Made by a program: the position numbers and the translations under genes | Shown: positions 1 through 64,000 of the stretch, in pieces | Position numbering within the stretch: position 1 is the stretch's first letter | Layout of the letters: every line of letters starts with the position of its first letter | Notes under the pieces: generated by a model | The model's database searches: none | What the model was told of the DNA's origin: nothing | The model's input: only the letters and a program-made list of their open reading frames with translations | Assembly: GCF_004331345.1 (NCBI RefSeq) | Contig: NZ_SJJZ01000001.1 | Coordinates: forward strand, 682,001-746,000 | Origin: Kribbella soli | Lineage (GTDB): Bacteria; Actinomycetota; Actinomycetes; Propionibacteriales; Kribbellaceae | Length of the DNA: 64,000 nucleotides | Direction: 5' to 3'

Positions 1-890
1 CGGTTCGCGTTGTCGTTCAGGGCTGTGCAGAGTTCTGGGACCGAGATGTTGAGGACGTCAGCCATCTTCCGGACCGTGTGCGGGATCAGGTAGGACGCGT
101 TCGGTTTGCCGCGGTACGGCGAGGGCGTCAGGTACGGGGCGTCGGTCTCGACGAGGATGCGGTCGAGGGGGGTGACGGCCAGGGCGTCGCGCAGGGACTG
201 GGCGTTCTTGAACGTGACGACGCCGGCGAAGCTCAGGTACGCGCCGCGGTTCACGCACTCGCGGGCGAACTCGGTGTCGCCGGAGAAGCAGTGCATCACC
301 AGCCGGTCCGGCACGCCTTCGCGATCCAGGATCCGCAGGATGTCGTCGTGCGCGTCGCGGTCGTGGATCATCAGCGTCTTGCCCAGCCGCTTCGCCAGCT
401 CGATGTGCGCGGCGAACGACTCGTGCTGCGCGGCCTGCCCGTCCTCACCGGTGCGGTAGTAGTCGAGCCCGGTCTCACCGATCACCCGGACCTTGTCGCT
501 GCTCGCCGCGAGCCGCTCGATCTCGGCCAGTGCACTGTCCAGCTCGCCGGCTGCTTTCAGCTTCGGCGCCTCGTTCGGGTGCAGGGCGACGCCGGCGATC
601 AGGTTCGGGTGCTGCTCGGCGGCCTCGACCGCCCACACCGCGCCCGGCAGATCGCAACCCACCTGGACGATCCGGGTCACGCCGACAGACTTGGCCAGCC
701 GGATCGCCTCCGCCGGACTCAGCCAGTCCCCGTCCTCGCCATCGGCGATATCAAGATGACAATGCGCATCGACCACACTCATCGGCAACGGATCAGGAAC
801 CGCCGGCCGACTCCGATCCCGCGACCGCCCGTCCTCCCCCACCGCAGCCCGCTCCCGAGTCGGCCGACCCACCTCCACACCATCACCCAT
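1..890 (-). CDS. tatD: TatD family metal-dependent DNase, 3' end cut by window start
   Basis: TIM-barrel metallohydrolase of the TatD family, which are cytoplasmic Mg-dependent deoxyribonucleases. Seen: VVDAHCHLD near residues 39-47 supplies the first metal-binding HxH pair, IGETGLDYY the metal-binding Glu, and RILVETDAPYLTP the final Asp; PYRGKPN follows, as in the family. The last residues lie beyond base 1, so the gene is partial. Start: ATG at 890 opens a 36-residue polar extension before a second in-frame ATG at 782 (MSVVDAHCHLD). A GGGG lies close upstream of 890; the 782 start would give the usual family length and cannot be excluded. In many actinobacteria tatD lies beside metG; here metG is at 17844. 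Confidence 0.93.
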   Translation of the reverse strand, partial: MGDGVEVGRPTRERAAVGEDGRSRDRSRPAVPDPLPMSVVDAHCHLDIADGEDGDWLSPAEAIRLAKSVGVTRIVQVGCDLPGAVWAVEAAEQHPNLIAGVALHPNEAPKLKAAGELDSALAEIERLAASSDKVRVIGETGLDYYRTGEDGQAAQHESFAAHIELAKRLGKTLMIHDRDAHDDILRILDREGVPDRLVMHCFSGDTEFARECVNRGAYLSFAGVVTFKNAQSLRDALAVTPLDRILVETDAPYLTPSPYRGKPNASYLIPHTVRKMADVLNISVPELCTALNDNAN

Positions 891-912
891 ACGCCCCAGA
901 TTACTGAGTCAC

Positions 913-945
913 TAGCGGGTTGCTTCACAGCTGGCGGATTGCAGC
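913..945 (+). repeat. Left copy of a 33-bp imperfect inverted repeat
   Basis: TAGCGGGTTG-C-TTCAC followed by CTGGCGGATT. The same 33-base pattern with about eight mismatches occurs inverted at 1899-1931, so the two copies flank the truncated gene at 1038-1895. It contains two related GCGGRTTG motifs, and a third related motif (reverse complement GGCGGGTTG) is at 961-968. Confidence 0.55.
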
Positions 946-1037
946 AGTTCAGCGAACCAACAACCCGCCACCGGCAGTTGTCCACAGGCGCCAAAGACGG
1001 GCGGCGGCGAGGACCGGTTCGCGGCATGTTCTCAGGC

Positions 1038-1895
1038 ATGAATCTCAAACTGGAAGTGGCGGCTGCGGGGCGCGGTGGGTGGTTCTCGCGGCGGGACGCG
1101 ATTGTTGCCGGGTACTCCGATGCAGATCTCCGCAGACACGTCGCGTCCGGGCGGTGGGTGCGGCTCACACGCGGTGCCTACGCCGAACGCGGGGCTGCCG
1201 TCGAGGAGATGCCGTCGTGGGAGCGGGCTGTCTGGCTTCATCTCCGCACGGCGCGAGCGGTCTACCACCGCCTCCACGGTCGCGCGGTCGTGAGTCATCA
1301 GTCGGCGTTGCTGCTGCACGGCGTACGGGTCTCGGAGCTGGATCTGCGCCGGGTACATGTGACCAGGTTGCTCGGAGCCGGGCGGTCCGACAGGGCAGTC
1401 TGCCAGCATGCCGCTCGGCCATCGGTCGACGTGGTGTGCGAGATGGACGGCGTACGGACGACATACGCCGCGCGGGCTGTGGTCGAGACTGTGCGAGCGA
1501 CCAGTTACCCAGTGGCGGTCTCGGTTGTGGATCAGACGCTGCGGTTGCGGGTTGCCACGCCCGAGCAGCTGGCGGATGCGCTCACGCCGTTCGCCGGGCG
1601 CGGCGGGATCCGCCAGGCCACCCGCGCGGTCGAGTTCGGCGACGGCCGGGCCGAGTCGGTCGGCGAGTCATGGCTACGAGTAGCCCTGGCGGATTTCGGC
1701 TTCCCGCCACCACTACCTCAGGCGGAGATCCGCGACGAGTACGGCGTACTCGTCGCACGCGTCGACTTCCTGTTCGAGCGGTACGGCGTGATCGTCGAGT
1801 TCGACGGCGCCGTCAAGTACGGCGAAGGCGGCCGTGCTGCCCTGATCGCGGAGAAGGTCTCGCTCCGGTCCGGTGGCGGGTTATGTCACCGCTAG
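1038..1895 (+). CDS. AbiEi-like/DUF559 domain protein with a disrupted C-terminus
   Basis: 285 residues. The N-terminal part (GGWFSRRDAIVAGYSDADLRR, then RLTRGAYA, and SHQSALLLHG near residue 90) matches the winged-helix region common to AbiEi-type antitoxins and actinobacterial DUF559 proteins. The C-terminal part shows the start of a Vsr/DUF559 nuclease-like fold: ARVDFLFERYGVIVEFDGAVKYG, then AEK. The expected tail (EK-x-RED-x-LR-x2-G-x2-V-x-R-x2-W) is missing; the protein ends VSLRSGGGLCHR exactly where a palindromic repeat begins. This suggests that repeat insertion or deletion removed the 3' end. Start: ATG 1038; the much longer open frame from 78 is antisense to tatD. A nuclease activity is doubtful in this form. 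Possibly a pseudogene. Confidence 0.7.
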   Translation: MNLKLEVAAAGRGGWFSRRDAIVAGYSDADLRRHVASGRWVRLTRGAYAERGAAVEEMPSWERAVWLHLRTARAVYHRLHGRAVVSHQSALLLHGVRVSELDLRRVHVTRLLGAGRSDRAVCQHAARPSVDVVCEMDGVRTTYAARAVVETVRATSYPVAVSVVDQTLRLRVATPEQLADALTPFAGRGGIRQATRAVEFGDGRAESVGESWLRVALADFGFPPPLPQAEIRDEYGVLVARVDFLFERYGVIVEFDGAVKYGEGGRAALIAEKVSLRSGGGLCHR

Positions 1896-1931
1896 CGCGA
1901 TGTAACCCGTCAGTGGTGAAACAACCCGCTA
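1877..1931. repeat. Palindromic repeat at the broken 3' end of the DUF559 gene
   Basis: Contains GGCGGGTTATGTCAC, then CGCTAGCG, then GATGTAACCCGTC: the arms CGGGTTA and TAACCCG can pair around a CGCTAGCG core. The adjoining 1899-1931 is the inverted partner of 913-945. It covers the stop codon of the plus-strand gene and ends two bases into the stop of the SRPBCC gene on the minus strand (1929). Looks like a REP/BIME-type element; no transposase is nearby. Confidence 0.55.
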
Positions 1932-2351
1932 TTCGGAGCCTTCGGCGGCGGCCTTGACCTTGGCTACGAGCATCTCCCACATGTCTTGGGAGTGTTTGGC
2001 TTCGTCTTCTGAGGAGTTGTTGTCCTGCTCGAGTTTTAGGTGGGTGTTGGCGGTCAGGGTGTAGGTGAGGGTGTGGTAGTTCTCCGGTACGTCGGGTTGG
2101 CCCGTCAGCGGACTGAAGTGGGTCAGCTGTAGTAACCGCTCCGGCTCTATGGCGAGGATCTTGCCCTTGTCCTGGTAGGGCTTGCCTTCCCATTCGCCGG
2201 TCCAGGTGATCGGGCTGCCTACCTTCCAGTCGGTCTCTACCTCGGCGCCGAACCAGAGCTGTTTCAGCTGGTCCGGGCTCGTCAGTACGTTCCACACTCG
2301 CGCGGCCGGCGCGTCGATGTCGACCTCGGCCACGGCCAGATACCCAGTCAT
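1929..2351 (-). CDS. SRPBCC (AHSA1/START-like) domain protein
   Basis: 140 residues forming one helix-grip fold of the SRPBCC superfamily, a hydrophobic-ligand pocket often called Activator of Hsp90 ATPase 1-like. Seen: VDIDAPAARVWNVLTSPDQLKQLWFGAEVE is the characteristic N-terminal strand-helix, and ITWTGEW ... GKILAIEPERLLQLTHF follows the family pattern. The start is the ATG at 2351, preceded by AAAGGAG at good distance; an upstream in-frame start at 2453 would add a low-complexity extension without a ribosome site. Ligand unknown. It stands alone, divergent from the nucleotidase gene. Confidence 0.85.
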   Translation of the reverse strand: MTGYLAVAEVDIDAPAARVWNVLTSPDQLKQLWFGAEVETDWKVGSPITWTGEWEGKPYQDKGKILAIEPERLLQLTHFSPLTGQPDVPENYHTLTYTLTANTHLKLEQDNNSSEDEAKHSQDMWEMLVAKVKAAAEGSE

Positions 2352-2518
2352 CGTGTAACTCCTTTCCTGCCCCCGACCGTACGGTTCCCCTCCCCCATGC
2401 GCTTGTAGAAAAGCGTCAGCCGGATCGTGCAGGAAGTCAGCACTCGAGGCCATGTCCTCCGCGGTACGGCGGTTAGTACGTTGCAGCGAGGTTCCGCCCC
2501 GACCGACAGGAGCAGCCG

Positions 2519-4657
2519 ATGTCCCGGATCAGCTCAGTTCTCGCCCTTCTCGGCCTGGTGGTGGGAACCACCGCGCTACCGGCCGAGGCCGCCGCACCGA
2601 TCCCGGTGCAGATCCTCAGCCTGACCGACCTGCACGGCTACCTGTCCGAGACCGAGAACCTGACGATCGCCGGCCCGTCCGGCACCCAGCAGGTCGGCGG
2701 CGCCGGGTACCTGAAGGCGCACCTCGACCGGCTCCGGAAGCCGAACAGCTTCCTGATCGGCTCGGGTGACCAGTTCAGCGGCTGGCCCGACTACACGCAG
2801 GCGTTCGCGAACGAGCCGACCATCGAGGTGCTGAACGCGTTCGGGATGGACTTCGATGTCGCGGGCAACCACGAGTTCGACCGCGAGTTCCCGTTCCTGC
2901 GCCGGATGACGACCGGCGCCTGCTACGGCAAGCCCGGCTTCGACAGTTGCTTCAAGGACTCCACCGGCCGGAACTTCCACGGCACCGACTACGCGTACCA
3001 CGCGGCGAACATCGTCGACCCGCGGACGAAGCGCCCGGTGCTCCCGCCGTACTGGATCGCGAAGGCCGGCTCGCAGCGGATCGGGTTCATCGGGCTCGGC
3101 TTCCCGGGGACCCCGACCGAGACGCTGTCGATCGAGGGGTCGGGGTTCGAGTTCCAGGGCCTCGTCGACGCGGCGAACCGGGCCGCGGCCGAGCTGAAGG
3201 CCCAAGGCGTGAACGCGATCGTGGTCAGCATGCACGAAGGCGGTCAGCAGGGCGGCCTGTACGACGAGTGCAAGAACCCGACCGGTCCGATCTTCGACGC
3301 CGCCCGGGCGATGTCCCCCGACATCGACGTGATCCTCGGCGGCCACTGGCACACCGCGTTCAACTGCATGATCCCGGACCCGAACGGCGTACCGCGGCCG
3401 GTCCTCGAGGCGAGCAACCACGGGCGGGTGCTCGGCGAGGTGAACCTGGAACTCGATCCGGCGACCGGTGACGTGATCCGCTCGAAGACCACGGCCACCA
3501 ATCACGCAGTCACCAAGGACGTCACGCCGGACCCGGGGATCCAGAAGATCGTGAAGTACTGGATGGACAAGTGGACGGCCCGGCAGCAGGAACCGCTCAC
3601 CAAGCTCGATCGGGACCTCGACTTCGCGCGGACCGCGGAGAGCCGCACCGGCAACCTGGTCGCGGACCTCTACAAAGCGGAGGCGGACGGCGACTTCGCG
3701 CTGGTACCAGCCGATCTCGGGATCGACGTGATCGCCGCCGGTCTGGAAGCCGGCACGGTGACGTACGGCGAGGCGTGGCCGGTCGCCGGGATCTCGCCGA
3801 TCACCACGCTGTCGATGAAGGGCTCGACGGTCGAAGCGGTCCTGGAGCAGCAGTGGATCCCACCGGCGTACGGGTGCAGCAGACTGTCCGCGCTCGCGAC
3901 CTCGGCCAACTTCCGCTACATCTATGACCTCGGCCGGCCGGTCGGCGACCGCGTCGATCCGGCCAAGGTCCTGATCAACGGCAAACCGCTACAGCTCGAC
4001 AGGACCTACCGGGTGACGACGAGCGCGGCGATGCCCTTGCACGGCGCGCAGTACGGCTATCCGGGGTTCCAGCAGTTCACCGCTCTCGACCGGGCGCCGC
4101 GCATGGGCCAGGAGGTCTTCCTCAACTACTTGCGGACCCATCCGTTGCTCAAGGCACCCGATCTCGGCCGGGTGACCGCGATCCCGGGTACGCCGCCACC
4201 GGCCGACGGACCGTTCGGTCCGCTGACCCTGCTGCCGCAGAACGAGATGACGGCGACTGCCACGAGCCAGGGATCGTCCGCGTACAGCGCATCCGCCGCG
4301 ATCGACGGCAGCTGCACGACCATGTGGCACTCGAACTGGAGTCCCCATGCCCCGCTCCCGCAGTACATCACCCTCGACCTGAAGACACCCCGTGCGATCG
4401 AAGCGCTCATCTACACGCCGCGCCAGGACGCCGACGTACCGAACGGACGCATCTCGTCGTACGACGTCCAGACGAGCACCGACGGCACCACGTTCACGTC
4501 GGTGACGAAGGGATCGTGGGACGGCACTGTCGACGCGAAGATCGCCCGGTTCCCGGCGGGTACGACGGCACGCTACGTGCGGCTCGTGGGACTGGCCGGC
4601 GGGGCGGACTACGCCGCGGCGACCGAGCTCAATATAGCTCTAGCTCCGGCTTCCTGA
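2519..4657 (+). CDS. Secreted 5'-nucleotidase-type metallophosphoesterase with F5/8C domain
   Basis: 712 residues. Signal peptide (residues 1-25, ending AEAAA) indicates export. A calcineurin-like metallophosphatase domain follows, with metal-site motifs TDLHG (D37, H39), GDQFSG (83-88), GNHEFD (116-121), SMHEGG (238-242) and GGHWHT (274-279). The 5'-nucleotidase C-terminal domain, which binds the nucleoside, spans roughly 350-550. Residues about 575-712 form an F5/8 type C (discoidin) module, including SAAIDGSCTTMWHS, that usually binds carbohydrate. Likely releases phosphate from extracellular nucleotides or related esters while held to a surface glycan. AGGAGC precedes the ATG. The 3' end overlaps the convergent AraC gene by 29 bases. 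Confidence 0.9.
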   Translation: MSRISSVLALLGLVVGTTALPAEAAAPIPVQILSLTDLHGYLSETENLTIAGPSGTQQVGGAGYLKAHLDRLRKPNSFLIGSGDQFSGWPDYTQAFANEPTIEVLNAFGMDFDVAGNHEFDREFPFLRRMTTGACYGKPGFDSCFKDSTGRNFHGTDYAYHAANIVDPRTKRPVLPPYWIAKAGSQRIGFIGLGFPGTPTETLSIEGSGFEFQGLVDAANRAAAELKAQGVNAIVVSMHEGGQQGGLYDECKNPTGPIFDAARAMSPDIDVILGGHWHTAFNCMIPDPNGVPRPVLEASNHGRVLGEVNLELDPATGDVIRSKTTATNHAVTKDVTPDPGIQKIVKYWMDKWTARQQEPLTKLDRDLDFARTAESRTGNLVADLYKAEADGDFALVPADLGIDVIAAGLEAGTVTYGEAWPVAGISPITTLSMKGSTVEAVLEQQWIPPAYGCSRLSALATSANFRYIYDLGRPVGDRVDPAKVLINGKPLQLDRTYRVTTSAAMPLHGAQYGYPGFQQFTALDRAPRMGQEVFLNYLRTHPLLKAPDLGRVTAIPGTPPPADGPFGPLTLLPQNEMTATATSQGSSAYSASAAIDGSCTTMWHSNWSPHAPLPQYITLDLKTPRAIEALIYTPRQDADVPNGRISSYDVQTSTDGTTFTSVTKGSWDGTVDAKIARFPAGTTARYVRLVGLAGGADYAAATELNIALAPAS

Positions 4658-5546
4658 CGGCAGCGCGATGGGCCGTCGGGGACATGCCGTACCGGCGGCC
4701 GAACTGGCGGCTCAAGTAGTGCGGGGAGTCGAACCCGACCGCCGCCGCGATCTGTACGACGGACATGTCCGTGGCACCGAGCAGCTCGGCCGCGCGCTGC
4801 AACCTGAGCGCGAGCACGACGTTCATGATCGAGTCACCGACCTGCTCCTTGAACAGATGCGCGAGGCGGGACACCGACACCTGCGCGAGCCCGGCCAGTG
4901 ACGTCAGGGTGTGCGGCCTGGCCGGGTCGGCGGTGATTGCCTCGAGCACCAGGTGCACGCGGGCGTCCAACTGCTGCGTCTCCCGGCGCAGGCTCGCGAC
5001 CGCGGTCAGCAGCACCTGCTCGATGCCGTTCATGGTCAGCTCGGTGGCGACGCTCTTCTCCAGCAGGTGCAGCTCGGTGTCGCCGGTCGGGGACAGCCCG
5101 GCGCGCTGCGCGTCGCGGTGCAGCCGATCGAACGCGGACACCACGCGGTCTGTCTCCGAGGATCTGGTCAACCGCACGTAGGACAGTCCGGGCATTGCCT
5201 GTGGCAACGACAACCACGAGTGCCACTCGCGCCGCGGCTGGAAGTGCGCCCACCAGGACTCCCAGTACGTCCCGACGGTCCCGTAGTCGTGCGGCGTCCC
5301 AGGACTGACCAGTACGACGTCCCCGTGCCGCAGCGTCAGCGTGTTCTGGCCGATCACGTAGCGCCCCGTACCGGACGCCGTGTAGAGCAGGTACCAGCTC
5401 CCCACCCCGTCCGGCCGTACGACGCGATAGTCGCCGCCGCTGTGGAAGTGGCCGGTCACCAACTTGCTCGGCGGCGGGATCTCGCTGTACAGCTCGATGA
5501 GCACCTGGGTAGCAAGATCGTGCTCGAAGTCAGCAGGCTCCGTCAT
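4629..5546 (-). CDS. AraC family transcriptional regulator of the adjacent sugar operon
   Basis: 305 residues: N-terminal cupin sensor (GRYVIGQNTLTLRHGDVVLVSPGTPHDYG, a sugar-pocket beta strand pattern) and C-terminal pair of AraC helix-turn-helix motifs (LTSLAGLAQVSVSRLAHLF and VVQIAAAVGFDSPHYLSRQF). Such proteins usually activate divergent sugar-utilisation genes; here the GH36 operon begins 77 bases away on the other strand. Start: the ATG at 5546 has GAGGAG about eight bases upstream, better than the ATG seven codons earlier. The inducer is inferred to be a galactoside, from the neighbour only. Confidence 0.92.
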   Translation of the reverse strand: MTEPADFEHDLATQVLIELYSEIPPPSKLVTGHFHSGGDYRVVRPDGVGSWYLLYTASGTGRYVIGQNTLTLRHGDVVLVSPGTPHDYGTVGTYWESWWAHFQPRREWHSWLSLPQAMPGLSYVRLTRSSETDRVVSAFDRLHRDAQRAGLSPTGDTELHLLEKSVATELTMNGIEQVLLTAVASLRRETQQLDARVHLVLEAITADPARPHTLTSLAGLAQVSVSRLAHLFKEQVGDSIMNVVLALRLQRAAELLGATDMSVVQIAAAVGFDSPHYLSRQFGRRYGMSPTAHRAAVRKPELELY

Positions 5547-5622
5547 GGTGGATCTCCTCGTAGGCACCCCAAGATTAGCGGAACGTCAGCAAGATCCTGC
5601 ACCCGAGGGAAACGAGGGATCC
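5547..5622. promoter_or_regulatory. Divergent promoter region between AraC gene and GH36 operon
   Basis: A 76-base gap between two divergent starts. It must hold both promoters and any AraC site unless these extend into the coding regions. No clear -10/-35 pair or obvious repeat could be picked by eye. Confidence 0.4.
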
Positions 5623-6939
5623 GTGCCTTTCAGCACCGTCGCCGAGCTCGAGTACGACGCTTCCACGCTGCTCTTCGAGCATGGATGGCAGTCGTGGAGC
5701 CCGAGCGGCTGGTACCGGCTCGACGCGCATCCGCCGCGTCCGACGGCGCCGAATCATCACGTGATGGCCTACCGCCCCGGCGTCGACGCCGGCCGCTTCC
5801 AGGGCGAGGGCCTGCTCGCGGTTGCGACCGCCGACGAGGTCACGGTCATCGCGGCAACCAGTCCCGACGACGTCCCGTCGATCCGTGCCGACCTTCGCGG
5901 CGATCGGCTGGTGATCTCAGCCGATGGCGCCGTACAGCAGACAACAAGTACGCAGGCCAACCCCAATCAGGCGCTTGCCGACTGGGCCGACGCCTTCGCG
6001 GCCGGCGCGCCGCCGGTGCGCGTGTTCGGTCCGTCCTGGTGCAGCTGGTACGCGTACTGGGGCAAGGTCACCGAGCGCGACGTGATGACCGACGTACGCC
6101 AGTTCGACCAGCACGATCTGAGCGTTGATCTGGTCCTTCTCGACGAGGGGTACCAGTCCGCGATCGGCGACTGGCTGACACCGCGGGACGACTTCGGATC
6201 GACCGTCCGGCTCGCCGCCGACATCCGCTCGAGCGGTCGTCGCGCAGGCATCTGGGTCGCGCCGTTCCTCGTCGCGAGTGGCAGCGAGACAGCGCGCAAG
6301 CACCCGGAATGGCTGGTCCCCGGGATCAGCGCCGGCACCAACTGGGGCCAGGAGCAACTGGTTCTGGACGTGACGCACCCGGGCGCCGCGCACCACATCC
6401 AGGACGTCTTCACCGAGCTCTGCCGCCAGGGGTACGACCACTTCAAGCTCGACTTCGTGTACGCCGGCGCGATCGACGGACCGCGGCACGAGCAGATCGA
6501 CGGCGTCGGGGCGTACCGGCTCGGAATGCGGCTGCTACGCGAGGCCGTCGGGCCCAACCGGATCCTGCACGGGTGCGGCGCTCCGATCCTCCCGAGCCTC
6601 GGACTCGTCGACTGCATGCGGATCTCGCCCGACACCGATCCGTTGGTCGACCCACCGTCCGGCGACATCAGCCAGCCCGGTCAGCGCGGTGCCCGTTCCA
6701 CCTCGGTGGCGCGTGAGTTCCTGCACGGCCGCTGGTGGGCGAACGACTCCGACTGCCTGATCGTGCGGCCCGACGTCCAGGAGCGCGAGCTCTGGGCACA
6801 ACACATCTCTCAAGGTCCAGGTTTGCGGATGTCGAGCGACCCGATCGGCGAGCTCGACCGGTGGGGGCTCGATCGCACCCGCGAACTGCTCGTCCCGAGC
6901 TCGCCGCGCCCGCATCCGCTGAAGGATCCTGATGCTTAG
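5623..6939 (+). CDS. GH36-like alpha-galactosidase, short form
   Basis: 438 residues, an alpha-galactosidase/melibiase TIM barrel of clan GH-D. Seen: FGPSWCSWYAYWGKVTE, LLDEGYQSAIGDW, the nucleophile motif FKLDFVYAG (D277) and RISPDTDP (D336/D338, acid-base region). GH36 enzymes are usually about 700 residues with beta-sandwich domains on both sides; here the N-terminal part is brief and the chain stops soon after WWANDSDC, so the C-terminal beta domain is essentially missing. Start: GTG 5623, preceded by GAGGGA; the longer frame from 5464 would overlap the AraC gene. No signal peptide, so it probably acts in the cytoplasm on an imported oligosaccharide. The stop overlaps the next gene by eight bases. 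Confidence 0.85.
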   Translation: MPFSTVAELEYDASTLLFEHGWQSWSPSGWYRLDAHPPRPTAPNHHVMAYRPGVDAGRFQGEGLLAVATADEVTVIAATSPDDVPSIRADLRGDRLVISADGAVQQTTSTQANPNQALADWADAFAAGAPPVRVFGPSWCSWYAYWGKVTERDVMTDVRQFDQHDLSVDLVLLDEGYQSAIGDWLTPRDDFGSTVRLAADIRSSGRRAGIWVAPFLVASGSETARKHPEWLVPGISAGTNWGQEQLVLDVTHPGAAHHIQDVFTELCRQGYDHFKLDFVYAGAIDGPRHEQIDGVGAYRLGMRLLREAVGPNRILHGCGAPILPSLGLVDCMRISPDTDPLVDPPSGDISQPGQRGARSTSVAREFLHGRWWANDSDCLIVRPDVQERELWAQHISQGPGLRMSSDPIGELDRWGLDRTRELLVPSSPRPHPLKDPDA

Positions 6940-7846
6940 GCGAGCGCCCCGGCGTACCAGCCGGATCGGACGCGGGCGGCAGACAGCGGTGGCGTACGCC
7001 CTGCTGGCGCCTAGCCTGGTCGGCGTCCTCGGCTTCCTGCTCGCGCCGGGCGTGATCGTGCTGGTGCTCAGCCTGTTCGACTGGAAGTTGCTCTCGACCC
7101 CCGAGTTCGTTGGACTGGCCAACTACCAGAAGCTGTTCACCGACTCCGACGTCTGGCACTCGCTGCTGGTCACCGTGTACTACGTGGTGATCTGCGTGCC
7201 CGGTACGACGATCCTCTCGCTGCTCCTGGCCCTCCTGGTCGACCGCAAGCTGCGCGGGATGAAGTACTTCCGGGCGCTGCTGGTGATCCCGTGGATGGCG
7301 ACGCCGGTCGCACTCGGCCTGGTCTGGAGCTGGATCTTCGACCCGGGCCGGGGTGCGCTGAACCAGTTCCTGGGCGTGTTCGGGATCGACGGTCCGGCGT
7401 GGCTGTCGTCGCCGGTGCTGGCGATGCCGAGCGTCGCGGCGGTGCACATCTGGCAGTTCGCCGGGTACAACATGCTGTTCTTCCTGGCCGGACTCCAGAA
7501 CATCCCTCGGTCGTTGCGCGAGGCCTCGTCGCTGGACGGCGCGTCCCCGGTCGCGCACTTCTTCACGATCACGCTGCCGCTGCTGCGGCCGACGATGCTG
7601 TTCGTGCTGATCACCAACGTGATCGGCTCGTTCCAGGCGTTCGACACGATCTTCGTGATGACCGAGGGCGGCCCCGGTGACAGCACCGAGGTGGCGACGT
7701 ACCTGATCTACGACGAGGCGTTCCGCAAGTTCGACTTCGGCTACGCGTCGACGATCTCGGTGCTGCTGTTCGCGGTGGTGCTGATCGCGACGATCTCCCA
7801 GTTCGTCTACTTCGAACGCCGTACGACCTACGAGGTGTCCGGATGA
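6932..7846 (+). CDS. Sugar ABC transporter permease, MalF type
   Basis: 304 residues with about six membrane helices, the first near residues 20-49. The cytoplasmic coupling loop EASSLDGASPVAHFFTITLP (from residue 197) is the EAA motif that contacts the ATPase. Works with the next permease and the lipoprotein at 8666 as a CUT1-family importer. No ATPase is encoded here, as usual for actinobacterial sugar systems that share one MsiK-type ATPase. Overlaps the galactosidase gene by eight bases and the next gene by four (ATGA), so all are translationally coupled. Confidence 0.93.
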   Translation: MLRRAPRRTSRIGRGRQTAVAYALLAPSLVGVLGFLLAPGVIVLVLSLFDWKLLSTPEFVGLANYQKLFTDSDVWHSLLVTVYYVVICVPGTTILSLLLALLVDRKLRGMKYFRALLVIPWMATPVALGLVWSWIFDPGRGALNQFLGVFGIDGPAWLSSPVLAMPSVAAVHIWQFAGYNMLFFLAGLQNIPRSLREASSLDGASPVAHFFTITLPLLRPTMLFVLITNVIGSFQAFDTIFVMTEGGPGDSTEVATYLIYDEAFRKFDFGYASTISVLLFAVVLIATISQFVYFERRTTYEVSG

Positions 7847-8652
7847 GACTGCGCATCTTCACGTACGCCGTCCTGGTGGCCGGCTGTCTGTTCGCGATCT
7901 TCCCGTACTTCCTGACTGTGCTCACCGCCTTCAAGGGCCCCGGGCAACTGTCCGAGACGATGCCGTGGGAGCCCGGTCTGCCACCGAGTACGGCGGCCTT
8001 CGAGAGGCTGTTCAGCTCGGGCTTCGGCGGCTACCTCGTCAACACCGCGCTGGTCACGGCCGGGATCACCCTCGGCCAGGTGGTGTTCGCGATCCTCGCG
8101 GCGTACGCCTTCGCGCGGCTGTCGTTCCCGGGCCGGGACGCGCTGTTCTGGGTGTATTTGTCGACACTGATGGTGCCGCCGGTGGTCACGATGATCCCGC
8201 TGTACCTGATGATGCAGAAGCTCGGCCTGGTCGACACGTGGGCCGGCCTGATGCTGCCGACGATGCTCGGTACGCCGTACGCGATCTTCCTGCTCCGCCA
8301 GTTCTTCCGCGGTATCCCCGCGGATCTCGAGGACGCGGCCCGGATCGACGGCGCCGGGCGGGTCCGGACGCTGGTGTCGATCGTGCTGCCGTTGTCGAAA
8401 CCGATCCTGGTCACCGTCACCACCCTGGCCGTGGTGGCGAACTGGAACAGCTTCCTGTGGCCGCTGATCGTCACCAGCAGCGAGGACAAGCGGCTGCTCT
8501 CGGTCGGGATCGCCTTGTTCAAGGGGGAAATCGGCGTCGACTACAACGCCGTGATGGCCGGCAGCCTGATCGCGCTGGCGCCGCTGCTGGTGCTGTTCAT
8601 CGTCTTCCAGCGCTTCATCGTCCGCTCGGTCGCGGTTACCGGGCTCAAGTAA
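7843..8652 (+). CDS. Sugar ABC transporter permease, MalG type
   Basis: 269 residues, six predicted membrane helices; the EAA loop EDAARIDGAGRVRTLVSIVL starts near residue 163. Partner of the MalF-type permease in a CUT1 importer. Starts within the stop of the upstream gene (ATGA) and ends 13 bases before the binding-protein gene. The substrate is inferred to be an alpha-galactoside because of the galactosidase in the operon. Confidence 0.93.
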   Translation: MRLRIFTYAVLVAGCLFAIFPYFLTVLTAFKGPGQLSETMPWEPGLPPSTAAFERLFSSGFGGYLVNTALVTAGITLGQVVFAILAAYAFARLSFPGRDALFWVYLSTLMVPPVVTMIPLYLMMQKLGLVDTWAGLMLPTMLGTPYAIFLLRQFFRGIPADLEDAARIDGAGRVRTLVSIVLPLSKPILVTVTTLAVVANWNSFLWPLIVTSSEDKRLLSVGIALFKGEIGVDYNAVMAGSLIALAPLLVLFIVFQRFIVRSVAVTGLK

Positions 8653-8665
8653 TGCGGAGGTTCTG

Positions 8666-9946
8666 ATGTCTCGAAGCGTTTCCCGGCGGACATTCCTGAT
8701 CGGCGCCGGCAGTGTCCTCGCCCTGGCAGGCTGCGGTTCGTCGAACGACAAGGCGAGCAGCGGCGGCGGCAAGGTCGAGCTCGTGTACCGCCTCTGGGAC
8801 GAGCAGCAGGAGGTCGGCTACAAGGCGGTGTTCGCGGAGTTCACCAAGCAGAACCCGGACATCACCGTCCGGATGGAGGTGCTGCCGTGGGACCAGTACT
8901 GGACCAAGCTGACCACTGAGCTCGCCAGCGGCAAGGCGCCGGACGTGTTCTGGCTGACCGTCGACTACTTCCCGGACTTCGCGAGCAAGGGCGTTCTCGC
9001 GCCGCTCGACGACCTGATCTCGAAGGCCGGACTGAAACTCGACTCGTACCACCCGAACGTCGTGCAGTCGTACAAGTTCGAGGACAAGCAACTCGGGATG
9101 CCGAAGGACCTGGGGATCGTCGGACTGCTCTACAACAAGGACCTGGTCGCGAAGGCCGGGGTCACGATGCCGGCCGAACTGACCTGGGCGCCGGACGGCT
9201 CGGGCAGCTTCCTCGAGGTGGCTCGCAAGCTGACCGTCGGCAGCAAGCAGTGGGGCTTCTGCTCCTGGAACCACAGCCAGACCCAGTGGCTGAACTGGAT
9301 CGCGTCGAACGGCGGCCACGCGATGGACAAGCCGTACGGCGCCTTCGACTTCGCCGGCCAGAAGTCGGTCGAGGCCCTGCAGTTCGCGCGGGACCTGGTC
9401 TTCAAGTGGAAGGTGTCGCCGGACGGCACCCGGACCAACCCACCGACCGGGCAGGCGACCGAGATGTTCTACCGGGGCGAGGTCGCGATGTTCCCGGCGA
9501 ACAATGCACTGCTGCCGTTCGCGCTGCCGGAGGTGAAGTTCCCGATCGGCGTCGCTGCGATGCCGGCCGGCCCGGCCGGGCGGACGGTGGTGATCAACGG
9601 CCTGTCCGAGGCGATGTTCGCGAAGACGAAGCACCCCGACGAGGCCGGCAAGCTGGTCGCCTTCCTCGGCTCGGAGAAGGCGCAGAAGCTGATGGGCGAC
9701 GCGGGGTACATCATCCCGGCGCTCAACAACGCGGGCGCCGGCTACCAGGCATTCTGGAAGCAGAAGGGCATCGACGTCCAGCCGTTCATCGACTCCGCCG
9801 CCGGCAGCACCGTCAACCTCCCGATCGCCGAAGGCTGGACCGCCAAGTCCCCCGAGATCAACAAAACCGTCAACGACCTCTACCTCGACAAGGTCGCGGT
9901 CCCCGATATCGCAGCGGCCATGGACAAGATCGGAAACGACAAGTGA
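8666..9946 (+). CDS. Sugar-binding lipoprotein of the ABC importer
   Basis: 426 residues, family 1 extracellular solute-binding protein. The N-terminus has twin arginines (SRRTFLIG, R7-R8) and a lipobox LALAGC (C23), so it is probably a Tat-exported lipoprotein. The mature part shows typical features: LVYRLWDEQQEVGYKAVFAEF and ASGKAPDVFWLTVDYFPDF. It delivers the sugar to the two upstream permeases. GGAGG stands seven bases before the ATG. Placing the binding-protein gene after the permeases is less common than before them. Its stop overlaps the GTG of the dioxygenase gene. Confidence 0.93.
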   Translation: MSRSVSRRTFLIGAGSVLALAGCGSSNDKASSGGGKVELVYRLWDEQQEVGYKAVFAEFTKQNPDITVRMEVLPWDQYWTKLTTELASGKAPDVFWLTVDYFPDFASKGVLAPLDDLISKAGLKLDSYHPNVVQSYKFEDKQLGMPKDLGIVGLLYNKDLVAKAGVTMPAELTWAPDGSGSFLEVARKLTVGSKQWGFCSWNHSQTQWLNWIASNGGHAMDKPYGAFDFAGQKSVEALQFARDLVFKWKVSPDGTRTNPPTGQATEMFYRGEVAMFPANNALLPFALPEVKFPIGVAAMPAGPAGRTVVINGLSEAMFAKTKHPDEAGKLVAFLGSEKAQKLMGDAGYIIPALNNAGAGYQAFWKQKGIDVQPFIDSAAGSTVNLPIAEGWTAKSPEINKTVNDLYLDKVAVPDIAAAMDKIGNDK

Positions 9947-10854
9947 AAGAACTGACCGACTCGCACGACGACTTCCAGGACGCCGCCGTACTGCGTGAGC
10001 GCCTGGCGGGCGACGGTTACCTGTTCTTCCGGGGGTTGCTGCCGCGGGACGTGGTCGCGGACGTTCACGAGCAGTTGGCACGGATCCTCTACGACAGTGA
10101 CTGGTTGGCGCGGGATGCTGATCCGCGGGAGCTGGTCGCATCGGGGCGGGCCGTGGAGGAAGGGTCGGCAGGGTTCTTCGGGGCCTACACGGCGATCCAG
10201 AGCACCGAGGCGTTCCACCGGCTGGCGGTGCGGCCTGAGTTGCTGGAGCTCGCGGGCCGGCTGCTGGGTGAGGACGCGTTCGCGCATCCGGCGCACATCT
10301 GCCGGATCGCGCCGCCGTCGCCCGGGGCGAATCCGACCCCGATCCATCAGGACTACCGGTTCATCCAGGGGTCTGTGGACACGCTCACCACCTGGCTGCC
10401 GTTGAGTGCGGCACCGCCGGAGATCGGTGGGTTGCGGGTGCTGGCCGGGTCGCCGCGGCTCGGCGTACTGCCGGTGAAGGCGTCCGACGGACCGGGGATG
10501 ATGCGGGCCGAGGCGGACGAGAACCATCCGGAGTGGCGTACGACGTCGTACCGGCCGGGGGATGTGCTGCTGTTCGGGAGTCTGACCGTGCACGGCGCGA
10601 TGCCGAACCAGACGAAGCAGCTGCGCCTGTCGGCCGACTTCCGGTACCAGGCGGTGAGCGCGCCGATGGCCCGCGACCTGCTCGGCACCGGGAAGCCGCA
10701 CTACCACCCGGAAGTTCCGGACTTCGCGACCCTCACCCGCGGCTGGACCTCGACGGAGTGCGTCGAGGTCCCGGCCGGGGTGCAGTTCGTGGATCGCTGG
10801 GACCCGCGCGTGGACGACGTACCGACACCGCCGTCCCGCTTCGCTTACATCTAA
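9943..10854 (+). CDS. Phytanoyl-CoA dioxygenase (PhyH) family protein of the sugar operon
   Basis: 303 residues. Fe(II)/2-oxoglutarate oxygenase fold: HQD (H135, D137) within PTPIHQDYRF, and the distal His in LTVHGAMPNQT (H217), followed by an Arg (R228 or R234) for 2-oxoglutarate. Start is the GTG at 9943, which overlaps the stop of the binding-protein gene (GTGA); the longer frame from 9250 lies inside that gene. PhyH proteins hydroxylate aliphatic substrates; the target here is unknown, but tight coupling to a sugar importer suggests a modified sugar or its aglycone. It overlaps the convergent oxidoreductase gene by four bases. Confidence 0.88.
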   Translation: MKELTDSHDDFQDAAVLRERLAGDGYLFFRGLLPRDVVADVHEQLARILYDSDWLARDADPRELVASGRAVEEGSAGFFGAYTAIQSTEAFHRLAVRPELLELAGRLLGEDAFAHPAHICRIAPPSPGANPTPIHQDYRFIQGSVDTLTTWLPLSAAPPEIGGLRVLAGSPRLGVLPVKASDGPGMMRAEADENHPEWRTTSYRPGDVLLFGSLTVHGAMPNQTKQLRLSADFRYQAVSAPMARDLLGTGKPHYHPEVPDFATLTRGWTSTECVEVPAGVQFVDRWDPRVDDVPTPPSRFAYI

Positions 10855-11762
10855 GGCTTCACCACGATCTTGCCGCGGGCGTGGCCGGACTCGCTCAGTT
10901 CCTGGGCCTTGGCCGCGTCCGCGAGCTCGAACGTCTGGGCGATCCGGGGCCGCAGCCGGCCGTCGGCCGCCGCCTGCAGCTGTGACTCCAGGCCGGACCG
11001 GATGGACTCCGGGTCGCCGCCACCGCCGGAGAACTCGACGCCGAGCGCCTCGGACGCCGCGTAATCCGCGATCGTGACGATCCGGTCAGTGCCGCCGCGC
11101 AGCTCGACCGACTCCGGTAGACCCCCCAGGCCAGCCACGTCGAACACCGCGTCCACACCCTCCGGAGCCGCCGTACGCACCCGCTCCAGCAGGCCGTCGC
11201 CGTACTCGACCGGGACCGCGCCGAGCGAGCGCAGGTACTCGTGGTTGGCGGGCGACGCCGTACCGACAACCGTCAGACCGGCCGTCTTGGCGAGCTGTAC
11301 GGCGACCGAGCCGACCGCGCCCGCGGCGCCGTGGATCAGGATCGTCTCGCCGGACTTCACGCCGAGCTGATCGAGCACGCGCTGCGCGGTCTCGCCGGCC
11401 ACCGGTACGCCGACGGCCTGCTCCCAGCTCACGCTCGCGGGCTTGCGCGCCACGTTCCCGCCGATCGCGTACTCGGCGTACGCGCCGCCGTCGGCCCAGC
11501 CGACCACCTCGTCGCCGACCGCGAACTCGGCGCCCTCACCGGCTTCGTCGACCACACCGGCCACCTCGAGCCCCGGAACGGCGGGGAACACCGGGTCGAT
11601 GAAGCCCTTCGTCCAGCCGCGGCGCACCTTGAAGTCGATCGGGTTCACCCCGGCCGCGTGCACCTTGACCCGCACCTGGCCGGGACCCGCGTGCGGCTCC
11701 TCGACGTCCTGCACCTTCAGTACCTCGGGACCGCCGAACTCCTCGAACACGACCGCTCGCAT
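10851..11762 (-). CDS. Zinc-free medium-chain NADPH:quinone-type oxidoreductase
   Basis: 303 residues of the MDR superfamily. GroES-like N-terminal domain (AGVNPIDFKVRRGW), then a Rossmann domain with HGAAGAVGSVAVQLAK (145-151 is the nucleotide-binding loop). The zinc-ligand pattern GHE of alcohol dehydrogenases is absent, so it belongs to the quinone oxidoreductase branch. The start is the ATG at 11762 with GGAGG upstream; an earlier in-frame start would add eleven residues. Substrate not predictable. Divergent from the LuxR gene across 140 bases. Confidence 0.9.
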   Translation of the reverse strand: MRAVVFEEFGGPEVLKVQDVEEPHAGPGQVRVKVHAAGVNPIDFKVRRGWTKGFIDPVFPAVPGLEVAGVVDEAGEGAEFAVGDEVVGWADGGAYAEYAIGGNVARKPASVSWEQAVGVPVAGETAQRVLDQLGVKSGETILIHGAAGAVGSVAVQLAKTAGLTVVGTASPANHEYLRSLGAVPVEYGDGLLERVRTAAPEGVDAVFDVAGLGGLPESVELRGGTDRIVTIADYAASEALGVEFSGGGGDPESIRSGLESQLQAAADGRLRPRIAQTFELADAAKAQELSESGHARGKIVVKP

Positions 11763-11902
11763 AGCACTGCCTCCATGAATTGGTTGTCGCTTCAATAAAT
11801 GCTGCAGGCTGCCGAGTCATTCCCGACTGGCCGATCGGACAGTTGTCCACCGTCCGAAAGACGGGCTCGGGTGGACGCGTCAACCGACGTACTCTGAGGG
11901 AC

Positions 11903-13150
11903 ATGGAGGCGGCGGAGGTACTGGCGGCGGCAGCCCAGGTGATCGACGGGCCGCCTGAGGAGCTGCTCCAGCGGCTGTCCCTCGCGACCGCGGACCTGGT
12001 CCCGCACCGCGCGGTCGCCCAGCTCGCCTCGCAGTGCGCGTCCACACCGGTGACGGCGTACGGCGATCCGGCCGTGAGCGGCGCGATCACCGGAGCCGAC
12101 CTGGCCGGCCTCCTCGGTACGGTGACCGCCGGCCAGCCGTGGCAGGGCGTCATCCCGATCGCCGGTGCCCGGCATCCCGTCCTCGCGGTCTCGAGCGACC
12201 GGGCGTCGCGTGGTTCGGTGGTGGTGTTCCTCCGCACCGAAGACGCTCCGACGACCGCCGACCGGATGTTGCAGGCGTTGTGGGATCTCGTCACGGCCCA
12301 CATGTATCGCCTGACCCTCGAACGTGAGCCTGGCGCATTGGCCCAGAACCGCGCGATTGCGGAAGCGCGGAACGATCTGGCGGCCGAGCTCGGGGAAGCT
12401 CACGCGGCAACGCTCGCGACAATTCTCGGCGTACTGCGGAACCAGCGGATCGACGACGCCGCAGCGCGGACGATGGCCGTCGAGATGGCGCTCAACGGCC
12501 TCGCCGATCTGCGGACCGACACGCAGCGGGATCGGGTGTGCAGCGGCGAGGAACCAGCCGGCCGCGCCTTCGACCGGCTCGCGGACTCGCTGCGGGCGCT
12601 GCTCCGGCACGGCCCGGTCGAGCTCGAACTGGATGCCCCGGGCAACGATCAGCTGATCCCGGCGGCCGTCGCGCACGCCGCCCGGGTCGCGGTCCGCTCG
12701 GTCGTACTGGCGATGCTGACCCAGGACGACGTACGCCGGATCCGCGTGGCCTGGCGCTGGGACGGGAAGGAACTGCTGTCCACGGTCCGCGACGACGGCC
12801 CCGGACGGTTGGCGAACGTCCTCGATCTCGGGCAATTGTCCGAGCGCCTCCGCCTGCACGAAGGCGACCTGGACCTCGACGCCGTACCCGGCTGGGGCCT
12901 CACGGCCCGGATCACCCTCCGCACGTCACAAGCACCACTCATCGTCACCTCCGACCCCCTGGCTGCCCTGGGCGCCCGCGAACTAGAAGTCCTCGAGCGC
13001 CTGTCCCAGGGTCACCGCAACCGCTCAATCGCCGACGCCCTCCACATCAGCGAATCAACAGTCAAGTTTCACGTAGCCAACATCCTCACCAAACTAGACG
13101 TAGCCACCCGAACCCAAGCCGCCGCCCTCTACCACGCAACAGCGGTCTAG
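11903..13150 (+). CDS. LuxR-type regulator with a sensor and kinase-like ATPase region
   Basis: 415 residues. The C-terminus carries a LuxR/GerE helix-turn-helix (LGARELEVLERLSQGHRNRSIADALHISESTVKFHVANIL). The middle resembles the tail of a histidine-kinase catalytic domain (STVRDDGPGRLANVLDLGQLSERLRLHEGDL...GWGLTARI), and the N-terminal 200 residues look like a GAF-type sensor. No phosphoacceptor His box and no receiver domain is seen, so it is probably a one-component regulator. Start: ATG 11903 after GAGGG. Its last 60 codons turn markedly to A-ending codons. It ends eight bases from the convergent STAND gene. Confidence 0.8.
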   Translation: MEAAEVLAAAAQVIDGPPEELLQRLSLATADLVPHRAVAQLASQCASTPVTAYGDPAVSGAITGADLAGLLGTVTAGQPWQGVIPIAGARHPVLAVSSDRASRGSVVVFLRTEDAPTTADRMLQALWDLVTAHMYRLTLEREPGALAQNRAIAEARNDLAAELGEAHAATLATILGVLRNQRIDDAAARTMAVEMALNGLADLRTDTQRDRVCSGEEPAGRAFDRLADSLRALLRHGPVELELDAPGNDQLIPAAVAHAARVAVRSVVLAMLTQDDVRRIRVAWRWDGKELLSTVRDDGPGRLANVLDLGQLSERLRLHEGDLDLDAVPGWGLTARITLRTSQAPLIVTSDPLAALGARELEVLERLSQGHRNRSIADALHISESTVKFHVANILTKLDVATRTQAAALYHATAV

Positions 13151-13158
13151 GACTGAGC

Positions 13159-16100
13159 TCAGCAAGCCTGTCGATAGGGAACGCCGGGAACGTACTTCCG
13201 CCACTCGTCCTCGGTGATTCGATCACCGCCGACGGCGCAGACGAGGGCAGCGGCCCGAGTCGGGTCGGTTTCCCACATCCGCACTGTCCGGTCGGAACCA
13301 CCAGTTGCCACCGTGTGCCCGTCCGGACTGAAGCCGACTGACCAGACGGCGGCACTCGACGCGGCGAGGATTGCCACGGTACTCGGATGGAGCGGGACCG
13401 CAACGTCCCACAGCCATACCTGGCCCGCTCGCGTCGTGGCCGCCAGCGTCCGGCTGTCGGGGCCGAAGGCAACAGATGAGACTGTGCCGTCCGGTCCTGT
13501 CAGCGGCTCGCCGAGCGGCTTCACCCGGTCGGGATTCGTCACGTCCCACAGCCGCACGGTTCCATCCGCGCTGCCAGTGGCCAGCGTATGGCCGTCGACG
13601 CTGAAGGCGACGGAGTACAGGAGATCCGCGGATCCCTTGATCGGCTCGAACGATATCGGCCGCCGTGGATCGGTCAGGTCCCACAGGCAGATCAGACCGT
13701 CCGCGGTCACCGCGGACAGAAGACGTCGCTCCGGGCTGAAAGCGATCATGTTGACGATATTCCCGGCATCGAGCCCAGCTGGCACGGCCCCTGGACGGCC
13801 TGTACTGGCCATTTCCCAGAGATGGACTTTGCCGGCGTCGTCGCCCGACGCGAGCAGCCGACCGTCAGCGCTGAAGGCCAGCGACTCGACGAGGGCTGTG
13901 GGCCCGGTCAGTGGTGCGCCGAGCCGACGGGGCCGCTTCCAATCCGTCACGTCCCAGGCGAGCACCGATGTCCCGAACGTGCCGGCAACCAGGATCTTGC
14001 CGTCCGGACTCAGCGTCCCGGCACCACTGATCGGATCCCCACCCGGCAGTGGCTCAAGAGCCTCCGTCTGCGGCACTGGGGCCTGGGGATCGGTGACATC
14101 CCACTGGGAGACTCGCCCGCCGAAGATCGCGAGAGAGCGGCCGTCCGGGGTGAAGGCGGTCGCGGCCACGGCTGCGGTCGCACCTGTCATCACTGGTCCG
14201 GGCGTTACCCAGAGCCGCGCCACACCGTCCGATCCACTGGTGACGAGCGTCCGCTCGTCGCGCAGGAATCTCACCGTAGAGACCGGCTCGGTGTGCGGAA
14301 GGGACGCGACGAGACGGCCGCTTGCCACTTCCCAGACCTGGGCCAAGTTGTCCGAACTGCCGACCGCCAGCATCCGGCCGTCCGGGCTGAACGACACCGC
14401 GTTGACCCAGTTGTCGGGCACCTTGATCGATGACCGGACCCGGACTGCCGTGCGAGGCTCGGTCACGTCCCACAGTTGCAGCAATCCCTTCGCACCACCG
14501 ACGGCCAGGACCTTGCTGTCTGGCGCGAAGGCAAGCGTGTTGAGTTGCACCTGGCCGGTCTGTACCTGCCCGACAAGCCGGGGCCGGCGCGATTCCTTGG
14601 CGTCCCAGAGTCGAAGTACTCCGGTGGCATCGGCTGCGGCCATGACTGTGCTGTCCGGACTGAAGACGACCGATTGCACAGGGCCTGCTGCGGTGACCAG
14701 CGGCGGTCCGAGCGGCTGCGCATGCGTGGGATCAGTGACATCCCAGATCCGAAGGGTCCGATCCGCACTCCCCGCCGCCAGGCGCGCTCCGTCCGGACTG
14801 AAGGCCAGCGAATACACCGTGCTCGAAGGTCCGGACGGAACGACTCCGAGCGAGACAGGGTGCGCCGGGACAGAGATGTTCCAAAGTCGGATCGTCCGGT
14901 CCATCCCACCCGTCGCCAGTAGTCGTCCGTCGGGGCTGACTGCCAGTCCGAAGATCGGCTTGGTGTGGTCGGTCAACGGGGACCCCAGCGATCTCGGCGT
15001 CCGAGGGTCGGTGATGTCCCAGATCAAGATCGCCGTATCGCTCGGACCCGCACCGACTCCGATCATGGTGTGTCCGTCGGGAGTCAGTACGACGTTCTGT
15101 GGCCCTCTCGATGCTCTGACGATCCGCGTGGCCGACGGAGCCCCGGTCGAGTTCACCAAGCTTGACCGCGCCTCCATCGTGGGTGCTATCCGATAGGCCG
15201 ACAAGGACAGCTGCGCCGCCAAGGCCGGATCCGTCGCCCGCAGTCGATCGGCCGCCCCCGCTACCTGACGGGAAAAGGCCAGGTCGCGTTCGCGGTTACT
15301 GGTCTCGCGTTTCTGGTACGAGTAGCCCGACAACGCAACGGCAACCAGGAACAAGACGGCCAGCGCGGCCACCAGTCGCTGCAGCCGCCGGGTCCGCCGC
15401 CGGCCCGACCGCTTCTCCGCCTCTTCGAGCTCGTTGCTCGCGGCAAGAAAATCCCGTTCCATCGGCGTGAGCTCGGCGTCGCGGCCCCGCTCCCGCGCCG
15501 CATCCAGCCGGCCGCCACGGTAGAGCGACCCGGGATCGCGGTCGTTGTCCTGCCACTCGCGCGCCGCGCTCGCGAGCTGACGCTGCAGCCGAAGGCCGTC
15601 ACGATCCGCCTCGATCCAGCTCCGCAGCCGCGGCCAGGCGGTCAGCAGAGCCTCATGGCTGATCTCGATCGAGTCCGAGTCCGCGGTGAGCAGACGTCGT
15701 TCGACGAACCGTTCGATCACCTGTCGCCGCGCCAGATCCGGTACGCCGTCCCCGGAGTCCTCGAGTTCGGCACGGCCGACCTTCCGCCGGGTGTCGGCGG
15801 TCTCGTCCCCGAGGTTCACCAGACGGAGGAACAGCCTGCGGGCGATCACGCGCTCGGCATGCGTCAGTTCGCCGTACGCAGCATCCGCCGTACGGGCGAC
15901 AGCGCCCTCGATACCGCCGGTCGACAAGTAGGAGTCAACGGTCAGCTGTCCGCGCCGGCGGCCCTCCCACGTAGCCAACAGAGCATGCGACATCAGTGGG
16001 AGCGCACCGACCTGCGAGGGGTCGTCACCCCGGGCCGCAGCCGCCGGTGCCAGGTCACGCAGTACGAGTTCGACCAGGCCGTCGGAGATGCCGAGGTTCG

Positions 16101-17094
16101 CCTTGTTGGCGGGCTCGACGATGGCGCGGCGCAGGTCGGGTTCACTCAACGGGCCGACGACGAACTGAGCCTCTTGCAACGTCCTGGCGAGATCGGGGTA
16201 CGCCAGCGCGTGCGGGTAGAAGTCGGCTCGCATGCCGAGCACAATCACGGCCGCGACCGGCGGGCGCCAATCGAGCGCTTGCGCCGGCGATCCAGTCGCT
16301 GCCACCAGCGCCGCGATGAAGGTCGCCCGTTCCTTCTCGTCTGCGCAGAGAGTGAACAGTTCCTCGAACTGGTCCACCACGACCAGCAACCGGTCGGACT
16401 CCTCGGCCGCCGTACGGGTGCCGCGGACCATGCCTTGGACCGGATCGGACCTGAGCAATGCAGCCAGGTCGCCCGCCGACTCCGCACTGCGTGCAGTCAG
16501 CGCCACGGCTAGTTCCTGGATCGGATCGGCGCCGGGGGTCATGAGGATCAGCGGCCAGACGGGACGGCCGGGTGCCGCGTGGGTGGTCAGGGCCGGGATC
16601 ACACCGGCCCGGAGCAGGGACGACTTACCCGAACCGGACGCCCCGACGACGATCTGCAGCCCGCCTCCCGCGGCGTGGAGCTCGGAAAGCTTCACCACGA
16701 CTCGCTCGGTCAGGGCCTCCCGGCCGAAGAACCAGTCGGCGTCTTCAGGCTGGAAGCTGGCGAGACCACGGTACGGTTCGTGGCCACTGCGCGGGCCCGG
16801 AGCGCGCTGCACCAACTGCCAGACCTGCACCCACTCCGCGACCGCCTCGTCGCTGCCGACGCCGCACGCACGCAGTACGTTGACGAAGAGATCTCGCGAG
16901 GAGATCGCCGGCACACTCCGCCCGGCGAACCATTCCCCGATCGTGCTGGTCGCGTGCCGTGCATTGACCCTGCCGGCCAGCTCGCGGACACTCAGGCCGG
17001 CGCTCAGCCGCAGCGTTCTCAATTCGTGGGCAAAGTCGCTCCGGTTCCGCACCCGTTCCGGCAACGACAGGTCGTGCTCGTTCACCTGGCTCAT
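13159..17094 (-). CDS. Large HTH-STAND NTPase-WD40 protein
   Basis: 1311 residues. An XRE-like helix-turn-helix lies at about 20-80 (LRLSAGLSVRELAGRVNARHATSTIGEWFAGRSVP). A STAND NTPase module (nSTAND1 type) starts at YRGLASFQPEDADWFFGRE, with P-loop GASGSGKSS (151-159) and Walker B LLVVVDQFEELF (236-247). A winged-helix/helical arm follows, then one transmembrane segment at about 573-592. Residues from about 655 form 14 WD40 repeats (each ends near LWDVT or a variant), enough for two seven-bladed propellers. Such proteins are signal-sensing switches; in other lineages STAND proteins act in phage defence or development, but no effector is seen here. Three phased TGTACG motifs lie upstream. 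Confidence 0.9.
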   Translation of the reverse strand: MSQVNEHDLSLPERVRNRSDFAHELRTLRLSAGLSVRELAGRVNARHATSTIGEWFAGRSVPAISSRDLFVNVLRACGVGSDEAVAEWVQVWQLVQRAPGPRSGHEPYRGLASFQPEDADWFFGREALTERVVVKLSELHAAGGGLQIVVGASGSGKSSLLRAGVIPALTTHAAPGRPVWPLILMTPGADPIQELAVALTARSAESAGDLAALLRSDPVQGMVRGTRTAAEESDRLLVVVDQFEELFTLCADEKERATFIAALVAATGSPAQALDWRPPVAAVIVLGMRADFYPHALAYPDLARTLQEAQFVVGPLSEPDLRRAIVEPANKANLGISDGLVELVLRDLAPAAAARGDDPSQVGALPLMSHALLATWEGRRRGQLTVDSYLSTGGIEGAVARTADAAYGELTHAERVIARRLFLRLVNLGDETADTRRKVGRAELEDSGDGVPDLARRQVIERFVERRLLTADSDSIEISHEALLTAWPRLRSWIEADRDGLRLQRQLASAAREWQDNDRDPGSLYRGGRLDAARERGRDAELTPMERDFLAASNELEEAEKRSGRRRTRRLQRLVAALAVLFLVAVALSGYSYQKRETSNRERDLAFSRQVAGAADRLRATDPALAAQLSLSAYRIAPTMEARSSLVNSTGAPSATRIVRASRGPQNVVLTPDGHTMIGVGAGPSDTAILIWDITDPRTPRSLGSPLTDHTKPIFGLAVSPDGRLLATGGMDRTIRLWNISVPAHPVSLGVVPSGPSSTVYSLAFSPDGARLAAGSADRTLRIWDVTDPTHAQPLGPPLVTAAGPVQSVVFSPDSTVMAAADATGVLRLWDAKESRRPRLVGQVQTGQVQLNTLAFAPDSKVLAVGGAKGLLQLWDVTEPRTAVRVRSSIKVPDNWVNAVSFSPDGRMLAVGSSDNLAQVWEVASGRLVASLPHTEPVSTVRFLRDERTLVTSGSDGVARLWVTPGPVMTGATAAVAATAFTPDGRSLAIFGGRVSQWDVTDPQAPVPQTEALEPLPGGDPISGAGTLSPDGKILVAGTFGTSVLAWDVTDWKRPRRLGAPLTGPTALVESLAFSADGRLLASGDDAGKVHLWEMASTGRPGAVPAGLDAGNIVNMIAFSPERRLLSAVTADGLICLWDLTDPRRPISFEPIKGSADLLYSVAFSVDGHTLATGSADGTVRLWDVTNPDRVKPLGEPLTGPDGTVSSVAFGPDSRTLAATTRAGQVWLWDVAVPLHPSTVAILAASSAAVWSVGFSPDGHTVATGGSDRTVRMWETDPTRAAALVCAVGGDRITEDEWRKYVPGVPYRQAC

Positions 17095-17165
17095 CGCAGC
17101 GTCCCCCCAATAGCACGCTTCGACAGTGAGTAGTCATCACGTTACCCGTCCGAACCTAACGGCGC

Positions 17166-17192
17166 TGTACGTCGGCTGTACGGGCTTGTACG
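17166..17192. promoter_or_regulatory. Three helically phased TGTACG motifs
   Basis: TGTACG occurs at 17166-17171, 17177-17182 and 17187-17192, so the repeats start 11 and 10 bases apart, about one helical turn each. The set lies about 70-100 bases upstream of the STAND gene (minus strand) and 115 bases upstream of the plus-strand gene at 17307. It could be an operator, perhaps for the XRE-like domain of the STAND protein. That is inference. Confidence 0.4.
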
Positions 17193-17265
17193 GACATCTC
17201 TACGTCTCTTCCCTGCACGCGCGTCACGGCCGAACTCTGGTCCTGACACAGCTCGATCACGAGCG

Positions 17266-17291
17266 GTGGTCCGGTCGGGGGGCCGGACCAC
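17266..17291. repeat. Hairpin before the small zinc-ribbon gene
   Basis: GTGGTCCGG and CCGGACCAC pair perfectly (nine bases) around an eight-base G-rich loop. It ends 15 bases before ATG 17307 and just ahead of the GGGGGAG ribosome site. It may attenuate translation or serve as an operator. Confidence 0.45.
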
Positions 17292-17306
17292 GGATTTGGG
17301 GGAGCC

Positions 17307-17795
17307 ATGACCAGCCGTCGTCCTACGTCATATCCGAACCGACCGAGGCGGTATCCGGCCGCTTACGTCCGAGCAGTGGAGGTCCGTCCGATCGGACTCC
17401 GTCCGACGGACCGTCCGATCCGGCTTGCCGTCGGGCCAGCACCCATCCGTCTTCTGAGGTCCATCTGGTCGATTGCCTGCCGCGTCTTCGGCATCCAGGC
17501 CGTACCGTCTCCGCAGTGCGTTCCAACTCCGAGCGGGCTGCAGCGGCCGCTCCGGCGATCGACGCGTCCGATGACTACTCGTCCGGCCGGCACACCGACA
17601 CCACGGTGCCTGCACTGCAAGGTCGGCCTGACCGAGAAGCAGGCACTCACGCAAGAGCCGTACGGCCGGTGGGTGGTCTTCGGTTGCGCCACCGCGACAT
17701 GTCCGGTCTGTGGCGGCGTCTGCCGGCACGAGGAGCGCGTCTTCCTGCCGATCCACTGGCAGGAAGGTCCGCCAGGCCAGATCTTTCGGATCTGA
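17307..17795 (+). CDS. Putative small zinc-ribbon protein (hypothetical)
   Basis: 162 residues if the ATG at 17307 (GGGGGAG upstream) is used; 74 residues if the in-frame ATG at 17571 is used. Only the C-terminal part looks protein-like: CLHCKVGLTEKQAL and then CPVCGGVCRHEERVFLP form two CxxC-type knuckles of a zinc ribbon. The first 88 codons are Arg/Pro-rich and come from DNA dense in GTCCG motifs, so they may be untranslated. No known family was recognised. It ends 48 bases before the convergent metG. Confidence 0.5.
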   Translation: MTSRRPTSYPNRPRRYPAAYVRAVEVRPIGLRPTDRPIRLAVGPAPIRLLRSIWSIACRVFGIQAVPSPQCVPTPSGLQRPLRRSTRPMTTRPAGTPTPRCLHCKVGLTEKQALTQEPYGRWVVFGCATATCPVCGGVCRHEERVFLPIHWQEGPPGQIFRI

Positions 17796-17843
17796 CCAAC
17801 GCGCGCGCCGGGTCAGGAGGATGGCGCGGCGCGCGCCGGGCGA

Positions 17844-19409
17844 TCAGGACTCTTCGAGGCGGGGGAACAGGGGGTCGCCCTTGGTGAGGGTGGCCCCGGC
17901 GGGGAGTTGGCCCCAGGTGCCGGCGTCCTGCACTCGCTGGTCCGTCAGCGCACCCAGCTTCTGCTCGGCGCCCAGTAGCTCCCAGAGCTTGGCGGAGGCC
18001 TTGGGCATCGTCGGGTTGTGCAGTACGGCGACGGCGCGCAGGACCTCGGCGGCGGAGTAGAGGATCGTCGCCAGGCGGTCCCGCTGCGAGTCGTCCTTCG
18101 CGACCTTCCACGGCTCCTGCTCGGTGACATACCCGTTCACGGCGCCGACCAGCTCGTTGATCGCGGCCAAGGCGTCCTGGAACGCGAGCGTGTCCAGAGC
18201 CTTGTCCGCGGTCGCCACGGTCTGCGCGAGCTTGTCCGCGAGCGCCTGCTCGGCCGGTCCGTGGTCGGTCGGCTCCGGCAGCACGCCGTCGAAGTACTTG
18301 CCGACCATGGCCGCGATCCGGCTGGCCAGGTTGCCCAGGCCGTTGGCGAGCTCGGACGTGTAGACCGCGCTCAGGTGCTCCCACGAGAACGAACCGTCCG
18401 ACCCGAACTGGATCGTGCGGAGGAAGTAGTACCGGAACGCGTCCGAGCCGAAGTGGTCGGTGATCTCGTGCGGCGCGATCGCGGTCAGCTTCGACTTGCT
18501 CATCTTCTCGCCGCCGACCAGCAGCCAGCCGTGCGCGAACACCTGCTTCGGTACGGCGACCTCGGCGGCCATCAGCATCGCCGGCCAGATCACCGCGTGG
18601 AACCGGAGGATGTCCTTACCGACCAGGTGTACGTCGACCGGCCACAGCTCCTCGAACCGCTCCGGGTCGGTGCCGTAGCCCGCGGCCGTCACGTAGTTGA
18701 GCAGCGCGTCGATCCAGACGTAGAGGACGTGGTCCTCGTCCCACGGGACCGGGATGCCCCAGTCGAACGTCGACCGGGTGATCGACAGGTCCTGCAGGCC
18801 CTGCTTCACGAACGCGATCACCTCGTTGCGTGCACTGGCCGGCGCCACGAAGTCCGGCTGCGACTCGTACAGCTCCAGGAGCTTGTCGCCGTACGCCGAG
18901 AGCCGGAAGAAGTAGTTGGTCTCGGAGACCGTCTCCAGCTCGGTGCCGTGGATGATGCACCGCTGGGTGCCGTCCTCGTCGGTGCGGATGTCCGCGGGGA
19001 GCTTGAACTCCTCGCAGCCCACGCAGTACAGACCTTCGTACTCGCCCTTGTAGACGTCGCCCTTGTCGTACAGCGTCTGCCAGAACTCGCGGACCCGCTC
19101 GGTGTGCCGCTGCTCGGTGGTCCGGATGAAGTCGTCGTACGCGATGTCGACGTCGACCCAGGCCGGCTTCCAGGACTCCTCGACCAGCTTGTCCGTCCAC
19201 GCCTGCGGGGACATGCCCTGCGCCTCAGCGCTGCGCATCACCTTCTCGCCGTGCTCGTCGGTACCGGTCAGGTACCACTTGCGCTCGCCCCTCTGGGCGT
19301 GCCAACGGGTCAGGACGTCCCCGGCCACCGTCGTGTAGGCGCTGCCGATGTGCGGCGGAGCCGTGACGTAGTAGATCGGGGTGGTGACGTAATAGGCCTT
19401 CTCGGACAT
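17844..19409 (-). CDS. metG: Methionyl-tRNA synthetase
   Basis: 521 residues, class I synthetase charging tRNA-Met. Seen: the HIGH-type motif PHIGSAY (20-23), the KMSKS loop GGEKMSKSKL (302-306), a CP-domain knuckle (YCVGCEEF ... CIIHG), and the C-terminal anticodon-binding helical domain. It lacks the C-terminal EMAP/Trbp dimerisation domain, as is common in actinobacteria. The ATG at 19409 lies 28 bases from rsmI's stop side. Housekeeping gene. Confidence 0.98.
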   Translation of the reverse strand: MSEKAYYVTTPIYYVTAPPHIGSAYTTVAGDVLTRWHAQRGERKWYLTGTDEHGEKVMRSAEAQGMSPQAWTDKLVEESWKPAWVDVDIAYDDFIRTTEQRHTERVREFWQTLYDKGDVYKGEYEGLYCVGCEEFKLPADIRTDEDGTQRCIIHGTELETVSETNYFFRLSAYGDKLLELYESQPDFVAPASARNEVIAFVKQGLQDLSITRSTFDWGIPVPWDEDHVLYVWIDALLNYVTAAGYGTDPERFEELWPVDVHLVGKDILRFHAVIWPAMLMAAEVAVPKQVFAHGWLLVGGEKMSKSKLTAIAPHEITDHFGSDAFRYYFLRTIQFGSDGSFSWEHLSAVYTSELANGLGNLASRIAAMVGKYFDGVLPEPTDHGPAEQALADKLAQTVATADKALDTLAFQDALAAINELVGAVNGYVTEQEPWKVAKDDSQRDRLATILYSAAEVLRAVAVLHNPTMPKASAKLWELLGAEQKLGALTDQRVQDAGTWGQLPAGATLTKGDPLFPRLEES

Positions 19410-19438
19410 GTCAACAAGGGTAGTGGCGTGCGCCAGTG

Positions 19439-20281
19439 TTATTTACCGGGGTCCCGAGCAGCGAGTACGGCGTCGTACACGGTCCGTTTCGGGACGTTGA
19501 AGCGCTTCGCGACGTCGGAGATCGCCTGTTTGCGCGGCGTACCGGCCTCCTCGTCCTTGGCCACCTCCCGCGCCAGGTCCTCCGGGGTGAGGACCTTGTG
19601 CGGGTCCGCGCCGGCCACCACCAGGGTGATCTCGCCCCGGACGCCTTCCTTGGACCAGGTCACGAGCTCGTCGAGCGGGCCGCGTTTCACCTCTTCGTAC
19701 GTCTTCGTGAGCTCCCGGCACACCGCCGTACGCCGGTCTGCGCCGAACGCCTCGGCCATCGCCTCGAGGGACTGCGTGAGCCGGTGCGGCGCCTCGAAGA
19801 ACACCATCGTCCGCGGCTCGTCCTTGAGCTCACCGAGCCGTCGCGCGCGCTCCCCCGGCTTGCGCGGCAGGAACCCCTCGAACGTGAACCGGTCCACCGG
19901 AAGCCCGCTCAACGCGAGCGCCGTCAGCACCGCCGACGGCCCCGGTACGGCGGTCACCTCGACGTCGGCCTCGATCGCTGCCGCCACCAGCCGGTACCCC
20001 GGGTCCGACACGCTCGGCATCCCCGCGTCCGTCACCACAACGACGGTCTGCCCGTCCAGGAGCGCCTGCAGCAACTCCGGCGTACGCTCCCGCTCGTTCC
20101 CCTCGAAGTAGCTGACCACCCGCCCACTCAGCTGGATCGCCAGCCCGGACGTCAGCCGCCGCAATCGCCGCGTGTCCTCCGCGGCCACCACGTCCGCCTC
20201 CGCCAGCGCCCGCCCCAACCGCGGCGAAGCATCCGACACGTCCCCAATAGGACTCCCAGCCAACACCAGCCGCCCGCTCAT
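19439..20281 (-). CDS. rsmI: 16S rRNA (cytidine1402-2'-O)-methyltransferase
   Basis: 280 residues of the SAM-dependent tetrapyrrole methylase fold. Seen: LVLAGSPIGDVSDAS at the N-terminus, VAAEDTRRLRRL, VVVVTDAGMPSVSDPGYRLV, and VPGPSAVLTALALSGLP, all typical of RsmI. It methylates the 2'-O of C1402 in the ribosomal decoding centre. Start: ATG 20281; the open frame continues far upstream, but only antisense to pmt. Divergent from pmt (64 bases), an arrangement also found in mycobacteria. Confidence 0.96.
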   Translation of the reverse strand: MSGRLVLAGSPIGDVSDASPRLGRALAEADVVAAEDTRRLRRLTSGLAIQLSGRVVSYFEGNERERTPELLQALLDGQTVVVVTDAGMPSVSDPGYRLVAAAIEADVEVTAVPGPSAVLTALALSGLPVDRFTFEGFLPRKPGERARRLGELKDEPRTMVFFEAPHRLTQSLEAMAEAFGADRRTAVCRELTKTYEEVKRGPLDELVTWSKEGVRGEITLVVAGADPHKVLTPEDLAREVAKDEEAGTPRKQAISDVAKRFNVPKRTVYDAVLAARDPGK

Positions 20282-20344
20282 CCGGTCATCATCCCAGCCG
20301 CTCGCACCGACGCGGGGAGGCGGTGGTACCAGGGCGTCCGTACG

Positions 20345-22027
20345 ATGGCGGGCGTGGCTGCTGTGATCGAGGACGGAACGGTACGGCGGAATGACGCCGG
20401 CGCGGAGCGGGAGACGCTCGGGCGGGACGTGCTCGGGAGACGGCTGCCGCCGCTCAAGGAGCGGTTGTACCCGGCGATGCCGCGGGACTTCGACGGCGGC
20501 TGGATCGCCACGCTGGCGATCACCGTGCTGGCCGGCGTACTGCGGTTCTGGCACCTCAGCAACCCGGTGAAGTTCGTCTTCGACGAGACGTACTACGCCA
20601 AGGACGCGTACAGCCTGCTCAAGTTCGGCTACGCACGGCAGTTCATCGACCAGCCGGAGGGTGCCGCGGACAAGGCGATCCTGGCCGGCAACCTGGACGT
20701 CTTCAAGGACACCCCGAGCCTGACCGTGCACCCCGAGGTCGGCAAGTGGATGATCGCCGCCGGGGAGCAGCTGTTCGGGATGACCCCGTTCGGCTGGCGG
20801 TTCATGCCGGCGCTGTTCGGCACGCTGACCGTGCTGCTGCTGATCCGGACGGTACGCCGGATGACCCGGTCGACCCTGATCGGCTGCATCGCCGGACTGC
20901 TGCTCGCGGTCGACGGCCTGCACTTCGTGATGTCCCGGGTCGCACTGCTCGACATCTTCCTCGCGTTCTGGCTGGTCGCGGCGGTCTCCTGCCTGGTCGC
21001 TGACCGCGACTGGACCCGCCGCCGGCACGCCGAGACCCTGGACAAGCCGGTCAGCGACGGCGAGCGCCGTACGATCGGCCGCTGGCTGCTGATCCGGCCG
21101 TGGCGGATCGCCGCGGGGATCTGCTTCGGCCTGGCGCTCGGCACCAAGTGGTCGGCGGTCTGGGTGCTCGCCGCGTTCGGCGTGATGGCGTTCGCCTGGG
21201 ACTTCGGGGCCCGGCGGGCGCTCGGCGTCCGGTTCGCGTTCGTGAAGTCGGCCCTGGTCGACGGCATCCCGGCGTTCGTCAGCCTGGTGCTGGTCGCGGT
21301 CGTCACGTACGTCGCGACCTGGACCGGCTGGCTGCTGCACGACAACGCCTACGACCACAACTGGGCGGCGAGCAACCCGGCGCACGGGGTGATGAAGGTC
21401 GTGCCGGACGACTTCCGGTCGCTGCTGGCGTACCACAAGGAAGTGCTCGCCTTCCACACCGGCGACTACATCAAGCACGCCACCCACCCGTACGCCTCGA
21501 ACCCGGCCGGCTGGCCGATCATCGCCCGCCCGATCGGCTTCGACGCGGTCAACGACATCAAACCCGGTACGCCAGGCTGCAACGCACCGACCGGGACCAA
21601 CTGTCTGCAGGTGATCTCTGCCCTCGGTACGCCGCTGTTGTGGTGGGGAGGTGCGCTCGCACTGATCGCGGCGCTGGTGCTGTGGATAGGCACGCGCGAT
21701 TGGCGGCTCGGCATACCGATCGTCGGGTTCGTGACGTGCTGGGTGCCGTGGTTCGCGTTCGACGACAGGCCGATCTTCTTCTTCTACGCCGTCACGATGA
21801 TCCCGTTCACAGTGATGGCGCTGGCGCTGATCCTCGGCAAGGTGCTCGGCCCGGCCCGGGCAGAGATGAGTACGGCGACCCCACGCCGGCTGATCGGCAC
21901 CGCGGTGGTCGGCGCGTTCGTCGTCCTCGTGGTGCTGAACTTCGCCTACATCTGGCCGATCCTGACCGACGAGGTCCTCCCGCACCCGGACTGGCTCAGC
22001 CGCATGTGGTTCAAGTCCTGGATCTAG
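20345..22027 (+). CDS. pmt: Dolichyl-phosphate-mannose--protein mannosyltransferase (GT39)
   Basis: 560 residues with about eleven membrane helices. The catalytic FDETYYAKD motif lies in the first extracytoplasmic loop (D80, E81), followed by TVHPEVGKW. It transfers mannose from polyprenyl-phosphomannose to Ser/Thr of exported proteins at the membrane, together with Sec export. Start: ATG 20345, weak ribosome site; a GTG three codons later is an alternative. The stop codon is inside a CTAGGAC-AG-GTCCTAG palindrome shared with the convergent DUF1707 gene. Confidence 0.94.
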   Translation: MAGVAAVIEDGTVRRNDAGAERETLGRDVLGRRLPPLKERLYPAMPRDFDGGWIATLAITVLAGVLRFWHLSNPVKFVFDETYYAKDAYSLLKFGYARQFIDQPEGAADKAILAGNLDVFKDTPSLTVHPEVGKWMIAAGEQLFGMTPFGWRFMPALFGTLTVLLLIRTVRRMTRSTLIGCIAGLLLAVDGLHFVMSRVALLDIFLAFWLVAAVSCLVADRDWTRRRHAETLDKPVSDGERRTIGRWLLIRPWRIAAGICFGLALGTKWSAVWVLAAFGVMAFAWDFGARRALGVRFAFVKSALVDGIPAFVSLVLVAVVTYVATWTGWLLHDNAYDHNWAASNPAHGVMKVVPDDFRSLLAYHKEVLAFHTGDYIKHATHPYASNPAGWPIIARPIGFDAVNDIKPGTPGCNAPTGTNCLQVISALGTPLLWWGGALALIAALVLWIGTRDWRLGIPIVGFVTCWVPWFAFDDRPIFFFYAVTMIPFTVMALALILGKVLGPARAEMSTATPRRLIGTAVVGAFVVLVVLNFAYIWPILTDEVLPHPDWLSRMWFKSWI

Positions 22028-22039
22028 GACAGGTCCTAG
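22024..22039. terminator. Short palindrome between convergent pmt and DUF1707 genes
   Basis: CTAGGACAGGTCCTAG: seven-base arms around AG, 16 bases in all. It overlaps the pmt stop and ends one base before the stop of the convergent gene. A two-base loop is short for an RNA hairpin, so it may equally be a protein site. No T-tract. Confidence 0.35.
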
Positions 22040-22711
22040 CTAGTGGAGCTCGTGGTGGCCCTTGCCCTTGAGCTTCTTGCCGTGGCGTTTGACTGAGGAC
22101 TGGCCGCCGACGCCGCCGAACAGGGCGAGGCCCTTGACCACGACGACGGGTGCGTTCGGGTCCGGGTCGTCGCTGCCGCGGGCGCCGAAGCCGCCGAAGA
22201 TGCCGACGCCCTCGTTGCGAACCGTCACGCCTTCGGGGACGGTGATGTCGATGCCGCCGAACACCGCGAACGCCCAGATCGTCACCTCGCGGCCCTCGAA
22301 GACCGCGTTGGTCATGTCGAGGTCGTGCCCGCCGAACACCGCGAACGCGTTGGTACGCCGCTTCACCCGCCAGCGACCCTTCCGTTCGCCGCCGCCGAAG
22401 ATCGCCACCATCGTGTCGAAGCTCTGCTCCGGGTCGGCCGGCTCCTCGATCGGCACCAGGCTGGTCGACGCGGCCGCGGCGGACTGCGCCACGGGCGTCG
22501 GCTGACCGGGTACGACAAGGTCGCGGGTGATCGGTTCGAGCTCGCCGAGGGTCTTCGCCTCCAGGGTCTGCTCGAGGCGTTCGGCGTGCTCGTCCTGCGT
22601 CAACCGGCCCGACATCAGGGCCTCCCGCAGTACGTCGACCACCTGGTCACGATCGATGTCGGACGCCCGCAGATGCGCGTGCGGGTGCGGGCGGTCGGGC
22701 AGGTTCTCCAT
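22040..22711 (-). CDS. DUF1707 / cell-wall-active-antibiotic-response (LiaF-like) protein
   Basis: 223 residues. N-terminal DUF1707 (LRASDIDRDQVVDVLREALMSGRLTQDEHAERLEQTL, from residue 14), an Ala/Pro linker, then a C-terminal beta-helix of repeated AVFGG units (VAIFGGGERKG, FAVFGGHDLDM, FAVFGGIDITVPEG, VGIFGGF, LALFGGV), as in LiaF/DUF2154 proteins linked to envelope stress. No membrane segment, so it is likely soluble. Start ATG 22711; earlier in-frame starts precede a 12-base palindrome. Function in this lineage is unknown. Confidence 0.88.
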   Translation of the reverse strand: MENLPDRPHPHAHLRASDIDRDQVVDVLREALMSGRLTQDEHAERLEQTLEAKTLGELEPITRDLVVPGQPTPVAQSAAAASTSLVPIEEPADPEQSFDTMVAIFGGGERKGRWRVKRRTNAFAVFGGHDLDMTNAVFEGREVTIWAFAVFGGIDITVPEGVTVRNEGVGIFGGFGARGSDDPDPNAPVVVVKGLALFGGVGGQSSVKRHGKKLKGKGHHELH

Positions 22712-22719
22712 AAGACGGA

Positions 22720-22731
22720 ACGATATATCGT
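22720..22731. promoter_or_regulatory. Palindrome ACGATATATCGT upstream of the DUF1707 gene
   Basis: A perfect 12-base palindrome in a GC-rich context, nine bases before the ATG. Its AT-rich centre and position suggest an operator overlapping the promoter or leader. PadR-type repressors use similar AT-centred sites, but the regulator is unknown. Confidence 0.5.
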
Positions 22732-22783
22732 CGCGGGCTCGGTGAGGACCCCGATTAGTCCCGGAACCGACCCTGACGGACGC

Positions 22784-22846
22784 CGTCCTTGAGCACCCAC
22801 CAACCGTTTTCGGGCGGCCCAAATGGTTGGTGGGTGCTCAAGGACG
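22784..22846. terminator. 22-bp perfect inverted repeat at the end of the metallophore-type operon
   Basis: Arms 22784-22805 and 22825-22846 are perfect reverse complements (22 bases; core TTGAGCACCCACCAACC) around a 19-base centre that can itself pair further (GTTT/AAAT and GGG/CCC). The right arm contains the stop codon of the MFS gene on the minus strand (22838-22840). It would form a strong terminator hairpin for the operon, though no T-tract follows. It could also be a repeat element. Confidence 0.6.
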
Positions 22847-24058
22847 CGGTTCAGTGATGCGGAGAGCGAGGAGGACTGCGACGAGGGTGATGCCTGCGAA
22901 CGTGATCGCCGTACCGGGGTAGCCGCCGAGGCCCAGGCCGAGGCCGCCGATCGCGGCGCCGAGGAACGTGCCGAGACTCATGCCGGCCGCGTTGACACTG
23001 AGCGCGGATCCACGGAGGTCACCGCTGCGACGGACCAACAGCGTGGTGACACAGGCCGCGACCGTCGCATGGCTGGCACCCATCAGAGCGGTGAGGAGCA
23101 GCGTGAGCGGGAGCGTCGGCGAGAAGTAGAACGCGGAGACCGCGAGCAGGGCGACGGTGATGCCGCCGACGAGCAGCCGTTCGGGGGTGATCCACGGGCG
23201 ATCGGTGGCGAGGTACCGGCCGGAGAGGAGGTTGCCGAGGAAGAACGACGCGCCGCTGAGCGACCAGACCAGCGCGAACCAGCCCGGCGCGAGGTCGAAC
23301 TTCTCGTCGTAGAACGCCGCCAGGTAAGCGAGGTAGCCCATGAAGGCAGCAGTCCGCAGCATCGCGATAGCAAGCAGCGGGAGCGCCCCAGGGATCCGAC
23401 CGAGCTCGCGATACGTCGCCAGGTAGCTCATTCGCTCCCTGTTGGTGATCGGCGCCTTCCGCCCGCGCCCGCGCCAGAAGAAGGCCGCCGCCAGGACGAG
23501 CGAGATCGCTGCCGCCGCCATCAGGTTGCCTCGCCAGCCCCAGATGAGTCCCGGCCCGGCGAGGACCGGAGCGGCCAGCATCGCCATCGCCGACGTCGTC
23601 GCGGACACCAGCGTCGCCGCGCGACCCGCCGCTGCAGGCGACCTGAACCGGTCCGCGGCTGCAGCCCCGATCGACGGCGCGAGGATCGACGTCGACGCCC
23701 CGATCAGCAGGCAGAACGCGGCCAGCGCAAATACGTTGCCCACAGCCCCCAACGCCGCCGAGACACCCAGCAGTGCGAGCCCGCCCGCAGCGACCAGCTC
23801 CCGCGGTGCGCGGTCCATCAGCGGCGCCAGAACCACACCGACAGCTAGCGCCGCTAGCCCTCCGAGTCCGCGCAGTCCACCGATCTCCGCGACGCTCCCG
23901 CCGGCCGCCTCGGAGATCGGCACCAGATACATCCCGAACACCGTGAACGGGATCAGGCTCACCGTCGACGCCAGCAAGAACGGCCACAGCCGCCGGGCCA
24001 TCCGAAGATCGCCCGGGACTTCCGCCGCGGGCGCGGTGAGGTTCTGCTGCGTGGTCAT
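22838..24058 (-). CDS. MFS transporter, predicted metallophore exporter
   Basis: 406 residues with twelve membrane helices of the major facilitator superfamily (e.g. PFLLASTVSLIPFTVFGMYLV; the loop 2-3 motif reads LAPLMDRAPRELVAAGG). Last gene of the eight-gene operon; its ATG overlaps the stop of the DUF364 gene (ATGA). Metallophore operons such as those for staphylopine pair an MFS exporter with a nickel/peptide-type ABC importer, so export of the product made by the three enzymes is the inferred role. Uptake or a drug substrate cannot be excluded. The operon's end hairpin covers its stop codon. Confidence 0.85.
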   Translation of the reverse strand: MTTQQNLTAPAAEVPGDLRMARRLWPFLLASTVSLIPFTVFGMYLVPISEAAGGSVAEIGGLRGLGGLAALAVGVVLAPLMDRAPRELVAAGGLALLGVSAALGAVGNVFALAAFCLLIGASTSILAPSIGAAAADRFRSPAAAGRAATLVSATTSAMAMLAAPVLAGPGLIWGWRGNLMAAAAISLVLAAAFFWRGRGRKAPITNRERMSYLATYRELGRIPGALPLLAIAMLRTAAFMGYLAYLAAFYDEKFDLAPGWFALVWSLSGASFFLGNLLSGRYLATDRPWITPERLLVGGITVALLAVSAFYFSPTLPLTLLLTALMGASHATVAACVTTLLVRRSGDLRGSALSVNAAGMSLGTFLGAAIGGLGLGLGGYPGTAITFAGITLVAVLLALRITEPRP

Positions 24059-24864
24059 GTATCCGTCCTGTAGCGATAGAGGCTGCTCGGGCGGGAGCTG
24101 AACTGGGAAAAGGGAAAGGGTTCCGCGGACAGCGCGGTGACGCCGGCACCGAGGAACGCACGGGCCACCGCACTGCCGGTCTGAGCGTAGATGGCCAGCG
24201 GCTTCGATTGCTCACGGCAACGAGTCAGGAGTACGTCGAAACTGCCGTTGGACAGCGTCATACCAGTGGCTACGACCGCGTCGGCCGCGTCGATCACCTC
24301 GGTCATGTCGCGGGACACAGGCAGGCCGGAGGCGGTCTCGCGGAGGTTGAAGTCGCACGGGAGACAGCTCCCGCCGCGTTCCGTGATCGCGTCGACGAGC
24401 GGGTTCACGACCCCGATCAGCGCGACTTTGGTGCCTTCGGCAACGTCGAGCAGTCCGGCGACGGCCGCGTCACGGGCGCGGGCGCGAACGTCCGGCGTAC
24501 CGGCGGGGAGGACGACTTCCTCGGCGTACGGCGCGGTGTGGTGCGGCTCGACCGCGGCCAGGTAGGCGTCGAGTGCGGCGATCCGCACGGCCAACGGGTC
24601 GTTGGAGGAGAGTACGTCGGCGAGCGTGCGGCCGGAGGTGTCGGCGCAGTACGCCGGGTCGAGCTCACCCGACTCGAAGGAGCAGGCGCCGAACACCTCT
24701 CGCACTCTCAACAGCACGTAGTAGTTCCGGTACGTGACGTCGGCGCCGGGCAGGCGGGTCGTGTGGTGCAGCCAGAACGCGCTGGTGATGTCGAGGTCGG
24801 CCGGTGACGGACCACGCGATCCGGCGAGTACCTCTGCGGTCAGATCAGCCACTGATGCGCCCAT
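24055..24864 (-). CDS. DUF364 (putative heavy-metal chelation) Rossmann protein
   Basis: 269 residues. The C-terminal half matches DUF364 (PF04016): VALIGVVNPLV (148-157), then VVATGMTLSNGSFDVLL (197-213) and YAQTGSAVARAFLGAGV. The N-terminal half corresponds to the DUF4213-type partner domain. Candidate metal ligands are unusually many: HH at 33-34, HH at 108-109, C61, C73 and CLPC at 167-170. No enzyme activity is established for the family; the name rests on structures. Overlaps the upstream PhyH gene by 25 bases and the MFS gene by four. In this operon it may complete, load or release the metal chelator; that is inference. Confidence 0.85.
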   Translation of the reverse strand: MGASVADLTAEVLAGSRGPSPADLDITSAFWLHHTTRLPGADVTYRNYYVLLRVREVFGACSFESGELDPAYCADTSGRTLADVLSSNDPLAVRIAALDAYLAAVEPHHTAPYAEEVVLPAGTPDVRARARDAAVAGLLDVAEGTKVALIGVVNPLVDAITERGGSCLPCDFNLRETASGLPVSRDMTEVIDAADAVVATGMTLSNGSFDVLLTRCREQSKPLAIYAQTGSAVARAFLGAGVTALSAEPFPFSQFSSRPSSLYRYRTDT

Positions 24865-25616
24865 GGGAGATCGGCCAGCCTTTCGGGGTTGTACTGCAGG
24901 GCGGACAGTTCGGGGCGGCCTGTGGGCTGGAAGCAGTACAGGAGGGAGCGACGATCCGTGGCCGTCCGGTTCGGCGCGGAGCGGTGCACCATCAGGCCGG
25001 GGAACATCAGGACCGAGCCGGCCGGGGCCTCCACCGTCACCGCGCGGGCCTCGTCGACGGCCGTTGGATCCACCAGCAGTCCGGTCGGGTCCAGCGGATC
25101 ACGACGTACCGGACCCTCCGAGGGACTGCCTGGGATCAGGGTCATCGCGCCGTTCGCGGCGGTGTTGTCGTCGAGCATCACGATCGCGGTCGCGATGTCG
25201 TACGCCGCCTCGCCGCAGCACCCGTACCAGTACGGGAAGTCCTGGTGCCACGCGAATTCCGACCCGACCCCGGCGCGCTTGAAGTTCAGCTTCGCCGTGA
25301 ACCGCCCTGCCGTTGCCCCGATCAACGAACTCATGGGCTCGACCAACCGCGACACACTCCACAACGCTTCCAGCGCCGGATGCAGATGCGCCACCGGCGA
25401 CAGACTGCGCACCGTCTTCCCAACCGCATCCGGCTCCCAGTGGACCGTTGTGCCGTGCACCGTCTCCAGTCGGTGGCCGTCCGGCCAGACGTTCACCGTC
25501 GTCTCGCCGGCTTCGGCCGCGGACACGACCTCCGCGTGCACCTGCTCGACCACGTCGCGCAGCCGATCCACCTCGGTTGCCGTGAACAACTCCGGAAGCA
25601 GCACATACCCACTCAC
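24840..25616 (-). CDS. Phytanoyl-CoA dioxygenase (PhyH) family protein of the metallophore-type operon
   Basis: 258 residues, Fe(II)/2-oxoglutarate oxygenase fold. Facial triad: H124 and D126 in FAWHQDFPYW, and H211 in GLMVHRSAPNRT; an Arg at 222-223 is placed for 2-oxoglutarate. Starts with GTG at 25616, nine bases after the PLP-enzyme gene ends, and overlaps the DUF364 gene by 25 bases. Members hydroxylate amino acids or lipids. Hydroxylation of an amino-acid-derived chelator is a reasonable guess here. Compare the separate PhyH in the sugar operon (9943), with which it shares only the fold signature. Confidence 0.88.
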   Translation of the reverse strand: MSGYVLLPELFTATEVDRLRDVVEQVHAEVVSAAEAGETTVNVWPDGHRLETVHGTTVHWEPDAVGKTVRSLSPVAHLHPALEALWSVSRLVEPMSSLIGATAGRFTAKLNFKRAGVGSEFAWHQDFPYWYGCCGEAAYDIATAIVMLDDNTAANGAMTLIPGSPSEGPVRRDPLDPTGLLVDPTAVDEARAVTVEAPAGSVLMFPGLMVHRSAPNRTATDRRSLLYCFQPTGRPELSALQYNPERLADLPWAHQWLI

Positions 25617-25625
25617 AGGATCACA

Positions 25626-26684
25626 TTAATGCGACGGAGTCGCAGATGGAAACTCCTCGCGCCGGACCTGCGCGGATTCCCGCCGGTCCCACGACATCGC
25701 CGACCACGGCACCGCGAGCTCGTCCAGCGAATCGATCTCCCGCGGCCGCATCGACGCCATCGGCCGCGCCTCGGCATGCCGGGCGAAAGCGGACTCGACG
25801 TACCGCGTCCCGGTGTCCGCAGCCAGGAAAACGTGTTTCCGCCCGCGGTCGCAGTTGTGCTCCCACAACGCCGACAGGTACGCCGCCCCGGCGGACAGCC
25901 CCGCGAACACGCCGGACGTGCGGAGCAGATCCACCGCCGCCGACATCGCGTAGTCGAACGAGACCCAGTGCAACCGGTCGTACAGCTCGTGCCGCACGTT
26001 CCGGAACTCGATCGAGCTCCCGATCCCGGCGATGATCATCTCCGGATCCTGCGTATGCCCGGCCCCGAACGTGATGCTCCCGAACGGCTGCACGCCGACC
26101 AGGTTCACGTCCCGTCCGCGCTCCCGCAGGTACGCCGCGATCGCGCCGGTGGAGGCGCCCGTACCGACGCCGCCGACCAGACAGAGCGGACCCGTCGGCA
26201 CCAGCTCCGCGACGAGATCCGCGATCGCGCCGTACCCGAGGTAGTGGATGTCGTCGTGGTACTGCTGCATCCAGTGGTACGTCGGGTTGTCGCGGAGGAT
26301 CTCGCCGATCCGGCGGACCCGGAGGTTCTGGTCGAGCTGCAGGTTGTTCGACGACGGCACCTGTTCGACGGTCGCGCCGAGGATCTCGAGCTGGATCTTC
26401 AGTGTCCGGTCGACCGTGGTCGAGCCCACGATGTGGCACTTCATCCCGTACCGGTGGCAAGCCAGCGCGAGCGCGTGCGCGTAGATCCCGCTCGAGCTGT
26501 CGATCAGCGTGTCACCGGGCCGGACCTGCCCGGTCTCCAGGAGCCGGCGGACGGCGCCGAGTGCGGAGTACACCTTCATGGTCTCGAACCGCAGGCAGAT
26601 CAGGTCGTCCCCGGTGCCGGAACTGACGCGGATCGGGTCCGGGTCCTTGATGGCCTCCGCCAGGTGGTCGTGCAGTCGCGTCAT
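25626..26684 (-). CDS. Cysteine-synthase-fold PLP enzyme (SbnA-like)
   Basis: 352 residues, fold-type II PLP enzyme. Seen: LRFETMKVYSALGAV with K37 as the likely Schiff-base lysine, DSSSGIYAHALALA (62-75, the substrate-binding loop where cysteine synthases have TSGNTG), and VGGVGTGASTGA (170-181, PLP-phosphate loop). Family members catalyse beta-replacement on serine derivatives; SbnA of staphyloferrin B and similar enzymes make N-substituted 2,3-diaminopropionate precursors this way. The changed substrate loop argues against ordinary cysteine synthesis. Overlaps the ABC ATPase gene by four bases (ATGA). In context it probably supplies an amine/carboxylate building block of a chelator. Confidence 0.85.
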   Translation of the reverse strand: MTRLHDHLAEAIKDPDPIRVSSGTGDDLICLRFETMKVYSALGAVRRLLETGQVRPGDTLIDSSSGIYAHALALACHRYGMKCHIVGSTTVDRTLKIQLEILGATVEQVPSSNNLQLDQNLRVRRIGEILRDNPTYHWMQQYHDDIHYLGYGAIADLVAELVPTGPLCLVGGVGTGASTGAIAAYLRERGRDVNLVGVQPFGSITFGAGHTQDPEMIIAGIGSSIEFRNVRHELYDRLHWVSFDYAMSAAVDLLRTSGVFAGLSAGAAYLSALWEHNCDRGRKHVFLAADTGTRYVESAFARHAEARPMASMRPREIDSLDELAVPWSAMSWDRRESAQVRREEFPSATPSH

Positions 26685-28213
26685 CGGCGCGGTTCGCTCC
26701 TTGAGTCGGTGGTCAGCACGGGCGGAGAGTGGGGGTCGCCGATCCGGGCGGCTGTGACCAGCCGCCGGGTCAGCTCGTGGTGCGGTTCGGTCGTGATCGT
26801 CGCGGGCGGGCCTTGCTCGACCACCCGGCCGGCGTCGAGGACCAGGACCCGGTCCGCGACGGCTGCGACCAGGCGCAGGTCGTGGCCGATCCAGATCAGC
26901 GCCGTACCGCGATCCTTGAGCTCGGTCAGAAGGTCGAGGACGAGCGCCGTACCGTGGTCGTCGAGGGCAGTAGTGATCTCGTCGCAGATCAGTACGTCGG
27001 GGTTCGCCAGCACTGCGCGCGCAAGGGCGGCTCGTTGCAGCTCGCCGCCGGACAGGCGGCTCGGCGGGCGTGCGGCGGTGATCGCGGCGACACCGAGGCG
27101 CGCGAGTATGGCGACGGCTTCGGCGTGGGCCTGGTCCGGTGTGAGTCCGCGGAGGCGTTGCGCCGTACGGGCGACCTGCTGGTCGACGGGGCGGCGTTCG
27201 TCGAAGGAGCCGCGGACCTCCTGCCAGACGTACTGGACGCGGCGGTGCTGATCGCGGGTGCGCTTCCGCAGGACCGGGAGCGGTTCGTCGTCGAGCAGGA
27301 TGGTGCCGGTGTAGCGCTCGTGCAGGCCGGCCAGGCAGCGGGCCAAGGTCGTCTTGCCGCTGCCGGAGCGGCCGACGACCCCGAGGCAGGCGCCGGCGCG
27401 GACAGCGAGGTCGGCCTCGTGCAGGACGACGTCGCGGCCGCGGGGACGCAGCGAGGCAGACAGGTTCATTGCCGTTAGCAACGGCTGCCCGGCGGCGGAG
27501 GTTCCCGCCGTCTCCAGGTCCGGTGCAGGTGGTAGTACGTCGGTGGCGATCACCTGACCTGCATCGAGCACGACGACGCGGGACGCGAGGGCGCGGACCA
27601 GGTCGAGATCGTGACTGAGCAACAAGATGCCGAGGCCGGTGGCGGCGAGCTCCCTGAGTTCGTGGACGAGTTGCAGCCGGGTGATCGAGTCGAGGCCGGT
27701 GCTGGGCTCGTCGAGCACGAGGACCTTCGGGCGACAGGTGAGCGTCTGCGCGAGTGCGACTCGTTGCCGCTGGCCACCGGAGAACTGATGCGGAAAACGT
27801 TTGAGGGTTGCGCGATCTCCGGGCAGCTGAGCCGCGCGGACGGCTTCGCGGGGATCGCCGTCGTGCAGCTTCGCGAGCTCCTGCAGCGTCGTACCGATGC
27901 GCCGGGCCGGATTCAGTGCACTGCCGGGATGCTGCGGCATGTAGGCAACGACTCGGCCGCGTACCGTCGACGCCGCAGCGGTCACTCCGTTGCCATCAAC
28001 AACCAGTTGCCCGGCGACCTCGACCCGTCCGGCGAGTCGTACGCCGTCACCGTGTTCACCTAGCAGCGCTAGCGCCGAGGTTGTCTTCCCCGACCCGGAG
28101 ACGCCGACCAGAGCGGTCACCTCCCCCGCGACGACCTCGAACGAGACCCCATCCACCAGCACCGCGTCCCCCGCGGTCGCGGACAGCCCAGTCACGCGCA
28201 CCACCAGCGTCAT
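26681..28213 (-). CDS. Fused double ATPase of a nickel/peptide-type ABC importer
   Basis: 510 residues with two complete ABC domains. First: Walker A GVSGSGKTT (37-45), signature FSGGQ (144-148), Walker B VLVLDEPSTGLD. Second: Walker A GRSGSGKTT (281-289), signature LSGGE (387-391), Walker B VLICDEITTALDD. It corresponds to the separate DppD/DppF or NikD/NikE subunits joined in one chain. Coupled by ATGA overlaps to the permease gene before and the PLP-enzyme gene after. Start ATG 28213. Confidence 0.93.
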   Translation of the reverse strand: MTLVVRVTGLSATAGDAVLVDGVSFEVVAGEVTALVGVSGSGKTTSALALLGEHGDGVRLAGRVEVAGQLVVDGNGVTAAASTVRGRVVAYMPQHPGSALNPARRIGTTLQELAKLHDGDPREAVRAAQLPGDRATLKRFPHQFSGGQRQRVALAQTLTCRPKVLVLDEPSTGLDSITRLQLVHELRELAATGLGILLLSHDLDLVRALASRVVVLDAGQVIATDVLPPAPDLETAGTSAAGQPLLTAMNLSASLRPRGRDVVLHEADLAVRAGACLGVVGRSGSGKTTLARCLAGLHERYTGTILLDDEPLPVLRKRTRDQHRRVQYVWQEVRGSFDERRPVDQQVARTAQRLRGLTPDQAHAEAVAILARLGVAAITAARPPSRLSGGELQRAALARAVLANPDVLICDEITTALDDHGTALVLDLLTELKDRGTALIWIGHDLRLVAAVADRVLVLDAGRVVEQGPPATITTEPHHELTRRLVTAARIGDPHSPPVLTTDSRSEPRR

Positions 28214-29049
28214 CGCGCACTCTCCACGAGGCGGCGTGAGCGGTGGACGAGGCGGTCGGCGAGGAGGTTGAAGCCCAACGTGAACGACACGAGGAGAAGC
28301 GCCGGGGCGAGCACCGACCACGGTTGGAGGAGCAGGCCCTCGCGGTTGCGGGACACGCTGACCGCCCAGTCCGGCGCGGTCGGGCTCAGCCCGAGCCCGA
28401 GGAAGTTGACCGAGGCGACGAGGAACACCGCAAGCGTGATCCGCGTACCGAGATCCGCCGCGACCGGGCCGAGAACCGAGCGTCCGACGTACCCGAGCTG
28501 GATCGTGAGCCACGACTCCCGTTGCATCCGGAGCGCCTCGACCACCGGCCCGCTCGCCGCATCCAAGGCAGCCGCTCGGACGAGTCGTGCGACGGTCGGG
28601 ACGTTCACCATCGCTACGGCGACGGTGATCGCCAGCGCGGACGCGCGCCAGCCGACGGCGACCACGCTGATCACGAGGAGGGACGGGAGCGGCAGCAGTA
28701 CGTCGAGCGGCCGCATCATCCCTTCGTCCAACCACCGATGCCGGGTCGACGCGGCCGTCAGCCCGATCAGCCCGCCCACGACATACGCCAGCACCACCGC
28801 ACCGATCGCCATCCCCAAGGCCGACCGCCCGCCCACGAGCAACAACCCCAGAACGTCCCGGCCCAACCCATCCGTCCCCAACACGCCCTCAGACGAGTAG
28901 GGCAGGCCGGGCCTCGCGTCGTACGGCAGGAATGGTCCCAGCACCGCAACAACCAACGGCACCGCAACCAATCCCACCGACACGCCCACCGCCGCGCCGC
29001 GCCGCATCCGCAGGCGTCGACTGCTGGCGACACCCTCACGCACGTTCAT
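28210..29049 (-). CDS. ABC permease, DppC/NikC type
   Basis: 279 residues, about six membrane helices. The N-terminal half contains YSSEGVLGTDGLGRDVLGLLLVGGRSALGMA, the conserved DppC/OppC loop, and the C-terminal part has the coupling helix near AALDAASGPVVEALRMQRESW. Starts at ATG 29049 within the stop of the DppB-type gene (ATGA). Forms the channel with that protein for import of the ligand bound by the operon's lipoprotein. Confidence 0.92.
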   Translation of the reverse strand: MNVREGVASSRRLRMRRGAAVGVSVGLVAVPLVVAVLGPFLPYDARPGLPYSSEGVLGTDGLGRDVLGLLLVGGRSALGMAIGAVVLAYVVGGLIGLTAASTRHRWLDEGMMRPLDVLLPLPSLLVISVVAVGWRASALAITVAVAMVNVPTVARLVRAAALDAASGPVVEALRMQRESWLTIQLGYVGRSVLGPVAADLGTRITLAVFLVASVNFLGLGLSPTAPDWAVSVSRNREGLLLQPWSVLAPALLLVSFTLGFNLLADRLVHRSRRLVESAR

Positions 29050-29984
29050 CGGAGCGCTTCCGTTCGAGGGACGAGGCGGTTGCACACGAGGTCTGCGGCG
29101 AGGTTGATGAGGAGGGCCGCGATGGCCAGCACGAGGGTCAGGCCCTGGACGGTCGGGATGTCTCGGGTTTCCACGCCGTCCACGAGGGCCGTGGCGAAGC
29201 CGGGGATGGCGAAGATGGCTTCGACGACCAGGACGCCGCCCAGGAGCGTGTCGCCGGTGCGGGCCAGTTCTTGTACGCCGGGAACTGCCGCGTTCGGGAG
29301 GACGTGACGCAGCAGGAGTTGGCGGCGCGGGACACCGAGCCGTCGAGCCTGCGTCACGTACTCGGCGTTCAGAGCAGCAACCGTCCCGGCGCGGACCTGA
29401 CGCGACAACAGGCAGACGGTCCGGCCGAAGAGTACGGCGATGGGGAGGATCAACAAGGCCGGCGAGGAGAGGAGGTTGCCGCCGATCCATGTCGCCGGCA
29501 ACCAGCCGAGTTTCAGCGAGAACACGGCCACCAGGACCACCGCGATCACGAAGTCCGGAATCGCCGACAACGCCAGCGTGATCGACGTGATCGTACGGTC
29601 GACGCGCCCGTTCTCACGAGTACCCATCACGATGCCGAGGGCAACGGCCAGCGGTACGACGATCGCTAGCGTTGCCAGCGTGAGTACGAGCGTCGCGCCG
29701 ATCGAGTTCCGCACGATGTCGGCCACCGGTCCCCCGCTGATCAACGACGTACCCAGATCACCCGTCACGACATTGCCCAACCAGTGCACGAACCGCTCGA
29801 CAGGAGGTTGGTCGAGACCGAGCTCCGCCCGAAGCGCAGCGACCTGCGACGGCGTCAGCGTCTCGGTGAACCGCAAGTCCGCCGCGTCCCCCGGCAGCAA
29901 CGACGTCAGGACGAACACCAGCACCGAGAGCACAGCCAACTGAACGATCGCGAGCCCCGCGCGTTGAGCGGCGTACGACCGCAT
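29046..29984 (-). CDS. ABC permease, DppB/NikB type
   Basis: 312 residues, six membrane helices. Typical DppB start (QRAGLAIVQLAVLSVLVFVLTSLLPGD), then LRAELGLDQPPVERFVHWLGNVVTGDLGTSL, and the coupling region NAEYVTQARRLGVPRRQLLLRHVLPNA. The ATG at 29984 directly follows the TGA of the binding-protein gene. Peptide- and nickel-type permeases are not separable by sequence alone. Confidence 0.93.
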   Translation of the reverse strand: MRSYAAQRAGLAIVQLAVLSVLVFVLTSLLPGDAADLRFTETLTPSQVAALRAELGLDQPPVERFVHWLGNVVTGDLGTSLISGGPVADIVRNSIGATLVLTLATLAIVVPLAVALGIVMGTRENGRVDRTITSITLALSAIPDFVIAVVLVAVFSLKLGWLPATWIGGNLLSSPALLILPIAVLFGRTVCLLSRQVRAGTVAALNAEYVTQARRLGVPRRQLLLRHVLPNAAVPGVQELARTGDTLLGGVLVVEAIFAIPGFATALVDGVETRDIPTVQGLTLVLAIAALLINLAADLVCNRLVPRTEALR

Positions 29985-31526
29985 TCAGGCCAGCCACACC
30001 TTGTCGAACCGGCCCTGGTCCAACGTGTTCGGCGGCACCGCCTGCACCCCTTGCAGCTTCGACGAGACCGCGATCAGGTAATCCGGCAGACCCCACGCGA
30101 GGATCCCGCCTTCGTCTCGCACAGTCTTCTGCAGTACGCCGTACTTCGCCGACCGCTCGTCCTCGGACGTCACCGCCCGCGCCGCCGCGAACGCGGTATC
30201 GAACGCCGGCCGCCGCCAATGCGTCACGTTGAACGGCGAATGCGACAGCAACCGATCGGTGACGTACTGCGGAATCGGCATCGCCCCCGACCGATGGTTG
30301 CCAATAACACCCTTCGTCAGCAGGTCCTTCGCGTACGTCTGCGGGCTCCCGGTCGTCACCTTCAACCGCACCCCGGCCTCGGCGACCTGCTCCGCGAACA
30401 ACGTCGCCGCCTCGACGAATCCGGCCGACGCGTCCGCGGTGAAGATCTCCACCTCCTTGCCCGCCAGCCCGGCCTTCTTCAGCAAGCTCCTCGCCTGGTC
30501 GACATCACGCTCCCGGGCCGGCAGATCGGCCGGGTAGTACTGATATCCCTTGCCGAACAGGTCGTTTCCCACCTCACCCCGCCCGGCGAGTACGACGTCC
30601 ACCAGCCGCTGCCGGTCCGCGACCAGCTTGAACGCGAGCCGTACGTCGGGATTGTCGAACGGCGGCCGGTCGACCTTCATCACGAACGCCTGCATCGTGC
30701 TGGCCTTCGCCGCCACGATCCGCACCGTCTTCCCGGCCTCCGCGGTCCGCGCGAACGTCGCGGTCATGTCGTTGGCGTACTCCGCCTGACCACCTTGGAC
30801 AGCGTTCGCCCGCGCCTCGGAATCGGCCGACAGGACGTGCAGCTCCTCGATCCGCGCGGGCCCGTCCCAGTAGCCGTCGTACCGCGAAGCGACCATCGAG
30901 CGGCCGGCCTCGAAGGACACGTACCGGAACGCGCCGGTGCCGACGGGCTTGGCCGGATCCTTGAACCCGTTCCGCACGATCTGCGTGCCGATTCCTGCCA
31001 GCAACGCGGGGAACTCCGCGTTCGCCTGGGTCAGCACCAACTCGACCGTCGCGGGCCCGATCGCCTTGCTGCGCTTGAGATCCAGCGTCGCGAGCGACGA
31101 CTGCGCGACCCGCTCCGGTACGGCGGGATCCACGATCCGGGCAATGCTGTACAGCACGTCCTCAGCGACCAGTTTCGCGCCGTCGTGGAAGGTCGCGTCG
31201 CGCAGGCTGAACCGCCAGGTGGTCGCGGTCCCGTCGTGCTCCCACTTGGACGCGAGCCGCGGTACCGGCTTCAGATCCGGGCCGAGTTCGACCAGCTTCT
31301 CGTAGATCGCCTTGTGCCGCGCGATGTCCACGAACAGGCTCTGCACGTGCGGGTCGAGCACCTCCTTCGCCCCGCCACCGGCGTACACGGCACGTAACCG
31401 CCCGCCCTGCGTGGGCTGCGCGGCCGCACCCCCGTCCGCCCCACATCCGGTGATCGCCGCCAGCCCGGCAACCCCCGCCATCCCCAGAAACCCACGCCTA
31501 CCCAAAGCCTCGGACACGCGCCACAT
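29985..31526 (-). CDS. Family 5 substrate-binding lipoprotein (peptide/nickel/metallophore type)
   Basis: 513 residues. N-terminus has RRGFLGMAGVAGLAAITGC: twin arginines and a lipobox (AITGC), so a Tat-type lipoprotein is likely. The mature protein is an SBP_bac_5 member: LDPHVQSLFVDIARHKAIYEKLVELGPDLKPVPRLASKWE, then WRFSLRDATFHDGAKLVAEDVLYSI. NikA, CntA and dipeptide-binding proteins share this fold. First gene of the eight-gene operon. Start: ATG 31526 with AAAGG upstream; GTG 31532 and a GTG at 31517 are alternatives. The Zur-like palindrome lies 12 bases before the ATG, so zinc-controlled transcription of the whole operon is inferred. Confidence 0.9.
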   Translation of the reverse strand: MWRVSEALGRRGFLGMAGVAGLAAITGCGADGGAAAQPTQGGRLRAVYAGGGAKEVLDPHVQSLFVDIARHKAIYEKLVELGPDLKPVPRLASKWEHDGTATTWRFSLRDATFHDGAKLVAEDVLYSIARIVDPAVPERVAQSSLATLDLKRSKAIGPATVELVLTQANAEFPALLAGIGTQIVRNGFKDPAKPVGTGAFRYVSFEAGRSMVASRYDGYWDGPARIEELHVLSADSEARANAVQGGQAEYANDMTATFARTAEAGKTVRIVAAKASTMQAFVMKVDRPPFDNPDVRLAFKLVADRQRLVDVVLAGRGEVGNDLFGKGYQYYPADLPARERDVDQARSLLKKAGLAGKEVEIFTADASAGFVEAATLFAEQVAEAGVRLKVTTGSPQTYAKDLLTKGVIGNHRSGAMPIPQYVTDRLLSHSPFNVTHWRRPAFDTAFAAARAVTSEDERSAKYGVLQKTVRDEGGILAWGLPDYLIAVSSKLQGVQAVPPNTLDQGRFDKVWLA

Positions 31527-31538
31527 CCTCACCTTTAG

Positions 31539-31553
31539 TGAAAACGATTGTCA
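31539..31553. promoter_or_regulatory. Zur-box-like operator of the metallophore-type operon
   Basis: TGAAAACGATTGTCA: a 7-1-7 palindrome with two half-site mismatches, AT-rich inside GC-rich DNA. It fits the actinobacterial Zur-box pattern TGAAAAYGATTTTCA with one change. The DmdR/IdeR iron box (TTAGGTTAG-type) does not fit. On the minus strand it reads TGACAATCGTTTTCA and contains a GACAAT that could be the -10 element, so repressor binding would block RNA polymerase directly. Confidence 0.65.
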
Positions 31554-31934
31554 AATCCAGCGCGCATCCGAACCCGACGCGATCATTCTTTCGGTCCCAC
31601 TCCACCCACCGCCCGCCGTAACGGCGTGTCACCACCACACCGCACCCCGCCACCTCACCCGACCCGTCGAGGCTCCGCACGCACCGCACCACACGCACCC
31701 GGTGCGCACCGCCCAGTCCGTCCCGCCGGCCGGATGATCGGGTTGGTGGCTGCACGGCCCTCTCGGCGGTGTGATGTGCAAGCTCGACAGGTAGTGCACC
31801 GGTGAGACGGTGTACGCACCGGCACATTCACGCTCAGGTGCACTACCCGGCCATCCGACATGTCCTGTCGAGCTGCAGATCACACCAGGCCCGGCGCCGG
31901 GCGCCTCGCCGGAGTGCTGGGGCGAGTGGGCGGG
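31554..31934. other. Non-coding stretch between the operon promoter and the MarR gene
   Basis: About 380 bases without a credible gene. Bases 31590-31730 are strongly C-rich on the plus strand with many CACC and CCGC runs. Bases 31768-31886 hold a composite inverted repeat listed separately. Short open frames here do not resemble proteins. Confidence 0.5.
31768..31886. repeat. 119-bp composite imperfect palindrome
   Basis: The outer arms 31768-31791 and 31864-31886 share GGTGTGAT-x-TGCA and GCTCGACAGG (one mismatch and one base of length difference). The inner arms TAGTGCACC at 31792-31800 and its complement at 31837-31845 are perfect, but the right side has 18 extra bases between inner and outer arms. 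This layout resembles a small non-autonomous repeat element or a paired operator. Confidence 0.55.
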
Positions 31935-32417
31935 CTACTCGTCGCAGTCGGGGGTGGCGCAGGTGTTGGGGAGGTTGGCCGCGATGCGGTTGAGGAGGGT
32001 GGTGAGCTGGGCCTGCTCGTCCGCGGTCAGGTGGTCGAAGAAGTAGGTGCGGACGGCGGCGACGTGGTCGGGGGCGGCGGAGTCGATCGCCTTGCGGCCG
32101 AGTGCGGTGAGGCGGATCATCGAGCCGCGCGCGTCGGAGGTGCATTCCTCACGGGTGACCAGGCCGCGCTTCTCCATCCGGCTGACCTGGTGCGACAGGC
32201 GGCTGCGTTCCCAGCCGACCGAGCGGCCGAGGTCGCGGGTGCGGAGCAGGCCGTCCTCGGCCTCGGACAGCGGGTGCAGCAGCGCGTAGTCGGCGCCGGA
32301 CAGGCCCGAGTTCGTGATCATCCGCGCCTCGAGCGCCCGCATCAGTTCGCGATGCGTGTCACGGTACGACTGCCAGAGCCCCGCCTCCTGCGCCCCGAGC
32401 CACTCCGGTTCCTTCAT
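31935..32417 (-). CDS. MarR family transcriptional regulator
   Basis: 160 residues with the MarR winged helix: LSGADYALLHPLSEAEDGLLRTRDLGRSVGWERSRLSHQVSRMEKRGLVTREECTSDARGSMIRLT, ending in a wing with the usual DxRG. The C-terminal CATPDCDE tail is Cys-rich and could bind metal or sense redox state. The promoter appears leaderless: TACAAT stands six bases before the ATG. TGACATGTCA overlaps the -35 region and is a candidate autoregulatory operator. Targets unknown; it is convergent to nothing and lies upstream of the copper genes' 3' end. Confidence 0.9.
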   Translation of the reverse strand: MKEPEWLGAQEAGLWQSYRDTHRELMRALEARMITNSGLSGADYALLHPLSEAEDGLLRTRDLGRSVGWERSRLSHQVSRMEKRGLVTREECTSDARGSMIRLTALGRKAIDSAAPDHVAAVRTYFFDHLTADEQAQLTTLLNRIAANLPNTCATPDCDE

Positions 32418-32423
32418 CCATCC

Positions 32424-32451
32424 ATTGTACGGACGGACGTTGACATGTCAC
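32424..32451 (-). promoter_or_regulatory. Leaderless promoter and palindromic operator of the MarR gene
   Basis: On the minus strand GTGACA (32451-32446) and TACAAT (32429-32424) are separated by 16 bases, and the ATG begins six bases after TACAAT, as expected for a leaderless transcript. The perfect palindrome TGACATGTCA at 32441-32450 covers the -35 element. Confidence 0.55.
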
Positions 32452-32460
32452 CGACTCGCG

Positions 32461-33438
32461 TCAAGGGGTGCGCGAGAGGGCCACCGCGAGGCCGATGGTG
32501 CCGGCCATCACCGCGAGTTCTAGCACTGCTAGCTGCCGGAACGCCCCCGGGTCGCCAGTCGCCACGCGCGGGATCGTGCTGCGCCGATGCAGCCAGCCGA
32601 TGAAGACCAGCAGCGCGAACGCGAGCGTCTTCCCGAGCACGAGAACGCCGTACCCGGTCGTCACCCATTGCGTGATCAGCCCCCAGCCGTCCTGCCGGCC
32701 GCCGAGGTGGATCTCCGCGGTAAGCAGCCCGGTGGTGCCTATCGTCACGGCGCAGACGAACGCGAGTGTGCTGAAGAGCTCGACGGCCTCGCGGGAGCGG
32801 GTGTAGCGCAGTACGGCACCTAGGCCGCCGATCCACGCGGTCGCCGCGACGACGTGGACGACGAGCGATGCGGTGGCGAGGACGGACCACAGGCTGGTGC
32901 GGTCGATCGCGCCGTGACCGGTGAGGAGCGGTCCGATAAGGGCAGCGATCGTGAGTACGGCGGCCAGTCGGGCGGTCCGCAATGTCTTGGTGCCGCTGAG
33001 AATCACGGCGAGTACGGCGGTGAGCACCACGGCGACTGCCAGCGCGCGGACCTGGCTCAGTTGGCCGGCCGGTTCGGCGTGCTCGGCAAGGTGTGAGAGC
33101 GGGATGCCGAGGATCACGGTGGCGGTCGCAATCAGTCCGCCGATGCTCGCGACCGCCCAGATCCCGGCGGCCAGGGCGGCATCCTGACAGGCGCGGATCG
33201 CTTTGTTACCGAGCTTTCCGTCCTTCGCGGGCAGGAACAGTACGACTGCCAGCACGGCTCCACCGGTTGCCACCGCGGCCGCATCCGCGAGGATCCGCAG
33301 TACCGGAACCGCCCAGGAAACAGCGAGACCGGCGCCGAGCAGGCCGTCCGCCGCCCGCTTCGGCGCACCGCCGGCGGCGAGCAGCGCGACCACCATCACA
33401 ACGATGCCGGTAGCAACTATCCCCAGGGCACGCTTCAT
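32461..33438 (-). CDS. copD: CopD family copper-related membrane protein
   Basis: 325 residues with about eight membrane helices. The region VHVVAATAWIGGLGAVL is the hallmark of the CopD domain. Start ATG 33438 overlaps the copC stop (ATGA); upstream in-frame starts lie inside copC. CopD works with CopC in copper import or handling at the membrane. Last gene of a ycnI-copC-copD operon. Confidence 0.9.
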   Translation of the reverse strand: MKRALGIVATGIVVMVVALLAAGGAPKRAADGLLGAGLAVSWAVPVLRILADAAAVATGGAVLAVVLFLPAKDGKLGNKAIRACQDAALAAGIWAVASIGGLIATATVILGIPLSHLAEHAEPAGQLSQVRALAVAVVLTAVLAVILSGTKTLRTARLAAVLTIAALIGPLLTGHGAIDRTSLWSVLATASLVVHVVAATAWIGGLGAVLRYTRSREAVELFSTLAFVCAVTIGTTGLLTAEIHLGGRQDGWGLITQWVTTGYGVLVLGKTLAFALLVFIGWLHRRSTIPRVATGDPGAFRQLAVLELAVMAGTIGLAVALSRTP

Positions 33439-33941
33439 GACGCTGGACGGCGGCGGACGATCACCACGGCCAACGCGACGACCACGAGCATCACCAGGCA
33501 CATCGCGACGATCGTCACCGTGTTCGAGTTGCCCTCGGGCTGCGCCGGAGCATCGGCCGGTTGGGTGGCGGGATGACCGGCGTGGGTGACCGTGAAGGCG
33601 CCACTGACCGTGATCGGGTGGCCGTCGGCCGAGACCACGCGGGCCTCGACCGTGTACTTGCCTGCCTCGATCATCGCGCCGACCGGCTGGGTGACCGTGT
33701 TGTCGACCACCTGGACGTCACCGTTCGCAACGTTCGTACCGCTCGGCGACTTCACCTGCACCTGCGTCCCGTTGGACCCGACCGGCTCGTTGAAGGTCAG
33801 GACCACCTTCGTCGGCGGCGCGGCCATCGACGAACCGTCGGTCGGCGTCATCGACTCGAGCTTGGCGTGCGCCGCTGCCACGCCGGCGGAAACCACCAGC
33901 GTGAACAGCGACGCGACCAGTACTGCGATCAATCGGCGCAC
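33435..33941 (-). CDS. copC: CopC copper-binding protein with C-terminal anchor
   Basis: 168 residues. The signal peptide ends AAA-HAKLE, so the mature protein would begin with His, the Cu(II) ligand of CopC. The beta-barrel motifs follow: SMTPTDGSSMAAPPTKVVLTFNEPV and VVSADGHPITVSGAFTV. A single membrane helix and an Arg-rich tail near the C-terminus anchor it. Start GTG 33941, two bases after the ycnI stop. Confidence 0.93.
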   Translation of the reverse strand: MRRLIAVLVASLFTLVVSAGVAAAHAKLESMTPTDGSSMAAPPTKVVLTFNEPVGSNGTQVQVKSPSGTNVANGDVQVVDNTVTQPVGAMIEAGKYTVEARVVSADGHPITVSGAFTVTHAGHPATQPADAPAQPEGNSNTVTIVAMCLVMLVVVALAVVIVRRRPAS

Positions 33942-33943
33942 GG

Positions 33944-34642
33944 CTACTGCTTCTCCGCAGAAACCGCCGGAACCGCCGGAACCGCCGCGGCGCGACGTGG
34001 CCGCAGCCCGAAGGCCAGACCGAGCAGCCCGACCAGCAGACCGCCACCGCCGAGCCAGCGCGCCAACGTGTCGGAGGAATCGGTGGACGCTGCGACTGGG
34101 GTGACTGCCGCCGCCAGCTTCAACGTGGGAGCCGGGTGTTCGGCCTCAGCACCGTCCGTGGCGACGTCGGCCCACTTCACCACCTCACCGTCGCTGTAGG
34201 TCTGATCCGCAGGAAAGCTCAACGCATCCACGCCCTCGGGCAGTTTCCCGACCGACAGCGAGAACTCGTCGAAGTCGTTCGGCGGGATCCCGGCCGCGGT
34301 CGCGGTCCAGGTGATGGTGGTGATCGCCTTGGTCAGCGTGACGTCACCGACCTTCACCGCGGCCGGCAGCTTCTCTTCCTTCTTCTCCACCTTCCATCCG
34401 TCCTTCACCTGCGCACCCACGTGCGCGAACGGATGGTCCTTGGGCAACGAGACAACGAGCTTCGTGGTGCTGGTGTTGTCCGACTCGGTCGGCACGCGGA
34501 ACACCAGCTTGGCGTACCCACCGGGCTTGGCGTCCGGCGACGACACCGTGACGTGCGCCGACGCCGAGCTCGCGGCGCCGATCACGACGAGCGCGGAGGC
34601 CGCGACGATCGCGCCGGCGCGCAGGACGAATCTCTTGGGCAT
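33944..34642 (-). CDS. ycnI: YcnI-like (DUF1775) copper-binding membrane-anchored protein
   Basis: 232 residues. The signal peptide ends ASA-HVTVSSPDAKPGGYAKLVFRVPTESD, so the mature N-terminal His is positioned for Cu(II) binding as in YcnI. FDEFSLSVGKLPEG and PADQTYSDGEVVKWADV complete the DUF1775 pattern. A C-terminal helix (GGGGLLVGLLGLAFGL) anchors it. AAAGG precedes the ATG. First gene of the copper operon. Confidence 0.93.
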   Translation of the reverse strand: MPKRFVLRAGAIVAASALVVIGAASSASAHVTVSSPDAKPGGYAKLVFRVPTESDNTSTTKLVVSLPKDHPFAHVGAQVKDGWKVEKKEEKLPAAVKVGDVTLTKAITTITWTATAAGIPPNDFDEFSLSVGKLPEGVDALSFPADQTYSDGEVVKWADVATDGAEAEHPAPTLKLAAAVTPVAASTDSSDTLARWLGGGGLLVGLLGLAFGLRPRRAAAVPAVPAVSAEKQ

Positions 34643-34690
34643 GAGAGAAACCTTTCAAGGCATACGAGTAGTCCGGCACGATCGGCCGGC

Positions 34691-35206
34691 TCAGAAAGCT
34701 GCAGGTACTCGTACGCCGGGAGGTCCGCGCCCGGAGACGCTCGTGCCGAGCCGGGATCCGGTCGGGGTCCACGACGTGAAGAAGCCGGGGGCTGCGGGGA
34801 CGAGCAGCACAGGACGCAGTACCGGCAACTCCGGAAGCAGTCGCGCGAACACCCGCCGTACCCGATGGACCCAGCGATGCGCCTGCCCGATCGCGAGGAC
34901 GCCCGCCAGCAACGCGCCCAGGTGGGTCGCCGTCATCATCAGGCTGCTGCCGATCGACATCCCGTGATGCATGGTGACCGAGTCCAACGTGACATGCACG
35001 AACAGCTGTACCCCGGCCAGCACCAGCCCCGTCAGCAACAGCTCCCCCGCCAGGTACTCGCCGAGCAGCCAGCAGACGCCGGCCAACGCAACCAGCGGAG
35101 GTACGAGGCCGAGCGGCACGCCGCCACCCCCGACGAGCGCGTGACCGACCACCGCCACCGCGACGCTCAGCGCCGCGACCGCGGACGTCGTCCTGCTCTC
35201 GGTCAC
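34691..35206 (-). CDS. Hypothetical membrane protein
   Basis: 171 residues if GTG 35206 (MTESRTTSAVAAL) is the start; an upstream GTG at 35260 is also in frame. About four membrane helices cover the first 125 residues (e.g. GELLLTGLVLAGVQLFVHVTL). MHHGMSIGSSLMMTATHLGALLAGV contains His and Met residues that could bind copper, which fits its place next to the ycnI operon. The C-terminal tail is Pro/Gly-rich. No family recognised with confidence. Confidence 0.7.
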   Translation of the reverse strand: MTESRTTSAVAALSVAVAVVGHALVGGGGVPLGLVPPLVALAGVCWLLGEYLAGELLLTGLVLAGVQLFVHVTLDSVTMHHGMSIGSSLMMTATHLGALLAGVLAIGQAHRWVHRVRRVFARLLPELPVLRPVLLVPAAPGFFTSWTPTGSRLGTSVSGRGPPGVRVPAAF

Positions 35207-35285
35207 GGGAAAAAGTGTGCCGTAGTCATGCAACCATTCATGCAGCCCACCACGTTTCACTCGGCATGACTGGGGAGGGCCGCGC

Positions 35286-35807
35286 GTGAGACCCGAGACG
35301 GAGCAGGACTACGTCGAGTTCGTCACGCATCATGCCAACTCTCTGTGCCGGACCGCTTACCTTCTGTGCGGGGACTGGCGGCGCGCCGAGGACGCGACCC
35401 AAGAGGCCTTGATCCGGCTCTACCGGGTCTGGGGCCGGATCCAGCGCAAGGGCGCGGTCGGTGCGTACGCGCGGAAGGTCGTCGTCTCCACCACGCTCGA
35501 CGCGCTCCGCCGGAAATCCAGCCAGGAGGTCGTCGGCGGTGACGAGTACTTCGCCAACGAAGCCGAGGCCGACGTGTTGGGCGTCCTCGAGAACCGCATG
35601 GTGATCACCAAGGCCCTCGCCGAGCTACCGCCCCGCCAGCGCGCGTGCGTCGTACTGCGGTACTTCGACGAACTGTCCGTCGACGAGACCGCGATCGCCC
35701 TCGACTGCCGCCCCGGAACCGTGAAGAGCCAGACGCTGCGCGCCCTGGAGAAGCTGCGCACCCATCCGTCCCTGGCCGAGCTCTCCGACCTGGTGGGAAT
35801 CAAATGA
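35286..35807 (+). CDS. SigE-family ECF RNA polymerase sigma factor
   Basis: 173 residues with region 2 (AYLLCGDWRRAEDATQEALIRLYRVW) and region 4 (LAELPPRQRACVVLRYFDELSVDETAIALDCRPGTVKSQTLRALEKLR). Start GTG 35286 after GGGGAGG. The stop overlaps the ATG of the next gene (ATGA), as is usual for ECF sigma and anti-sigma or target pairs. Confidence 0.92.
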   Translation: MRPETEQDYVEFVTHHANSLCRTAYLLCGDWRRAEDATQEALIRLYRVWGRIQRKGAVGAYARKVVVSTTLDALRRKSSQEVVGGDEYFANEAEADVLGVLENRMVITKALAELPPRQRACVVLRYFDELSVDETAIALDCRPGTVKSQTLRALEKLRTHPSLAELSDLVGIK

Positions 35808-36583
35808 CGGGCGAACTGAAGACCCTGATGGACCAGGCCACCGAGCGCGGTACGTCGTTCGCGCCCGACGTGACCGAACTGGTTGCGGCCGGCCGGCACC
35901 GGACCCGGCGCCGCCGCGTGATGCTGAGCGCAGCCACCGCCGTCGGCACCGCGACTGCCGTGGTCGCCGTACTGCTGGTGGGCCGGATCGGCGCGACACG
36001 GACCGAACCGCTGCCGGCCGCTACCGCCGCGGATCGGCCTGCCGCGATCACCGATCTGTGCGCGAAGTCCGACGACTTCTTCCGGACCGCGAACGACGAC
36101 GCCTGGCGACGGCAGGTGGTCACCAACTGGACGGACAAGGTCGTCGAGGTGACCGATGCCGACGGCGCGATGACAGTCCGCCGGTCGCCGGACGGGTCGC
36201 AGTACGCGTACTGCGTGGCGGGGGTGCCGATCCAAGGGCAACCGCTGGGTGGGTTCGGCTCGGCGCTGCTCAACGTCGGCATCGTCACCCGCGGGTACCA
36301 GATCCAGCGCTACTGGAGCCTGGCGTGCGGCAACGCACCGGTGGAGAGGAGCTACAAGCAGAGCAGCTGTAGGGGTGTGCGGTACAGCTACGCGGGCCGG
36401 GTGCCGGAGGGAGTCACCCGGATCGCGTTCACCGGCCTCGGGCAGCGTGCCGACGCCGCCATCAAGGACGGGTACTGGGTGCATCGCGTCTACACCGACG
36501 ACATCAGGAACTCGGACCCCGACCCGATCTACATCTCCATGTACGACGCCTCTGGAAAGCAGGTCTTCAAGGAGCGGTACTGA
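35804..36583 (+). CDS. Membrane-anchored partner of the ECF sigma factor (hypothetical)
   Basis: 259 residues. The first 40 residues are cytoplasmic and basic (RHRTRRRR), followed by one membrane helix (VMLSAATAVGTATAVVAVLLVG). The exported region of about 190 residues has four cysteines in short pairs. This topology fits SigE-family anti-sigma-like partners, which lack a zinc-binding ASD. It starts inside the sigma-factor stop codon. The longer frame from 35645 lies within the sigma gene. Confidence 0.75.
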   Translation: MTGELKTLMDQATERGTSFAPDVTELVAAGRHRTRRRRVMLSAATAVGTATAVVAVLLVGRIGATRTEPLPAATAADRPAAITDLCAKSDDFFRTANDDAWRRQVVTNWTDKVVEVTDADGAMTVRRSPDGSQYAYCVAGVPIQGQPLGGFGSALLNVGIVTRGYQIQRYWSLACGNAPVERSYKQSSCRGVRYSYAGRVPEGVTRIAFTGLGQRADAAIKDGYWVHRVYTDDIRNSDPDPIYISMYDASGKQVFKERY

Positions 36584-36603
36584 CGTCCTGCGATGATGTG
36601 CGG

Positions 36604-37440
36604 ATGGACGTAGCGGTGCTGGAGATCGGGGGAAGCCACGTCACGGCGGCTGTGGTGGCGCCCGGCACGTGGGACGTGACCGAGGTGGACCGGGCGAAGC
36701 TGGAGTCCCAGCAGGCGGCCGAGGTGGTGGTCGAGCAGCTCGCGGAGACGGCCCGGAAGTTGCCGCTGGCAAACGGTCTGGCGGTCGCACTGCCGGGGCC
36801 GTTCGACTTCGCCACCGGGGTCGCGTGGTACCGCGGGCAGGGCAAGTTCGACCAGCTGTACGGGTTCAACCTCGGCGCCGCGCTGAGCAGCGAACTCGGG
36901 ATCGACCGGTTGCTGTTCATGAACGACGCGGAGGCGTTCACGGTCGGCGAGTGGACCGCGGGCGAGGTCCGCGGCGTCGAACGCTGCGTCGGCGTCACGA
37001 TCGGCACCGGCATCGGTACGGCGTTCCTCGCCGACGGCCGTGTGGTCCGCGAGGGCGACATGGTCCCGCCGGGCGGTGAGCTCTACAAGACGACGTACGC
37101 CGGGAAACCGCTGGAGGACTCGATCTCCGCACGCGCGATCCTCCGCCGGTACGCCGAGAGCACCGGAACCGAAGCCCCCGGCGTCAAGGAGATCGCCGAC
37201 CATGCCCGCACCGGCGACACCGCCGCGCAGGAGGTCCTGGCAGCGTGCTTCACCGACCTGGCCGCCGCACTGAACCCTTGGCTGGAGCGCTTCGGCGTAA
37301 CGCAGACGGTCCTCGGCGGCTCGATCTCCGGAGCCTTCGACCTGGTCGAGTCAGTCCTGGACTTCCCCGCCTCCGCCACGCACGACACCGAGCACTCGGC
37401 TCTCGTCGGGGCGGCCGCCCACTACCTGCGGAGCGAATGA
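36604..37440 (+). CDS. ROK family sugar kinase or regulator-type protein
   Basis: 278 residues. ASKHA fold: N-terminal phosphate loop AVLEIGGSHVTAAVV, ALPGPFDF, MNDAEAFTVGEW and the second phosphate motif VGVTIGTGIGTAFLADG. There is no N-terminal helix-turn-helix, so a kinase is more likely than a repressor. The ROK zinc-binding CxCGxxGC motif is missing. Start ATG 36604; an in-frame GTG at 36598 is the alternative. Sugar unknown. Confidence 0.85.
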   Translation: MDVAVLEIGGSHVTAAVVAPGTWDVTEVDRAKLESQQAAEVVVEQLAETARKLPLANGLAVALPGPFDFATGVAWYRGQGKFDQLYGFNLGAALSSELGIDRLLFMNDAEAFTVGEWTAGEVRGVERCVGVTIGTGIGTAFLADGRVVREGDMVPPGGELYKTTYAGKPLEDSISARAILRRYAESTGTEAPGVKEIADHARTGDTAAQEVLAACFTDLAAALNPWLERFGVTQTVLGGSISGAFDLVESVLDFPASATHDTEHSALVGAAAHYLRSE

Positions 37441-37441
37441 C

Positions 37442-37529
37442 GGACCGCCAGGCCATCACAATCGCCCGAATCCGGCGACGCCCCGCGGGCGGCCGCTCCA
37501 ACGCCGCAATTGTGATGGCCTGGGCGTCC
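37442..37529. repeat. 88-bp MITE/REP-like element, copy A
   Basis: Imperfect terminal inverted repeats 37442-37468 and 37503-37529; the right arm inverted reads GGACGCCCAGGCCATCACAA then TTGCGGC. The same arms flank a second element of 89 bases at 51562-51650. The centre is CG-rich and unrelated in detail. Lies between the ROK gene stop and the pentapeptide gene start. Confidence 0.75.
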
Positions 37530-37563
37530 GGCTGTTGTCGGTGGACGCCGCTAGGTTGACGCC

Positions 37564-38244
37564 ATGCCATCCCGGAAACCCGCCCCGATCGCGGCGCCAC
37601 GACTACGCGCCGAGCTCGAGTCCAGCCTTCCTGACGAGATCGAGGACGAGGAGCGGTTGCTCGATCTGGGGCTGGAGGACGTGGATCTGAGTGATCTGGA
37701 GGCCGAGCACGTCGAGATCAGCGGCTGCCGGTTCACCCGGAGCAAGCTGGCCGGGTCCGATCTGGAGAAGCTGATCCTGGTCGACACCGAGCTCGCCCAG
37801 TGCGACCTCGCGAACTCCCGCTGGTCCGACGCCGCCCTGACCCGGGTCGCGATCACCGGCTCCCGGATGATCGGGTTCGCCGGCCCGGGCGCGAACCTCC
37901 AGCACGTCACGGTCCAGGACACCGTGCTCGACTTCGCGTCGTTCCGGTTCGCGAAGTTCTTCAAGGTCGAGCTGACCGACTGCCGGCTGCAGAGCGCCGA
38001 CTTCGTCTCGGCCGACCTGACCGGTGCCGTGTTCCGGCGCTGCGACCTGTCCGGCGTGGAGTTCTCCCAGGTCAAGGCGGCCAAGGCGGTGTTCGTGGAC
38101 TGCACCTGGGACGGCGCCAAGGGCCTCGCCTCGCTGTCCGGTGCGACCGTGGCGGCATCCTCCCCGATCGACACGCTGGCGTTCACCAGCGCGGTCACCA
38201 TCGCGGCCGGCATCACGCTGGCGCATCCCGACGACCTCGGGTGA
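37564..38244 (+). CDS. Pentapeptide-repeat protein
   Basis: 226 residues. From about residue 45 to 190 the chain follows the A(D/N)Lxx pentapeptide pattern (DLSDLEAEHVEIS, SKLAGSDLEKLILVDTEL, CDLANSRWSDAAL, SADFVSADLTGAVFRRCDLSGVEFSQ), forming a right-handed quadrilateral beta-helix. The N-terminus is Pro/Arg-rich, then acidic. No signal peptide. Some such proteins mimic DNA and protect gyrase, but nothing here shows that. Confidence 0.88.
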   Translation: MPSRKPAPIAAPRLRAELESSLPDEIEDEERLLDLGLEDVDLSDLEAEHVEISGCRFTRSKLAGSDLEKLILVDTELAQCDLANSRWSDAALTRVAITGSRMIGFAGPGANLQHVTVQDTVLDFASFRFAKFFKVELTDCRLQSADFVSADLTGAVFRRCDLSGVEFSQVKAAKAVFVDCTWDGAKGLASLSGATVAASSPIDTLAFTSAVTIAAGITLAHPDDLG

Positions 38245-38286
38245 GCGTGATCCGGCCCACGTAGGAGTACGACGTACGCCGGATAA

Positions 38287-40512
<2,226 letters not shown>

Positions 40513-40544
40513 ACTTAAGGCGAGGTAATGATGCCGTAGGTGGT

Positions 40545-40584
40545 GTTGCCGCCACTCTCCGTTCGCTCGGAGAGTGGCGGCAAC
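40545..40584. terminator. Perfect 16-bp hairpin between icd and the MHS transporter
   Basis: GTTGCCGCCACTCTCC and its exact complement flank the loop GTTCGCTC. It starts 32 bases after the icd stop and ends 18 bases before the next GTG. Likely an intrinsic terminator for icd without a T-tract, or a leader hairpin of the transporter operon. Confidence 0.6.
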
Positions 40585-40602
40585 TCACATCTGGAGGGCA
40601 TC

Positions 40603-41928
40603 GTGGACACACGACGAGTCGTCAGCAACATCTTCAAAGGGTCACTGGGCAATCTGGTCGAGTGGTACGACTGGTACGTCTACACCGCCTTCGCGCTGTA
40701 CTTCGCGCCGGTCTTCTTCCCCAAAGGCAGCGACACCAGCCAACTGCTCAACACCGCCGGCGTCTTCGCCGTCGGGTTCCTGATGCGCCCGGTCGGCAGC
40801 TTCCTGCTAGGCCGGTACGCCGACCGCTACGGTCGCCGCGCCGCGCTCACGCTCTCAGTGACCCTGATGGCCACCGGTTCCCTGGTGATCGCGCTGACAC
40901 CGGGCCACGCGACGATCGGCCTCGCGGCGCCCGTGCTGCTGGTGACAGCACGGCTGCTGCAGGGCCTGTCCGTCGGCGGTGAGTACGGTACGTCGGCGAC
41001 GTACATGAGCGAGGTCGCGACCGAGGGCCGGCGGGGCTTCTTCTCGAGCTTCCAGTACGTGACGCTCGCGTCCGGGCAGCTGGTCGCGCTCGCCGTACAG
41101 ATCCTGCTGCAGCAGACGTTGTCGAAGCAGGCGCTGGCCGAGTGGGGCTGGCGGATCCCGTTCGCGATCGGTGCGGTCGCCGCGGTGATCGTGTTCTGGT
41201 TGCGGCGGACGATGGACGAGTCGGAGGCATTCGAGGCGCAGCCGGCCAACCGGCGGTTCAAGCAGGGGTCGATGCGGGAGCTCGCGAAGCATCCGGCCGC
41301 GATCCTCACGGTCGTCGGTCTGACGCTGGGCGGAACGGTCGCGTTCTACACGTTCACGACGTACCTGCAGAAGTTCATGGTCAACACGACCGGGTTGCCG
41401 AAGACGACGGTGACCTGGATCAACTTCCTGGCACTGCTGGTTTTCGTGCTGCTGCAGCCGTTGGGTGGCTGGCTGTCGGACCGGATCGGGCGGCGGCCGT
41501 TGCTGATCTTCTTCGGGATCGGCACCACGCTGCTCACCGTTCCGTTGCTCACGGCCCTGGAACACGCGACCGTGGTGGGCGCGTTCCTGCTGATGCTCGC
41601 CGGCCTGGTCCTGGTGACCGGGTACACGTCGATCAACGCGATCGTGAAGGCCGAGCTGTTCCCGACCCAGATCCGCGCGCTCGGCGTCGGGATGCCGTAC
41701 GGCGTCACGGTCGCGATCTTCGGCGGTACGGCGGAGTACGTCGCCCTGTGGCTCAAGAACGCCGGGCACGAGGCGACCTTCTACTACTACGTCAGCGGGT
41801 GTGCGCTGGTCAGCCTGATCGTCTACCTGACCATGGCCGAGACCCGCGGCCGTGCGCTGCACGCGAAGACCGGCCAGCGGCCGGTCGGGGCCACGAGCGG
41901 CAAGCGGCGCGTTCCGACGGCACAATGA
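40603..41928 (+). CDS. MHS-family (KgtP-like) metabolite:H+ symporter
   Basis: 441 residues, twelve membrane helices, MFS metabolite:H+ symporter subfamily: [28 protein letters not shown] at the N-terminus, [15 protein letters not shown] (loop 2-3 motif), and [21 protein letters not shown]. Relatives carry 2-oxoglutarate, citrate, proline or shikimate. Start GTG 40603 with GGAGG; frames from 40540 start inside the upstream hairpin. First of four coupled genes: four bases separate it from the response regulator, followed by kinase and TAXI lipoprotein. Substrate is inferred to be a carboxylate. Confidence 0.9.
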
Positions 41929-41932
41929 CCCA

Positions 41933-42586
41933 ATGCGCACTCTCATCGCCGAGGACGACGAGCTCGTCGGTCGGGCGTTGCGAGACGTACTGAGCGCCAA
42001 CGGGTACGACGTCACACTCGTGACTCGCGGTGCCGATGTCCTGCTCCGGCACGGGGACGCCCAGGTCGTACTGCTCGACCTGGGCCTCCCTGACCTCGAC
42101 GGGCTGGATGTGCTGCGCAAGCTCCGCCGGGTCGACGACGTGGTGGTCATCGTGCTGACCGCGCGTGACGACGAGCGGTCGGTCGTCCACGCGCTGCGGC
42201 TGGGCGCGGACGACTACCTGACCAAACCGGTCCGGCTGCCCGAGCTGCTGGCCCGGATCGAGGCGTCGGCGCGGCGGTACCGCAGGTCGTCTCCGGACGG
42301 TACGACGTACGACGCCGGCGGACTGCGCATCGACTTCGGGCTGCGGCAGGTGCATGTGGCGGGCGAGCTGGTCCATCTCACCCCGCTGGAGTTCGACCTG
42401 CTCGCCGTACTCGCGCGGCGAGCGGGTACGGCGGTGAGCCGGGAGGTGATTCTCGACGAGGTCTGGGGTGACGCGTACCTGACCAAGTCGAAGGCGCTGC
42501 ACGTCCATCTGCACCAGTTGCGGATGAAGCTCGGGAAGCAGTTCATCGCGACGATCCGCGGCTACGGGTACCGGCTCGAGTCATGA
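41933..42586 (+). CDS. OmpR/PhoB-type response regulator (TctD-like)
   Basis: 217 residues. Receiver domain with acidic pocket D8-D9 (IAEDDE), phosphoacceptor D49 (LLDLGLPDLDG), and conserved Lys in YLTKPVRL. C-terminal winged helix: LTPLEFDLLAVLARRAGTAVSREVILDEVWG and HLHQLRMKLG ... IRGYGYRL. Partner of the coupled kinase (ATGA overlap). It probably controls the transporter gene upstream. Confidence 0.95.
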   Translation: MRTLIAEDDELVGRALRDVLSANGYDVTLVTRGADVLLRHGDAQVVLLDLGLPDLDGLDVLRKLRRVDDVVVIVLTARDDERSVVHALRLGADDYLTKPVRLPELLARIEASARRYRRSSPDGTTYDAGGLRIDFGLRQVHVAGELVHLTPLEFDLLAVLARRAGTAVSREVILDEVWGDAYLTKSKALHVHLHQLRMKLGKQFIATIRGYGYRLES

Positions 42587-43950
42587 GGACCCGGTTGATG
42601 AGCGTCCTCGCGCTGGTGTCGCTCGTGCTGATGGCTGCGCTGGTGATCCCGTTCCTGCTGGCGGTGTCGGACTCCCAAGCGCAGCGGTTGCAGTTGACGC
42701 GGAGCGCGGCGCTGGATCGGTTCGCAGGGCTGGCTGGGCGGTCCGCAGCGGAGGGTGACTACAGCGGGGTGCGACTGGAGGCGCAGCGGCATCAGGAGTT
42801 GTACGGCGAGTCCGTACTGGTGACGGACTCGGCGGGGCAGGTGATGGTGTCGACGGGTTGGCTGACGAAGGCGTCGCCGGGTGTCGGGCAGGTGGCCGAT
42901 CTGGCGGCGCGGGACCTGCCGCAGTTGTCGATCGACCCCTTGCTGCCTTGGAGTTCGCCGCGGACGTTGATCGCCACACCGGTCGGATCCCCGCACGAGC
43001 CGGAGGGCGCGGTGGTGCTCGCCGTCGACGCGTCGTCCGCGATCGGTCAGGTACGGCGGCTGTGGGCGATCATCTGCGCCGCCGCAGTCGTGGCCGAGCT
43101 GTTGCTGCTGTTCCTGGCCGCGCAGACGAGTCGCTGGGTGATCCGCCCGGTGAAGCGGCTCGAGGACTCGGTCGTCGAGCTCGGCCGGTCGGCCACGTGG
43201 AACCAGCCCCTGGAGGCCGGCGGGCCGCCCGAACTGCGGAGGCTGTCCCGCGCGGTCGAGGAGATGGGCGCGACGATCCAGCGCTCGATCGACGTCCAGC
43301 GCCAGATGGTCGCGGACTCGTCCCACCAGCTCCGCAATCCGCTCGCGTCGCTCCGCCTGCGCATCGACGGGCTGGCCGCCGAGCTCCGCGACCCGGCGAG
43401 CCCTGGTTTCGCCCACGTCCAGCACGACCTGGAACGCCTGGAGGACGTCCTGGCCGACCTCCTCACGCTCGCCGCCCTCGAATCCCGCCTCACCGACCGC
43501 ACACCTGCTGAACCTCAGGACTGCCTCCTGGACGCGGTGATCCACGATGCCGTCGAGACCTGGCTCCCCGCTGCGGACGCGGCCGGCATCACCATCCACG
43601 TGGAGACCACCGAGGGCCTGATCGCGGCCGCCTCGGAACACGACTTGCGACAACTGCTCGGCGCCCTCCTCGACAACGCCATCAAGTACGCCGGACAAGG
43701 CGCTCGCGTCACCCTCACAGCCCATCCGGGTGTCGTCGTCACCGTTTCTGATGACGGCCCGGGACTGTCGGAGGAAGAGCTGCGGTCCGCGACCAACCGG
43801 TTCTGGCGAGGCAGCGCGGCGGCGATGGGCACCGGGCTCGGACTGGCGATCGCCGAACAGACCGCACTCGCGGTGGGCGGCAGTCTCGAGCTCACCAGGA
43901 CCGACCCGCACGGTCTCACCGCGGTCGTCCGGCTGCAGGAGGTGCCGTGA
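42583..43950 (+). CDS. Sensor histidine kinase (TctE-like)
   Basis: 455 residues. Membrane helices at 7-28 and 160-182 bracket a 130-residue extracytoplasmic sensor. A HAMP-like linker follows, then the H-box VADSSHQLRNPLASL (H248), N-box LLGALLDNAIKYA, and DDGPGL/GTGLGLAIAEQ ATP-binding boxes. Coupled to the regulator (ATGA) and to the TAXI lipoprotein gene (GTGA). The lipoprotein is a plausible ligand-loaded partner for the sensor domain. Confidence 0.95.
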   Translation: MRTRLMSVLALVSLVLMAALVIPFLLAVSDSQAQRLQLTRSAALDRFAGLAGRSAAEGDYSGVRLEAQRHQELYGESVLVTDSAGQVMVSTGWLTKASPGVGQVADLAARDLPQLSIDPLLPWSSPRTLIATPVGSPHEPEGAVVLAVDASSAIGQVRRLWAIICAAAVVAELLLLFLAAQTSRWVIRPVKRLEDSVVELGRSATWNQPLEAGGPPELRRLSRAVEEMGATIQRSIDVQRQMVADSSHQLRNPLASLRLRIDGLAAELRDPASPGFAHVQHDLERLEDVLADLLTLAALESRLTDRTPAEPQDCLLDAVIHDAVETWLPAADAAGITIHVETTEGLIAAASEHDLRQLLGALLDNAIKYAGQGARVTLTAHPGVVVTVSDDGPGLSEEELRSATNRFWRGSAAAMGTGLGLAIAEQTALAVGGSLELTRTDPHGLTAVVRLQEVP

Positions 43951-44843
43951 AACGCCGTACCTTGCTGGTCGCCGCTTTGGGGCTGACCGGGTGTTCCGGA
44001 CGTGGGCCTGCTGTCGACCGGCTGACGATCGCGGCCGGGGAACCTGGTGGGTTCTACCTGGAGTTCGCGCAGTTGCTGGCGGGGCAACTGGTCGCGAGCG
44101 GGGTGGCTCGGGAGACTCAGGTGAAGTCGACCGGGGGAAGCGCTGACAACTTGAGGCTGTTGGCGAAGGGCGAGACGGATCTGGCGCTGAGCCTCGCGGA
44201 TGCTGTGACCGCGGGTCCAGGCGTGCGGGCCATCGGGCGGGTTTATGAGAACTACTTGCAGTGCGTGGTGCGCGCGGACAGCTCGTACAAGTCGCTACGA
44301 GATCTTGGCGGTGCGACGATCTCGGCGGGGGCAGCAGGATCGGGTGCGGCGCTGACCGCGTCGCGGTTGCTCGTTTCCGCCAAGGTCGACGCGACCACCA
44401 GTCACCTTCCGCTGGCCCAGGCGGCGGACGCGCTCGCGAGCGGATCGATCGACGCGATGTTCTGGTCCGGCGGCGTCCCGACCGCGACGCTCGACAAGCT
44501 GAGCAAGCAGACGCCGATCCGGCTGCTGCCGTTGGACAGTTCGCTCGGCGCGCTTCGACGTACGTATGGCGCCGTGTACCAGGACGTTCGCGTGCCGACC
44601 GGCGTGTACGGCGCGACGGCGCCGGTGAGCGTGATCGGGATTCCGAACCTCCTGCTCTGCCGTCCGGAGCTGTCCGCGGACGTTGCCCGCGGCGTCGCGA
44701 AAACGCTTTCTCGCCAGGCGGTTCATCTCGTCCCGCCGTCCGCCGTCGGAGCGCAGTTCCTGAATCTCCAGTCGCTGGTCGTCACTGCGCCGATCCCACT
44801 GCACGACGGCGCGACCGAGGAGTACCGCCGCCTGTACGGCTAG
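43947..44843 (+). CDS. TAXI-family solute-binding lipoprotein, orphan
   Basis: 298 residues. Lipobox LGLTGC (C16). The TAXI/TRAP-associated fold is shown by LTIAAGEPGGFYLEFAQLLAGQL, VKSTGGSADNLRLLAKGETDLALSLADAV and SLRDLGGATISAGAAGSG, which matches the family closely. No TRAP membrane subunits (DctQM) are encoded nearby. The gene is coupled to the histidine kinase by GTGA overlap, so it may act as an extracellular sensor rather than a transporter component. Start GTG 43947. Confidence 0.88.
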   Translation: MKRRTLLVAALGLTGCSGRGPAVDRLTIAAGEPGGFYLEFAQLLAGQLVASGVARETQVKSTGGSADNLRLLAKGETDLALSLADAVTAGPGVRAIGRVYENYLQCVVRADSSYKSLRDLGGATISAGAAGSGAALTASRLLVSAKVDATTSHLPLAQAADALASGSIDAMFWSGGVPTATLDKLSKQTPIRLLPLDSSLGALRRTYGAVYQDVRVPTGVYGATAPVSVIGIPNLLLCRPELSADVARGVAKTLSRQAVHLVPPSAVGAQFLNLQSLVVTAPIPLHDGATEEYRRLYG

Positions 44844-44887
44844 AAATGCGTGGCAGTGCCTACGATCTCGTTCCTAGACTGGCAGGC

Positions 44888-46300
44888 ATGACAGCGACCC
44901 GATCCGTGCTTGCCGCGCAGGCGACGGACTTTCCCCGATGGTTCCAGGACGTGATTTCCAAGGCCGAGCTCGCTGACAACGGGCCGGTGCGGGGGACCAT
45001 GGTCGTGCGACCGTACGGGTACGGGATCTGGGAACTGTTGCAGGAGGCAATGAATCGCCGGATCAAGGCGACCGGAGCGCAGAACGCGTACTTTCCGCTG
45101 CTGATTCCGGAGAGCTACCTGCAGCGCGAGGCCGAGCACGTCGAGGGTTTCAGCCCGGAGCTCGCGGTCGTGACACATGCCGGCGGAAAGCAACTCGAGG
45201 AGCCCGCGGTCATCCGGCCGACATCGGAAACCGTTGTCGGCGAGTATCTGGCGAAATGGATCCAGAGCTACCGCGACCTCCCGCTGCTACTGAACCAATG
45301 GGCGAACGTCGTCCGCTGGGAGCTACGCCCGCGGCTGTTCCTGCGCACCACCGAATTCCTTTGGCAGGAAGGCCACACCGCGCACGCCTCCGCCGAGGAC
45401 GCCCGCGCCTTCGCGACGAAGATCCTGTACGACGTCTATCGCCAGGTCATGGTCGACGTCCTCGCGATCCCGGTCGTGGTCGGCCGCAAGACGCGGCGGG
45501 AACGGTTCGCGGGCGCGGTGAACACGATGACGCTCGAAGCGATGACGGGTGACGGCAAGGCCCTGCAGATGGGTACGTCGCACGAGCTCGGGCAGAACTT
45601 CGCGCGTGCGTTCGACATCGGATACCTGTCGAGCGAGGGACGGCGTGAGCTCGCGTGGACCACGTCCTGGGGCAGCAGCACCCGGATGGTCGGCGGCCTG
45701 ATCATGGTGCACGGCGACGACAACGGCCTCCGCGTCCCGCCTGCGGTCGCGCCGGTGCAGGTCGTCGTGCTCGCCGTGAAGGACGAGGCGATCACCGCGG
45801 CTCACGCCATCGCCGACGAGCTGACCGCGGAAGGTCTGCGCGTCACCGTCGACGACCGGGCCGACCAGCCGTTCGGGCGCCGCGCGGTGAACTGGGAGCT
45901 GAAGGGCGTCCCGATCCGCATTGAGGTCGGCCCCCGCGACCTGGCCGCCAACAACGCAACCGTCGTACGACGCCTCCGCGATTCGGCCAAGACCGCCGTC
46001 AACCTGACCGAACTCACCGCACACGTCGTCAATGCGATCGAGGCGGACCAGACACATCTGCTGGCCGAGGCGACCGCACGCCAGACCGCCCGCATCACCA
46101 CCGTGTCCACCGTTGACGAGGCGGTTGACGCCGCAGCCACCGGGTGGGCGCGCATCCCGTACGACGCCGTCGGCGAACAGGGCGAGGACCGCCTGGGCGA
46201 GTCCGGCATCACGGTCCGCTGCCTACAACGCCCGGACGGCGGGCTGCCGGTGGAGGACAACGAGCCGGACCTGACGGCGTACGTCGCGCGCTCCTACTGA
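44888..46300 (+). CDS. proS: Prolyl-tRNA synthetase, archaeal/eukaryotic-like type (ProS type 3)
   Basis: 470 residues, class II synthetase charging tRNA-Pro. Seen: GPVRGTMVVRPYGYGIWELLQ, motif-2 region RPTSETVVGEY and RWELRPRLFLRTTEFLW, QEGHTAHA, motif 3 GLIMVHGDDNGLRVPP, and an archaeal-like C-terminal domain. It lacks the editing INS domain (about 180 residues) between motifs 2 and 3 that defines bacterial-type ProS. Whether a bacterial-type copy exists elsewhere cannot be seen. Start ATG 44888; the longer frame from 44261 lies in the TAXI gene. The 3' end overlaps the DUF4241 gene by seven bases. Confidence 0.93.
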   Translation: MTATRSVLAAQATDFPRWFQDVISKAELADNGPVRGTMVVRPYGYGIWELLQEAMNRRIKATGAQNAYFPLLIPESYLQREAEHVEGFSPELAVVTHAGGKQLEEPAVIRPTSETVVGEYLAKWIQSYRDLPLLLNQWANVVRWELRPRLFLRTTEFLWQEGHTAHASAEDARAFATKILYDVYRQVMVDVLAIPVVVGRKTRRERFAGAVNTMTLEAMTGDGKALQMGTSHELGQNFARAFDIGYLSSEGRRELAWTTSWGSSTRMVGGLIMVHGDDNGLRVPPAVAPVQVVVLAVKDEAITAAHAIADELTAEGLRVTVDDRADQPFGRRAVNWELKGVPIRIEVGPRDLAANNATVVRRLRDSAKTAVNLTELTAHVVNAIEADQTHLLAEATARQTARITTVSTVDEAVDAAATGWARIPYDAVGEQGEDRLGESGITVRCLQRPDGGLPVEDNEPDLTAYVARSY

Positions 46301-46938
46301 ATGTCGTGCATGAAGGTGGTCACCACGCAGACCACCTTCCCCTCGGCATCCCGGCCGAGCCAGAACGGGTACATGCCATCGCCGGCACCCGAGTTCGTCA
46401 CGGCGATGGCATGCCCGCTCACCGGATCGGTGACAACCGCCGGCACCGCCTTCCAGTCGTCGCACGCGCCCGCCAGGCGGTCCCAGGCTCCGTCCCCGAA
46501 CGCCTCGTTCGCCGCCGCGTCCACGATGCACGCGAGGCCCGTGTCGACCGGGTAGCCGTACTGCTTGTCCGGGTCCTGCCCGTCCAGCATCGCCACCTCC
46601 CACGCGACCACCGGGGTGTCCCGGACCTCGACGCGCAACGCCGCGATCTCGGACCAGTTGAGCCCCGGATCACTCGTGTACGCCGTGGTGAGCCGAGCCG
46701 CCGAGGCCGGATAGGACCCTGGCTCCACCTGCTCGGCCAGCGTCGGCAGGTCGGAGTCCCCGACCATCGACGGGTCGCACACCACGAAGCGCCCGCTGGG
46801 CATCGGCAGCTCACCGAGCGACTCGACGGTGAGCGTCTGCTGGAAGTCGTACGGATCGCCGATGATCGTCGTACCGATGTCGCGGTAGGTACGGCCGTGG
46901 GTGAAGTAGCGGGAGAGGTCAGGTGCCTCGAGGGGCAT
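46294..46938 (-). CDS. DUF4241 domain protein
   Basis: 214 residues. The DUF4241 signature is PVVAWEVAMLDGQDPDKQYGYPVDTGLACIVDAAA, followed by VTDPVSGHAIAVTNSGAGDGMYPFWLGRDAEGKVVCVVTTF. No signal peptide or membrane helix. Members occur widely in actinobacteria, and some sit in polymorphic-toxin immunity settings, which is not seen here. Convergent with proS; 38 bases from the LuxR gene. Confidence 0.85.
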   Translation of the reverse strand: MPLEAPDLSRYFTHGRTYRDIGTTIIGDPYDFQQTLTVESLGELPMPSGRFVVCDPSMVGDSDLPTLAEQVEPGSYPASAARLTTAYTSDPGLNWSEIAALRVEVRDTPVVAWEVAMLDGQDPDKQYGYPVDTGLACIVDAAANEAFGDGAWDRLAGACDDWKAVPAVVTDPVSGHAIAVTNSGAGDGMYPFWLGRDAEGKVVCVVTTFMHDIQ

Positions 46939-46976
46939 ACGCGCTCCAAGGTCGGGGAGCTGGTGACCTTAGCGGC

Positions 46977-47960
46977 CTAGCGGGCCAGGTATCTGCGGAC
47001 GTCGTCGGCAACCTGGGAGCGGTACCGGAAGCCGTATTTGCGGAGGATCGCGCTGAGGTGGGTCTTGACGGTGTTGAGGCTGACACCGAGCTCCGCCGCC
47101 AGCTGGTCGTTGTCGAGACCGTCGGTCAGCAGGACGGCGACGGTCTGCTGCGCCTTCGTCAGGCTGGTGAACCGGCGCTCAGGGCCCTCGTCGGTCTCCA
47201 TCAGCATCTCGATCAGCTCGGACTGGATGTGCTCGGCGGCGTCGACGATCCGCCCCAGATGCGTGTGTACGGCGGTACTCACGTCCGGCTCGTCCAGCGC
47301 CTCGGCCGCGATCTCCCGGATCGAGGCGACCCGGTGCGTCAGGTACTCCATCACGTGGTCGGACGTCAGCAGGTTCGGGCCGACGTCCCCCGCGGGCAGC
47401 CGGCGCAACGACTCCCGGTCCTCGCCCTCACGGGTCAGTACGCGCTCGACCACCTCGCACAGCCACTCGAACGCCCGTACCGCATTGTCGTCGTACGACC
47501 CGGATTCGTAGCTCTGCATCGAGAGCATCCCGAACAGCTGATCGGGCCCGTCCTTGGCCGGCCGGAAGATCGGCACGGTCACCGCGTCCTCGGACCGCCG
47601 CCGCAGGTCCCCCACCGGTACGCCGGCGTGCAGGGTGGAACCGTTGTCGTAGGCGAACCGGTACGTGTGCCGGTGCTTGAGCAGCCAGGCCGTCTGCCCG
47701 TTCGGCCCGAAGATGTGGGTGTCCGGGTTCGCGTACTCACCGTCGTCGTACCCGTACGGGAACCGCACCCGGCTGCTGCCCTGCAAGAACCCGACGTAGA
47801 AGGCGTCGACGCGCGCGATCTTCCCGGCCACCACCCGGACGTAGTCGTACAGGCTGTAATGGTCGGACCGGAACAACGCCTCGATCTTGTGGTACGCCTC
47901 GCGCAGGATGATCGCGGTCTCCGCGTCAACCCTCAGCGGGGCGACCTTGTCTGCCTCCAC
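46977..47960 (-). CDS. GAF-LuxR transcriptional regulator
   Basis: 327 residues. An N-terminal GAF-like sensor (AYHKIEALFRSDHYSLYDYVRVVAGKIARVDAFYVGFLQGSSRVRFPYGYDDGEY ... AVTVPI) precedes a helical stretch. A C-terminal LuxR helix-turn-helix follows (SLTKAQQTVAVLLTDGLDNDQLAAELGVSLNTVKTHLSAILRKYGF). Start: GTG 47960 has GGGGAG eight bases upstream; GTG 47978 is the longer alternative. Target genes unknown. Confidence 0.85.
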   Translation of the reverse strand: MEADKVAPLRVDAETAIILREAYHKIEALFRSDHYSLYDYVRVVAGKIARVDAFYVGFLQGSSRVRFPYGYDDGEYANPDTHIFGPNGQTAWLLKHRHTYRFAYDNGSTLHAGVPVGDLRRRSEDAVTVPIFRPAKDGPDQLFGMLSMQSYESGSYDDNAVRAFEWLCEVVERVLTREGEDRESLRRLPAGDVGPNLLTSDHVMEYLTHRVASIREIAAEALDEPDVSTAVHTHLGRIVDAAEHIQSELIEMLMETDEGPERRFTSLTKAQQTVAVLLTDGLDNDQLAAELGVSLNTVKTHLSAILRKYGFRYRSQVADDVRRYLAR

Positions 47961-47978
47961 AACGTCGGCTCCCCACAC

Positions 47979-48343
47979 ATACCTCTGCTGTACCGATCAC
48001 TCGACTATCGCGCTGTACCCAGCGACTTGCCAAGTGATGCAGTGGACATGTGGTGAAAAGACGATCGTGGGTGGTGCCTGCAGGCTCCCGAGTCGCCCTC
48101 CCAAGCCTCGGCCGAACCTCTGCACCACCCACGACCATGAGCAGGACACCAGTGACTGCTGAGCACCCGCGTCGATCGGTCCCGCCGCCCCCGGCGTGAC
48201 CCCGACCCCCCGACGGATGGTTCGGTGCCCTTCCTCCCCCTGTTGCCTACACCGTGCCACCGATCGCCCAGCGTGACCATCGCCCGGCGCATGATCTTGC
48301 CGGGCTCGGAGCCTCACCCCGGGGATGAGGGCACTGCAGTCGA
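47979..48343. other. Non-coding stretch upstream of the GAF-LuxR gene
   Basis: About 365 bases between the LuxR start and the guaB1 stop (both minus strand). It contains the inverted repeat 48065-48134. Short open frames on both strands show no protein features. The 3' part, 48250-48343, could hold the guaB1 terminator, but no clear hairpin with T-tract is visible. Confidence 0.5.
48065..48134. repeat. 70-bp intergenic inverted repeat
   Basis: TCGTGGGTGGTGC at 48065-48077 and its exact complement at 48122-48134 flank a 44-base centre. Similar in size and setting to the other palindromic elements in this window but different in sequence. Confidence 0.55.
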
Positions 48344-50278
<1,935 letters not shown>

Positions 50279-50282
<4 letters not shown>

Positions 50283-51469
50283 TTGAGACTCCTGATGAGC
50301 AGCTTGTCCTTGACGCCTTGGTCCAGGTCCAACTTGAACTGCGTGAGCGTCGCGGTCAGGAAGTCGTGGTGGTCCCGGGCCTGGGCATTGATCTCCCTGA
50401 GTTGCGACCCGGCCATCTTGGCCGCTGCAGTCAGGACAGGGAGCGCGGCCAAGCTCGCGAGGGGGCCGACCTTCGGCAGGATCGCAACCAGCTTGTCGAC
50501 ACCAAGAGACTTCCCGCCCATCAGGACCGCAGCCAGGGTCTCGGCGCCGTCCGCCAGGGTGTCCAGCACCTGCCTCGGGATCTCCATCCGCTCGTTCCAC
50601 TGCACTCGGCGCTCGAGGGGAAGTATTGAGGCGACCGGCAGGATGAGGTTGAGCCCGACCCGTTGGGTCACATCAATCTCCAACGGCTCCCGACCAGCCG
50701 CGGAGAGCTCGAACTTGGCCGAGGAGAGCAGCATGAAGTCCTCGCCCACCGATAGCGCGTCAGGCGTGTCCACGAGGTCCTTGAGCGTCGAGCGCAGGTC
50801 GTCGAGGTGACTGGCGGCCTTCTCGATCACGAGGTCCCGGAAGGAGTAGACGTCCCAGTCCGGGAAGAGATCCGCCTTGGACAAAGCCATGATCCAGATG
50901 CGCGGGAACTCGACCAGGCGGTCCTCGTCGTCCAGCAGGTCGTCCTTGAGTCGCAGCACGCCCTGGCGGAAGTTCGTCAGGAGCGACTTGAGGTACCGCT
51001 CCTCCTCGCCCTTGTAGTCCAGCAACTTCTGGCCATCCACCAGCAGGAACGCGACATCGGAACGCAGCAGCGACCGGAAGGTGTCGACACGGCGATTGGC
51101 CTCTTCCTCGCTGCTCGGAGACTCCTCGAACCACTCCCCCGGGTAGTCGTGCCATGCGAGTCGCAGGGCATCGAAAGGCCGCTTCTTCGCTGCGGCGTTG
51201 TCCCCGCCCTTGAGCTTCACCGAGAAGTAGTAGGTCGTGGCCTCGAACCGCGTAGGCATCGGCGCCCTCGCGCGGTCCCTCATGCCGAGGTAGTTCTGGT
51301 AGAGCCGGTTGCCCTGGCCGGTGTCGTCTGCGACGAGGTCCCAGAGATCATTCGAATACGAGCCCTCCTGCGTCGGGCCGAAGAACGAGGAAACAAGCAC
51401 CGTCTTCCCGGAGCCGCTCTCTCCGAAAACCGCGATGTGCTGCTCGCGGGTCCTGGGGTATTTCGCCAT
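50279..51469 (-). CDS. P-loop GTPase of the TRAFAC/DO-GTPase or YcjX-like group
   Basis: 396 residues. P-loop FGESGSGKT (15-23), DxxG-type motif WHDYPGEWF (D108-G111) and SKAD (197-200) in place of NKxD, followed by a helical C-terminal region. The DYPGEW motif recalls YcjX/DUF463 and the double-GTPase families described from bacterial conflict systems. Start: ATG 51469 (MAKYPRTREQ); the six preceding codons lack a ribosome site. It is cotranscribed with the small gene at 49893. Role unknown; membrane remodelling or defence signalling are possibilities. Confidence 0.8.
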
Positions 51470-51561
51470 GGCGCGAACGTACCTCAAACCCTCGACTCAC
51501 ACGCGGACAGGGAAGGTACAGCGCAAGGCCCTGTCCACCGGCGCTTCCCGGCCGTCGATAC

Positions 51562-51650
51562 GGACGCCCAGGCCATCACAAGTGCCGCACACGACGCCCG
51601 CGCACGCTCACCCCGCGCGCCACGCCGCAATTGTGAGGGCCTGGACGTCC
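51562..51650. repeat. 89-bp MITE/REP-like element, copy B
   Basis: Arms 51562-51588 (GGACGCCCAGGCCATCACAA then GTGCCGC) and 51624-51650, which inverted differs from the copy A arm at only two positions (51624-51650 inverted begins GGACGTCCAGGCCCTCACAA). The spacing of the arms and overall length (89 against 88 bases) match copy A at 37442-37529. Confidence 0.75.
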
Positions 51651-51870
51651 CACCCGGCCTCCGGGCCGCTTGCCGTCGTCAGCGGTCGAGGCTGTGGTTC
51701 TGTCGTGGTGGGAAGTTTGCGCGATGGTGTCCGGCTCCGGACGTCACCAATCGGCGCGAAGTTGCCAACGGCACCTGGCCGGAGAAGGCGTGCGCAATCG
51801 CGCGGTTGGCATCGAGTTCGGCCTGACGTTGGGCCTGGTTCTGTTTGAGGCTGGGCCGCGACCATGCATA

Positions 51871-51896
51871 CAGCCGGAGGGCCGGCCCTCCGGCTG
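51871..51896. repeat. 26-bp perfect palindrome
   Basis: Reads CAGCCGGAGGGCC then its exact complement; the axis is at GGCCGGCC (51880-51887). No loop, so a protein-binding site or cruciform is more likely than an RNA hairpin. Confidence 0.6.
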
Positions 51897-51918
51897 GTGT
51901 TTCGCGACGTCGGGTCGA

Positions 51919-51964
51919 GTTGGGGAGGTTTTCTTCCCGAATCGGGAGGGAAATCCTCCCCAAC
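51919..51964. repeat. Nested hairpin with GTTGGGGAGG arms
   Basis: GTTGGGGAGG (51919-51928) pairs with 51955-51964; inside, TTTC-TTCCCG pairs with CGGGAGGGAAA with one bulge. The whole 46 bases can fold into one long hairpin. Confidence 0.55.
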
Positions 51965-52012
51965 CCCTGCGCGGGCCGGTAGCAAAAGGTGCCGATAGGT
52001 CGGCGGACATGC

Positions 52013-52044
52013 GAACAGACTCCCCCTTGTGGGGGAGCCTGTTC
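52013..52044 (-). terminator. katG terminator hairpin
   Basis: GAACAG-A-CTCCCCC and GGGGGAG-C-CTGTTC form 13 pairs with one mismatch around a four-base loop. It lies eight bases after the katG stop in the direction of transcription. No T-tract, as is common for actinobacterial terminators. Confidence 0.7.
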
Positions 52045-52051
52045 AGGTTTG

Positions 52052-54310
<2,259 letters not shown>

Positions 54311-54727
54311 TCAGGTACGTCGTGCGCAGTCCGCGCACAGGCCCCAATAGATGACCTCGGCCTCGTCGATGACGAACCCGTGGTCGTCGGACGCGGTCAG
54401 GCAGGGCGCGTGCCCGACCGCACAGTCGACGTCGGCGATGGCACCGCACGATCGGCAGACAACGTGATGATGGTTGTCACCCACGCGCGATTCGTACCGC
54501 GCCACCGACCCCAACGGCTGGATCCGCCGCACCAGGCCCGCCGCTGTCAACGTGTGCAGCGAGTCGTACACCGCCTGGTGCGACGCCTGGGGCAATTCGT
54601 TGCGCACGGCACCGATAATCGAATCGGTATCCGCATGCGGATGCCCGTACACCGCGGCCAGCACTGCCAGCCGCGGCCGAGTCACCCGCAGCGAAACCCC
54701 ACGCAACAGCCCCTGAAGCTCCTCCAT
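54311..54727 (-). CDS. furA: FurA-type peroxide-sensing repressor
   Basis: 138 residues, Fur family. N-terminal winged helix (LRVTRPRLAVLAAVYGHPHADTDSIIGAVRNELPQASHQAVYDSLHTLTAAGLV), then the metal site NHHHVVCRSCG and the second Cys pair CADC near the C-terminus for structural zinc. The gene precedes katG, the actinobacterial furA-katG pair, where FurA represses both until oxidised. Start ATG 54727; the reading frame continues 15 codons upstream through the promoter. A TTCC-N9-GGAA motif lies between -35 and -10. Confidence 0.94.
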   Translation of the reverse strand: MEELQGLLRGVSLRVTRPRLAVLAAVYGHPHADTDSIIGAVRNELPQASHQAVYDSLHTLTAAGLVRRIQPLGSVARYESRVGDNHHHVVCRSCGAIADVDCAVGHAPCLTASDDHGFVIDEAEVIYWGLCADCARRT

Positions 54728-54743
54728 CGTCGGCACGTTCCAG

Positions 54744-54772
54744 AGTCTTCCGCGGTTTCTGGAATGAGTCAA
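54744..54772 (-). promoter_or_regulatory. furA-katG promoter with candidate FurA operator
   Basis: On the minus strand TTGACT (54772-54767) and AAGACT (54749-54744) are separated by 17 bases. The spacer contains TTCC-N9-GGAA (54748-54764 on the plus strand), placed to block RNA polymerase. The transcript would start about ten bases before the furA ATG. Confidence 0.55.
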
Positions 54773-54832
54773 GATTAGCTGACGCGTTTCTCAACCTGAG
54801 ACATCAGCGGGCACGGCCCCTACAGTGATTTC

Positions 54833-55384
54833 ATGCCTGTGGTTGGGCGGCTCAGGGGTTGGAGGCTCACGACCGGCGTCGGCGTACTCGCTCTCGCCGC
54901 CGTCCTCGTCGCGCTGATCCTCACCCGAGGTCCGGACGCTCCACAGACCTTCGGCCCGTGGTATCCCCTCACCAACCAGGCCGGCGCCCGCGCGTCCGCG
55001 GACTTCGAGAACCACGTCCCCTGCAGTATCGACAATCCCCCCGTGGCCGACTGCCAACGAGTCAAGCTGGGCATCGTCCTCTACGGCACCCCCGCCGCGC
55101 CGTCGACGTACCTCATCTCCATCATCCGGGTAGGCACCGGCGACAACACCAGGGAAACCCACGAAGGCACCTGGACCGTCACTCGAGGCACTGCCCTCGA
55201 CCCCGCAGCAACCGTCTACCAACTAGACGCCTTCGCCCCCGCACACCTCCGAGCCTTCTGGCCCGTGAGCACCGAGATCCTCTACCTCCTGGACCAAACC
55301 CGCATGCCCCGCCCCGGCACCGCCGCGTACGGCTACGCCCTCACCAACATCCCCATCGGCCAAACGGTCCAGCCCCCGGGCTGA
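54833..55384 (+). CDS. Hypothetical exported or membrane-anchored protein
   Basis: 183 residues. Basic N-terminus, then a membrane helix or uncleaved signal (LTTGVGVLALAAVLVALILT), then a 145-residue exported domain with two cysteines (PCSIDN ... ADCQR) that may form a disulfide. No family recognised. Divergent from furA (105 bases). Its 3' third uses more A-ending codons than neighbouring genes. Confidence 0.7.
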   Translation: MPVVGRLRGWRLTTGVGVLALAAVLVALILTRGPDAPQTFGPWYPLTNQAGARASADFENHVPCSIDNPPVADCQRVKLGIVLYGTPAAPSTYLISIIRVGTGDNTRETHEGTWTVTRGTALDPAATVYQLDAFAPAHLRAFWPVSTEILYLLDQTRMPRPGTAAYGYALTNIPIGQTVQPPG

Positions 55385-55465
55385 CAGCTACCGCGGATGG
55401 CTCCCCGGCTCGTTCCCCCCGAGCCACATCAAGCATCGAGCGGGGGTAAAGCTCAGTCAACGGCC

Positions 55466-56281
55466 TTAGGGAGCGACCTGGGTCTCTCTACGCCCGGGCC
55501 CCTGGCCGACGCCGGCGTTCAGGGCTTCTCGTGAGCTCAGGCCGCTGCTTTCGCTGGTATCGATGACGCCGAGCGTAAAGGCGACCACGGCGTCCGCGAA
55601 CAGACTGGCGTCGTCCGAGCTGTACGCCTCCATCTGTTCGTCCTGTACGCGCGAGCGCAGCAGGAACCCGTCCAGCATCGACTGGATGGTCAGTCCGTAG
55701 CGCTCGATGGTCCAACCGGGTCGCATCCTGACACCGAACGCGGCGAACAGTTGCCCGTAGCCCTCGTACCACGGCGCCAACGCCTGCAGCATGTCCTCGA
55801 CGATCGCGGCCTTGAGTTTCGGATGCTGCTCCAGCAGGGGCCCGATATGCAGCAGCAGGAACGACCGCGGGTACGACAGCAGACTCGCAAGCATCGCGTC
55901 ACAGAATTGTGCAATCGCTTGAGCGACGTTGTCGGCCTCCACCAGACTCGCCATGTCGGCCAGCTGCAAGGACGGATTGGCGTTCGGCGCGTCGCGGTAC
56001 AGCATCGTGTGAATCACCGCGTCGTTGACGAAGTCCTCCTTGGACTCCCACCGATTGTCGAACGACTTCCGGCTCACCCCCGGCTGCCCGCCGTCCCGGG
56101 CCAGCCGAACCACGTCCTCCTTCCGCAGCCACTCCAAGGTCGCCGGAAAGTCGATCGAACTCAACCGCCGCGGTCGCTCCTCCGGCGATGTCACGAACAT
56201 CGCATCGATCAACTGAGCGGCGGCATCAAGAAACTGCTTTGCACTCGCATCATCAGTAACGGCTTTAGGTCGTGGCACCAC
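55466..56281 (-). CDS. TetR-like transcriptional regulator
   Basis: 271 residues. The N-terminal helix-turn-helix is extended by about 30 residues relative to ordinary TetR proteins: AKQFLDAAAQLIDAMF then RLARDGGQPGVSRKSFDNRWESKEDFVNDAV. A C-terminal helical ligand domain follows. Start GTG 56281 with GAGGGGG. Same strand as the flavin monooxygenase gene upstream (39-base gap), so it could be cotranscribed with it. Ligand unknown. Confidence 0.8.
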   Translation of the reverse strand: MVPRPKAVTDDASAKQFLDAAAQLIDAMFVTSPEERPRRLSSIDFPATLEWLRKEDVVRLARDGGQPGVSRKSFDNRWESKEDFVNDAVIHTMLYRDAPNANPSLQLADMASLVEADNVAQAIAQFCDAMLASLLSYPRSFLLLHIGPLLEQHPKLKAAIVEDMLQALAPWYEGYGQLFAAFGVRMRPGWTIERYGLTIQSMLDGFLLRSRVQDEQMEAYSSDDASLFADAVVAFTLGVIDTSESSGLSSREALNAGVGQGPGRRETQVAP

Positions 56282-56320
56282 AAACCCCCTCCCGCAGACT
56301 TCAGGACCACTACACCGCCC

Positions 56321-57697
56321 TCACTCCGCGCTGTCCATCATCCGAAGGATGGCTGCTTCGCCTGACGCGCAGAGCAGCCCGTCGGGGCGGATCAGGAGAG
56401 CGTCGTGTTCGCCGTCGGGTTTGACCTGTACGACGTTCACGCGCGAGGACCGGGCGGTTGGCCAGGTGCGGGCGCCGAAGTCGAGAAGGAGAGCGCGGCC
56501 GGGGTACAGCAGGGTGGAGAGCCAGGTCGGGCCGTCGTCGGTGATCAGCTCGAGGTCGGGGATTCGGTTCGGTGCGTCGAGACCGGACATCATGCCGGCG
56601 AGGTACCGGTTCGTGTCGGGCAACCGCATCAGGTCCGTGAAGATCTCGCGCAGCTCGACGACGTCCTCACTCGCGCCCGGGAGGGCGAAGACCCGTTGCG
56701 CGGCGGTGTGGCGCAGTACGCGCGCAGCCATCGGATGCCGCTCGGTCTGGTAAGTGTCCAGCAGGTCAGCCGTGCCATGGACCGCGGCGGCGAGCTTCCA
56801 GCCGAGGTTGAACGCGTCCTGTACGCCGAGGTTCAGGCCCTGCCCACCGAACGGTGGATGAATGTGCGCCGCATCCCCGGCGAAGAAGATCCGCCCGTAC
56901 CGGTAGGACTCCAGCTGCCTCGTGGCATCACCGAACTCCGACGAGTTGAGCACCTCCGCAAGCCTGGTTTCCTCGCCGTACAAAGCGGTCAGCGCATCCT
57001 GCGTCTCATCCGGCGACGCGACTCCGTCCCGCCCGAAGGTGAACCGGTACTTCCGCTCGCCGACCGGCACGAGCATGCCCCAGTAGTCGTCTCCCTGCTT
57101 CGTCAACGTACTGAAGTGCCCAGCGGTCACCGGCACCTGATCGGACGCCGACGACAGCCGTACGTCGGTGAGCACCGCGCGGAACGTTCCGGGTCGGCCG
57201 GGGAACGGTACGTCGAGAAGCTTGCGAACCGTACTGTGCGCACCGTCGCACGCCACCAGGTACCGCGCCCGCACTGTGTCTCCTCCGGCGGTGACAGTCA
57301 CGCCGTCGTCGTCCTGTTCGACCGCGCTGACCTCCACGCCTCGGCGTACGACGGCTCCTTGTCCGACAGCGGCGTACTCGAGCTCTTCCTCGACGATCCA
57401 CTGCGGCACGGAGATCGGGTACTGATGCCGGGTGTTCCACGGCGATGCGTCGAGCGGGACCGGAAGTCCGGCGAAGTGCCCGCCGACCTGCTCGCGCGGC
57501 AGTTCGCGCGCCTGGATCGGGCCGAGCAGCCCGCGCATGTCCAGCACCTCGGCGGTGCGGGCCTGCAGCGCGCCGCCTTTTGTTTGCTCGAGCCGCGCGT
57601 CCAGCCGTTCGAGGACGGTCACGTCGACTCCGGCGAGCGCCAACTCGTACGCCAGCATCAGTCCGGTCGGGCCCGCGCCCGCGATCACCACGTCCAT
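56321..57697 (-). CDS. FAD-dependent aromatic hydroxylase (PHBH-type monooxygenase)
   Basis: 458 residues, group A flavin monooxygenase. FAD motif VVIAGAGPTGLMLAYELALAGVDVTVLER, DG motif YLVACDGAHSTVRKLL, and second FAD motif RIFFAGDAAHIHPPFGGQGLNLGVQDAFNLGWKLA. The C-terminal thioredoxin-like domain holds few features. Relatives hydroxylate phenols, polyketides or rifamycin, so detoxification or secondary metabolism is likely. AGGGGAG precedes the ATG. Divergent from a TetR gene with a 15-base palindromic operator between. Confidence 0.93.
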   Translation of the reverse strand: MDVVIAGAGPTGLMLAYELALAGVDVTVLERLDARLEQTKGGALQARTAEVLDMRGLLGPIQARELPREQVGGHFAGLPVPLDASPWNTRHQYPISVPQWIVEEELEYAAVGQGAVVRRGVEVSAVEQDDDGVTVTAGGDTVRARYLVACDGAHSTVRKLLDVPFPGRPGTFRAVLTDVRLSSASDQVPVTAGHFSTLTKQGDDYWGMLVPVGERKYRFTFGRDGVASPDETQDALTALYGEETRLAEVLNSSEFGDATRQLESYRYGRIFFAGDAAHIHPPFGGQGLNLGVQDAFNLGWKLAAAVHGTADLLDTYQTERHPMAARVLRHTAAQRVFALPGASEDVVELREIFTDLMRLPDTNRYLAGMMSGLDAPNRIPDLELITDDGPTWLSTLLYPGRALLLDFGARTWPTARSSRVNVVQVKPDGEHDALLIRPDGLLCASGEAAILRMMDSAE

Positions 57698-57736
57698 GAG
57701 AACTCCCCTCAGTGCAAAAGTAGACTAAGTGCAGAG

Positions 57737-57751
57737 TAGCACTGAGTGCTA
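57737..57751. promoter_or_regulatory. TetR operator between monooxygenase and TetR gene
   Basis: TAGCACTGAGTGCTA is a perfect 7-1-7 palindrome. A degenerate second copy (TAGACTAAGTGCA) lies directly upstream at 57721-57733. Together they fill the 64-base divergent gap. Confidence 0.65.
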
Positions 57752-57761
57752 AAGTCGCCTC

Positions 57762-58400
57762 ATGACGTTGCGCGAGCGGAAGAAGCTGCGGACCCGGGCG
57801 GCGATCTCGGAGGCGGCCATCTCGCTGTTCATCGAGCACGGGTTCGACCAGGTGTCGATCACTCAGGTCGCGGAGGCCGCGGACGTCTCGCGGCGGACCC
57901 TGTTCGCGTACTTCCCGACCAAGGAGGACCTGGTCGTCCACCGGTTCGCCGACCACGAGGACGAGCCCGCGCGCGTGGTGCGCGCCCGTCCGGCCGGCCA
58001 GTCACCTCTGACCGCTTTACGCGAGCACTACCTGGACGCCCTCCATGCACAGGATCCGATGACCGGCCTCACCGACGTGCCGGAAGTGCTCCACCTGTAC
58101 GACCTGCTGCGATCCACACCGCAGCTGATGGCCCGCATGCTGCAGTTCAACGAGACTTCCGAGACTCAACTGGCGGCGGCCCTGCACGAGACCGCGGACA
58201 CCGCCGAACTCCCCGCCCGCCTGGCCGCCGCCCAGATCGTTTCGGTCCAGTGGACTCTCTCGATCGCCAACTACGACCGCGCCCTCGCAGGCGCCCGTGC
58301 CGACGACGCATACCCGGCCGCCGCCGCAGCCGCCAACCAGGCCTTCGATCTCCTGGCCGGCGGGCTGGGCGGCCTCTGGCCCAGCACCCCGTTGCCGTAA
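57762..58400 (+). CDS. TetR family repressor of the flavin monooxygenase
   Basis: 212 residues. N-terminal helix-turn-helix: LRTRAAISEAAISLFIEHGFDQVSITQVAEAADVSRRTLFAYFPTKEDLV. C-terminal ligand domain helical, as in the MftR/EthR-like group. The divergent gap with palindromic operator implies it represses the monooxygenase and itself. It stops four bases before the convergent SDR gene. Confidence 0.92.
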   Translation: MTLRERKKLRTRAAISEAAISLFIEHGFDQVSITQVAEAADVSRRTLFAYFPTKEDLVVHRFADHEDEPARVVRARPAGQSPLTALREHYLDALHAQDPMTGLTDVPEVLHLYDLLRSTPQLMARMLQFNETSETQLAAALHETADTAELPARLAAAQIVSVQWTLSIANYDRALAGARADDAYPAAAAAANQAFDLLAGGLGGLWPSTPLP

Positions 58401-58404
58401 GCAA

Positions 58405-59283
58405 CTAGTCGATGTTCTCCAGGTCCTCGAGCAGGCTCGGGTGCTGGGGGTGCCAGTTGAGTGCCTGGCGGGTGTGGGCGCTGGAGGACGGCTGGTCGGT
58501 TGCGAAGATCGGGCCGAGCGGACCGTACGTCGCCTCCGGGACAGACTCGACCGGCAGGCCGAGGCGCCGGCCGATGACCGCAGCGATGTCGCGTACGGCG
58601 TCACCCTCGTCATCCACTGCATGCCAGGCGGTTCCTGCCGGCGCGTTCTCCAGCACCCGCCGGAACAGGACCGCTGCATCGAGTGCGTGTACGGCGGGCC
58701 AGCGCTGCGTGCCGTCACCGGGATACCCGGACACACCGGTCTGGCGCGCGATCTGCGTGAGCAGGCCGGCGAATCCGCCATCACCCTGATTGTGGACGGT
58801 GCGCGGCATCCGCACAGCCGCACTCCGGACACCGCGCGACGCCAGGTCCAGCGTCGCCATGACGGAGCGGCTACGGCCGCCGACCGGTCCGTCGGTCGGC
58901 AGCGGGTCGGCTTCCGTAGACGTCCGGCCAGGCACCCACGGCGTACCCGACACCGTGACGAGCGGACGATCACTTCCCACCAACTCGTCCCCCAAGGTCC
59001 GGAGCGCGGCGCCTTCCTCGGCGATCCCCGCCGCCAGTGCCTCTGGGCTGCTGAAGTCGTTGCTGAAGGCAAGGTGAATCACGCCGTCGGACTTGGCCGC
59101 GCCGGTACGCAGGACATCCAGGTCGACAAGGCCGCCGCGAACGGTCGCAGCACCTGCCTCGCGAAGGACCGCCTCGGACGAGTCGGAACGGGCGAGCGCA
59201 AGCACGGAGTGGCCGTTGTCGAGCAACTCGCGAACGACGGCCGAGCCGATCAGCCCGGTACCGCCGGTGATGAAGACCTGCAT
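58405..59283 (-). CDS. NAD(P)-binding SDR-family protein (atypical extended SDR)
   Basis: 292 residues. N-terminal Rossmann motif FITGGTGLIGSAVVRELLDNGHSVLALAR. HLAFSNDF and TVSGTPWVPG stand where epimerases have catalytic residues, but no clear YxxxK is seen, so catalysis may differ. The rest resembles NAD-dependent epimerase/dehydratase-type proteins linked to TetR repressors. Divergent from a TetR gene with paired operators; probably induced by a small xenobiotic. Confidence 0.88.
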   Translation of the reverse strand: MQVFITGGTGLIGSAVVRELLDNGHSVLALARSDSSEAVLREAGAATVRGGLVDLDVLRTGAAKSDGVIHLAFSNDFSSPEALAAGIAEEGAALRTLGDELVGSDRPLVTVSGTPWVPGRTSTEADPLPTDGPVGGRSRSVMATLDLASRGVRSAAVRMPRTVHNQGDGGFAGLLTQIARQTGVSGYPGDGTQRWPAVHALDAAVLFRRVLENAPAGTAWHAVDDEGDAVRDIAAVIGRRLGLPVESVPEATYGPLGPIFATDQPSSSAHTRQALNWHPQHPSLLEDLENID

Positions 59284-59300
59284 GGGACGCTCCTCATAGG

Positions 59301-59354
59301 TGATGGGACCTTTGTCTCATCACCGTAGCACTCGACGGGACAAAGGTCCCATCA
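59301..59354. promoter_or_regulatory. Twin TetR operators between SDR and TetR genes
   Basis: GGGAC-CTTT-GTCTC (59305-59318) and GGGAC-AAAG-GTCCC (59337-59350) are copies of one operator on opposite strands. They belong to a perfect 16-base inverted repeat (59301-59316 and 59339-59354). The centres are 32 bases apart, three helical turns, so two dimers would sit on the same face. One copy is close to each start. Confidence 0.75.
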
Positions 59355-59369
59355 CCTAGAATGGGTCTC

Positions 59370-59945
59370 ATGGCTCGATGGCAACCCGGTGCGCGCGATC
59401 GGCTGGTCCTGGCCGCGGTCGACCTGTTCGCCGACCAGGGGTACGACGCCACGACCGTCGCCCAGATCGCCGAACGCGCCGGCGTCACCAAGAGCACGTT
59501 CTTCCGCCACTTCCCCGACAAGCGAGAGCTCCTGGTGGCAGGCCAGGAAACCCTGTGCCGCCTCTTGGTCGAAGGCATCACCACAGCCCCCGAATCGGCC
59601 ACCCCACTAGAAGCAGTAGCAGCCGGCCTGGAACGCGCCTCGAACGCCATGGGCCCCCTGAACCGAGAGCTGGCCCCTCGCCTGAAAGCAGCCATAGCCG
59701 CCAGCACCGAACTCCAAGAACGCGACGCCCTGAAAACCGTAGGCCTAGCCAAAGCCATGTCAGACGCCCTGAAAACAAGAGGCGTCGCCGACCCCATCGC
59801 CCACCTAGCAGCAGAACTAGGAGTCCTGGCCTTCAAACAGGGCTACGCCACCTGGACAGCCCTAGAACAAGACGAAGCAGGCCTAGCCCCCCACGTCGCA
59901 GCAGCCCTAAAAGACCTAAGAACAGCAACCACAGCCCTCGGCTAA
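59370..59945 (+). CDS. TetR family repressor of the SDR gene
   Basis: 191 residues: RLVLAAVDLFADQGYDATTVAQIAERAGVTKSTFFRHFPDKRELLV is the TetR helix-turn-helix. Start ATG 59370 (MARWQPGAR); an in-frame ATG three codons earlier is possible. From about base 59560 the codons shift to A-ending forms, including eight or more CTA Leu codons that are rare elsewhere in the window. The divergent operators at 59305 and 59337 imply autoregulation. Confidence 0.92.
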   Translation: MARWQPGARDRLVLAAVDLFADQGYDATTVAQIAERAGVTKSTFFRHFPDKRELLVAGQETLCRLLVEGITTAPESATPLEAVAAGLERASNAMGPLNRELAPRLKAAIAASTELQERDALKTVGLAKAMSDALKTRGVADPIAHLAAELGVLAFKQGYATWTALEQDEAGLAPHVAAALKDLRTATTALG

Positions 59946-60167
59946 AGCAAACCCGACCCAACCCCAGCAGCCGAGCCAACCGCGAAACCCAACCACCGCG
60001 GCCGAGGTGACTGCCCAACCCGACCACGGAGCCGAGCGAAGCGAAGGCGCAAGGGGGTGCGGGTGGCGGAGCCCCCGCTGGCGGCAAGCGCAGCGCAGCC
60101 GCACAAAATGACGAAGGCGAGGCGGTCAGCGCAGGAACTGCGCGACACACCTCGCCTATCGGCTTCG
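59946..60167. other. Non-coding spacer upstream of tRNA-Ala with GCGAAG repeats
   Basis: 222 bases. Purine-poor DNA continues from the TetR gene to about 60000. Then GAGCGAAGCGAAGG and GGGGG ... GCCCCC (60053-60077) form a possible hairpin, followed by GCAAGCGCAGCGCAGCC. Resembles a structured or repetitive element beside the tRNA. No open frame is supported. Confidence 0.4.
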
Positions 60168-60240
60168 TGGAGCTGAGGGGATTCGAACCCCTGGCCTCTT
60201 CGTTGCGAACGAAGCGCGCTACCAACTGCGCCACAGCCCC
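60168..60240 (-). tRNA. tRNA-Ala (anticodon CGC)
   Basis: 73 bases without encoded CCA. Acceptor GGGGCTG/CAGCTCC contains the G3-U70 wobble that marks alanine tRNA. D-arm GCGC-AGTTGGTA-GCGC, anticodon stem CTTCG with loop TTCGCAA (CGC reads GCG), T-arm AGGGG-TTCGAAT-CCCCT, discriminator A. All stems pair fully. No integrase or attachment-site duplication is visible next to it. Confidence 0.97.
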
Positions 60241-60313
60241 AAAGCTGGTCGCCTGGTTTCCCTGGCGACCGCGAAACTCTAACACGTAGAGGCCCGCAGA
60301 CTAAAACCGGATA

Positions 60314-61108
60314 TCAGTCGCCGACGGCCCGCTTGACCTCGATCTCTTCGGCCGGCTGAGGGGTCGGCGCTTCGGCGGCTGCGGGCTTCTCGGACGGGTC
60401 CGTCGTACGGGCGCTGGAGAAGACTTCGTCGTCGGTGAGGGAGATGGTCCGGACCGTGCGGTCGGGTGCCTTTTCCTTCATGACGTACGTCGGAAGCGTG
60501 ACCGGCACCGGGTCCCACAGGCCCTCGGCGGCCGGCTTCTCCTCCTTCGCCGCGGCAGGCTTCGGAGCGGGCTCGGCGGGGAGCTTGACCTCGATGGTCA
60601 TCTCTTCGTCGGGCGACGGCGCCGGCTTGCCGGCCGGGCCGCGGTCGTGGCGAGACTGCGCGCGAGCACGACGTTCGGCCGCGGTCTGCGTCCGCGTACG
60701 GGCCTGCCGCCGCAGCTGCACCCGGGTGAGTACGACGAAGCCGGCGATCAACGTGCCCGGGATCGCCACCGTCCACCACGGCAGCATCGCCAGACCGGCG
60801 AGCGCCACGACGGACAGCAGTGAAAGGGTCAGGATCGACAGCACCCGCCGACGGCGCATGGCGGCCACCCGGCGGGCTCGGTTGGGGACGTACCGCTTGG
60901 GTGGCGACGAGTCGTCGGCGGCGACGGTTCCGGCCGGGCGTACGACGTACCGGGTCCGCGACGAGTCGCGGGACAGCACGCGCGCCTCGTCGGACGACGG
61001 CACGACCGGACGGCGCCGCGCTTCTTCGCCCCGCTTCAGCCACATCGGGACGAGGTAGGCGGCCCACGCGGCGACGATCGCCACATAGATCAGCCCTGTC
61101 GTCCCCAT
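60314..61108 (-). CDS. sepX: GlpR/SepX-like divisome membrane protein
   Basis: 264 residues. Start of the protein MGTTGLIYVAIVAAWAAYLVPMWLKRGEEARR is a membrane helix followed by a basic cytoplasmic segment, and RYVPNRARRVAAMRRRRVLSILTLSLLSVVALAGLAM adds two more helices. The long C-terminal tail is Ala/Pro/Glu-rich. This order and its place beside rimJ-, mog-, moaC- and moeA-type genes match SepX (Streptomyces) and GlpR (Corynebacterium), the membrane receptor of the gephyrin-like protein Glp in cell division. The symbol is assigned by this context. Start ATG 61108. Confidence 0.85.
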   Translation of the reverse strand: MGTTGLIYVAIVAAWAAYLVPMWLKRGEEARRRPVVPSSDEARVLSRDSSRTRYVVRPAGTVAADDSSPPKRYVPNRARRVAAMRRRRVLSILTLSLLSVVALAGLAMLPWWTVAIPGTLIAGFVVLTRVQLRRQARTRTQTAAERRARAQSRHDRGPAGKPAPSPDEEMTIEVKLPAEPAPKPAAAKEEKPAAEGLWDPVPVTLPTYVMKEKAPDRTVRTISLTDDEVFSSARTTDPSEKPAAAEAPTPQPAEEIEVKRAVGD

Positions 61109-61205
61109 GCGACGACGCTAAGGTGCGGATAGGGCCAGATGAGGTACGTGGGACGGTGTGTCGCAAGAAGACTCGTGTGACTGATGTGAATAGCACGCAC
61201 CGTAG

Positions 61206-61823
61206 TCAGCCCAATCGCGAAATAAGACCGGGCCCGACCTCTTCGACATTGAGCGCGAAGATGCGGTGATCGCGCCAGTCGCCGTCGATGTGCAGGAACC
61301 GCGGCCGCTCGCCTTCGAACCGGAAGCCGAGCTTCTCGACCACGCGCAGACTTGCCTTGTTCTCCGGGCGGATCGCCACTTCGATCCTATGCAGGCCAAG
61401 GGTGAACCAGCAGTGGTCGGCAGCCATCGCGACTGCCGTGGGCACGATGCCACGACCCGCGTACTGCTCGTCGACCCAGTAGCCGAGGTTCGCCCAGCGC
61501 GCCGATCCGTAGGTGATCCCGGACACGGTGAGCTGTCCGACCAGCGGCCATTTCGATCGCGCGCCGGCGCCCGCCGCACCGCCGTACGTGATGACGAACG
61601 GCAGCATCCGTCCGTACCGTGCTTGCCGGTTCCAGTCGCGTGCCATCGCGCGGAACGTTCGCGCGCCGTCGTCCGCACCGGGTGGCTGGGTCGCGTCCCA
61701 AGGCCGCAGCCAACTGACGTTCCGTTGGCGCGCGGCGGCCCACTCGCTGCCATCGCCGGCTCGCAACGGCCGCAACCCGACCTGCCCGTGCTTCAGCTCC
61801 ACAGGCCATTGCACGACCGCCAT
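61206..61823 (-). CDS. GNAT acetyltransferase, RimJ/RimL type
   Basis: 205 residues. GNAT fold: VSWLRPWDATQPPG, RARYGRMLPFVITYGG, GYWVDEQYAGRGIVPTAVAMAADHCWFTLGLHRIEVAIRPENKASLRVVEKLGFRFEG, where YAGRGIV is the acetyl-CoA P-loop. N-terminal acetylation of a ribosomal or other protein is the family role; the target here is unknown. Its ATG overlaps the mog stop by one base (TGATG). A 97-base gap separates it from the sepX-like gene. Confidence 0.92.
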   Translation of the reverse strand: MAVVQWPVELKHGQVGLRPLRAGDGSEWAAARQRNVSWLRPWDATQPPGADDGARTFRAMARDWNRQARYGRMLPFVITYGGAAGAGARSKWPLVGQLTVSGITYGSARWANLGYWVDEQYAGRGIVPTAVAMAADHCWFTLGLHRIEVAIRPENKASLRVVEKLGFRFEGERPRFLHIDGDWRDHRIFALNVEEVGPGLISRLG

Positions 61824-62311
61824 CAGTCGACGTCCGTCCGCACATGGTCCCCACCGTGCACTTGCTCGACCGCATGTCGCAGCAGTGGCTCCAGTACAGC
61901 GAGACCGTCCTTCACACCGCCCCGCGAACCAGGCAGGTTGACGATGACCGTAGTACCCGCGACGCCTGCCAGCCCACGTGACAAGGCAGCCGTCGGTACG
62001 CCGTTCGCCACGCCGTACGCCCGGATGGCTTCAGCAATCCCCGGCACCACCTTCGACAGCACACCAGCCGTCTGCTCGGGCGTCTCATCAGTGGGCGAGA
62101 TCCCCGTACCACCTGTCGTCAGCACTACGTCGTACGACGCCTCGACCGCCGCACGTAGCGCCTCCCCGACCGGCGCACCGTCCGGGACCACGTCAGGCCC
62201 CGACACCTCGAAACCCCATTCCGCCAACCGCGCCGCGATCAGCGGACCTGTGGTGTCGGTGTAGACCCCAGCGGCCGCTCGATTGGAGACGCTGACGACG
62301 AGAGCCCTCAC
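61823..62311 (-). CDS. mog: Molybdopterin adenylyltransferase-type MogA/MoaB protein
   Basis: 162 residues. LVVSVSNRAAAGVYTDTTGPLIAARLAEWGFEV, VVLTTGGTGISPTDETPEQ and VNLPGSRGGVKDGL are the MoCF_biosynth motifs. It adenylates molybdopterin before metal insertion by MoeA. Start GTG 62311 overlaps the moaC stop (GTGA). Confidence 0.95.
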   Translation of the reverse strand: MRALVVSVSNRAAAGVYTDTTGPLIAARLAEWGFEVSGPDVVPDGAPVGEALRAAVEASYDVVLTTGGTGISPTDETPEQTAGVLSKVVPGIAEAIRAYGVANGVPTAALSRGLAGVAGTTVIVNLPGSRGGVKDGLAVLEPLLRHAVEQVHGGDHVRTDVD

Positions 62312-62826
62312 GGCCGCTCCCAGTGCCCGGTCTTGCCGCCTTCTTTCAGCTCCACCCGCACGTCAGTCAGCACCGCAGCCGGATCCAGCGCCTTCACCAT
62401 GTCGATCACGGCGAGCCCGGCGACGGCGACCGCGGTCAACGCCTCCATCTCGACACCGGTCCGGTCGGTGGTCTTCACCTGAGCCTGGATCAGTACGGCG
62501 TCGTCCGCGACCTCCAGATCGACCTTGGCCCCGGTGATCGCGATGGGATGGCACAGCGGAACCAGGTCCGGCGTCCGCTTCGCGCCCATGATCCCGGCGA
62601 TCCGGGCGACACCGAGCGCGTCCCCCTTCGGTACTCCATCACCGCGCAGCGCCGCCACCACCTCGGCGGAAACCAGAACCTTGCCGCTGGCAACGGCTCG
62701 CCGGACCGTGGTGTCCTTCGCGGACACGTCGACCATCCGCGCGGCCCCGGCCTCGTCGACGTGAGTCAGCCCACCGGCTCCCGGCGTACCGGAGCCGGCG
62801 GTCGTCGCGCCGGGGTCCTGCGTCAT
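62308..62826 (-). CDS. moaC: Cyclic pyranopterin monophosphate synthase
   Basis: 172 residues. DVSAKDTTVRRAVASGKV, VPLCHPIAITGAKVDL and TDRTGVEMEALTAVAVAGLAVIDMVKALD are the MoaC signatures, the last two forming the active site. With MoaA it converts GTP-derived intermediate to cyclic pyranopterin monophosphate. ATG at 62826 overlaps the moeA stop (ATGA). A Thr/Gly-rich 20-residue lead precedes the domain. Confidence 0.97.
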   Translation of the reverse strand: MTQDPGATTAGSGTPGAGGLTHVDEAGAARMVDVSAKDTTVRRAVASGKVLVSAEVVAALRGDGVPKGDALGVARIAGIMGAKRTPDLVPLCHPIAITGAKVDLEVADDAVLIQAQVKTTDRTGVEMEALTAVAVAGLAVIDMVKALDPAAVLTDVRVELKEGGKTGHWERP

Positions 62827-64000
62827 CCGGTCTCCTTATCCAGAAGCATCAGCTCGACCTGGTCGCCGGCGCGGACCGAGGTCACGTCCTCGGGCACCAC
62901 GATCAGTGCGTTCGCCCGGCTCAACCCGCCGAGCAGGTGCGAGCCGTGCCCGCCGACTGTACTGGCCATCCAGCCCTCGTCGCCGGACGTGGCCGCAGCG
63001 CGGACGAACTGCCGCCGCCCCGCGGGCGAGCTGAACCCGTCCAGCGTCACGCCGGGCACCAGGACCCGCCGGTACGGCATCTGCCCCATCATCTTGCGCA
63101 GCGCCGGCCGCACGAAGACCTCGAACGAGATGTACGCCGAGACCGGGTTGCCGGGCAGCGTGAAGATCGGCACCTCGTCCTCACCGATCACGCCGAAACC
63201 CTGCGGCTTGCCCGGCTGCATCGCGACCTGCGGGAAGTCCACCGTGCCGAGCTTGGAGAGCTCCTCCTTCACGATGTCGTACGCACCCATGCTGACGCCG
63301 CCGGTGGTGATGACCAGGTCAGCACGCACCAACTGGTCGGACAGCGTGTCCATGATCCGCTTGGGGTCGTCGTCGACGATGCCGACGCGGTACACCACCG
63401 CCCCGGCGTCCCGCGCGCACGCCGCCAGGGTGTAGCTGTTCGAGTCGTAGATCTGCCCGTCGCCCAGCCGGCTCCCCGGCTCCCGCAGCTCGGCCCCGGT
63501 TGAGATCACCACGACCCGTGGTCGCGGACGCGCCCTCACCCGGGCCCGCCCGACCGCTGCGAGTACGGCGATCTGCCGCGGACCGAGGACGGTGTCGCGG
63601 TCGAGCACCTGTGTCCCGGCCGTCACGTCCTCACCCGCGCGCCGCACCGAGCCACCGAGCGGTGGCTGCTGCGTGATCCGCACGGTGACCGTCCCGCCGT
63701 CGGTCCACTCGACCGGCACGACACTGTCCGCCCCACGCGGCATCGGCGCACCGGTCATGATCCGCACACAGGTCCCGGGGGTCACGACGATCGGCTCACT
63801 GCGCCCGGCCCGGAACTCCCCGACCACCGGAAGGCCGATCGGGTTCTCGTCCGAGGCCCCGGCCAGGTCACCCGCCTGAACGGCGTACCCGTCCATGGCG
63901 GAGTTGTCGAACCCCGGAAGGCTCACCCCCGAGACGATGTCCTCGCAGAGCACCAGCCCGACCGCGTCCATCAACGGCTGGTCGAACGCCGGCAGGGCCG
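62823..64000 (-). CDS. glp: MoeA/gephyrin-like protein (Glp), 5' end beyond the window
   Basis: At least 392 codons; the 5' end runs past base 64000 (the ATG at 63974 is internal, in ...ALPAFDQPLMDAVGLVLCEDI). Seen: FDNSAMDGYAVQAGD, IMTGAPMPRGADSVVPVEWTD, DSNSYTLAACARDAGA, VITTGGVSMGAYDIVKEEL, and LPGNPVSAYISFEVFVRPAL. It inserts molybdenum into molybdopterin. In Corynebacterium a paralogue, Glp, instead binds FtsZ and its receptor GlpR; adjacency to a GlpR/SepX-like gene points to the same dual setting here. Confidence 0.93.
   Translation of the reverse strand, partial: ALPAFDQPLMDAVGLVLCEDIVSGVSLPGFDNSAMDGYAVQAGDLAGASDENPIGLPVVGEFRAGRSEPIVVTPGTCVRIMTGAPMPRGADSVVPVEWTDGGTVTVRITQQPPLGGSVRRAGEDVTAGTQVLDRDTVLGPRQIAVLAAVGRARVRARPRPRVVVISTGAELREPGSRLGDGQIYDSNSYTLAACARDAGAVVYRVGIVDDDPKRIMDTLSDQLVRADLVITTGGVSMGAYDIVKEELSKLGTVDFPQVAMQPGKPQGFGVIGEDEVPIFTLPGNPVSAYISFEVFVRPALRKMMGQMPYRRVLVPGVTLDGFSSPAGRRQFVRAAATSGDEGWMASTVGGHGSHLLGGLSRANALIVVPEDVTSVRAGDQVELMLLDKETG

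Follow-up and report, generated by a model that had tools for sequence, protein, structure and literature searches.

The window, a stretch of 64,000 nucleotides from Kribbella soli, contains a coupled block of eight minus-strand genes (31526 to 22838) that quite probably serves as a zinc metallophore operon under Zur control in Kribbella, with a putative product and putative zinc binding. Most likely, the operon would provide for the synthesis, export and re-import of a small zinc-binding molecule. Its recurring core, computed directly from the window and related genomes like its gene order, gene families, conserved Zur-like box and optional PhyH gene, consists of two genes, coding for an SbnA-type PLP enzyme and a DUF364 protein, together with an exporter and an importer.

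Organization of the Operon

The block encodes a substrate-binding protein, two permeases, a fused ATPase, the PLP enzyme, a PhyH dioxygenase, the DUF364 protein and an MFS transporter (Table 1). Most junctions are overlaps of a few bases or gaps of less than 10 bp: ATGA overlaps join the ABC and PLP genes as well as the DUF364 and MFS genes, 9 bp separate the PLP and PhyH genes, and the PhyH and DUF364 genes overlap. The earlier note had described the PLP, PhyH and DUF364 genes as fused into one coupled block; the tight coupling is indeed seen, yet the block is larger than stated. The start codon of the substrate-binding protein was selected on the basis of the ribosome-binding site AAAGGTGAGG, and the best-scoring models for the importer proteins are those of NikA/B/C/D/E. 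A gene for a MarR-type regulator (31935-32417), retained in most Kribbella loci, is situated upstream of the operon.

Table 1. Features of the operon in window coordinates.
Feature	Position	Strand	Remarks
Zur-like box TGAAAACGATTGTCA / TGACAATCGTTTTCA	31539..31553	.	12 bp upstream of the ATG at 31526
Substrate-binding lipoprotein SBP_bac_5, importer	29985..31526	-	top named matches are NikA models
Opp/Nik-type permease 1	29046..29984	-	family/profile matches
Opp/Nik-type permease 2	28210..29049	-	family/profile matches
Fused double ABC ATPase, NikD/NikE-like	26681..28231	-	precise start uncertain
SbnA-type PLP enzyme, 352 aa, core enzyme 1	25626..26684	-	PALP match; nearest solved relative SbnA
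PhyH 2-oxoglutarate/Fe(II) dioxygenase, 258 aa, optional tailoring enzyme	24840..25616	-	PhyH match
DUF364 (PF04016) protein, 269 aa, core enzyme 2	24055..24864	-	Pfam match and AlphaFold2 model
MFS transporter, probable exporter	22838..24058	-	family match

The family assignments made earlier for the three enzymes hold, as each surpasses its Pfam cut-off (E-values of 1.5e-33 for PALP, 2e-25 for PhyH and 5e-12 for DUF364). Likewise, all motifs were located where the earlier note had placed them: K37 (within FETMK), DSSSGIYAH (62-70) and VGGVGTGASTGA (170-181) in the PLP enzyme, the triad H124/D126/H211 in PhyH, and HH (33-34), HH (108-109) and CLPC (167-170) in the DUF364 protein.

Recurrence of the PLP-DUF364 Pair

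With each species represented by one genome, 251 relatives of the DUF364 protein were identified, and for the best 80 of these 251, drawn from Kribbella, Streptomyces, Amycolatopsis and others, up to 10 kb of flanking sequence was read in either direction. The DUF364 gene is present in all 38 searched genomes of Kribbella (79-100% identity), named loci with 80-96% DUF364 identity belong nearly all to this genus, and in one family that includes Amycolatopsis, 156 of 390 genomes yielded a match. Almost all of the best 80 of the 251 relatives have a PLP enzyme nearby, and the pair is also found together in five relatives in which DUF364 identity drops to 40-44%. The exceptions are L065, a contig without a visible PLP gene, and L033, from a rearranged genome. 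The latter represents a split operon of K. sindirgiensis (L033 and L236), with the Zur box, importer and PLP genes on one contig and the PhyH, DUF364 and MFS genes on another; a loss of the PLP and importer genes was thus rejected for this species, since both are present, with their Zur box, on a contig other than that of DUF364.

The neighbors of the pair vary and include Opp/Nik or FecBCD importers, GHMP kinases, methyltransferases and ATP-grasp ligases. Three architectures can be distinguished. Type A, to which the window belongs, combines an Opp/Nik importer, the PLP enzyme, PhyH (present or absent), DUF364 and an MFS transporter that adjoins DUF364 in most relatives of this type; a methyltransferase is frequent in Streptomyces. 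Type B exhibits a divergent MFS gene, a FecB/FecCD/FecE importer, a frequent methyltransferase, DUF364, a GHMP kinase and the PLP enzyme. Type C (L139-L143, L172, L174, and L175), whose DUF364 proteins are 40-44% identical, contains an ATP-grasp amino-acid-ligase-like enzyme, DUF364, an SbnA-like PLP enzyme with the loop TSGTLG, an MFS transporter, SBP_bac_5 and Opp permeases, and frequently a methyltransferase. At L175, an additional dipeptide-epimerase-like gene was found, and CobW-like and Fur-like genes are adjacent. As all three architectures share DUF364, the PLP enzyme and transport genes, these parts form the common core. The three-enzyme core proposed earlier thus shrinks to the PLP enzyme and DUF364, PhyH being dispensable and repeatedly deleted in Kribbella.

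A Conserved Zur-Like Box and the Choice of Metal

In actinomycetes, Zur governs znuABC, COG0523 GTPases and metallophore clusters (PMC6103462). The whole genome of 8.8 Mb contains four sites with at most one mismatch to the Zur motif, one of which is the palindromic box of this operon; of the other three, two precede genes for ZnuA-type binding proteins and one precedes a CobW-type GTPase gene, while the reversed pattern yielded no site at this threshold in the same genome. Among the 80 relatives, a Zur-like box with at most three mismatches to TGAAAATGATTTTCA is found near the operon start in 68, and four more carry a box with four mismatches. The scanned stretches of the remaining eight loci, some of which are truncated contigs or rearranged, lack a Zur-like box. 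In 0.94 Mb of Markov-shuffled control sequence, no site occurred at three or fewer mismatches and one occurred at four. The operon is therefore predicted to be Zur-controlled. ZnuA genes are located close to some of the clusters (L053 and L110), and a weaker Zur-like site with four mismatches to the consensus is present in the window at 54465-54479.

An alternative reading is that of an iron or nickel/cobalt uptake system in which Zur control is incidental. The importer of the window scores best with the NikA/B/C/D/E models, and type-B clusters use FecBCD importers, which usually carry ferric siderophores or B12 and whose presence counts against the zinc reading. However, Opp/Nik-type transporters take up zinc-staphylopine as well, and scanning the 80 loci for other metal boxes revealed no DmdR/IdeR-like (iron) and almost no Nur-like (nickel) boxes, in contrast to the near-universal Zur-like box. 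Control by DmdR/IdeR or Nur was rejected on the basis of this essentially empty scan, and the uptake of iron, nickel or cobalt is considered unlikely.

The zinc metallophore reading invites comparison with staphylopine (cnt) and pseudopaline, which share with the window a single operon, an Opp-family importer, an MFS exporter and zinc-linked control. In contrast to these systems, the eight proteins of the window yielded no match to a nicotianamine-synthase-like enzyme or an opine dehydrogenase, and an opine-type metallophore was rejected for this reason.

The SbnA-Type PLP Enzyme

The solved proteins nearest to the PLP profile are SbnA of staphyloferrin B synthesis (3.9e-38) and CmnB of the capreomycin pathway, fold type II beta-replacement enzymes that are both tied to diaminopropionate chemistry. 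Nevertheless, the window protein reaches only 127.2 bits with the SbnA equivalog model TIGR03945, against a curated cut-off of 349.95, and has no SbnB partner. With the cysteine synthase/OASS models it scores 77-78 bits against cut-offs of about 344-351, and their TSGNTG motif is absent. The loop Asn that SbnA and cysteine synthases keep is replaced, as the loop reads SSSGIY (with I67) in 90% of the aligned relatives, type-C proteins being the main exception. It had been suggested earlier that this change alters the acceptor. In cysteine synthases, however, the TSGNTG loop grips the carboxylate of the amino-acid donor, so that the exchange of N for I67 would bear first on the donor side. SbnI is known to provide a phosphorylated donor for SbnA, and the GHMP kinase of type-B clusters could play such a part. 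The structure model of the PLP enzyme is of moderate quality (pLDDT 79), with residues 202-226 poorly modeled.

The PLP subfamily is not confined to this gene arrangement. In the genome G556, which we take to be that of Amycolatopsis japonicum, an orthologue with 61% identity to the window enzyme is located among genes for FecBCD, a methyltransferase and an ATP-grasp ligase (L224, 5399-11242), in a locus that contains neither DUF364 nor a Zur-like box. Consequently, the subfamily appears to serve more than one pathway, and the PLP enzyme by itself does not imply zinc.

The same genome harbors a Zur-box operon, presumably the EDDS (aes) genes, that encodes an SbnB-like OCD protein, an Orn/DAP-type decarboxylase and an SbnA-like PLP enzyme with an intact TSGNTG loop (L228, 4597-8029); its box is Zur-like with three mismatches to the consensus. 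A search of G556 for a DUF364 relative returned none (best E-value 0.48), whereas the eight genes of the window operon include neither an SbnB-like OCD protein nor a PLP decarboxylase. The window cluster is thus not considered to be of the EDDS type, and identity with EDDS was rejected because these two defining genes are missing, a comparison which assumes that G556 is A. japonicum and that its operon is aes. It is therefore extremely improbable that the window contains an EDDS-type zincophore cluster like aes, despite the Zur control (by a predicted box in the window), the SbnA-family PLP enzyme and the non-NRPS, amino-acid-derived zinc chelator (putative in the window) that the two would have in common. 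EDDS of A. japonicum is a Zur-controlled aminopolycarboxylate (PMC4993170; PMC6103462).

The DUF364 Protein as a Candidate Enzyme

To our knowledge, structures of DUF364 proteins have been available since 2010 with no reaction assigned. The window protein scores 46.1 bits against a gathering score of 23, its AlphaFold2 model is of high confidence (pLDDT 94), and the nearest solved fold is that of PH1506 (3npg; probability 1.00, TM-score 0.61-0.67). The same two-domain fold is found in Dhaf4260 (3l5o), yet identity to these structures is only 15%, and the window protein differs from them in having an assigned partner enzyme and a probable metal.

The two HH pairs and the CLPC motif had been regarded as an unusual set of metal ligands whose conservation among orthologues remained to be examined. 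An alignment of 112 relatives offers a divided answer: H33/H34 are retained in 92% and H108 in 96%, while position 109 is His in 23% (mostly Arg) and position 167 is Cys in 56%. Within the HH and CLPC regions, only C170 and D171 are invariant, and the invariant residues of the protein further include R37, Y45, N47, R53, G59, G201, M202, Q228, and E248. D171 is aligned with a Glu of 3npg, presumably equivalent to the conserved acid in the cleft of Dhaf4260, and DUF364 structures have been interpreted as those of enzymes (PMC2954201). Because of this alignment and the variability of H109 and C167, C170-D171 and the other conserved positions look like active-site residues, which fits the data better than a four-part zinc site, and the metal-ligand proposal for the most part fails. 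The loss of HH and CLPC among orthologues, named in the earlier note as grounds for refutation, is thus seen in part. An earlier prediction already assigned DUF364 proteins to metal-chelator synthesis (PMC2954201), and the open-access literature yielded no paper that names DUF364 together with metallophores and no description of the PLP-DUF364 pair.

These observations also bear on the idea that the DUF364 protein chaperones or stores zinc via HH and CLPC, next to a PLP enzyme that is a cysteine synthase isozyme, with no chelator being made. Although zinc-linked regulation and the presence of Cys and His residues would agree with such an arrangement, it is very improbable given the poor conservation of H109 and C167, the position of C170-D171 on the cleft acid of proteins interpreted as enzymes and the distance of the PLP enzyme from every cysteine synthase cut-off and from TSGNTG. 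Furthermore, the dedicated exporter and the variable tailoring enzymes (methyltransferase, kinase, and ATP-grasp) favor a secreted small molecule.

A Proposed Model for Zinc Acquisition

The best reading remains the one already sketched in the earlier note, a chelator derived from amino acids whose biosynthetic genes adjoin those of its importer, in keeping with the conserved Zur-like boxes, the kinship to SbnA and the exporter. From these features we infer zinc as the metal, the chemistry of the pathway and the directions of transport. Under zinc starvation, Zur would dissociate from its site at 31539, allowing all eight genes to be transcribed into a single message. The PLP enzyme would most likely form aminoacrylate from O-phosphoserine or O-acetylserine and join it to an amine, yielding an N-substituted 2,3-diaminopropionate. 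DUF364 may then catalyze the next, essential step (a condensation, hydrolysis or other change), PhyH, where present, could hydroxylate the product, the MFS protein would export it and the Opp/Nik-type ABC system would re-import the zinc complex.

In a broader proposal, toward which we lean slightly, the PLP enzyme and DUF364 would be the central pair of a hitherto undescribed class of zinc metallophores, distinct from the NRPS, opine and EDDS types and common in actinomycetes, in which DUF364 would represent a novel kind of chelator-forming enzyme and tailoring genes would be quickly swapped or lost. A large branch of DUF364 is now tied to a partner enzyme, a predicted regulator and a probable metal, which makes its function directly testable. 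We know of only few zincophores, and most detection rules known to us target NRPS, opine or aminopolycarboxylate (EDDS-like) genes; a two-gene signature of PLP enzyme and DUF364 would reveal many more zincophore clusters.

Repeated Loss of PhyH in Kribbella

By its triad and family score, the PhyH protein of the window qualifies as a dioxygenase, and a leucine hydroxylase is among its solved relatives (5nch, 2.3e-13). In 30 Kribbella genomes, the gene is intact in 13, fragmentary in four (L007, L013, L020, and L021) and reduced to a scar between the PLP and DUF364 genes in 13 (L003, L004, L006, L011, L012, L015, L016, L017, L024, L025, L027, L028, and L030). Mapped onto a tree built from the DUF364-MFS region, the state of PhyH requires seven changes, six of which are forced by well-supported branches, the exact number being soft as two rows of the tree are very long branches. 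PhyH is thus optional, with at least six independent changes within Kribbella. Its repeated loss inside one genus suggests shifting selection on the structure of the putative chelator, perhaps as a defense against piracy. The breakpoints of the scars differ, and most scars retain the end of PhyH with the GAAAGG ribosome-binding site of DUF364.
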